Positions 1 to 31,071 of a stretch of 31,071 bases of DNA are shown here, piece by piece. The stretch is from the IMG/VR virus record IMGVR_UViG_3300044613_000543, positions 1-31,071 of that record. The stretch is one strand, 5' to 3'. Every line of letters starts with the position of its first letter. Position 1 is the stretch's first letter. The position numbers were made by a program, and so were the translations under genes. This DNA is from a virus. The notes under the pieces were generated by a model, which saw nothing but the letters and a program-made list of their open reading frames with translations, was not told the origin of the DNA and made no database searches.

Positions 1-127
1 TCCAAATCTTCTGCTCATACCACTCTTTAGAACTTACAATGTCATCAATAGTGCTATATAGTGCTTCTTTGTACATTGAGTCGTTTTCTTCTATGATTTC
101 AATGCCTTCGGTATCATATAAGCCTAT
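1..127. repeat. Left copy of 127-bp terminal repeat (assembly closure)
   Basis: Bases 1-127 are identical to bases 30945-31071. The length of 127 equals a common assembler k-mer, and the sequence lies inside an uninterrupted coding frame that continues across the join. It therefore looks like the overlap left when a circular contig is written linearly, not a biological terminal repeat. Confidence 0.95.
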
Positions 128-373
128 CGGTCTGACAAAGTTCTTTGAGAAGTTAGTGTATTTCCCATAGTATTGATTTAAACAGATGCGAATTACAAAG
201 CCCTCCCAATAACCGCTATTGTACTTTTCTTCTATCCATTCGTCCGTCTTTTCGCATAAGATAACAAATAGTTCTTGGTATAGGTCGCTTGAAAGTTCAC
301 CTGCAATCTTTATGCAGAACTCACGCAGCCAGGTAGACTGCGTTAGCTCCGATATTATTTGATGCTTTTTGAT
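1..373 (-). CDS. Sigma-70-like transcription factor, N-terminal part (crosses the join)
   Basis: The reading frame is open from 382 down to 1 and continues at 30944 in the circle, ending at 30760. It contains no ATG, GTG or TTG until the Met codon at 74-76, which would discard about half the protein. Read from the ATC codon at 371-373 the protein is 185 residues and begins IKKHQIISELTQ. That is about where family members start, and residues 28-41 (DLYQELFVILCEK) resemble sigma region 2. A promoter -7 box TAACTTTG ends four bases before this ATC, the same spacing as the ATG starts of the genes at 5517 and 7404. The start codon is therefore either a very rare ATC, an unrecognised alternative, or a base error in the assembly. 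The gene heads the late operon and probably helps switch host RNA polymerase to late genes, which is inferred. Confidence 0.75.
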   Translation of the reverse strand, partial: MKKHQIISELTQSTWLREFCIKIAGELSSDLYQELFVILCEKTDEWIEEKYNSGYWEGFVIRICLNQYYGKYTNFSKNFVRPIGLYDTEGIEIIEENDSMYKEALYSTIDDIVSSKEWYEQKIW

Positions 374-377
374 ATGA

Positions 378-410
378 CAAAGTTATTTTCAATTTGACCA
401 AAGTTATCAA
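378..410 (-). promoter_or_regulatory. Late-operon promoter with tandem TAACTTTG boxes
   Basis: On the minus strand TTG (408-410), a 22-nt spacer and TAACTTTG (378-385) fit the Bacteroidota TTG-N17-23-TANNTTTG promoter. A second TAACTTTG lies 21 bp upstream at 399-406, about two helical turns away. The second box has no -33 partner at the right distance, so it could be an operator or activator site instead. The promoter points into the sigma-like gene and so into the late genes. Confidence 0.7.
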
Positions 411-574
411 TATTGTTTCCACACTATCTTAGTTGTAAGTGATTCGTCAACTGAAACTAACTCCCATCCTAACTTTGTGTACTTTCTCCAATAGTATATT
501 ACTTCCTCTTCGTTGTTAAGACAAATGTGGAGATATTCTCGTGACCTCTTCAATGTAATTGTTAGGAATCGCAT
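407..574 (-). CDS. Small conserved-looking protein, 55 aa
   Basis: This short frame starts inside the end of the DnaA-like gene (59-nt overlap) and stops just before the late promoter. It encodes MRFLTITLKR..., then EEEVIYYWRKYTKLGWELVS and a basic end. The helix followed by a GWELVSV strand resembles the small DUF4177 type of fold, but that is only a pattern match. It is supported because it fills the only gap between the DnaA-like gene and the promoter and has protein-like composition. The heavy overlap at the start leaves the N-terminus uncertain. It would be the last gene of the replication operon. Confidence 0.6.
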   Translation of the reverse strand: MRFLTITLKRSREYLHICLNNEEEVIYYWRKYTKLGWELVSVDESLTTKIVWKQY

Positions 575-1001
575 TTAGTCGTGATTTAATTCTGTTGTGC
601 ATTGCAGTTTCAAATTTCATGTTGATGTCTAAATAGTCTCCTATCATATCTCTTCCGTGAATTACTGTGCTATGGTCACGGTTTAAATATAGCCCGATTT
701 TCTTTAGAGACTGATTTAGTTCATTGTATGCGAAGAAACAAAACATGGCTCTTGCAATTACATACTCACGTTTTCTTGACCGAGAGAAAAAGTCTTTAGG
801 GATGACGTTTGATTCCTGACAAACTATTCTTAGAAGTTCATCAAAGTTCTTGTCTACCTTTTTTGTTTTCTGCTCAGGCTTTAAGATCATTTGTCTTAAC
901 TCTTGGATTTCTCTCTTAGCACTTTCAAGTTTGTTCTCATAGGTGTTTTTTAAACGAGTGTGTGCTGCTTTTAATTTGATGTATTCGTATTCGTAGTTCA
1001 T
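516..1001 (-). CDS. Stand-alone DnaA domain IV-like DNA-binding protein
   Basis: The 161-aa protein has a charged coiled-coil-like N-terminus (about residues 1-45). Residues 52-125 match the DnaA C-terminal DNA-binding domain, including a basic SRSRKREYVIARAMFCFF helix and the signature DHSTVIHGRD at 109-118 (compare DHTTVIHA in DnaA). The AAA+ ATPase domains of DnaA are absent, so it cannot act as a full initiator. It probably binds DnaA-box-like sites, either to load the phage helicase at an origin or to interfere with host DnaA. It is co-transcribed with DnaB and the DNA methyltransferase and overlaps the latter by 4 nt (ATGA). Recognition is strong, the role is inferred. Confidence 0.85.
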   Translation of the reverse strand: MNYEYEYIKLKAAHTRLKNTYENKLESAKREIQELRQMILKPEQKTKKVDKNFDELLRIVCQESNVIPKDFFSRSRKREYVIARAMFCFFAYNELNQSLKKIGLYLNRDHSTVIHGRDMIGDYLDINMKFETAMHNRIKSRLNAIPNNYIEEVTRISPHLS

Positions 1002-1612
1002 AGTAGTTTTAATTGTTGTTTATGTTCTTGCAAACGCTTCATCATTGCGTTAAAATAGTCTGTGTCGAGTTCGCAACCCGTTAAATCAAATCCCAAATCG
1101 TGACACGCTATTGCTATACTTCCGCTTCCTAAATGTGTATCGAGTATTTTATCGCCTTGTTTTGCGTAGTTGGTTAAAAGCCATTTGTAAAGGGCAACGG
1201 GTTTTTGAGTTGGGTGTATTTTATTTGTGTGATTATGTTGGTGTATTGAAAAATCAAAAATTTTAGCAGGTTTTTTTAAATCCATACTTACCCATGCGTA
1301 TTCTGCACTTGCAAAATTATCAACAGTTTGTTTTTTATTCCAAATACAAAAATATTCGCTTGGTGGCATTACAAAATTATTTGCACCCCATACTATTTGA
1401 TTTTTAGAAACCCTAAACAAGCCTTTCCAATATTCATTACTTGGTTTTACATCCCACTTTAAACCATTTTTTGCTTTTTCCGACTTGTCAAATCTCAAAG
1501 AACCTTTTTTAAACCGTTCAATCCCATACGGTGGGTCTACAATAGCAAGGTCAAAGTATTTATCTGGATACCTTCCCATTAATTGCATGTTGTCTTCGTT
1601 TGTTAGTTTCAT
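998..1612 (-). CDS. DNA methyltransferase (N6-adenine or N4-cytosine, beta type)
   Basis: The 204-aa protein carries the catalytic DPPY motif at residues 26-29, the HPTQKP motif at 133-138, and a SAM-binding DTHLGSGS at 158-165 followed by the acidic E181. The order, catalytic motif first and SAM motif last, is that of beta-class amino-methyltransferases. No restriction endonuclease partner lies nearby, so it is an orphan enzyme that probably protects phage DNA from host restriction or marks it for replication or packaging. It overlaps the helicase gene and the DnaA-like gene by 4 nt each, suggesting translational coupling. The target base and sequence cannot be read from the protein. Confidence 0.9.
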   Translation of the reverse strand: MKLTNEDNMQLMGRYPDKYFDLAIVDPPYGIERFKKGSLRFDKSEKAKNGLKWDVKPSNEYWKGLFRVSKNQIVWGANNFVMPPSEYFCIWNKKQTVDNFASAEYAWVSMDLKKPAKIFDFSIHQHNHTNKIHPTQKPVALYKWLLTNYAKQGDKILDTHLGSGSIAIACHDLGFDLTGCELDTDYFNAMMKRLQEHKQQLKLL

Positions 1613-2838
1613 AGTATTTCTTTATATCGTGTGTATCTTCCTTCAAATGACATCGGTACAGATACGCATTGCCCATGTCTATTCTTGCCTATAATTAACT
1701 CAGCATCCATTTCAACCTCAGGTTTATCATCTGAGTAATACGCTGGTCTAAATGGGAATAAAACAATATCGGCATCCTGTTCAATCTGACCGCTTTCTCT
1801 TAAGTCTGAAAGCATTGGTTTTTTCTCAGCTCGTTTTTCTGTTTCTCTTGAAAGTTGTGCAAGTGCTATTATTGTAATTCCTAACTCTTTTGCTAAAAGT
1901 TTAAGCGTTCTGCTAATGTGTGCAATCTCTTGCTCTCTTATTTTCTGATGACTTTTAATTAACTGCATATAATCAATGAAAACTATATCAAGACCATGTT
2001 TAGCCTTATGTAGTTTTATCTTCGCTACAATGTCGTTAATATCACTATTGCTGCCATCGTCAAGAAAGAAATCCATGTTCATTCCGTAAAGTTGTTCTGT
2101 GATTTGTTTTAAATCAGTTTCGGTCAACCTTGCACTTCTTATTTTGTAGTTTTCTACATTCGCAATAAACGAAAGATATCTTTTTGCAAGTTCTTCTTTT
2201 GACATCTCCAAAGAAATAAATAGAACTTTTGCAAGTCTACACGAGTCAATGGCAAGTGAAAGAGCTATTGCAGTTTTTCCGCTTCCAGGCCTACCTGCTA
2301 TTACAACCATGTTGCCTTTATTCCAACCTCCTATATATTTGTCAAGGTACTTCCATCCTGTGCTTATGCCTGTCATGTTTGTTCCTCTTTGAACTGCCTC
2401 GTATAAAGTGTCAATAACTGTACCTGCAACTGAAGAAATTACTTTTGCTTTCTGCCCAACACTTACGGTGTTCTCTTGCAACATCAAATTGATTTCGCTT
2501 ATTATTTCGTTTAGATCACGGTCATAATTAAAATAAGCCATCTTAGATTGAATGTTGTTTTTCTTGTAAGCAATTTCAATCTGAAGAATCTCTTTTTCTA
2601 TATTGACATTTGTCGTTACATAGTTTTGCATTGTTGCAATCTCTCTGATGTGTTCTCGATGTCGTATGCCAATGGATGATAAACTTACAGGTTCATTACT
2701 CATGTAAAACTCTTGCATTGTAGTTACAACGTCTTTTCTAAATGAGCTAAACCATAAAGGGTTTAATTTCATTATAAAGTTGTGTGCATCAGGATAAAGA
2801 AACATTTGTCCTATTATGCTATTTTCTATTTCAATCAT
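1609..2838 (-). CDS. dnaB: Replicative DNA helicase, DnaB family
   Basis: The 409-aa protein has the DnaB layout: a short N-terminal domain, a linker with STGWKYLDKYIGGW (159-172), and a RecA-type ATPase. The Walker A motif GRPGSGKT is at 182-189, the catalytic Glu lies in SLEMS (209-213), Walker B VFIDYMQL is at 286-293, the sensor ALAQLSRE is at 325-332, and an arginine-finger-like FPFR is at 361-364. It is the hexameric helicase that unwinds the phage fork. No separate loader is recognised, so the DUF6291 protein just upstream or the DnaA-like protein downstream may recruit it. It overlaps both neighbours by a few bases in one operon. Confidence 0.95.
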   Translation of the reverse strand: MIEIENSIIGQMFLYPDAHNFIMKLNPLWFSSFRKDVVTTMQEFYMSNEPVSLSSIGIRHREHIREIATMQNYVTTNVNIEKEILQIEIAYKKNNIQSKMAYFNYDRDLNEIISEINLMLQENTVSVGQKAKVISSVAGTVIDTLYEAVQRGTNMTGISTGWKYLDKYIGGWNKGNMVVIAGRPGSGKTAIALSLAIDSCRLAKVLFISLEMSKEELAKRYLSFIANVENYKIRSARLTETDLKQITEQLYGMNMDFFLDDGSNSDINDIVAKIKLHKAKHGLDIVFIDYMQLIKSHQKIREQEIAHISRTLKLLAKELGITIIALAQLSRETEKRAEKKPMLSDLRESGQIEQDADIVLFPFRPAYYSDDKPEVEMDAELIIGKNRHGQCVSVPMSFEGRYTRYKEIL

Positions 2839-3397
2839 CTAAAGTTGCTCTTTTATGTGTTATCGTTGGTGTTTGCAAAGTTATCTTTTTTGGTGGATAA
2901 ATACCGCTGTAATTATTTGCTATGCTATACTCTACAGCCTTTGTAAAATCTAAAGGATTCGGGTAGTCTTTAACTATTGATTTCTTTAATGCTTCAAGTC
3001 CAGTAGGTTTATATGTTTGCTTTTTCTCTTTCTTGTACTGCAACCATAAATTCAAACTCTCTTTGTATTCTTTTACATTATCATTATCATTATCATTTAC
3101 ATTAGCTTTTACTTTGCTTTCGTTTAGGTTATGTTTAGGTTCTATTTTGGTTTCAGTTAGGTTTTCTTTTGCTTTCTTTGGTCTACCTCCTTTATTGCCA
3201 TTTGCATACTTACGCAAATTTGCATCTAATTGAGGTTTAATAAGTTTAAAGATTGTAGATGGCAAACCACTTAAATCAATTTGATTCTGGTTTAATCCGT
3301 ACTCAAAAACTGCTTCCCAAACTTTCGCTTGGTGTAGTGGCTCAAGCTCTTTGATAGCATCATAGAACGAGCGATAAATTATCATTGACTCTCTCAT
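2831..3397 (-). CDS. DUF6291-type replication protein
   Basis: The 188-aa protein begins with MIIYRSFYDAIKEL and contains FKLIKPQLDANLRKYANGNK and GGRPKK, the DUF6291-like domain often found beside phage helicases. A low-complexity NDNDNDN linker (about 98-107) leads to a C-terminal domain of about 75 residues (ESLNLWLQYKKEKKQTYKPT...). The architecture resembles replisome organisers or helicase loaders, but that role is inferred from position. Met1 (3397) and Met5 (3385) are both possible starts, and the family usually begins near Met5. An unusual structured leader lies directly upstream, and the first start codon sits in a GAGAGAG stretch that can pair with it. Confidence 0.8.
   Translation of the reverse strand: MRESMIIYRSFYDAIKELEPLHQAKVWEAVFEYGLNQNQIDLSGLPSTIFKLIKPQLDANLRKYANGNKGGRPKKAKENLTETKIEPKHNLNESKVKANVNDNDNDNVKEYKESLNLWLQYKKEKKQTYKPTGLEALKKSIVKDYPNPLDFTKAVEYSIANNYSGIYPPKKITLQTPTITHKRATLDD
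3076..3097. repeat. CATTAT microsatellite
   Basis: Three perfect CATTAT hexamers and a partial fourth lie in tandem. On the coding strand they give the Asn-Asp run of the DUF6291 protein linker. Such tracts change length easily by slippage and are common in phage replication organisers. Confidence 0.85.
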
Positions 3398-3547
3398 AAA
3401 TAAAAAATGCCCATAGAAAATAGATGTGAGAGAGACATCTATTAACTACAGGCAAATATCTTTTAACTTAACCATCTCTCTCATGGTTGTGTTTTTAATA
3501 TTTAAAAGAGAGGCAGCAGGTGTTGTTACTACCCCTCTGATTTGGTG
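3389..3547 (-). promoter_or_regulatory. Structured 5' leader with complementary hairpin loops
   Basis: Between the promoter at 3552-3582 and the DUF6291 gene the RNA alternates purine and pyrimidine blocks: AGAGGGGU (3531-3538), CCUCUCUUUU (3504-3513), GAGAGAG (3476-3482), CUCUCUC (3428-3434) and GAGAGAG (3389-3395). The third block is the whole 7-nt loop of a 6-bp hairpin at 3470-3488. The fourth is the whole 7-nt loop of a perfect 9-bp hairpin at 3419-3443. The loops are exact complements and could kiss. The second loop could also pair with the fifth block, which begins at the G of the start codon. The second hairpin is followed by U-rich sequence, so attenuation is also possible. The structure is seen directly, the function is inferred. 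Confidence 0.6.
3446..3484 (-). CDS. Possible 12-codon leader peptide
   Basis: ATGAGAGAG opens a 12-residue frame (MREMVKLKDICL, stop TAG) inside the leader. The real gene begins with the same nine bases. The ATG lies in the first hairpin, so ribosomes reading it would open that hairpin. It may be a leader peptide, a duplicated remnant of the gene start, or chance. Confidence 0.25.
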   Translation of the reverse strand: MREMVKLKDICL

Positions 3548-3551
3548 TATG

Positions 3552-3582
3552 CAAATATAAACTAAATTTCGGGATTTTCCAA
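3552..3582 (-). promoter_or_regulatory. Replication-operon promoter
   Basis: On the minus strand TTG (3580-3582), exactly 20 nt, then TATATTTG (3552-3559) match the Bacteroidota TTG-N17-23-TANNTTTG promoter. It overlaps the end of the upstream gene and would start RNA near 3547, giving a leader of about 150 nt ahead of the DUF6291, dnaB, methyltransferase and DnaA-like genes. Confidence 0.7.
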
Positions 3583-3774
3583 CTGAATAAATCCAGTATG
3601 TCGATTACTTCCCATTTCTTTTAAAAATTGCACTTCTACTTTTGCGGAGTTAATGATTACCTGTGCAACCTCGCTGATTGCTCTTGCCTTCTCTATTTCC
3701 ATGTCTCCGTCTTTAAGCATTTCAATAGTTTCAAATAGATGGTGTCTCAGGTCTTGAATTTTGTCTTTTGCCAT
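3562..3774 (-). CDS. Small phage protein of unknown function, 70 aa
   Basis: A mostly helical protein with DLRHHLFETIEMLKDGD and ARAISEVAQVIINSAKVEVQFLK. I recognise this pattern from many phage early regions, where such proteins lie near replication or recombination genes, but no function is known to me. It overlaps the HNH gene by 44 nt, and a promoter for the next operon lies across its stop codon. Confidence 0.75.
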   Translation of the reverse strand: MAKDKIQDLRHHLFETIEMLKDGDMEIEKARAISEVAQVIINSAKVEVQFLKEMGSNRHTGFIQLENPEI

Positions 3775-4360
3775 GTTCTGTTATTAATTTAGTTATGTTC
3801 TTTTTTAAATGTATTACTTCCTGTAGTTCTTCAGGTAAATGTACCCAGTGATTGCGTTGCATATGTTCCTGACGTGAAATTAGTTTTAGATTTGAGATAT
3901 GCAAGTTCTTTGGATTTCGGTCTAAAAATATAACTACTTCGTAAGGATCTAATTTAATGCCGTGATGCTCTTCATATATAATCCTATGTTTAGCCCTATA
4001 CTTTCCATTGTGCTTTATTTCAATATAACCGTCTTTGCTTATCCTTTCTGTTCCTTCAGGTTTCCAATTATGAGGCTTGTGACCTTTTGGAAACTGAGTT
4101 TCTTTGCCACCTATTTGCATGCCTTTTTTACCTTTGTTCCAGCTTGTCATACCCTTTTTAAATTGAGTAGGTACGTTTGGCTTTACATTGTAGCAATGGG
4201 CTTTTTTATACTCTTCTGAACGTGCTATATTGTAACGCTGAGCAGCACAGTAAACAACGTGTCTTTTTGTTCCAAAGAATTGACAAATTTCGTCAATGTG
4301 AGTAGCAACATATAACTCTCTGAGTTTATCAATTTTCTCTGGTGTCCACCGAAATCTCAT
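3731..4360 (-). CDS. Free-standing HNH endonuclease with N-terminal HTH
   Basis: The 209-aa protein starts with a Myb/HTH-like segment (RWTPEKIDKLRELYVATHID, to about residue 50) and ends with an HNH nuclease core: GTERISKDGYIEIK, then AKHRIIYEEHHGIKL, VVIFLDRNPKNLHISNLKLI and the SRQEH tail. The middle has basic repeats with KKGMTSWNKGKKG and FPKGHKPHNWKPEG, typical of phage HNH enzymes. It probably makes site-specific nicks or breaks, as free-standing homing endonucleases do. It follows the 48-aa HTH gene by an ATGA overlap and overlaps the 70-aa gene downstream, so if it was inserted it is now well integrated. The target is unknown. Confidence 0.85.
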   Translation of the reverse strand: MRFRWTPEKIDKLRELYVATHIDEICQFFGTKRHVVYCAAQRYNIARSEEYKKAHCYNVKPNVPTQFKKGMTSWNKGKKGMQIGGKETQFPKGHKPHNWKPEGTERISKDGYIEIKHNGKYRAKHRIIYEEHHGIKLDPYEVVIFLDRNPKNLHISNLKLISRQEHMQRNHWVHLPEELQEVIHLKKNITKLITEHGKRQNSRPETPSI

Positions 4361-4503
4361 CTCTTCATATCAATTATATGTTTTACTCCGCTTAGAGAGA
4401 TTCCCATTTTTTCAGAAATCTCTCTGTAGCTCATTCTAAAATCATATCTCAGAATCAAAACTGACCATTGCTTAGGAGTAAATCCTTTAAGTTGTAGTTT
4501 CAT
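4357..4503 (-). CDS. 48-aa helix-turn-helix protein, sigma-region-4-like
   Basis: This short gene encodes MKLQLKGFTPKQWSVLILRY, then a helix-turn-helix in MSYREISEKMGISLSGVKHI. The order, an aromatic-rich first helix (LTPKQ-like) followed by REIAEKLGIS-like residues, copies sigma-70 region 4 or LuxR-type HTH domains. No other domain is present. It may act as a small anti-sigma, co-regulator or DNA-binding adaptor. It overlaps the gene before it by 17 nt and the HNH gene by ATGA, which supports it being a real gene. Confidence 0.75.
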   Translation of the reverse strand: MKLQLKGFTPKQWSVLILRYDFRMSYREISEKMGISLSGVKHIIDMKR

Positions 4504-4795
4504 AGCCTAAATCTTGTTTAACCTTGTCTTGTTCTTCTAAGCGTTTCTGATAGCGTTCACCTCTGAGATGAGGGTAGTGCATTTGCAGTTTACGTCTGAT
4601 TCTTGAAATGGTTGAAGCATTGGTCACTTTGCTCTGATAAAGCATATTGAAAAACTCATACGTCTTGTAAGCGTAGTTACCATTGTCGTTCATTTCCATT
4701 TTCCAAAACTCTACCAGCAAAACATTGTCGTTGTCTCTTGCTTCCATGTGGTTCAGTAAAACCGATGCCACTCTTTGTTCAATTAGTTTATTCAT
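4487..4795 (-). CDS. Phage protein of unknown function, 102 aa
   Basis: It has an N-terminal segment with RDNDNVLLVEFWKMEM and a C-terminal ISRIRRKLQMHYPHLRGERY, a pattern I recognise from many phage early regions. The basic RRKLQ helix suggests nucleic-acid contact, but no activity is known to me. It overlaps the preceding gene by 4 nt (ATGA) and the HTH peptide gene by 17 nt. Confidence 0.75.
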   Translation of the reverse strand: MNKLIEQRVASVLLNHMEARDNDNVLLVEFWKMEMNDNGNYAYKTYEFFNMLYQSKVTNASTISRIRRKLQMHYPHLRGERYQKRLEEQDKVKQDLGYETTT

Positions 4796-4998
4796 AGTGC
4801 TAAATTATGTGAATACCAAGCTATATCAAAAGCCATTGTAGGTGTTACTGGTTCTTTTAAATATATAACCCAAAATTGACCTGAGCCATCAAAAGCGAAA
4901 TCAGGATCGTTAAAACGTGCGTAGTCAATGTTACCATACAGTAAATGGCTTTTCATTACTGCGTTGTACTGTTTTGTGCTTAATAGTAAGTGTTTCAT
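4792..4998 (-). CDS. Hypothetical protein, 68 aa
   Basis: A 68-residue protein with no recognised domain. It has alternating hydrophobic stretches (DGSGQFWVIYLKEPVTPTMA) consistent with a small alpha/beta fold and no signal or membrane segment. It is supported by ATGA-type overlaps with both neighbours. Confidence 0.6.
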   Translation of the reverse strand: MKHLLLSTKQYNAVMKSHLLYGNIDYARFNDPDFAFDGSGQFWVIYLKEPVTPTMAFDIAWYSHNLAL

Positions 4999-5225
4999 GA
5001 TAATTTAGTTTTACCTCTGTACATTGTTTTTCTAACTTTAGCCTGGTGCTTCATTACCTCGTTAAAGTGAGCAGGATTAACGTATGGTCTTTCCTGCTCT
5101 TGAAATGGCTCAGCTTCTTTTTGCTCTTGGTTAAATTCTTGTACCTTGATAGCAAGATACCATAGTAAGTAGGCTATTGCAAAGAATAGAATACATACGA
5201 TTTGAAAATAGTGATGTTGTGTCAT
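4995..5225 (-). CDS. Small single-pass membrane protein, 76 aa
   Basis: Residues 7-27 (FQIVCILFFAIAYLLWYLAI) form one clear membrane helix, followed by a charged, Gln/Glu-rich tail of about 48 residues that ends basic. It has no lipobox and no catalytic motif. The topology, short N-terminus and polar tail, fits an inner-membrane-anchored accessory protein, perhaps in host takeover or superinfection exclusion, but nothing in the sequence decides this. Confidence 0.7.
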   Translation of the reverse strand: MTQHHYFQIVCILFFAIAYLLWYLAIKVQEFNQEQKEAEPFQEQERPYVNPAHFNEVMKHQAKVRKTMYRGKTKLS

Positions 5226-5226
5226 A

Positions 5227-5517
5227 TTAGTATTGATAATAGGCTTGAGTGTAATTTACTTTGTTGAATGGAACGCTTTTGCGAACTTTAACAACTCCAT
5301 CATTTAATGTTTGATAAGTAGACACAGGCATCCAAAACCCGCCACATTCTTTAAAACTGCGAATGTGAACAAATACTGCGTCATTTGATTTTTTAATTAC
5401 CTTACACCCGTGAGTAATCACGCCATTGTAAGAAAGAATAAAGGTTGGTTCAACTGATGATTCACGCAACTCGCTGAACATTTTAGCCATTTCGTTAGTG
5501 ATTTTAATGTATTTCAT
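5227..5517 (-). CDS. Hypothetical early protein, 96 aa
   Basis: The start at 5515-5517 (MKYIKITNEMAKMFSELRES) is preferred over an upstream Met at 5571. A promoter -7 box TATCTTTG ends only four bases before it, so any longer form would begin upstream of the transcript. The protein has a helical N-terminus and then beta-like strands (PTFILSYNGVITHGCKVI, AVFVHIRSFKECGGFW). No family is recognised. It is the first gene of an early operon running to the 70-aa gene at 3562. Confidence 0.7.
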   Translation of the reverse strand: MKYIKITNEMAKMFSELRESSVEPTFILSYNGVITHGCKVIKKSNDAVFVHIRSFKECGGFWMPVSTYQTLNDGVVKVRKSVPFNKVNYTQAYYQY

Positions 5518-5521
5518 GTAG

Positions 5522-5561
5522 CAAAGATAAACCCATTTACCATATATGAAAAATATTTTTC
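5522..5561 (-). promoter_or_regulatory. Early promoter with 14-bp palindrome
   Basis: On the minus strand the perfect palindrome GAAAAATATTTTTC (5548-5561), 18 nt, TATCTTTG (5522-5529), 4 nt and ATG. An identical arrangement with the same spacings occurs at 7409-7448. The T-tract of the palindrome falls in the -33 region, so it may serve as -33 element, as operator, or as both. The transcript would begin at or next to the ATG, giving a leaderless or nearly leaderless mRNA. Confidence 0.75.
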
Positions 5562-5587
5562 CTTTTTGCAATTATTTTTGCAATATC

Positions 5588-6220
5588 TTACAATCTGATG
5601 ACATTATTCAACAACTCAGCAGCAGCATTTAGCTTCTCATCTATCTCATCTTGGACTAAATGACGCTCTATTTCAGCAACGTGAATATGTTTGCCTTGTG
5701 GCATTCGTGGATCGTAACTAACAAAGTAGCCTTTATCTAAATCCGCTGCAATCATTCCGAGTTGCATTTGCCAATAGTACTCAGGGTGCAAAGCCTTTAA
5801 ACTATCTGCATCGTAGATAGTAAAGTTTTTAAGGTGAATTGCTGAGTTATAGGGGCATTTAATTTCAAGAATAGCATCTTTACTCAAACCGTCAGGAGAA
5901 TAGCCGCTATGGTCTCCGTATGGGATAAAAACATAGGTCTCGCCACCGTAGTAGGTAAACTCATCAAAAGTTATTCTTGCGAAATGGTTAAACGCATCGG
6001 GTTCGTATTGCTTACCCCATTCAAGAGCATCTCCGTAAATGGCTTTTCGTTGACCTGTGAGAATCTCTGCTGCTTTTTCGTATACAAATGTCTCAGCAGT
6101 TTTGCTTAGTGTGTCACCGCTGCGAGAACTTCCCATCAGCTTGTGAATCTCAGAGGCAGTGAAGCGAGATAATCTCGCTTCCTGCCAAAGTTCTTCCTGT
6201 TGTGTTATTGTAATTTCCAT
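5588..6220 (-). CDS. YqaJ/lambda-exonuclease-type recombination nuclease
   Basis: The 210-aa protein begins with RLSRFTASEIHKLM (16-29), typical of YqaJ-like viral recombinases. The PD-(D/E)XK site is visible as SPDG (D110), LEIKCP (E119, K121), with YYWQMQLGM (148-156) supplying the Gln helix. It would resect 5' ends of double-stranded DNA to leave 3' tails for the annealing protein encoded just upstream. Together they form a lambda-Red-like module used for recombination-dependent replication and repair. A 14-nt gap separates it from the Erf gene, so the pair is one transcription unit. Confidence 0.9.
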   Translation of the reverse strand: MEITITQQEELWQEARLSRFTASEIHKLMGSSRSGDTLSKTAETFVYEKAAEILTGQRKAIYGDALEWGKQYEPDAFNHFARITFDEFTYYGGETYVFIPYGDHSGYSPDGLSKDAILEIKCPYNSAIHLKNFTIYDADSLKALHPEYYWQMQLGMIAADLDKGYFVSYDPRMPQGKHIHVAEIERHLVQDEIDEKLNAAAELLNNVIRL

Positions 6221-6234
6221 CCGTTTTCAATCAT

Positions 6235-6771
6235 TCATTTAGTAGCGGTTAAAATAGCAATGTTATCTGAACTTACAATATACTTGTCAGTAACGTCAGA
6301 AATAGAACCGCCTTTTGCGATGTGATCAACTGCTTTCTTCCACAATGGGTGTTTAGGTGTCATCTCTTCTTTAACTGCTTTGACCTGGTAGCCTGTTGCA
6401 GTATTTCCGTCATCGTCCTCTTGGTTGAGATTAAAGATAGAAGCTAATGCGTAGCGTCTTGCGTAAGTAATGGCAGAGCCTTGTTGCTGAGGGTTGTTTA
6501 AGTCTTTCATTCGCAATACTTGTTCACTCTGCATCCATTCGCCACTCTCAGCGTGATAAACGGTAGTCACAAGACTATCCTCATTTGGATGTTGTGTAAC
6601 CAGTAGACCGCATTCTATCATGATAGGGTTAATGACTTCAAGAATAGCCGATAGGTCAGCATACTTGCTTTTAAAATGTGGGTTGTTAGCAGATTTCTTA
6701 ACTGCTGATACTTTTGTTTGAAAGCAAAACATTGCCTTCGTTAGGTTTGTTATTTTATCTGATGTTTTCAT
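6235..6771 (-). CDS. erf: Erf-family single-strand annealing protein
   Basis: The 178-aa protein has NPHFKSKYADLSAILEVINP (29-48), CGLLVTQH and GSAITYARRYALASIFNLNQ (97-116), ending in EDDDGN, the conserved core of the ERF superfamily. Members anneal complementary single strands. The C-terminal 50 residues are variable and probably mediate multimer or SSB contacts. Its partner nuclease follows directly. It overlaps the upstream gene by 4 nt. Confidence 0.92.
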   Translation of the reverse strand: MKTSDKITNLTKAMFCFQTKVSAVKKSANNPHFKSKYADLSAILEVINPIMIECGLLVTQHPNEDSLVTTVYHAESGEWMQSEQVLRMKDLNNPQQQGSAITYARRYALASIFNLNQEDDDGNTATGYQVKAVKEEMTPKHPLWKKAVDHIAKGGSISDVTDKYIVSSDNIAILTATK

Positions 6772-7010
6772 AGTGTCTCTTGAATAATTCGATATAGTTC
6801 GTGTTCTTTGATGTGTTCTAAGTCTACTCTGTAAGTTACCTCGTAAGGGCTGCTGTCTTCGTCTTTAGAAATAACCTCTTCAAATTTCTTAAAATAGTGT
6901 TCAATGATTGCGTCTTCTACTTCCATTCTATCGTAAGTAAAAGTGAAAGTGTCATCAAAGACTACTTGAACCTCTTTGTCATGTACATATACGTTTACTT
7001 CAACTTTCAT
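6768..7010 (-). CDS. Acidic hypothetical protein, 80 aa
   Basis: It starts with a likely beta strand (MKVEVNVYVHDKEVQVVFDD) and is strongly acidic through the middle. No motif is recognised. It overlaps both neighbours by 4 nt in the recombination operon, so a small accessory role with Erf, or DNA mimicry given the acidity, is possible but untested. Confidence 0.65.
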   Translation of the reverse strand: MKVEVNVYVHDKEVQVVFDDTFTFTYDRMEVEDAIIEHYFKKFEEVISKDEDSSPYEVTYRVDLEHIKEHELYRIIQETL

Positions 7011-7228
7011 CTTAAAACCTCCCTTATACCTTTTAACCCATCAAAGTGTTTGTTAACTTCTTGTAAAAGTTCGTTCATGGTGCATTTGTTGCTTGGATGT
7101 CTTAATTTTTCAATCATCCAAACAAGGTTAACAAGGTCTCCCTCTGAGTAAGTTGGTTGGCTTTCAGCAGTGCCGTTAACTTTTTCTTTAGAAAAGATAC
7201 GTTTTAGTTTGAATATAAATTTTTTCAT
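7007..7228 (-). CDS. Hypothetical protein, 73 aa
   Basis: The first 15 residues are very basic (KKFIFKLKRIFSKEK), followed by a mostly helical segment. No family is recognised. It overlaps the HTH gene by 4 nt and the next gene by 4 nt, so translation is probably coupled. Confidence 0.65.
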   Translation of the reverse strand: MKKFIFKLKRIFSKEKVNGTAESQPTYSEGDLVNLVWMIEKLRHPSNKCTMNELLQEVNKHFDGLKGIREVLR

Positions 7229-7404
7229 CTTGAAACCTCCTCCAATGCAGTTTTAATTACTAACATAGCCTTTGGATTGATAACGTCACCGTCAAGATAC
7301 TTTCTAACGGTAGGCATAGACACGCCTGTTTGCTCGGATACTCGCTTCACGAGTCCGTGCTTTCTTTTTACTTTAATAAGATTTATTATTTCTTGTAGTT
7401 CCAT
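7225..7404 (-). CDS. 59-aa Cro-like helix-turn-helix regulator
   Basis: This short gene encodes MELQEIINLIKVKRK, then a helix-turn-helix in GLVKRVSEQTGVSMPTVRKY (17-36) and a final helix. Size and motif order resemble Cro or Arc-sized XRE repressors. It is the first gene after the promoter at 7409-7448, its ATG four bases from the -7 box. The same palindrome lies at a second early promoter, so this protein is the obvious candidate to bind it and to turn down both early operons and itself. The DNA target is inferred, not shown. Confidence 0.8.
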   Translation of the reverse strand: MELQEIINLIKVKRKHGLVKRVSEQTGVSMPTVRKYLDGDVINPKAMLVIKTALEEVSR

Positions 7405-7408
7405 GCAG

Positions 7409-7448
7409 CAAAGATAAAATAAATTTCCTTAATAGAAAAATATTTTTC
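7409..7448 (-). promoter_or_regulatory. Recombination-operon promoter with 14-bp palindrome
   Basis: GAAAAATATTTTTC (7435-7448), 18 nt, TATCTTTG (7409-7416), 4 nt, ATG on the minus strand. Palindrome, spacers and -7 box match the promoter at 5522-5561 exactly, while the 18-nt spacer sequence differs. This conservation of spacing points to function. The palindrome also follows the end of the late operon, where it could form only a weak hairpin. Confidence 0.75.
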
Positions 7449-7461
7449 TTTATTGACAGAA

Positions 7462-7980
7462 CTATGACGTCAAAGAGTCTGCGATATATTTGCCTACTCT
7501 ATCAGAAAGAGTCTGCAACATCTTGTCATTCAATGCAGGAGAAATGAACGGTCTTGCCTTTGTACCTTTACGATGAATCTTTCTTGCTATAACGTAAGCA
7601 AGGCTCTTAACCGATGCTGCTCTTGACTGATTTTTGGATGTGCGTGTTTGAATGCCTTTGTTAATTATCCATTGCTCAATAGATTTTTGTAGCGTTGGAT
7701 TAGATGGCGTATTTGTTCTTGTCGGTGGTCTACCGTCTTCAACCCACTTGTAATAGTCAAGCATTTTAATCTGTAGACTATATCCTGTTTTCGTTGGTGA
7801 AATATCAGGCTCTATTTCAGAGTAAAGTCTGCGTGATGCAAGAGATTTATTTTTTTGAAGATTAGCACGAAATTTAGAAATAACTTCATTGCCCCAATTT
7901 TGGAGTATGCCTTGAATCCCTTTGTCTCCAGCAGGATTAAAGTCGCTAAACTTTTTCCCTATGTCGTCTAACGTTGCCAC
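7462..7980 (-). CDS. Head-tail joining (HK97 gp10-like neck) protein
   Basis: The 172-aa protein contains YYKWVEDGRPP, a linker ending in LQKSIEQWIINKGI, then SLAYVIARKIHRKGTKARPF and ISPALND. This layout is that of HK97-gp10-type tail completion or neck proteins in Bacteroidota phages. It would sit at the head-tail interface. It is the last gene of the late operon, overlapping the endolysin gene by 13 nt and far from the other adaptors at 10161-11194. Confidence 0.75.
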   Translation of the reverse strand: MATLDDIGKKFSDFNPAGDKGIQGILQNWGNEVISKFRANLQKNKSLASRRLYSEIEPDISPTKTGYSLQIKMLDYYKWVEDGRPPTRTNTPSNPTLQKSIEQWIINKGIQTRTSKNQSRAASVKSLAYVIARKIHRKGTKARPFISPALNDKMLQTLSDRVGKYIADSLTS

Positions 7981-8543
7981 TGACGTTGTGCGTAAATATA
8001 GAAGTCTTGTAATCTATTTATCCAACCTTTTCCGAAGTCTTTGAATGAAGTCAGGCTTTGTAAAAAGTGAACACGCCAAGAGTAGCAAGATTCAAACACC
8101 CATTTCTCACCACGACGCTCAATAAGGCTATTTAAGGCACTAATTGTGAATTGCCCTATCTTACCATCAACTTTCAAATTAAAGCCGTGAGAATTGAGAA
8201 AACGCTGCAATTGACGTGATGCTCCGCCTATGCCTGAACCCCAAGCAAAGTCTGCCCAAAATTCAGCTATAATCTGAGATTCTATTTTAGTGCAATTTAA
8301 ACCATCCCAATATCTCTGATACACTTGAATCCATTTGTCTTTGGGCATCTTGTAAAAAGATTCTATTGACTCGTTGTTAGAGCCAAAAATACCCTTCCAA
8401 ACCATCCAAGTGATTCCTTTGTTCGTGTGATATCCGCTACCGTCAGGAACTGGGTGACGTGCTGCCGTGTCCGCTTTGTGCTTTGATAGACCACCTTCCC
8501 ACTTTAGGATATAGTCGATGTTAGAGAGTTCTATTCTTGCCAT
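7968..8543 (-). CDS. Endolysin, glycoside hydrolase family 108 type
   Basis: The start at 8541-8543 (MARIELSNIDYILKWEGG) gives 191 aa. A longer frame to 8666 merely overlaps the DUF3310 gene. The catalytic Glu is E16 in EGG, followed by a GH108-like region with YHTNKGITWMVWKGIFG and YWDGLNC. A C-terminal PG_binding_3-like segment contains LKVDGKIGQFTISALNSL. It cleaves the glycan strands of peptidoglycan at lysis. No signal peptide is visible, so it would depend on a holin. The holin-like genes lie about 4.5 kb upstream (13062-13399), which is unusual. It overlaps both neighbours. Confidence 0.88.
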   Translation of the reverse strand: MARIELSNIDYILKWEGGLSKHKADTAARHPVPDGSGYHTNKGITWMVWKGIFGSNNESIESFYKMPKDKWIQVYQRYWDGLNCTKIESQIIAEFWADFAWGSGIGGASRQLQRFLNSHGFNLKVDGKIGQFTISALNSLIERRGEKWVFESCYSWRVHFLQSLTSFKDFGKGWINRLQDFYIYAQRQWQR

Positions 8544-8742
8544 TGATTTCAATAAGTTTGTTGAGATACCATTGTGCTTTGAGCAAATCTTCTTGTCCAT
8601 TTTTACGAGTATACCGCATAAGATACTTAATGCAGTTACCGTGTACATAACCTTTAAATGCTTCATTTGTCATTGCTGATTCGATAGCATCTATAGCCTC
8701 TACTTTACCCTGATAGTGTGCAGGTTTGTTAACTACGTCCAT
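8521..8742 (-). CDS. DUF3310 protein
   Basis: The 73-aa protein begins VNKPAHYQ and contains AIDAIE and YVHGNCIKYLMRYTRKNG, the DUF3310 signature, ending EDLLKAQWYLNKLIE. These proteins are common in phages and are sometimes annotated as nucleotide kinase-like without proof. The gene overlaps the endolysin start by 23 nt and the upstream gene by 10 nt. Confidence 0.88.
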   Translation of the reverse strand: MDVVNKPAHYQGKVEAIDAIESAMTNEAFKGYVHGNCIKYLMRYTRKNGQEDLLKAQWYLNKLIEINGKNRTL

Positions 8743-8966
8743 AGTGCTTCAAATTCATTTAACGGCAAATCTATTAAAAAAGTGTGACCACCTGTGCAAT
8801 AAACTTGTGTAAGTTCATAAAACTCTGATGCGGCAATGACGTGATTTAGGTTTAACCAGCCCTCTTCAATTATTTCTACTCCATCTGCATCCATATCTAA
8901 GCCTAATTTTTGATAGATTGGATCAATTTGGTCGTCTTGAAAAACAAAGTTTACTTTAATTCTCAT
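8733..8966 (-). CDS. Hypothetical protein, 77 aa
   Basis: A small acidic alpha/beta protein (MRIKVNFVFQDDQIDPIYQK, then EEGWLNLNHVIAASEF and GGHTFLIDLP). No family is recognised. It is supported by the 4-nt overlap with the phosphoesterase gene and the 10-nt overlap with DUF3310. Confidence 0.65.
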   Translation of the reverse strand: MRIKVNFVFQDDQIDPIYQKLGLDMDADGVEIIEEGWLNLNHVIAASEFYELTQVYCTGGHTFLIDLPLNEFEALWT

Positions 8967-9808
8967 AGTGTTTTATAAGTGAAAGCGTTTATTTTAACGA
9001 GTTCTTGTCCTTCTTTTTTGGTTCTTTGCGGATGTAATTCTAACCACCTACCGCCTGTAGGCTTAGGAGATGCTCCACGTTCAACGTGCCAACCGCCTTT
9101 GCCCTGATTATATTCTTCTTTATAAGTTGCAGTTCTTATCATTAAAATATCTCGTAATTCAACATTCAAATGAGAGGTGATTCGTTCAACGGTGTACGTA
9201 AGTTCGTGGTCTTCGTGTACGTGTCCCATCCAAATCATGTCTGCACCTTCAACGTAAGTAGACATTCTGTTAAATTGGATTGTTCCTTTAGTAACTGCTC
9301 CACCGCCACCGAAGCCGTGCATATACTTTATCTTGTAGTTTACTTGTGTTCCGTGCCTTATAAAATTATATACTATCCAACCACCGTAACCGCCTACTTC
9401 TATATTTGTTCCGTTTTTAGAATTTAGACCAAAAACAAATCTATCAATTACGTCTGTTTCTTGACGTTTAAGAATGTTGGTTTCATGGTTTCCGTAACCT
9501 ACAACTTTAATCAAATGAGCATAAGGGCTAAACCACTCAATAGCATCGTTTACAACGGCATCTAAATAGTTTGCTTTGTTGTGTTCAGGTCTTATGTCGT
9601 TTTTGTTTTTGCGAGGATCGTAAGCACCTTGCATTAAACAAAAAGTGTCTCCATTAAATAAGATGTCTGCCTCTAACTCTTTTGCTTGGTCAAGATGACG
9701 TTTAAGCATTTGACGGTCACATTTGGGATTATCCCAATGGATGTCAGAGATGAGTAGTACTTTTTTAGGTTTAAATTCTGCATCGAAACGGTGTACATTG
9801 TTCTTCAT
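8963..9808 (-). CDS. Calcineurin-like metallophosphoesterase
   Basis: Starting at 9806-9808 (MKNNVHRFDAEFKPKK) the protein is 281 aa. The five metal-binding blocks appear in order: SDIHWD (21-26), NGDTF, GNHE, MHGF and GHVHEDHE. It will bind two divalent metals and hydrolyse a phosphomonoester or phosphodiester. Substrates in such phage enzymes are uncertain and could include DNA ends, cyclic nucleotides or 2',3'-cyclic phosphates. It sits in the late operon between the spanin-like pair and small genes, an unusual place for a replication enzyme, which hints at packaging or a defence-evasion role. That is inference. Confidence 0.85.
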   Translation of the reverse strand: MKNNVHRFDAEFKPKKVLLISDIHWDNPKCDRQMLKRHLDQAKELEADILFNGDTFCLMQGAYDPRKNKNDIRPEHNKANYLDAVVNDAIEWFSPYAHLIKVVGYGNHETNILKRQETDVIDRFVFGLNSKNGTNIEVGGYGGWIVYNFIRHGTQVNYKIKYMHGFGGGGAVTKGTIQFNRMSTYVEGADMIWMGHVHEDHELTYTVERITSHLNVELRDILMIRTATYKEEYNQGKGGWHVERGASPKPTGGRWLELHPQRTKKEGQELVKINAFTYKTL

Positions 9809-10128
9809 AGTAATATAGACAAAATCAAAACAGACCAACTTATAATACAAAAATCTCTGTACCTATTGCGTTGACCTTTTATTTCAAAGTTATCGTTCTT
9901 TAATTTAATGATTTGACTGTGCTGCTCTTGAATTGTTGCACTATCTAAACTCGCCAAAACTATATATTTTTCCTGTTTTTGGCGGCATTTGTGCAACTCC
10001 AATAGACGCAAGTTAATTTCTTTTATCGTGCTGTCGGAGAATTGAGAGAATGCTCTCTGTGGACTTAGGAGAAGTAATGCTATCAGCAAACACTTTGTAA
10101 ATACTGTCGTGCTTTTTTTCAATCTCAT
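9805..10128 (-). CDS. Exported membrane protein, candidate spanin subunit
   Basis: The 107-aa protein starts with a signal-peptide-like segment (KKSTTVFTKCLLIALLLLSP) and ends with a hydrophobic segment (FCIISWSVLILSILL). Between them lies a helical stretch rich in coiled-coil residues (INLRLLELHKCRQKQEKYIV). It largely overlaps a second membrane-anchored gene in another frame (10013-10273), as Rz and Rz1 genes do. No lipobox is evident near the cleavage region. It overlaps the phosphoesterase start by 4 nt. The spanin role is inferred from topology and overlap. Confidence 0.6.
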   Translation of the reverse strand: MRLKKSTTVFTKCLLIALLLLSPQRAFSQFSDSTIKEINLRLLELHKCRQKQEKYIVLASLDSATIQEQHSQIIKLKNDNFEIKGQRNRYRDFCIISWSVLILSILL

Positions 10129-10273
10129 ATATTTCTCTGATAATTATTAGCCTACTTGTATCAGGTTGGGATATCACAGTAGGATTCGAGATAGGGCGTG
10201 TTAACACTAACACTAATAGAGTGACCAGCCACAACGTCAGTTGAGCTATCAAAGAAAGGTTCTGCTGCTGCAT
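10013..10273 (-). CDS. Membrane-anchored overlapping gene, candidate spanin partner
   Basis: The 86-aa frame has one N-terminal membrane helix (LTLWLVTLLVLVLT, residues 12-25) and a charged outer segment (REIYEIEKKHDSIYKVFADS) like inner-membrane spanins. It overlaps the upstream gene by 113 nt and the downstream gene by 116 nt in a different frame, so only about 33 nt are its own. Such nesting recalls Rz/Rz1, but the overlap also makes a spurious frame possible. There is a single Met, so no shorter ATG start exists. Confidence 0.5.
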   Translation of the reverse strand: MQQQNLSLIAQLTLWLVTLLVLVLTRPISNPTVISQPDTSRLIIIREIYEIEKKHDSIYKVFADSITSPKSTESILSILRQHDKRN

Positions 10274-10598
10274 TTACAATAAGTTCAAAATCTGTTTCCG
10301 TCACGTTTCTTCGCAAAAGTGTGACAATGTCTAAAATAATTCCTGCACTATCACTAAGCACCTCGATAGTATTAGAGCTACTTTCAAAGGCTCTATCCAT
10401 TACCATAAGTTCAAAGTTATAAGTCACTAATCTTGTTTCTGTATTGAATTGAAAACCGTTAGGAACTAACCAAACGAGAGGATAGTATTTAACCTCATCT
10501 ACTGCAAAATCAAAGTCAGCCCCTACTGCGAACTTTCCCACCATTTTGTGGGATTCTGCCTGAGTCTGAATTTTTTTGATAATCTGATTTAACGTCAT
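10161..10598 (-). CDS. Tail completion / head-tail adaptor protein
   Basis: The 145-aa protein begins MTLNQIIKKIQTQAESHKMV and contains YYPLVWLVPNGF, YNFELMVMDRAF and TIEVLSDSAGIILDIVTLLR, ending in LESYCDIPT. I recognise this family from the portal-adaptor block of Bacteroidota phages. It probably joins head and tail. It starts with an ATGA overlap with a 13-codon frame and follows the adaptor at 10637 closely. Confidence 0.72.
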   Translation of the reverse strand: MTLNQIIKKIQTQAESHKMVGKFAVGADFDFAVDEVKYYPLVWLVPNGFQFNTETRLVTYNFELMVMDRAFESSSNTIEVLSDSAGIILDIVTLLRRNVTETDFELIVNAAAEPFFDSSTDVVAGHSISVSVNTPYLESYCDIPT

Positions 10599-10636
10599 AA
10601 AGTTTGATTAGTTTCTGTTCGTTTTTGAGCCGCCAT
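10595..10636 (-). CDS. 13-codon bridging frame
   Basis: An ATG directly after the TAA of the upstream adaptor gene opens a 13-residue frame (MAAQKRTETNQTL) whose TGA overlaps the ATG of the next gene. It fills the intergenic gap exactly. It could encode a micropeptide, be a remnant of a gene found here in relatives, or simply keep ribosomes moving for reinitiation. Chance is possible. Confidence 0.35.
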   Translation of the reverse strand: MAAQKRTETNQTL

Positions 10637-11194
10637 TTATTCTTCTGGGAAGTCATAGTTACTAAAGCAATCATCATTGTTACCTGGTAAGTACATACCA
10701 CCAAACAAAGCCGTGTTTTTTGGTTTGATGACATCAAAGCCACTACCAGGATTTAAATATTTAGGGTAAATCTGTGGGTACTCCTTCAAGAAGTTACGCA
10801 ATCTCTCAGCATAGTACTCTGCCTTATCTCTGTATCTCTGCTCGATTAGAGTTAACTCCTGAGGTGTAATAGGTTGAGCAAATTCTGCTTGACGTGAGCT
10901 AACGGACTTGTTTAAGAATTTAAAAGTCATCGGAAGCATTGACTCTACTAAAGTGTAATACTTCAAACAGGGTGCAATATATGAATCTAAAAGAGTCGTG
11001 TTGTCAGCAGTTACGTTACCGTTAAAGGTTTGAACTTGCAGTTCGTCATATATACCGCTACCGATGATGTCACGAATATACACTTCTTGTGCCTCTTTTA
11101 TAGCACTTTTTAAAAGTTTTGGATCTACATTCTCATTTATAGGACTATTATCCTGTAAATATGTTGTACTGATAAAATAGACAAAGTTAGCCAT
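10637..11194 (-). CDS. Head-tail adaptor (gp6-like) protein
   Basis: The 185-aa protein has FISTTYLQDNSPINENVDPK, then AQEVYIRDIIGSGIYDELQV, LLDSYIAPCLKYYTLVESML and FLNKSVSSRQAEFAQPITPQ. This mostly helical pattern is the adaptor commonly found after the portal in Bacteroidota phages, like HK97 gp6. It would form the ring below the portal. It overlaps the portal gene by 8 nt. Confidence 0.8.
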   Translation of the reverse strand: MANFVYFISTTYLQDNSPINENVDPKLLKSAIKEAQEVYIRDIIGSGIYDELQVQTFNGNVTADNTTLLDSYIAPCLKYYTLVESMLPMTFKFLNKSVSSRQAEFAQPITPQELTLIEQRYRDKAEYYAERLRNFLKEYPQIYPKYLNPGSGFDVIKPKNTALFGGMYLPGNNDDCFSNYDFPEE

Positions 11195-12968
11195 TGATTT
11201 TTCTTCTTAATAATTGTGATTTCCAAATGTGTCTGCAATAAGGCACGTGAATAGCAGGTGAAGAGCCTTTAACTGTCATCCAACCGCCTCTTCTTTCCCA
11301 AGCGTTGTAACCTACTCTTGATGAAATTGTGTCGATGTCTTCACGAGTGTACACACGATTTAAAGCGATTAAACTTCGGCAAAAATCTCTTGAAGTAGGT
11401 ATGATTTCAGAGCCGCTTATTCCAGGTGCTTTTTCGTAAGTATAACGCACTAAAAGTTCTGTCCCTAACCCTGAGTCTACAAGCGTCTTAGTTCCTTGCT
11501 CTGTGACGTTTAAAATGTTATCTGCTGAGGTGATTAAGCCGTCATTGATTAATTTGGTTACTGCCTCCGCTACTTTATCAGCATCTTGCTTAATGTTGTT
11601 AGCAAGGTCTTGAAGTGTTAACTCTGTGTTTCCGTTCAAAAACTGCAGAATGATTAATTCAAGAGCAGAGGCAAAATCAAAAGGGACTTTTTCAAACTTA
11701 GTAGCTAACTCACCGAATTGCTCAAAAACTGCGAGGTCTTTGTCGTCATCCCAACCAAAAGGATTGTGTGAACATGAGGGGTGACTTGGGGGGTTACTTG
11801 AGGGGTAAGATGACATTGCAACAGTGTCGCTCATGCCTAACTCTCTTCTTGCTTCAGCTTGTGAGATAATGCCTTTCTCAAAAAGTTGGATGTAATCTAA
11901 ACCGATTGGAGGCTTATTTTTAGTTTTTAAAGTTACAGGCGTAATAAACTTAAAAATAGAAGTTAACGCCCTATCCATTTGATTCTGACGTGGCTCAATG
12001 TAAGCCGTTTGGAAAGCCTCGTAAGATTCTATCAGTTCTGAACGCCCTCCGAGTTGCCCTTCTGTCTTAATTCCGAACAACATCGGAGATGTGACACGAT
12101 GTGCCATCAAAATTTCTTGCTGCACAGTTTGGTTTAAAAGGTCAAACTGCTTGTCAAAGTCAGAGGGTGCTAAGTTATTGACGACAGATGGCGTTTCGTT
12201 TGGATCGTTAAATTGAATAATAATAGAACCTGCATTATCTGTTCCGCTAAAGTTTTCTTTAAATCTCTTAATAGTCTGACGCATCTCTTCAGGTGTTGGA
12301 ACGCCTTTAAAGAGTTGTAAAAGAGTTTGAGCAGAGAAACCACTCTTTATACTATTTAAGTGAAAATTTGCAATCTCCGTGTCTATTTCGATGTATTTTA
12401 AAGCACTTTGATACGGTGCAGTTGGATATTCCCCTTGACCTGCTTTGTACATCTTAAAATAATACAACTGCTTGTTTTCACGGGTGATTGGATTCCATGA
12501 GTAGTAGTAAATCGGATCTAACTTTCTATCGCTCCAATCTTCAGCGTACCAATAGTGACCGTCAAGAGAAATGCGGACATTTTGAAACGGTAAGTGATAA
12601 ATCTCAGCTATGGAGGTTTTCGCTTTGTTCCAAATAATTTCCAATGCGAATCCGTCAAAGAGTTCAAGGTCAGCAGCAATCTTTGCTTTAACGTCATCAA
12701 AGGACTCATAAGCGTTAATAGAAGCAAGTTTATCATTTGCGATTGTTAGTTGCTCTGTATTGTTTGCTATGACCTCTGTTTTGTCACCTGCTATGTATTG
12801 AGCCTTTTGTGATACCAACGCTCCATGCTTTGGAGAAGAGTTGTAAAGGTCAATTAACATCTGTGGGTACTTGTTATCCGTACCATAGGTAATATAGTTC
12901 TTCGCCTTATTTTCTTTGAAAACAGGTATCTTGCTTTCGGCAAAGTTTATTCTTGCAAATTCTGTCAT
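11187..12968 (-). CDS. Portal protein with winged-helix and MuF-like C-terminal extension
   Basis: The protein is 593 aa. Residues 1-385 match phage portals: YITYGTDNKYP (25-35), SPKHGALVSQKAQYIAG (45-61), DLELFDGFALEIIW (100-113), HRVTSPMLFGI (290-300) and ESYEAFQTAYIEPRQ (314-328). A linker (387-405) leads to a winged-helix-like segment (432-500: LELIILQFLNGN, LADLANNI-type helix, LINDGLIT). Residues 508-590 contain SRDFCRSLIALNRVYTREDI and a final YCRHIW, resembling the Cys/His-tipped minor head (SPP1 gp7/MuF) domain. The portal ring forms the DNA entry channel. It is about 200 residues longer than the core, and it lies far from the terminase. Confidence 0.85.
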   Translation of the reverse strand: MTEFARINFAESKIPVFKENKAKNYITYGTDNKYPQMLIDLYNSSPKHGALVSQKAQYIAGDKTEVIANNTEQLTIANDKLASINAYESFDDVKAKIAADLELFDGFALEIIWNKAKTSIAEIYHLPFQNVRISLDGHYWYAEDWSDRKLDPIYYYSWNPITRENKQLYYFKMYKAGQGEYPTAPYQSALKYIEIDTEIANFHLNSIKSGFSAQTLLQLFKGVPTPEEMRQTIKRFKENFSGTDNAGSIIIQFNDPNETPSVVNNLAPSDFDKQFDLLNQTVQQEILMAHRVTSPMLFGIKTEGQLGGRSELIESYEAFQTAYIEPRQNQMDRALTSIFKFITPVTLKTKNKPPIGLDYIQLFEKGIISQAEARRELGMSDTVAMSSYPSSNPPSHPSCSHNPFGWDDDKDLAVFEQFGELATKFEKVPFDFASALELIILQFLNGNTELTLQDLANNIKQDADKVAEAVTKLINDGLITSADNILNVTEQGTKTLVDSGLGTELLVRYTYEKAPGISGSEIIPTSRDFCRSLIALNRVYTREDIDTISSRVGYNAWERRGGWMTVKGSSPAIHVPYCRHIWKSQLLRRKING

Positions 12969-13081
12969 CTTCCTTGTGCGTTATATGGTTTACTTGATTT
13001 GTGTTTATTCTTATGTTTGGTGTGCCGTCTAAGTTTTTTAGTTGGCTTTGCTTTAAATAAGTTAATCTGCTGCTTTGCCAT
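12965..13081 (-). CDS. Tiny basic protein, 38 aa
   Basis: A 38-residue protein (MAKQQINLFKAKPTKKLR, then RHTKHKNKHKSSKPY and NAQGR) with about a third Lys, Arg and His. I recall similar tiny proteins just upstream of Bacteroidota phage portals. It overlaps the upstream holin-like gene by 20 nt and the portal ATG by ATGA, supporting translation. It may bind nucleic acid or aid packaging, but this is unproven. Confidence 0.7.
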   Translation of the reverse strand: MAKQQINLFKAKPTKKLRRHTKHKNKHKSSKPYNAQGR

Positions 13082-13232
13082 CTTTTGAAAATAAAAGTAG
13101 TAAACCTCCACCAATAAATGCCGTAAACTCAGTTAATGTTGCTTTTTCAAACCACACAAGCAAAAAGCCTACGCCCATAACTCCCAAGCCTAAAGCAGTA
13201 GATTTCCAATTTTTAAATATACGATCAATCAT
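13062..13232 (-). CDS. Holin-like small membrane protein, 56 aa
   Basis: The short protein has two hydrophobic segments (STALGLGVMGVGFLLVWF, about 11-28, and TAFIGGGLLLLF, about 37-48) joined by a short charged turn, with a basic N-terminus and KDGKAAD at the end. This two-helix hairpin resembles class II holins. It follows the next holin-like gene by ATGA overlap. Together they may form a holin and antiholin pair, though either could work alone. Confidence 0.72.
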   Translation of the reverse strand: MIDRIFKNWKSTALGLGVMGVGFLLVWFEKATLTEFTAFIGGGLLLLFSKDGKAAD

Positions 13233-13399
13233 TTGCGTAGTTTTTTAATGTAGTAAATAGCACCAAGTAAGCCTGTAACAATTGCGATTAAACCACCGAT
13301 TGCTGAAATAATAGGATTCCATGTAGTTGCAATAGAGCTAAAAGCACCTACAAACGATGTTGTAGTTAAAGCGTTAGCTGTTGTATCAGTTAGTTTCAT
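13229..13399 (-). CDS. Holin-like single-pass protein, 56 aa
   Basis: The start at 13397-13399 (MKLTDTTANALTTTSFVGAF) is preferred to an upstream Met at 13519, because the longer form runs through the 13386-13616 gene. A polar Thr-rich N-terminus precedes one long hydrophobic segment (ISAIGGLIAIVTGLLGAIYY) and a basic end IKKLRK. This topology is that of small phage holins. It begins inside the last codons of the upstream gene. Confidence 0.7.
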   Translation of the reverse strand: MKLTDTTANALTTTSFVGAFSSIATTWNPIISAIGGLIAIVTGLLGAIYYIKKLRK

Positions 13400-13616
13400 T
13401 GAATGGGTTAGGTGTTGGTTTAGGTATGTATTCGGCTTGTGGTAGGTCAAACAACCACATATATTCAGAATCTTTAAAGGTCTCTTTATCTTGCTCGTTT
13501 CCGAAAAAGAACCAAACATCGTTAATGTCTTGAACGCAGTTAATAAAGCAGTAAGGGTTTATAAACTTGCCTTGTACTTGTGCTGCTTGTTCTTCTATTA
13601 AAATATAGCCTATCAT
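13386..13616 (-). CDS. Small fibre-associated protein, 76 aa
   Basis: The 76-aa protein has YILIEEQAAQVQGKFINPYC and DINDVWFFFGNEQD, ending in a Pro-rich tail. I recall such short proteins after tail fibre genes in related phages. It overlaps the LamG-like gene by ATGA and the holin-like gene by 14 nt. A role as fibre accessory or chaperone is only positional. Confidence 0.65.
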   Translation of the reverse strand: MIGYILIEEQAAQVQGKFINPYCFINCVQDINDVWFFFGNEQDKETFKDSEYMWLFDLPQAEYIPKPTPNPFNETN

Positions 13617-14422
13617 CTTGATAATGAGTTATTAAATGTTTGTAATGCAGTCCAGTAATTATCAACTTCAATTTGGCTTAATCCATCACCGATAAAACAA
13701 AAACTAAACTGTTTTGATGAAAACGCTGCAGCAGATCCAGAATTATTTCCTGCACCTAAGAAAATTGTTGTATTTGGATTTGTACCAACATTCTCATTCA
13801 CAGTTGCGTCTATTGTAGAACTGCCTCTTTTATGTCTTGTATATGCAGTAGATGATGTTCTTGATGTAACAAATAAACCTACTGAACTTGTATTGCTACT
13901 TCCAGGAACAACACTAATACAATTTAAACCTGAATAAAACTGACCACCAGAGAATCGAGAATAAATAGTGGAAGAGTTTGCACCACTTGCAATCGTGCCG
14001 CTTCCCATGTCACAAATAATACCTGATTGATCGCTTCTTGAAATAAATCCCATTGATCCATTCGAGGTTGAAGACCAATTGCCTTGATTGTTAAACCCAC
14101 TATCCATATACGCACTACTACCGTTTGGCGTTATACCCGTACTTGCAAAAGTCCAACCACTCGTAAAAGTACCCGTAAAACTACTACTTTTTAAGTTCTG
14201 AGCACACGCTGAGGCACTTGCTCCGACCATCGGATATATGGCTTTCATTTTAGTCCAAAGTGAATTGGCTTTTAATGCAAGTACCAAAGTATTAACCGCT
14301 GTTTTTTCAGTATTAGAAAGTGAACCACCAGCGGTTGCAACTCGGTCAAAAAACGCTTGTGCGTCAGTATCAAATCCCTGCACTATCTGACTTCCAACGA
14401 TTCCGTGTGTACTTAAAATCAT
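13613..14422 (-). CDS. LamG-like receptor-binding or fibre protein
   Basis: The 269-aa protein begins with a helical region (DTDAQAFFDRVATAGGSLSN, ending AIYPMVGASASA). The rest is Ser/Gly/Thr-rich and beta-like (GTFTSGWTFASTGITPNG, SSAYMDSGFN), suggesting a concanavalin A/LamG jelly-roll. I recognise this architecture from tail-fibre loci of Bacteroidota phages, where it probably binds host surface glycans. It overlaps the fibre gene by 4 nt. Confidence 0.72.
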   Translation of the reverse strand: MILSTHGIVGSQIVQGFDTDAQAFFDRVATAGGSLSNTEKTAVNTLVLALKANSLWTKMKAIYPMVGASASACAQNLKSSSFTGTFTSGWTFASTGITPNGSSAYMDSGFNNQGNWSSTSNGSMGFISRSDQSGIICDMGSGTIASGANSSTIYSRFSGGQFYSGLNCISVVPGSSNTSSVGLFVTSRTSSTAYTRHKRGSSTIDATVNENVGTNPNTTIFLGAGNNSGSAAAFSSKQFSFCFIGDGLSQIEVDNYWTALQTFNNSLSR

Positions 14423-15660
14423 GCTACTATATCTCCAAATAAATAGGCTTCCGTACTACTTAAAAATATCAAAGTTGCACCGCTATATTGAACATTTAAT
14501 TTAAGTTTACCACCATTGCTGCGAATAGTCATTCCGCTACCCGCTACGATTGTAGTTTGTCCTGCGCCATATTGCGCAAGTAAAATTTGAGTACCCGCAG
14601 AAAAAACTGATGCGGGAACGGTCAAGTTATTAGCACTACCTACGTTCATCTCAACTAACTTATCAGCATCAGACAAAACAAGTGTATAAGATGCCGTTTG
14701 GCGGTTTGTTGTGATTAGTTTTGCAGTCTTTGAATCTACTTGCGTCTGCACCGCACTCGTCACCCCACTCACATATCCTAATTCAGTAGATGTAACCGAA
14801 GAAACTGCAACCTTACCGATACTATCAGAAATTAATGCCCTTGAAGCCGTTAAATCTTCGGTATCAATAGTTGTCGCTGCCCCTGTGATGGTTGCTTGTT
14901 TGCCGTTAATTTGTGTTTGAATGTCGCTTGTTACACTACCTAAATATTGAAACTCCGTATTTGTAACGCTTCCATCCGCTATTTTGGTTGCATCAATTCC
15001 GCTTGGTAAATCAGTTGCCGTAAGGTCTGCCCCAGCAGTTACTAATCCTTTTGCATCGTAGGTTATTTTTGTTTTTGTCGCCCCTGTTATCGCTGCGTTT
15101 TCATCTACTTTCGCATCCAATTGCGTTTGAATTGCAGAGGTTACACCGTTTAAAGTCTGAAACTCAGTATTACTTACACTTCCGTCACCTAACTTCGCAG
15201 CGTCAATCCCTGTGCCTAATTTAGCATTTGACACAACACCGTTGTCAATAGTCCAAGTCGCTCCACTTGCAGACACGGTTATATCGCCTTTGTCTCCGTC
15301 AGATATTCCGCCGCCTCCAACTGTGATATTTCCACTTCCTAATAGAGATTCATTATTAATGGTCTTGATGTTAGTGCCGCTAACTAAAGTTGCTTGTTTA
15401 GCGTTTAAAGCTGATTGAGTCGCACTTGAAATAGGCTTGTCAGCATCAGCAGTATTATCTACGTTACCCAAACCAACATCACCTTTAACAAGAGTAACTG
15501 ATCCTGTTTTAGAAGCAACACTTTGTACCGGTGCTTCACTTTTAATTTGAGCAATGCTTATTTTCTTTGTAGTAGATGCTGAGGTGTCAACGATAGGTAG
15601 AACGTCATCCGTTGCTATCGTAACTATGGCATCTAAGGCACTAATTTTTTTATCTGGCAT
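14419..15660 (-). CDS. Tail fibre protein with triple repeats
   Basis: The 413-aa protein begins MPDKKISALDAIVTIATDDV and ITVGGGG-type glycine patches follow. Three repeats share the pattern SVxNTEFxxL, VTSxIQTQ and K (161-184, 231-254 and 288-311). The last 100 residues end in MTIRSNGGKLKLNVQYSG and AYLFGDIVA, a common fibre tip. The fibre probably forms a trimer that contacts the host. It starts in the stop region of the preceding gene and overlaps the LamG-like gene by 4 nt. Confidence 0.85.
   Translation of the reverse strand: MPDKKISALDAIVTIATDDVLPIVDTSASTTKKISIAQIKSEAPVQSVASKTGSVTLVKGDVGLGNVDNTADADKPISSATQSALNAKQATLVSGTNIKTINNESLLGSGNITVGGGGISDGDKGDITVSASGATWTIDNGVVSNAKLGTGIDAAKLGDGSVSNTEFQTLNGVTSAIQTQLDAKVDENAAITGATKTKITYDAKGLVTAGADLTATDLPSGIDATKIADGSVTNTEFQYLGSVTSDIQTQINGKQATITGAATTIDTEDLTASRALISDSIGKVAVSSVTSTELGYVSGVTSAVQTQVDSKTAKLITTNRQTASYTLVLSDADKLVEMNVGSANNLTVPASVFSAGTQILLAQYGAGQTTIVAGSGMTIRSNGGKLKLNVQYSGATLIFLSSTEAYLFGDIVA
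14728..15180 (-). repeat. Three imperfect fibre repeats
   Basis: Coding repeats of 24 residues at 15109-15180, 14899-14970 and 14728-14799, spaced 70 and 57 residues apart. They look like related beta-prism building blocks of the fibre shaft. The third is the most diverged. Confidence 0.75.
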
Positions 15661-16106
15661 TATAGTAAAATTTTTGAGTCATCTTCTTGAAGCAAGAAAT
15701 CACCGCTTTCCAACAATAGGTAAGCGATTGTCTCAGGTGCTTCTATTTCGTATATTTTTTCGTTGAGTTCAACGGTGTATTCAGACCTTGTAACATCAAA
15801 GTCAACTTTAACAAGACCTTCTTCAACTAACTCGTTTGCAAGTTCAGGATTTGTGTTAACTGACGAAGTCTGAGCGTATATTCTATAAAGATACTCACCT
15901 GCATCGAGTGTAACGGTTGCACCTTCTGTAATTGCAAACTCGTTGTATCTTTCTTTGTAGCTTGAAATATCAGTTAAAAGAAAGTTATATTCTACGGCAG
16001 TTAAACGATGTTTAAGGCTAAACAAATAGTAAGGGTTAGAGATAGTGGTTTTCTCTGTTAAAGTCAAATACCAATTCTTACTCTCCGCCTTATTTATCTG
16101 TAGCAT
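15660..16106 (-). CDS. Virion structural protein near tail fibres, 148 aa
   Basis: The protein begins MLQINKAESKNWYLTLTEKT and contains NPYYLFSLKHRLT, YKERYNEFAITEGATVTL and AGEYLYRIYAQTSS, ending in LLLESGDFLLQEDDSKILL. I know this beta-rich family from Bacteroidota phage structural blocks; its exact place in the virion is uncertain (fibre adaptor or baseplate). It is the first gene after the terminator at 16143-16170, so it must rely on readthrough or a weak promoter that I could not identify. Confidence 0.7.
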   Translation of the reverse strand: MLQINKAESKNWYLTLTEKTTISNPYYLFSLKHRLTAVEYNFLLTDISSYKERYNEFAITEGATVTLDAGEYLYRIYAQTSSVNTNPELANELVEEGLVKVDFDVTRSEYTVELNEKIYEIEAPETIAYLLLESGDFLLQEDDSKILL

Positions 16107-16142
16107 CTATTAGTAAATAACTTTTTTGTGAAATTGGCAAAT

Positions 16143-16170
16143 AAAAAAGGGTGACCGAAGCCACCCCTTT
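16143..16170 (-). terminator. Intrinsic terminator with UUCG tetraloop
   Basis: On the minus strand the stem GGGTGGC/GTCACCC is closed on a TTCG tetraloop (C-G closing pair) and flanked by A-T pairs, followed by six T's. It lies after the major capsid and tail-tube-like genes and before the fibre genes. It would limit fibre and lysis expression relative to the major structural proteins. Confidence 0.85.
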
Positions 16171-16192
16171 GCATGAAACAAACTATGAAAAC

Positions 16193-16699
16193 TTAAATCG
16201 AGAGAGCAGTTACAACAGAAGCCTGTAATTTGTAAGGACTTTCAGACTCAATAGCACTCAAAGTGAAATTGTAGCCGTAGTTGTCACCCATTGCAGTTCC
16301 TGTTTCAGCAGTCATAGCGGTGATGTCGCAACCGTATTCTCTCCCAACCAACCAGTAAGTACTATTGTTATCTTCTACAATACAGAAAACTCTGTTCTGA
16401 GAAAGAAGTTTCAATTCGTTACGTTTAGTTGTTGCAAGTTTTCTCAAACGAGCAACTACGTCTGTTTGATTGAATACAGTTCCGTTTTCCTGAGAGACGT
16501 TAGTAGTGGTAGTCATAGAACCCACACCCTTAGGCATTTCGTATGTGTATACGTTGCCTGAAGCAATGGTGGTTGCTGTAACCTCTCCACCACTTACGGT
16601 AAATCCTGTTGCTGCAAAGTTAATCAAATGGATGGCTTTAACACCTCCTACTGAATCTTTACAGTCTAATACAAATCCCGAAGTTAGAGAGCAGCTCAT
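16193..16699 (-). CDS. Probable tail tube or other major structural protein, 168 aa
   Basis: The protein begins MSCSLTSGFVLDCKDSVGG, then Thr-rich strands, RLRKLATTKRNELKLLSQNR (an amphipathic helix), VFCIVEDNNSTYWLVGREYG and a final YGYNFTLSAIESESPYKL. I recognise this family directly after the capsid gene in Bacteroidota phages. Its beta-sandwich-like pattern and its high-expression position fit a tail tube protein, though a head decoration role is not excluded. The terminator at 16143-16170 follows. Confidence 0.68.
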   Translation of the reverse strand: MSCSLTSGFVLDCKDSVGGVKAIHLINFAATGFTVSGGEVTATTIASGNVYTYEMPKGVGSMTTTTNVSQENGTVFNQTDVVARLRKLATTKRNELKLLSQNRVFCIVEDNNSTYWLVGREYGCDITAMTAETGTAMGDNYGYNFTLSAIESESPYKLQASVVTALSI

Positions 16700-16710
16700 A
16701 TTCTATGAAA

Positions 16711-17646
16711 TTAAGCTAATTTAAACTGAACGATTTGATCAGGGAATGCAAACTGAACGCCATACTTCATAGTAGCACGGAAACGTACCTCGTCTGAGTC
16801 CTGTGAATACCAAAATCTGTATTCTTCTTGTTCATTTGCTAAGTCAGTACCTACAAAGAAGTTACTCAAACGACCTAAGAACATACGGTTTGTTCCGTTC
16901 AATCCACCTACAGCAACCATTTTCACGTTAGTTGCAGGAATCATGATTTCCATTCCGTCACTGTCAGCAGCGTAGTGGAATAAGTTGTTATTTCTAAGAG
17001 CAGTAGTGTACTTTTTGAAAGTGTCTATTCCAACCCACAAAACGATATCAGAAGCGTCAGAGATATCAGCAGGGATAACGTTGTAGATATTGTCTATCAA
17101 ATCGTCTACGTTAGCAACAGTAATTGAAGTAGCAGAAGAAGTGTTACCAGAAACAGTTGAAGCAGAAGCAGCGTCAATCAACTTAATGAAACCGTCAAAC
17201 TTGTTAGTGTTAGGGTTAGTGTTGGTTGTTGCTGTGTCACCTTGCCACATTGCGATTTCTAACAATTTAGCGATGTTGTTCGCTTTGTCTTGTCCGATTT
17301 GCTCTTCAAAAGGAACTGAGGTTGGAGAACCTGCAGCGATTTGAGTTTGCATCCACTTTGCTTCCAAAGTCTTAGGACACAAAGTCTCTTCAACTTTGAT
17401 TTTACCTACAGTGATGTTACGCTGAGAGAAAGTAGTGTTACCTGAAGCAGTGTAACCGCAACCGTCAGTTTGAAAATAAACGTCAGAAGTAAGGATGTTC
17501 AAAGCCTCTGCAGACTTTACACCTACTTGAACTTGACCTGCTGCTTGTAAAATAGCTGCAGTTTTTGAACCAAACAAAGACTTAAGTACTAACTCTGTAG
17601 ACTGCTCGTTGGTGTAATTTGCTAAGGCTGATACGTTAAATGCCAT
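16711..17646 (-). CDS. Major capsid protein
   Basis: The 311-aa protein begins MAFNVSALANYTNEQSTELV and includes FQTDGCGYTASGNTTFSQRN, VEETLCPKTLEAKWMQTQ, a repeated Asn/Thr stretch and SDASDIVLWVGIDTFKKYTT, ending VQFAFPDQIVQFKLA. Its place between scaffold and tail-tube-like genes, its length and these segments identify it as an HK97-fold capsid protein of Bacteroidota phages. An A-rich tract directly precedes the ATG, as for highly expressed genes in these hosts. Confidence 0.85.
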   Translation of the reverse strand: MAFNVSALANYTNEQSTELVLKSLFGSKTAAILQAAGQVQVGVKSAEALNILTSDVYFQTDGCGYTASGNTTFSQRNITVGKIKVEETLCPKTLEAKWMQTQIAAGSPTSVPFEEQIGQDKANNIAKLLEIAMWQGDTATTNTNPNTNKFDGFIKLIDAASASTVSGNTSSATSITVANVDDLIDNIYNVIPADISDASDIVLWVGIDTFKKYTTALRNNNLFHYAADSDGMEIMIPATNVKMVAVGGLNGTNRMFLGRLSNFFVGTDLANEQEEYRFWYSQDSDEVRFRATMKYGVQFAFPDQIVQFKLA

Positions 17647-17650
17647 TTTT

Positions 17651-18208
17651 TTATTTATTTTTTAGGGTTTGTGCAATTTTCATGATGTTTGCGAACTGCT
17701 CCTCTTTCTTAGAAAGTTTTGCAGGTGCTTTTGTTGGTTCTTCAGATGGTAAATCTGCTACTTTTTCAACTAAATCAACGGTCTTGCTGAAGATGTCTTT
17801 CATTGAGTTGAATTTAGCCTCTTGCTCTACGTTCTTCTTTTCCATTGCTTCAAGACGTGCTACAACTTCATTGAACTTGTCTAACAAAGAATTGAAAGAC
17901 TCAACGGTTGCAAACTCTTTAGCTTCAACTTCAACTTCAACTTCTTGTTCGATTTCTACGATTTCGGTAACAATGCCGCCTTCAGTAGTTACAAGCATAC
18001 CGCCTTCAACTTCGTGAGTAGCGTCAGGAGCAGGAATAAGACCTTCGCCAGTTTGAACGAAGATAGCAGTACCTACCGCAAGTTCGCCTTCCCATTCAAT
18101 GATCGTGCCATCTACTAATGTGGCAGTTTCCATCTTCACCTCTTCGGTCTTCTCTTCTGAGAAACCTAACAAGGTTCTGATTTCTTTGATTACTTCTTTT
18201 GAATTCAT
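17651..18208 (-). CDS. Capsid scaffold protein
   Basis: The 185-aa protein has a helical N-terminus (MNSKEVIKEIRTLLGFSEEK), a small beta-rich acidic segment (LVDGTIIEWEGELAVGTAIF, to about 85), an acidic VEIEQEVEVEVEAKE stretch and a long coiled coil (105-150) with a basic tail of Lys-rich helices. This composition and its place between protease and capsid fit a scaffold that is cut and lost at maturation. It begins 33 nt after the protease stop. Confidence 0.75.
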   Translation of the reverse strand: MNSKEVIKEIRTLLGFSEEKTEEVKMETATLVDGTIIEWEGELAVGTAIFVQTGEGLIPAPDATHEVEGGMLVTTEGGIVTEIVEIEQEVEVEVEAKEFATVESFNSLLDKFNEVVARLEAMEKKNVEQEAKFNSMKDIFSKTVDLVEKVADLPSEEPTKAPAKLSKKEEQFANIMKIAQTLKNK

Positions 18209-18241
18209 TTTATATATAATTAGTGGTTTATTTTTTTTGGC

Positions 18242-19141
18242 TCAATTTTTACCGTCCCATTGCTCCAACACTCTCTTTAGTTTTTTCATCATAGCGTTTG
18301 CAATCTTGTCTTCTACGGTCTCTTCAAAGTCAAAGAATCCCTCTACTGAGAAACCTTTAAACTCTCCCTCTTTTACTCTCTGCCATATAGACTCATCATT
18401 TACGATGTAAGACAAAAACCATGATCCATCTGCTACTTCTTCGTAACCTTTTGGAGGCATAATGCCACGCTCTCTGTCAACTATGAATGATTCTAATAAA
18501 GAAAGTCCGTTAATGGCTTTGTCGTGATGAATGTTTACTGCATCGTACTTATCACCTCTTGCCCATTTCTTAGCAATTTCAAATATCGTTTCTTTGTCAA
18601 ATACAACGTAGTATTCACCCCTTACATCATCGTATCTGTAAATAGGTAAATCAGCAATCATTGCAGCACCTGATATTATACGCTTCTCTTCGTTCTGAAT
18701 CTCAAAACGTGCTTTTCTTGCCTTGCTTAATTCTAACTCTTCTAACTTGCGTTCAGTCCATCTCAACATCTCTTCACCACCCCACAACAAATAAGAAATA
18801 GTACCACACGCTTTTGTGTCTGATGGGTTGTAATATTCTTTAGCTCTTGACAAATAGGAATAAGTGCGTTTAATCGTTTCAATAGAGAGATTCTCATTCG
18901 CAACTAACTGCCTTGCTCTGTTCTTGCCTACCAAAGTTGCACACTCATTTCCGATAGCCTCGTTTAGATTGATGCCTCTCTGTGCGTTCTGTGATGCTGC
19001 TTTAGGATAGTCGTTGAAGAACTCTTGTTTATTGAAGTATTGAAAGTCTTTTTCTATTGCAGGGTTGGTCACAAGTGACACGAATTCAACACCTGTTTCA
19101 TCCTCAGGATTGATTACTAATTTGTAAACTGGCAAATCCAT
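18242..19141 (-). CDS. Prohead protease (XkdF-like) with inserted domain
   Basis: The 299-aa protein begins with the strand PVYKLVINPEDETGVEFVSL (4-23). The protease core lies at about 150-275: DLPIYRYDDVRGEYYVV (164-180), NIHHD (203-207), LLESFIVDRERG (215-226), WFLSYIVNDESIWQRV and FKGFSVEGFF. The HH and ES pairs are the likely His and Ser of this herpes-type fold. Between them, residues 45-135 form an inserted helical domain with INLNEAIGNECATLVGKNRA and KACGTISYLLWGGEEMLRW. It cleaves scaffold and capsid during maturation. The insert also occurs in other phage capsid-region proteins, so it may be a conserved accessory module of unknown role. Confidence 0.82.
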   Translation of the reverse strand: MDLPVYKLVINPEDETGVEFVSLVTNPAIEKDFQYFNKQEFFNDYPKAASQNAQRGINLNEAIGNECATLVGKNRARQLVANENLSIETIKRTYSYLSRAKEYYNPSDTKACGTISYLLWGGEEMLRWTERKLEELELSKARKARFEIQNEEKRIISGAAMIADLPIYRYDDVRGEYYVVFDKETIFEIAKKWARGDKYDAVNIHHDKAINGLSLLESFIVDRERGIMPPKGYEEVADGSWFLSYIVNDESIWQRVKEGEFKGFSVEGFFDFEETVEDKIANAMMKKLKRVLEQWDGKN

Positions 19142-19179
19142 TCTATTATAATTATTGATTGTTTAAAATTGGCTTTGTT

Positions 19180-20820
19180 TTACCCACCTAACACGCTTAC
19201 ATTCTGATTATTTGCTACTCTTCGTTGTGTTCTTGTGATGTCACCTTCTAACACAAATACTCTTCGTTCTTGTGTCAAAATATCTTGACCTTGTGGAAGT
19301 CGTGTAGTAGGTGCAGTAAATGTCTGAGCAGTTGAAACCGAACCAACTGATGGCGATGGTGTTGAATTAGGGTTAAATTGTTGTCTTGAAATTGTCGCTA
19401 TTTTAGCAATACCAAACGCTGCTGCAGTTGCTGCTTGTACAAAAGGATAAGCAGGGAACGCTGTTGTTATTGGAGAAGCCGATGCACTTTTAAAAGCCTC
19501 TAAAGTAGCCTCAACTGTTGCAATAGTTGCAGTAGTTAAAGATAATGCTTTTCTAACTTGAAATGCTTTACGTTGACTTGCTTCAGATTCGTTAGCAAAA
19601 GCGGTTGTAAGTTCTGAAATTGCAGCAAAAGTGTTTATAAAAGTATTTACGAAGTCGACACCAAAAGCACTAACACCTAATTTAAGCCTTTCGATGTTGC
19701 TTAACTGATTGTCTGTTGTTTGCTCAATAACTACGTTTGTTGCTGCTATGTTTGCAGCTGCTTGTGCTTGTAATGCTCCTGTAGTATCTTGTAATTGTTT
19801 GCCTTGAAAAGTTCTTAATTCTTGTGCTGATTTTTCTCTTTGTTGTCTACTCCAATTATCAAAATCTATTTTTGCCTTTTGCTCGTCTGTTAAACCTTGT
19901 TTTGCAACTTGTGTACTTGTCTTTACTTCTTGTTTTTTAAGTTCTTCTAAACGCTTAGTTAATTTTAATTGTTGGTTTAGTAATCTTTCGTTTTCAAGGG
20001 CTTGTGCTTTTTCTCTTTTATCTCTTCTTTCAAATTCATCTTTATCAATTTCTCCATTTAATATTCTTTGTCCTCTAAAAAACTCTGCATTAAACTCTTG
20101 TTGTCTTTTTAATTCTTGCTGACCTGCTTTTAATCGTGCCTGAGTTGATTTTAAATTTTCTTCAACCACTGCTCTTTCACCCTCTAATAAAAGTTTACGT
20201 TCTTGCTTTAATTTACGAATTTCTTCATTGTATGCCTGTTGTTCTTTGGTAGCTAAATTTGTTTTTTCAGCTACGCTATCAAAAGCATTTGCAAGATTAT
20301 AAACTAAATCAATTACCAAGCCTATACCAAGGGTTAAAAAGGCTTTTTGAATAAGAGACAATGATACAAACCAAGTTTTTGTAGCTTGTGCAATATTTAA
20401 AATAGCAGGAGCAAACTCTTTTAAATCTTTAAGACCTTGTGAAAATATCATTGCCGCTTGTACACGAACAAGAATCTTTTCTAAATCTTCGGAAGTTGTA
20501 CCAAATATAGCCATAGCACCTGCAGCAATCTCAAAACCTGCTGCTACTCCTTGAATAGCACCAAATAGTTTTTGAGTGTTGCCTCTGTTGGCATCTACTG
20601 CCTGGTCTAACTGCTCAAGTTGTTGCTTGTACTGACCTGCAGTCTTTATTGCCTCTTGAGTCCGTTTGTCGTTTATTCCGAATTGAAGAGCTAAAGCCTC
20701 TGCTTCTCTTTGGGTTTTCGCAAACGCATCTCCCAAATCTTCGTAAACTGTTGCTGCCTGTTGAACGGTTTGTATGCCGTTAACATCTACGTCTATTTTT
20801 ACTGCGGTTTCTATTGTCAT
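19180..20820 (-). CDS. Tail tape measure protein
   Basis: The 546-aa protein has an early helical region, hydrophobic segments (GAIQGVAAGFEIAAGAMAIF at 87-106 and FLTLGIGLVIDLVYNL at 161-176), a long charged coiled coil (about 195-330), an Ala-rich hydrophobic part (about 430-480) and the ending QERRVFVLEGDITRTQRRV typical of Bacteroidota phage tape measures. It sets tail length and may help eject DNA. At about 1.5 angstroms per residue it would give a tail near 80 nm. It follows the tail-tip protein by 3 nt. Confidence 0.85.
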   Translation of the reverse strand: MTIETAVKIDVDVNGIQTVQQAATVYEDLGDAFAKTQREAEALALQFGINDKRTQEAIKTAGQYKQQLEQLDQAVDANRGNTQKLFGAIQGVAAGFEIAAGAMAIFGTTSEDLEKILVRVQAAMIFSQGLKDLKEFAPAILNIAQATKTWFVSLSLIQKAFLTLGIGLVIDLVYNLANAFDSVAEKTNLATKEQQAYNEEIRKLKQERKLLLEGERAVVEENLKSTQARLKAGQQELKRQQEFNAEFFRGQRILNGEIDKDEFERRDKREKAQALENERLLNQQLKLTKRLEELKKQEVKTSTQVAKQGLTDEQKAKIDFDNWSRQQREKSAQELRTFQGKQLQDTTGALQAQAAANIAATNVVIEQTTDNQLSNIERLKLGVSAFGVDFVNTFINTFAAISELTTAFANESEASQRKAFQVRKALSLTTATIATVEATLEAFKSASASPITTAFPAYPFVQAATAAAFGIAKIATISRQQFNPNSTPSPSVGSVSTAQTFTAPTTRLPQGQDILTQERRVFVLEGDITRTQRRVANNQNVSVLGG

Positions 20821-20823
20821 TTT

Positions 20824-23574
20824 TTAATCTGTTATTACCCAATATTGAGTGCCGTCTGATACTACTTGATGAAAGCTATTTTTTGCGTTTTGTGTGTGTG
20901 TGGTTGTGTCATCTATTAATATAGATCCATCTCCTGCTCTTATGCTTACACTGTGACTGCTTTGAGTCTTTTTGATGGTGTACATTTTTCCGCTATTTGC
21001 TGCCGTTGGTGTTGGAAGAGTTACCGTTATATTCCCAGCAGAAGTGTTGCACAGTATTAACCAATCTTCAGAAGTCGCTAAGTACGGACTCATTGAGTGT
21101 ACAATGGTGACAACTTTACCTCCTGACATCCAACTTCCTAAGCATGGATAGTTTTCAATGTAGAGTCTTTCTGTATAAGGTACGTTATAGTTGTCACATC
21201 TTATAGCAGTCACGTTTTCGTAGTTGTCAGGGATAACAACACGCTCTGAACTTGTAACCACATTGTGACTACCGCCTATTGCGTTAAGGTTTCCTACTAC
21301 TACGTTTTCTCCTCCTCTTCCTGTGTTATTTCCGACGTATACTCCGCGAGTTGAAGAGCCTGTGCTATTGGTTTTATTGCCAAATGGAATAAGTTCTGCT
21401 CCGCCCCCTGTATCTACTACATCTGAGAAGCCTAACTGCTTTTTAGTGCGTGAAAAAGGTGGGTAGTATTTAGCCAGTAAAAACTCGCATTCGTAAACGT
21501 CATCAATCAAAGGGTTGTAATCAGTAACCGTTTGTAATCTCCAATATTGCCCTTCAAAGAAATAAAGGTTTGACATCTTCATTGTCTGCCAATCCTTCGG
21601 AGTGATTCTGAAATACCCTTTAAATATCTTTGAATCTCTGTCTGCTATTTCTGTGAGTGTTTTGTAGTAGTATAAATTTACAAGATTCTGATTTGTGTAC
21701 TCAATTCCCAACTTCGTGTCGACATAAATAGGCATTCCGAAATTCAAATCGAAATTCATGTCTGCCGTATCATCGATGTGAAGCGTTAACGGATAGACAT
21801 TTTTGATATCAGAAATAGTTTTTCCGCCTGAGTTGTACAAATAGTAGAACGGACAAGTTACCGCACCGTAATAGTAAAGTATTCTAAGTTCACCTATTTG
21901 ACCATCGGGCGTAGTACACATCGAATAGAACCTACGAGTTCCAAAGTCCTCGGTCATCATAGTGGGGACGAATGAAACATCTATCTTTTTTTCTTGCTTT
22001 ACAAAATCGTTGTCTATTCTGTAGGTACGTTCTCCGTAAACCTGAGCCGTCTGAGTTTTATACATTTCGTTCTCTTCGTCCTTGCCTTCTTTGTAAGTAA
22101 ACTTGTAAGGGTTGCCTTGCAAATCTCCGTAGGGTACAATCTCATAAGGCTGTGAATAATCTAACTTTTGTGAATAGTCAACTGAACCAGCATAGAAGTC
22201 ATCACGAGGAACAATTCGCAAAGTCTTTGAATCAAGTGTTGGCTCAATGTAAAGGTTAAACATCTTGATGAAATTCGTCAAGATTTCAGTTTGCGTGTAA
22301 TCACCTACAAAAAACGAAGCGAAATCTACAGGGTTATCGTAAAAAAAACCTGATGCCGTGCTTAAGACATACCAATATGATTCAGGGTTTACATTAATCT
22401 GATATGCTGTTCTTGTTATCAGGTTATTGTCTTGAGCCAAAGAATCATAAAACTTTAATTCTACTTCATCACCTTGTATTAAAGGAACTATTGCCGAAGA
22501 TGATTGCTCAAAAACTGCTTGATTAGATTGTATAGTAGTTTTTAATTCAATCTGATTCTTCATTACCCCATTGACCATAATTGCAAAAATTGTAAACGCT
22601 GGTCTATTATTGGTAGCAGTAAAGTTAAAGTTTCCGTCTAAGTATATACCGAACTCATAATTTGCTGATACAGGAGCGGTGTATTTGTAGCTTGTAGTAT
22701 TATAGTTTCCACCGTTGTCAAAGTTGCCTCCCGTTGAGTCATTTGATGCAGGAAATATGTCACCAACATTTCCATAACCTGCAGTATTTAAAGTAGTAGC
22801 ACCTGTAACCTGAGCACGGAACATTCTTTCCTCTACATCTGCATCGTTTACATTAAATCCGTAGTTGGTGTAAGGTATAATTAGGTTCTTAAAACGTGTG
22901 CTATTAAAAAAGGAATCTCCTGTATATCTATAGCCTTGATTTTCAAATATCTTGTCTACTACGGTCTTTGCATACAGACATGGCGTATGGTCAGCAACAG
23001 ACCACTCGTTAGAATTGTACCCTTTGGTTTCCCTTTTTGGAAACATCTGAGCATAAACATAGCCTTTCCCTTTTTCAAAGGTTACTCCTGTACCGTCTAC
23101 GATTATCTCTGTGTCCCAAGAATTGATGACGTTGGTTCTGTTTAAAACGTGATTATACTCAGAGAAATCAAGGTCAGATAGTTTAAGGTCTTTGATATTG
23201 GTAAATAGGTCAGCAGTCTCTCCGTGAACCGTGCAGACATACTCAATGTCATTCGTGCCTTTTACAGTAACCTCAGTCAATCTTAGAAATCCTCTGAGTT
23301 GCTCCATGCCGTTTGCAATTATTGTGCATTGAGCCTTTTTGTTTACCTTAAAATCGGATATCTGCTGAATGTTTCCTCCGATTGTAGACTTGCCAACCTC
23401 AAAGAAAGCGTTAAAGAACTTGTTATTTACTTTCGTACCGGGAAGAGTAAAACTTTTTGACCAATCACTTGTTCTTTTCTCAGGCTCTCTTATGTCAGCT
23501 ATTTGGCGAGTGATTAATATCTGTAAGTCACCGCCTACCTCTAACTGTAGACCTTCCGCTATTATTTCTATCAT
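20824..23574 (-). CDS. Large tail-tip/baseplate protein with fibre-like C-terminus
   Basis: The 916-aa protein begins with ITRQIADIREPEKRTSDWSK and SFTLPGTKVNNKFFNAFFEV, a strongly conserved opening of Bacteroidota siphophage tail proteins. The middle is beta-rich. From about residue 735 a Gly/Asn-rich stretch (GVYVGNNTGRGGENVVVGN) resembles YadA-head-like repeats, followed by a tip with ITVTLPTPTAANSGKMYTIK and a final GTQYWVITD. It is probably the central tail hub with an attached receptor-contacting end. It overlaps the next tail gene by 4 nt. Confidence 0.75.
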   Translation of the reverse strand: MIEIIAEGLQLEVGGDLQILITRQIADIREPEKRTSDWSKSFTLPGTKVNNKFFNAFFEVGKSTIGGNIQQISDFKVNKKAQCTIIANGMEQLRGFLRLTEVTVKGTNDIEYVCTVHGETADLFTNIKDLKLSDLDFSEYNHVLNRTNVINSWDTEIIVDGTGVTFEKGKGYVYAQMFPKRETKGYNSNEWSVADHTPCLYAKTVVDKIFENQGYRYTGDSFFNSTRFKNLIIPYTNYGFNVNDADVEERMFRAQVTGATTLNTAGYGNVGDIFPASNDSTGGNFDNGGNYNTTSYKYTAPVSANYEFGIYLDGNFNFTATNNRPAFTIFAIMVNGVMKNQIELKTTIQSNQAVFEQSSSAIVPLIQGDEVELKFYDSLAQDNNLITRTAYQINVNPESYWYVLSTASGFFYDNPVDFASFFVGDYTQTEILTNFIKMFNLYIEPTLDSKTLRIVPRDDFYAGSVDYSQKLDYSQPYEIVPYGDLQGNPYKFTYKEGKDEENEMYKTQTAQVYGERTYRIDNDFVKQEKKIDVSFVPTMMTEDFGTRRFYSMCTTPDGQIGELRILYYYGAVTCPFYYLYNSGGKTISDIKNVYPLTLHIDDTADMNFDLNFGMPIYVDTKLGIEYTNQNLVNLYYYKTLTEIADRDSKIFKGYFRITPKDWQTMKMSNLYFFEGQYWRLQTVTDYNPLIDDVYECEFLLAKYYPPFSRTKKQLGFSDVVDTGGGAELIPFGNKTNSTGSSTRGVYVGNNTGRGGENVVVGNLNAIGGSHNVVTSSERVVIPDNYENVTAIRCDNYNVPYTERLYIENYPCLGSWMSGGKVVTIVHSMSPYLATSEDWLILCNTSAGNITVTLPTPTAANSGKMYTIKKTQSSHSVSIRAGDGSILIDDTTTHTQNAKNSFHQVVSDGTQYWVITD

Positions 23575-24752
23575 CTGCGTTGTGATTTGTCCATTGCACT
23601 TACTTCAACTTCTAAGGTCAAGTTAAACACCTTGTCGTTAACGTGGTATTTCCTTTCGTACTCACTTGTCCTGATATTGACCGCTTTAAGTGTGCCGTCA
23701 TACATCCAAACGTAAGGACTTCCTATTAACTCTTTTAACCAGTCAGCTTCAGACTCTGTAATAAAATTAGAGTTTAAAGTAAATCGAGTAATTTCGTCTG
23801 TGTAGTAGTCCGTTTTCCAATGACTTTCAGCATCGTAAGTGTAGGTAATAGCCGTATTGTCTAAGGTGTATGGATTTCGATTGTAAGACTTTCTATTGTA
23901 GTTTACACTCTGTCGTCTAAGCATATCAAATCGGAATGATTCAACGCCACCCAAACGATTTAAAAAGTATAAATCTACGTTATCGTACTTTGAGCATCGG
24001 TCATCAATAGTAATTGTGTACGGACTTCCTACGGTAGTTCCTGCGGAATTCTTCGGAGTTATAGTGTAAGACTTTGTGCCAATCGGTATGCCGCCTGGTA
24101 TATTTGAACCGATAGGGAAACGAGTGATGTCCTGAGCCGTGCCGTTAATTGTTGTAGAACCACTTGGAGAAAAAACAACATCCAAACGGTTAAGTACACC
24201 AGCGTGAAGAGCATAGAGCCAATCTTTTTGATCAATGTGAATTCTTTTATTTAAGTTATGCGTTAAGAAGTTTGCAGTTGAGCCTGTCGCCATTCGATAG
24301 TCAGACTCAGCGTAGTTCATTAACTCTTCAGGGCTTAATGCAGCGTTCCAAACCTTTCTCACAGATTCATTAGTTACCCCTGTAGATAGAACAATCGGAG
24401 ACGTTGCCCCTGTGCTATACTCGTAGCCGAATTTAGACTGATATGCAAATACTGAATTTATGCAGCCACTTGCTGCACTATCGTTGTAGTCCCAATCGTA
24501 GCTAACATAGTTTTCAAGGACACGACCAATGTTAAAAACGCCCTTGTTATTACTATTGTAGTAAATAGGTGCTTTGAGCATTGTAATTGAAAACGGAACG
24601 CCTCCACCGTAGTCCTGAATCACGCAGTTGAATCTGAAATTGAACTGAGAATATGTACCTGAGGCAGATTCTGAAACTACATAAATGTTGTCGTTATATG
24701 CAGGAAGAAAACTTGTGCCTGATGTTGGTTGGTGCTTGAAACTTAAAGCCAT
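23571..24752 (-). CDS. Distal tail protein-like protein
   Basis: The 393-aa protein begins MALSFKHQPTSGTSFLPAYN, is beta-rich with aromatic residues, and ends with SEADWLKELIGSPYVWM, LKAVNIRTSEYERKYHVN and FNLTLEVEVSAMDKSQRR. I recognise this family next to the large tail-tip protein of Bacteroidota phages, where it probably forms the distal tail or baseplate ring. It starts 37 nt after the frameshifted chaperone ends. Confidence 0.7.
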   Translation of the reverse strand: MALSFKHQPTSGTSFLPAYNDNIYVVSESASGTYSQFNFRFNCVIQDYGGGVPFSITMLKAPIYYNSNNKGVFNIGRVLENYVSYDWDYNDSAASGCINSVFAYQSKFGYEYSTGATSPIVLSTGVTNESVRKVWNAALSPEELMNYAESDYRMATGSTANFLTHNLNKRIHIDQKDWLYALHAGVLNRLDVVFSPSGSTTINGTAQDITRFPIGSNIPGGIPIGTKSYTITPKNSAGTTVGSPYTITIDDRCSKYDNVDLYFLNRLGGVESFRFDMLRRQSVNYNRKSYNRNPYTLDNTAITYTYDAESHWKTDYYTDEITRFTLNSNFITESEADWLKELIGSPYVWMYDGTLKAVNIRTSEYERKYHVNDKVFNLTLEVEVSAMDKSQRR

Positions 24753-24789
24753 CTATACATAAATAATTTTTACGTTAAAGTGTCCCAAA

Positions 24790-25523
24790 TCAAAGCAATT
24801 CGTTTAAACAAGCACATACATAAGATTCAAAACCCTGTTGTGCTGCCTTTTCTAATCTCTTCTGTTGTTGTCTTTTTACCGTTATATGGAACGAAAGAGT
24901 ATTCAAAAACTCCTTTAATGACAAGTTAAGAATGATATCCCATTCATTACGTTTGCCTCCTGCTAATCGGTCAATGAGTCCAAGCCATCCGAAAGCATCT
25001 CCTTCATCTTCGCTTCCTTCTCCTTCAAATAAGTTAGGGTAGCCTCTAATAACTTCGGATAAAGTTGAGAAAAAAAAACCGCGTAATTGTAGAAGTTTAC
25101 CAACGGTAAATCTGCAAAGTCTTTGACCTTCTCTTCGTAGTCATCTTCCTTCCTTTGCCCCAAGATATTTATTCGATATGACAAACACGCTATTATCTCA
25201 GGCAGCACTTCAATAGTGTCTTTCTTCATTAACTCCTGAAGTTCTATGAAATGGTGAGCCTTCATTTCCTTTGCAGTTTTAACAAGTCTGTATCTCTTGC
25301 CTTTGTGCTTAAAGGTAAATTTTAATTTACTTTTTGGTATCTCTTGAAGAAATGTCAAGTCTATTGACTTTAATTTGTCAAGTGTCCATTGCTCTACTTC
25401 TTCGTAGGGCGTTTCTGTCAAAATAGATACAACCCATGCCGTTCTTTCAATAGGGTTGCAGTTCTTGTCTATCTCGTTAATTTCTTGTAGTTTTTTGATT
25501 GTTATGTTGTTCCAATTAAGCAT
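24790..25523 (-). CDS. Tail assembly chaperone, full-length frameshift product (244 aa)
   Basis: The -1 frame is open from the T9 tract at 25070-25078 to TGA at 24790-24792. It lacks any ATG, GTG or useful TTG start, so it must be read by frameshifting. Joined after residue 151 it adds 93 residues, including EGDAFGWLGLIDRLAGGKRN and EWDIILNLSLKEFLNTLSFH. That motif (GW, RLAGG, EWDIIL) resembles the second chaperone segment in Bacteroidota tail loci. The arrangement matches lambda G and GT. Such proteins bind the tape measure before tube polymerisation. A homopolymer error in the assembly would look the same, so reads must decide. Confidence 0.78.
24963..25523 (-). CDS. Tail assembly chaperone, short zero-frame product
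   Basis: The start at 25521-25523 (MLNWNNITIKKLQEINEIDK) overlaps the terminase stop by 8 nt and replaces an upstream Met. The 186-aa protein has IERTAWVVSILTETPYEEVE, KSKLKFTFKHKGKRYRL and IIACLSYRINILGQ, the helix and strand order I recall for Bacteroidota tail chaperones. It ends in LYPKLLEATLTYLKEKEAK and DSLTD. The zero-frame protein would be the abundant form, as lambda gpG is. Confidence 0.72.
   Translation of the reverse strand: MLNWNNITIKKLQEINEIDKNCNPIERTAWVVSILTETPYEEVEQWTLDKLKSIDLTFLQEIPKSKLKFTFKHKGKRYRLVKTAKEMKAHHFIELQELMKKDTIEVLPEIIACLSYRINILGQRKEDDYEEKVKDFADLPLVNFYNYAVFFSQLYPKLLEATLTYLKEKEAKMKEMLSDGLDSLTD
25070..25078 (-). promoter_or_regulatory. T9 slippery site for -1 frameshifting
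   Basis: Coding-strand GCG GTT TTT TTT TCT carries a perfect T TTT TTT heptamer in the zero frame. A -1 slip continues as TTC TCA ACT and opens the 93-codon extension. No canonical heptamer occurs between this tract and the zero-frame stop. Confidence 0.75.
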
Positions 25524-26703
25524 AAAAAAATAATCCTTTCTTGTTGTGTTGTTTGCAGTCCCACGCCAACGCCAACGACATAACACAGTCATCGTGCAGT
25601 CCTTGTGGTGCAGTGTATTTTACTCCTGTTCGGGAATATTCAAATTCAAAGTTACGCATTTCATCGGCAATGTTCCCGTCAGGGAATCCTATTTGTCTCT
25701 GTTGTACTGCCATTACCAAGCCTTCGATAAGTTGTTGTTTGCTCTGTGATGTAAATTTAAAGCCTACTACTCTTGGGTGCTTACGTTGTAGCTGCTCAAC
25801 GATTGGATCTCCAACACCAGTAGAGTCTAAATAGGTCGGAGTGTTTCCTATTAAGTTAGAAATCTTTGTCATTGTCTGTGACCAATCCATTTGAAAGCGT
25901 TCAAAATGACATACGTTCCCTTGTTCGTTAAGTCCTATTATAACCGTCCAATCCGTATATTTTGCTAAGTCAATGCCGTATGCCGTAACTATACCCGATT
26001 GGGTAGGAATTATACAGTTTTCGATGTTATCGTACCCGAAAGGGTTTGAATTGTCATCAGCAGGTTCTGCAAGGTACAACTCTTTGAAAACGTAGTCGGG
26101 TAGGTCACGCTTTGCCTGTTCTATTTCTTCAACGTCTAAGATGCCTTCTTTCGCTGCATCGTAAGCGGTAATTTTAAAGTATTCAAGATTAGGTTCGCCT
26201 CCTTTTGCTTTCTCGCCTAACTTGTAAAACCAATTCTTTTTCCCTTTGACGTTACCGATTAGTTTACACTTACCTTTGGTTGCAGTCAACGTAGAACGCA
26301 AAGCGAACCAGGATTCCTCTCTTGCTCTACTTGCCTCGTCAAATACCGCAGCAAATACGTCATCACCGTAAAGGTTATCAGGTTTCTCTGCTGATTTAAA
26401 CTCTATGCGTGAGCCTATCGGAGTAGTCAAGACAAGTTTAGATTCATTGCTCTGGAAGAAGTCACGAGAGTTGACCTGTGCTTTCATTCTCCTGAATGCA
26501 ATCTCTGCTTGTTGGTACACTGGAGCAACCCACCAAACAGCTTGGTTTTCTTTTAATGCCAAACTCTGTTCAAACAACCATATAATATGAGATGCAGTTT
26601 TACCTGTCTTAGTCGAAGCTGCCGTAATCGTGTAACGTGCAGGACTATCTAAGATGGCTTTCTGATAACTCGTTAAAAATGGTCGCTTGTAGTTTATTTG
26701 CAT
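25516..26703 (-). CDS. terL: Terminase large subunit
   Basis: The 395-aa protein has an ATPase with Walker A ASTKTGKT at 29-37, an adjacent VWWVAPVYQQAE and Walker B VFDEAS at 120-125. The RNase H-like nuclease follows, with D245 in YGIDLAKYTDW, D293 in YLDSTGVGD, and D371/D372 in GLHDDCVMSLALAW. It drives DNA into the prohead and cuts concatemers. It overlaps the glycosyltransferase gene by 10 nt and the chaperone gene by 8 nt. Confidence 0.96.
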   Translation of the reverse strand: MQINYKRPFLTSYQKAILDSPARYTITAASTKTGKTASHIIWLFEQSLALKENQAVWWVAPVYQQAEIAFRRMKAQVNSRDFFQSNESKLVLTTPIGSRIEFKSAEKPDNLYGDDVFAAVFDEASRAREESWFALRSTLTATKGKCKLIGNVKGKKNWFYKLGEKAKGGEPNLEYFKITAYDAAKEGILDVEEIEQAKRDLPDYVFKELYLAEPADDNSNPFGYDNIENCIIPTQSGIVTAYGIDLAKYTDWTVIIGLNEQGNVCHFERFQMDWSQTMTKISNLIGNTPTYLDSTGVGDPIVEQLQRKHPRVVGFKFTSQSKQQLIEGLVMAVQQRQIGFPDGNIADEMRNFEFEYSRTGVKYTAPQGLHDDCVMSLALAWDCKQHNKKGLFFYA

Positions 26704-27716
26704 ACTTTCTGTAACAAATCTATTCTCTTTTTGTTAATCTCTTGGATGTTGTGATGCTCGTTGCAGTATTTGTAGTTTATCAATCCTACCTCATGACTTT
26801 TTCCGCTTTCTATCAGTTGCGTTAACGGTGTAGTCCAATCGTTATTCTGAACAAAGAAAACTCCTAAGTTACTTTTGTGGTTGGTGTATGGTTCTACACT
26901 TGAAACTAAAATAGGTCGCTTGTAAGCAGCAGCCTCAACGATCTTCAACTCTGACTTGTACCGGTTAAATGTCTGAGCCGTCAAAGGTGCTAAACAAATG
27001 TCTATCTCTGAATAAATCTCAGCGTATTTGTCAGGTGTTGTACCTACTATAGTTTCAAACCATGTCGGTCTGTTCTTTTGGCTTTCTCCTGTGACTGCTT
27101 TCTCCATCTCTGCCCACATTCTACTATTCTCGTGGTGTCCACCCATTATAAAACGATAGCCGTAGTTTTCGCAAATTGGTCTAATTTGACCACTTAACAA
27201 CTTTATGTCCTCAACGTGACTTATTCCACCTACCCAACCAATCGTTGGTGTATGGTCTTTATTTACGTTCCATTGAGCCTGTGTAAAGTCTACTGCGTTT
27301 TCAGCTATAGTAATATTATTGCCTTTGTAAAACTCCTTTATTTTTTCAGCAAGTTGTGGAGTCGTTACTTGTACGCCATCAGCATATGTCAAAGCGTTCT
27401 TAACTCCATCTTTAATGTAGGCACGATAAAACTTGTACGCTGGGTTGTACTTTGGTAGTACCCAATAGTCATCAAGATCAACGATGTAAGGCACTTTGTA
27501 TTTTGCAAGTAGCGGAAGTATGTTGTACTGATAGCGTCCTAACCAACGGTTAAATATAACGCAATCGTATTGCTGATAGTCCAAGTTTACCCACTCTTGA
27601 TGGTTCAAGCTGACATCAACAGTAATGTCGTGATCTTGTTGTAAACGAAGATAAGGCGTATACAATCTGTGGAAAGATACGCCGTTCGCTCCGTCAAGTA
27701 GACAAATGATTCTCAT
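26694..27716 (-). CDS. GT-B fold glycosyltransferase (GT4-like)
   Basis: The 340-aa protein starts MRIICLLDGANGVSFHRLYT and has YIVDLDDYW (78-85), ITIAENAVD (135-143), TIGWVGGISHVEDIKLL (158-174) and the nucleotide-sugar-binding SELKIVEAAAYKRPILVSS with E261. These are hallmarks of GT4-type retaining enzymes. It could glycosylate virion or host-surface proteins, or modify DNA, and no specificity is visible. Placement between small and large terminase genes, overlapping terL by 10 nt, is unusual and suggests expression with the packaging genes. Confidence 0.85.
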   Translation of the reverse strand: MRIICLLDGANGVSFHRLYTPYLRLQQDHDITVDVSLNHQEWVNLDYQQYDCVIFNRWLGRYQYNILPLLAKYKVPYIVDLDDYWVLPKYNPAYKFYRAYIKDGVKNALTYADGVQVTTPQLAEKIKEFYKGNNITIAENAVDFTQAQWNVNKDHTPTIGWVGGISHVEDIKLLSGQIRPICENYGYRFIMGGHHENSRMWAEMEKAVTGESQKNRPTWFETIVGTTPDKYAEIYSEIDICLAPLTAQTFNRYKSELKIVEAAAYKRPILVSSVEPYTNHKSNLGVFFVQNNDWTTPLTQLIESGKSHEVGLINYKYCNEHHNIQEINKKRIDLLQKVCK

Positions 27717-27931
27717 TAAAAGGGTGCTTTTGGCTTTGGCACGGCAACAGAGTGAGTTGCTTTGCTCTTCTCGTTCTGTGCTTTTAGTTTTTGTACACGC
27801 AAACGTACATCACCGTATTTGTTTACTTCTAACTTGCCGCTTTTAATTGCTTCGTTTAGTTTCTCGATGTTGATGCTGACGTTCATCCCGTACTGGTCTT
27901 CCCATCCGTTACCTAAGTAAGTTGTTTCCAT
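27716..27931 (-). CDS. Small conserved phage protein, 71 aa
   Basis: It starts METTYLGNGWEDQYGMNVSI and ends in a Lys/Pro-rich tail (KATHSVAVPKPKAPF). I recognise the GNGWEDQYG opening from small proteins in Bacteroidota phage genomes, sometimes near ssDNA-binding genes, but I know no function. It begins within the last codons of the 51-aa gene and its stop touches the glycosyltransferase start. Confidence 0.7.
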   Translation of the reverse strand: METTYLGNGWEDQYGMNVSINIEKLNEAIKSGKLEVNKYGDVRLRVQKLKAQNEKSKATHSVAVPKPKAPF

Positions 27932-28064
27932 TTCGTTTAAAATATTCGTTTATAATTGTATCAAGTGCTATTCCTATCTGTGTTGGGTTAGGCATTTCTA
28001 TGTCTTCGCCTCGTCTCCAATCGTTGTAGTAGATCAGAAGAATGATTGCTTCTTTTTCGGTCAT
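27909..28064 (-). CDS. Small phage protein, 51 aa
   Basis: The short gene encodes MTEKEAIILLIYYNDWRRGE, then DIEMPNPTQIGIALDTIINE and YFKRNGN. The WRRG-(E/D)-(E/D)IEMPNPTEIG-like motif is common in small phage proteins of unknown function. It overlaps the preceding gene by 4 nt (ATGA) and the next by 23 nt. Confidence 0.8.
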   Translation of the reverse strand: MTEKEAIILLIYYNDWRRGEDIEMPNPTQIGIALDTIINEYFKRNGNNLLR

Positions 28065-28411
28065 ACCTTTTTTTTATTAACCTGGTCAAAGAAATCTAAT
28101 TCATCATTAAGACGTTTTAAAAAGTTTTCTTCACCATCATCTCCTGACAATAACCAATCTATTCGATGGGCGTATATCTGTGCTTCTCGTAGAATGTTAA
28201 CCGCTTGTTTAAATCTCTTTATTACTACTCTTGGGTATTTGTGATGATTTTTGTCTTCAGGGTTTCTCTCAAGCCATTCTTCATCTATCCAAGATTGCTC
28301 TTTAAGTTCTTCTTTAGTTTTTGGTTTTCCGTTCTTTTCAATAAGTTGTTCTATTTTGTCGGCAATATATCCAATCTTATATTGGTCGTAATCAAATTGT
28401 CCTCCGCTCAT
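28061..28411 (-). CDS. MSGGQFDY-family phage protein, 116 aa
   Basis: The protein starts MSGGQFDYDQYKIGYIADKI and ends with a helix containing AQIYAHRIDWLLSGDDGEEN. This opening and the DWLLSGDDGEE motif mark a widespread phage family of unknown function. It is acidic at the end and has no membrane segment. It starts 1 nt after the TerS stop and ends in an ATGA overlap. Confidence 0.82.
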   Translation of the reverse strand: MSGGQFDYDQYKIGYIADKIEQLIEKNGKPKTKEELKEQSWIDEEWLERNPEDKNHHKYPRVVIKRFKQAVNILREAQIYAHRIDWLLSGDDGEENFLKRLNDELDFFDQVNKKKV

Positions 28412-28412
28412 A

Positions 28413-28781
28413 TTAATCCAAGTTTAATGTTACGTTTATTACTTTTGCTTCTACCGTAGCCTCTACTGATTCTTTTGGTTTGCCGTATACTCTTGATAGC
28501 AAAGTGTCCATTGAATAAAGTGAGCCTTTCTCGTAGCTCTTTATGATAGCCTTTGCAACGGTCTTTTCAAGCATGGTCGCTTCGTCGTTTTTAAGCACGT
28601 CTTTGATTTGCTTTTCGTCCATTGACATGATGACCTGAATAGAATCGTTTACCTGAGAAAGTGAGTAGCCGTTCTCTTTCATTAAGGTAGTAAACTTTTT
28701 AGGTCTGCCGTTAGGGTTGTTTGTCTCTCCTTTTTCGGGTACTTTTAAAGTCCCTCCATTTCTGCCTTGAATCTCTTTCAT
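28413..28781 (-). CDS. terS: Terminase small subunit
   Basis: The 122-aa protein contains NNPNGRPKKFTTLMKEN (21-37), helices in the centre and YSMDTLLSRVYGKPKESVEA (about 93-112). The GRPKK opening and the RVYGKPKE motif mark small terminase subunits in Bacteroidota phages. It selects phage DNA for packaging. The large subunit lies about 1.7 kb further on, with four genes between. Two 10-bp repeats overlap its start. Confidence 0.75.
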   Translation of the reverse strand: MKEIQGRNGGTLKVPEKGETNNPNGRPKKFTTLMKENGYSLSQVNDSIQVIMSMDEKQIKDVLKNDEATMLEKTVAKAIIKSYEKGSLYSMDTLLSRVYGKPKESVEATVEAKVINVTLNLD

Positions 28782-28801
28782 TACTTTGTACTTACTTTGT
28801 A
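28781..28801. repeat. Tandem TTACTTTGTA repeat at the TerS start
   Basis: TTACTTTGTA occurs twice, at 28781-28790 and 28792-28801, an 11-bp period (about one helical turn) directly against the small terminase start codon. It could be an operator, a packaging recognition repeat or merely an A-rich translation leader on the coding strand (TACAAAGTAA). Confidence 0.5.
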
Positions 28802-28802
28802 A

Positions 28803-29018
28803 TTACAGACTTATTCCCTTTTCAAAAAGCATCTGCCTTAGTTGTTCTCGTGTATCTTCGAGTAGGGCATATTCGTTTTCTTCAAGTTCGCTATACTTTA
28901 TTTTCTGACGTAGAAACTCATCAAATTCGCATAGCACACAGAAGTAGTCAAATCCTTTGTTAGCGAAGTTATATTGTTCCTGGTCTTCAGGTAGTTCAAA
29001 TTCTATTATTGCTTTCAT
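28803..29018 (-). CDS. Small conserved phage protein, 71 aa
   Basis: It begins MKAIIEFELPEDQEQYNFAN and contains CEFDEFLRQKIKYSELEE. This KAIIEFxLPED...LR(Q/S)KIKYS pattern is very common in phages, but I know no function. It is followed by TerS after a 21-nt gap and overlaps the HNH gene by 4 nt. Confidence 0.8.
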   Translation of the reverse strand: MKAIIEFELPEDQEQYNFANKGFDYFCVLCEFDEFLRQKIKYSELEENEYALLEDTREQLRQMLFEKGISL

Positions 29019-29272
29019 TTTCTTTCGTTCATTTTAACTTGGTGTACTACTTTCAGCATTACTTTGTGTTCTTTCTTATCTCCTAATTCCATGTGACACT
29101 TTCTGCATAATGCTTGTAGGTTTTCTATTGTATCTTTTGTTTTGCTGCCGCCCATTCCTCTTGCTTCGATGTGATGAATATCATTAGCCGTTTGTCCGCA
29201 CATCTCACAAGGTATCCAACTGCTTTGATCATAACCGAAATATTCTAAATATATTTTAGTGTGCTTTTTCAT
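29015..29272 (-). CDS. HNH nuclease near terminase
   Basis: The 85-aa protein has CEMC (C22, C25), DIHHIEARGMGG (H33, H34), a stretch ending NLQALC (N51, C56) and KCH (C59, H60). This is the zinc-supported HNH core. Small HNH enzymes beside terminases, as in HK97, help the terminase cut at cos sites. This could apply here but TerS lies between. It overlaps the 53-aa gene by 17 nt. Confidence 0.88.
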   Translation of the reverse strand: MKKHTKIYLEYFGYDQSSWIPCEMCGQTANDIHHIEARGMGGSKTKDTIENLQALCRKCHMELGDKKEHKVMLKVVHQVKMNERK

Positions 29273-29417
29273 TTAAAAAAATATCAAAGAGTAAATCTGT
29301 TGGTACTTGTGACATCCCTTTGGTTTCAGAACACCAATAGTAAATGAAGTCGTGTTCATCGCAGCAAGTCCAATGATTCTCCGCAATCCACTCAGCGAAT
29401 TTAATTTCAAACAACAT
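29256..29417 (-). CDS. Small conserved phage protein, 53 aa
   Basis: The short gene encodes MLFEIKFAEWIAENHWTCCD, then EHDFIYYWCSETKGMSQVPT and DLLFDIFLNEKAH. The FAEWxxxNxW...YxY opening with a DLLFxIFLN end is a pattern I know from small phage proteins of unknown function. It overlaps the HNH start by 17 nt. Confidence 0.8.
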   Translation of the reverse strand: MLFEIKFAEWIAENHWTCCDEHDFIYYWCSETKGMSQVPTDLLFDIFLNEKAH

Positions 29418-29426
29418 AATGTACTA

Positions 29427-29996
29427 TTAGTTCATTTTTTTCTTAAATAATAAACTCCACTTCGTAGGCTTTGACATCTCCAGCAGTAGAGTAAATCCGC
29501 ATTGCTCAAATAAATGTACCCAATGTGATACAGGCTTGATGTTGATGTGTCCCCATTCTTTATCAAAATTAGAATAGTGAGGCGTGGATGAGAAATGAAA
29601 GTAGTTGCACTTTAGATTAGCTAAGAATGGTTTTAACTTGTCATCTTCAATATGCTCCATTACTTCTATGCAACTTACAAAGTCTGCCTTGATTTTCTTT
29701 GTTGTAAAATCGCAGATATGATATTCATCTGCTACGTTTCGCTCGTGGGCGTATTCATAGTGATGTTCATTCAGGTCGTAGTAAATAGTCTTAATGCCTT
29801 TCTTTTTCATTGCTAAACAATAAGCACCTACGCCACCGCCTAAGTCTGTGTGTGTTTTAATATCTAACAGAGTTGTGATTTCATTTACAACATCGTCATA
29901 CATATTTACGAATGATGGGTTATCTAAATGGATGCCGTTTCGCATCTCGTAGTCAAAGCATTGCTGATTATTCCAAGTTCCTCCAAATGAGTTCAT
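29427..29996 (-). CDS. SAM-dependent methyltransferase, small-molecule or protein type
   Basis: The 189-aa protein has motif I DLGGGVGAYC (51-60), the acidic D74 in IYYDLNEHHY, FVSCIEVMEHI (106-116) and TPHYSNFDKEWGHINIKPVS. These are Methyltransf_11/23-like class I motifs. There is no DPPY or NPPY, so it is not an ordinary amino-DNA methyltransferase. It may act on a glycan, lipid or protein, perhaps together with the glycosyltransferase, but the substrate is not visible. It overlaps the upstream gene by 29 nt. Confidence 0.85.
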   Translation of the reverse strand: MNSFGGTWNNQQCFDYEMRNGIHLDNPSFVNMYDDVVNEITTLLDIKTHTDLGGGVGAYCLAMKKKGIKTIYYDLNEHHYEYAHERNVADEYHICDFTTKKIKADFVSCIEVMEHIEDDKLKPFLANLKCNYFHFSSTPHYSNFDKEWGHINIKPVSHWVHLFEQCGFTLLLEMSKPTKWSLLFKKKMN

Positions 29997-30147
29997 ATTC
30001 TCTTAAAAGTTGTTTTGTTGTTTTTGTTTCTTTTCCATTGCTCCAATAACTAACACCTCTCACGATGTCGTATAATACATAGGAGTTGTGTGCTAAATAC
30101 TCAGCAAATTTAACTTGTTCTTCTCTTTCTTTTTGGCTTTTGCTCAT
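29968..30147 (-). CDS. Small hypothetical protein, 59 aa
   Basis: Met codons at 30156, 30150 and 30147 are possible. I choose MSKSQKEREEQVKFAEYLAH (30147). The middle has YDIVRGVSYWSNGKETKTTK, followed by a short helix. The SYWSNG...TKQLL pattern recurs in small phage proteins. It overlaps its neighbours by about 30 nt each. Confidence 0.65.
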   Translation of the reverse strand: MSKSQKEREEQVKFAEYLAHNSYVLYDIVRGVSYWSNGKETKTTKQLLREYELIWRNLE

Positions 30148-30385
30148 CATCTGCAATAGTAGCTGCTTGAATTTCTTGTTGTGCTTCTGCTCTTACAATT
30201 AACGAATAAAGTGACTCAACGAAACAATTAGAGCAAGTCGGCATTGGTCTTCCCATCTCTCTAAAGTAGATGTCTCTTACTTTAACTGAGTCCTCTGGTG
30301 CTAACCTCATAAAACCACTGTGCTTCCACTTAGTGAAGTGTGGTTGAATCTCACTGATAATGTAGTTTATTTCTTCTTGTGTCAT
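30110..30385 (-). CDS. Phage protein with CxxC motif, 91 aa
   Basis: The protein begins MTQEEINYIISEIQPHFTKW, has DSVKVRDIYFREM and a CSNC pair (about residues 51-54), and ends with a basic KPKRKRRTS. The pattern of an APxDSVxVxxIYxE helix followed by CxxCxxE is known in phages. The pair may bind metal only with another molecule. Function unknown. Confidence 0.72.
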   Translation of the reverse strand: MTQEEINYIISEIQPHFTKWKHSGFMRLAPEDSVKVRDIYFREMGRPMPTCSNCFVESLYSLIVRAEAQQEIQAATIADDEQKPKRKRRTS

Positions 30386-30618
30386 AATGTATTGTAGTAG
30401 TCTTCGCCTTCAGTTGTAAATGTTATTGTGTCACCGTGTTCATCAGTCACACCCTGCTGATAGGCTTTTATTATTTGCTGCTTCTCCATTTCTTTGGCTT
30501 TATTAGTTGCCTCAAACATTAATTTGTTAAGTGTTATCCTATCGAAGTTACCTTCTGAATACTGCTCAAATAATTCATAGGCTTGATTAGAAAACCATTC
30601 TACTGCCGTTTGTTTCAT
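30382..30618 (-). CDS. TAVEWF-type phage protein, 78 aa
   Basis: The protein begins MKQTAVEWFSNQAYELFEQY and ends GEDYYNTL, with NKAKEMEKQQIIKAYQQGVT between. This TAVEWL/EMEKEQI/EDYYN pattern is very widespread in phages of Bacteroidota and other hosts, but its function is unknown. It overlaps both neighbours by 4 nt. Confidence 0.82.
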   Translation of the reverse strand: MKQTAVEWFSNQAYELFEQYSEGNFDRITLNKLMFEATNKAKEMEKQQIIKAYQQGVTDEHGDTITFTTEGEDYYNTL

Positions 30619-30818
30619 AGATACTTATTTATAATCGTTGCACTTGCTGCTGCTAAAAATGCTAAGGGTATGCCCTCAATGGAATGAAACCAAAATAGGG
30701 TAATCCAAAACGATAGACACAACTCACATGATAAAGGTTTCTTGAATCTGTAGCCAAACTCACGAACCCAAATTATGCTCATCGATGCTATCCCCATAAT
30801 TTGCAACAAGTCTTTCAT
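30615..30818 (-). CDS. DUF1360-like membrane protein, 67 aa
   Basis: The protein has a first hydrophobic helix (LLQIMGIASMSIIWV), FKKPLSCELCLSFWITLFWF with the CxxC that marks DUF1360-type proteins, and a final segment IPLAFLAAASATIIN. It is probably an inner-membrane protein. It starts inside the sigma-like gene (59-nt overlap) and ends with an ATGA overlap. The role is unknown. Confidence 0.75.
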   Translation of the reverse strand: MKDLLQIMGIASMSIIWVREFGYRFKKPLSCELCLSFWITLFWFHSIEGIPLAFLAAASATIINKYL

Positions 30819-31071
30819 TTATTTCTTTTTTAATCGTGTTTATTACTCTGAGTATTTCCTGTCTACTTATATCAGTCGCTCTGCTTATGCTCCTTGCCGA
30901 TCGTGGTTTAATTTCAAGTTTAGTATCTCCTTCACAATACAATGTCCAAATCTTCTGCTCATACCACTCTTTAGAACTTACAATGTCATCAATAGTGCTA
31001 TATAGTGCTTCTTTGTACATTGAGTCGTTTTCTTCTATGATTTCAATGCCTTCGGTATCATATAAGCCTAT
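30760..31071 (-). CDS. Sigma-70-like transcription factor, C-terminal part (crosses the join)
   Basis: This is the other end of the gene whose start lies at 371-373. In the 185-aa protein, residues 117-131 (EWYEQKIWTLYCEGD) lead into a helix-turn-helix, ARSISRATDISRQEILRVIN (141-160), and TIKKEINERL, which together resemble sigma region 4. A truncated form starting at Met 31020 would keep only this part. I prefer the long form because the upstream 99 codons are open and match region 2. The window end cuts the gene, and the sequence 30945-31071 duplicates 1-127. Confidence 0.78.
   Translation of the reverse strand: MGLYDTEGIEIIEENDSMYKEALYSTIDDIVSSKEWYEQKIWTLYCEGDTKLEIKPRSARSISRATDISRQEILRVINTIKKEINERLVANYGDSIDEHNLGS
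30945..31071. repeat. Right copy of 127-bp terminal repeat
   Basis: Identical to bases 1-127. Collapsing the two copies gives a circle of 30,944 bp and rejoins the sigma-like gene. Confidence 0.95.

Follow-up and report, generated by a model that had tools for sequence, protein, structure and literature searches.

The gene lying directly behind the large terminase gene in the viral DNA analysed here, a window of 31,071 nucleotides, probably gives rise to two tail assembly chaperones by a programmed -1 slip on a tract of nine T's (T9). In the proposed scheme a single start would serve both proteins: most of the decoding would stay in frame and yield a G-like protein of 186 aa, and a minority would slip to the -1 frame on the tract and yield a GT-like fusion with a predicted length of 244 aa. 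Both forms are proposed to act as tail assembly chaperones, the N-terminal part that they share would bind the tape measure protein, and the part encoded in the -1 frame would recruit tail tube subunits, as in the gpG/gpGT pair of phage lambda. A programmed fusion from the T9 gene is strongly supported by comparison of the sequence with its relatives.

A preliminary description of this DNA had reported the tract and its surroundings, and a re-reading of the sequence found its coordinates, tract and codon counts right; the T9 tract with an open -1 frame is confirmed as real (Table 1). The tract is the longest homopolymer of the whole window. The zero frame starts at the ATG at 25523 and shares its first 8 nt with the end of the terminase gene; the gene stands directly after the large terminase, as had been said. 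A heptamer T TTT TTT in the correct phase lies within the tract, and the -1 frame is open for the 93 codons claimed with no ATG, GTG or useful TTG: its first TTG comes late, 154 nt past the T9 start and beyond the conserved FGWLGLIDRLAGG motif.

Table 1. Features of the T9 gene and its neighbours, in coordinates of the window
Feature	Position	Strand	Remarks
Zero-frame product (G-like)	24963..25523	minus	186 aa; homologues in 283 fetched copies
Slip site T9 (A9 on the plus strand)	25070..25078	minus	codons GTT TTT TTT TCT
In-phase heptamer T_TTT_TTT (X_XXY_YYZ)	25071..25077	minus	
-1 frame extension (T-like)	24790..25071	minus	93 codons and stop; without ATG/GTG
Dual-coded stretch	24963..25069	minus	zero-frame tail SQLYPKLLEATLTYL..., -1 frame FSTLSEVIRGYPNLF...
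Predicted fusion junction			AVFFFSTLSEVIR; fusion would read ...AVFFFSTLSE...
Putative long-range stem, 5' arm	25054..25062	minus	RNAalifold; starts 7 nt after T9
Putative long-range stem, 3' arm	24985..24993	minus	RNAalifold
Terminase large subunit, directly upstream	25516..26703	minus	Pfam Terminase_6C above cut-off; tblastn to annotated terminases
Next gene downstream, 393 aa	23571..24752	minus	phrog_35281 (unknown function)
546 aa protein, third gene downstream	19180..20820	minus	tape-measure-like by appearance

How is the site kept in related genomes? The near family fetched from IMG/VR comprises 283 copies, overlapping loci of one contig being counted among them, with 100 distinct sequences around the site, and every one of the 283 carries exactly T9 in the same phase. 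The -1 extension measures 91-93 aa in complete near relatives and shows 63-74% identity across the near family, where its conserved sequence, FGWLxLIDRLAGGxRxEWD, starts at the tract itself. The zero-frame tail past the slip is mostly 29-47 aa long in these relatives, with a conserved first part, SALYPKLLDATLTYL. The presence of T9 at the slip site exceeds chance: runs of at least nine T occur in 26 of 349 non-redundant ORFs of the fetched relatives (95,667 codons), and 25 of these are the T9 gene at the same site. The remaining ORF with a T9 run is unrelated, encodes 369 aa and has its tract in another phase. A pattern scan also returned a locus (L193) that matched the motif pattern and proved unrelated. 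The window protein itself has no match in INPHARED phages by tblastn, nor in the genome contigs searched.

Homopolymers are error-prone, and one could suppose an assembly or sequencing error in the tract, or else a gene in decay. Ten T's in place of nine, which would join the two frames into one, had been named as the outcome that would undo the frameshift, and independent assemblies from many metagenomes give T9. Because these assemblies agree on tract length with isolated phages that other groups sequenced, an error in the homopolymer lacks credibility; with both frames under selection, as described below, decay fares no better, and to error or decay we assign a negligible probability. Another view of the locus would be that of two separate genes, the second segment being translated from its own start by coupled re-initiation, as the annotation of two Nonlabens phages has it. 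In those phages codon 26 of the -1 stretch is an ATG that overlaps the zero-frame stop (TAATG), and in 8 of the 100 family sequences an ATG or GTG stands in the open -1 frame ahead of the tract. Against this, 92 of the 100 distinct sequences contain no ATG or GTG where the -1 frame is open, as far as codon 28 past T9, so that a conserved start is absent as the preliminary description would have it, the conserved -1 sequence begins at the tract, and a frozen tract would be needless if the second segment were initiated on its own. We regard separate genes as highly improbable. The conservation of T9, together with the pattern of synonymous change, makes sequencing error, decay and separate initiation very unlikely.

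That pattern was obtained from 40 representatives, one of which (L157) is a distant relative. Among pairs sharing the amino acid, synonymous identity reaches 1.00 at all three slip codons, against expectations of 0.30, 0.62 and 0.62. At nearly every codon as far as about +28 after the tract it remains higher than expected, and past the zero-frame stop it returns to the gene average. Where the two frames overlap, a third-position change that is silent in the -1 frame falls on the second position of the zero-frame codon, and since such changes alter that codon, the synonymous pattern there indicates that both products are kept by selection. Selection acts on the tract and on both products. Constraint at the RNA level could add to the conservation of the overlap. 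RNAalifold proposes an 8 bp stem downstream of the tract, whose pairs are kept in 98% of cells at a count not above that of shuffles, and single-sequence folds downstream of T9 are no better than shuffled ones and give no stable structure. We do not claim this stem, as its pair counts fall within the shuffles and the raised conservation of the region is already accounted for by the two overlapping frames.

The preliminary description had looked to related genomes for the same slip and extension, and both prove conserved down to about 20-30% identity. Distant groups at this level keep NTT TTT TTT T, with T9 in all but one case of T10, and the W...L..G motif remains recognisable in their -1 extensions. 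The L157/L305 group (L157 and 13 further loci) reads GTT TTT TTT TGG; loci L335-L339, L340-L341 and L342-L343 have T9 followed by GG in the same arrangement, which is shared also by L345 (T9 then C) and L344 (T10). The groups L335-L345 show 28-31% identity to the L305 group.

The cultured Nonlabens (Persicivirga) phages P12024S/L carry CTT TTT TTT TAT in the gene that immediately follows the terminase (L294 8001-8695, corresponding to JQ823122.1 23136-23830, and L295 2501-3195). Their record annotates the two halves separately as the hypothetical proteins gp38 and gp39, which PHROGs places in phrog_32199 and phrog_38404, each a family of unknown function. Very likely gp38 and gp39 are one frameshifted gene, split in the annotation and between PHROGs 32199 and 38404. 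The predicted model of the window's zero-frame product (mean pLDDT 83) matches the gp38 fold with an E of 5e-7, and on this ground the window family belongs with the wider T9 set. The P12024S/L genes resemble that of the window in standing after TerL, in having T9 in the same phase and in a -1 stretch open across the tract; they differ in their two annotated proteins, a shorter zero-frame tail (25 aa) and very low sequence identity.

A T9 site with a -1 extension was not found in the scanned phages Riemerella RAP44, Olleya Harreka_1, Bacteroides BS-TP2 and Flavobacterium 11b, and T9 is therefore not universal in phages of Bacteroidota. Two of these four offer sites of their own. In Flavobacterium phage 11b (NC_006356.2; L313 ~18175) the ORF just before the 18521-20359 gene contains an A run, ATAAAAAAAAAGTGAC, and a -1 extension of 115 codons, a candidate frameshift at a different kind of site. 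In RAP44 (L310 ~15385, minus) A_AAT_TTT with an 88-codon -1 extension lies in a gene upstream of the tape measure gene and is a candidate tail chaperone frameshift. As a separate matter, the terminase of OQ791282.1, 'Shigella phage Henu10', scores like those of Riemerella phages, and the host label of that record may be wrong.

Are the two products tail assembly chaperones? That the fusion is made, the ratio of the products and their chaperone function are matters we infer, the last from the architecture of the gene, its location among tail-like neighbours and weak fold matches. Tail chaperones are recognised by the combination of a short form with a -1 extension, and among BFVD proteins the zero-frame model has weak matches to two that bear the name tail assembly chaperone (E 0.017 and 0.025). 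The pair could instead be a programmed one of another function, for example a head-tail connector or other morphogenesis protein, which we consider unlikely. Such a reading could draw on the position of the gene behind the terminase, with no recognised tape measure gene adjoining, and on the searches: the window protein has no convincing Pfam, PHROG or NCBIfam family match, no curated family names any member of its family a tail assembly chaperone, and nothing significant came from a PDB fold search of the zero-frame model or from a fold search of the -1 domain. The 'chaperone-like motif' attributed earlier to the -1 frame finds no backing in Pfam, PHROG or NCBIfam. In favour of chaperones stand the hallmark architecture, the weak fold matches and the downstream genes, which look tail-like.

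As to those neighbours, the statement that the gene comes shortly before the tail genes holds insofar as the genes downstream are tail-like, their role being judged from their look; the tape-measure-like ORF is the third downstream. The 393 aa product of the next gene is probably a tail protein, and the 546 aa tape-measure-like protein has no significant family match in Pfam, PHROG and NCBIfam searches. A 168 aa protein of the window is the candidate tail tube protein. Elsewhere in the window, the minus-strand genes at 26694-27716 and 29427-29996, upstream of the terminase, appear glycosyltransferase-like and methyltransferase-like by the look of their sequence alone. The gene order at 11187-18208 is unusual: the portal gene (12968-11187) comes downstream of that for the capsid (17646-16711) and at a great distance from the terminase.

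What could be the slipping agent? Between ribosome and polymerase the odds are roughly even. Ribosomal -1 slippage on U_UUU_UUU is about as probable as its contrary; that RNA polymerase slips on T9, so that some mRNAs carry U10 (or U8) and the fusion is read without any shift of the ribosome, has in our estimate a little short of an even chance. Polymerase slippage would suit the length of the run, which is at least nine in every group though a ribosomal heptamer needs seven. Avoidance of A/T runs is evident from nine in many bacterial genomes, and runs of 9A or 9T are used as slippage sites (PMC1088944). In the other genes of the same phages A9+ runs number 3 against 16.4 expected, A8 is less avoided (23 observed, 33 expected) and A heptamers are fewer than expected whatever the reading phase; the lack of a convincing downstream RNA structure also fits slippage in transcription. 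Speaking against a ribosomal slip, U_UUU_UUU works less well in E. coli as a ribosomal slip site than A_AAA_AAG does (PMC5009743). For T9+ runs elsewhere in coding sequence, the 0-1 observed against about 2.4 expected are too few to tell.

On the other side, the outer T's beyond the heptamer are explained also by the amino acids encoded: the first T belongs to V/L/I in the zero frame, and the last to a zero-frame S/W/Y/F as well as to F/L in the -1 frame. T heptamers are most avoided in phase (10 against 25 expected, with 13 against 25 in the other phases), and this avoidance, slightly stronger in the ribosomal phase, may be taken as weakly suggesting a ribosomal slip. The frameshifts of known tail chaperones are likewise described as ribosomal (PMC5009743). 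The wider proposal that in a broad phage group, Bacteroidota-infecting as judged from one cultured pair, the tail chaperone pair arises through slipping of RNA polymerase on a fixed T9 is a tentative one, which we would sooner doubt than accept. If polymerase slippage were true, it would be transcription, rather than the ribosome, that fixes the ratio of short to long form.

Tail chaperone genes with a programmed -1 fusion are already known as a kind. In the open-access papers searched, neither this gene family nor its T9 site was found described, and the same holds for the long tail read in two frames and for the position after the terminase. The results offer a functional guess for a gene family so far unannotated, which occurs in several very distant phage groups, and suggest an annotation correction for the two cultured phages P12024S/L. 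With T9 retained as the proteins drifted apart to about 20-30% identity, the site constitutes a clean natural case, in a tail gene, for setting ribosomal against transcriptional slippage.

Among known systems, the HK97 tail assembly chaperone (PDB 2ob9) is a solved member of the functional class, and it ranked second in the PDB fold search with a non-significant match to the window model (E 3.5, probability 0.06). The usual location of G/GT genes, typical and not strictly defining, is between the major tail protein and the tape measure gene. It is in location that the lambda G/GT logic invoked by the preliminary description departs from the window: the T9 gene lies directly after TerL and, unlike in lambda, no recognised tape measure gene adjoins it. 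The logic holds for the slippery site, the startless -1 extension and their conservation in relatives. With lambda gpG/gpGT the window shares the layout of one start for a short zero-frame protein and its -1 extension, set in a tailed phage's morphogenesis region; it differs in the T9 slip site, in a sequence homology that is undetectable, and in a zero frame that in most near relatives runs on for 29-44 codons past the slip under selection. The lambda proteins gpG and gpGT, produced in a ratio of ~30:1, attach to the tape measure and recruit the tail shaft subunit (PMC5009743). The slippage genes dnaX of T. thermophilus and mxiE of Shigella, with nine A's or a U run (PMC1088944), are unlike the window in not being phage tail genes; like the T9 gene they hold a homopolymer inside the coding sequence, and they give two products, as the T9 gene would.
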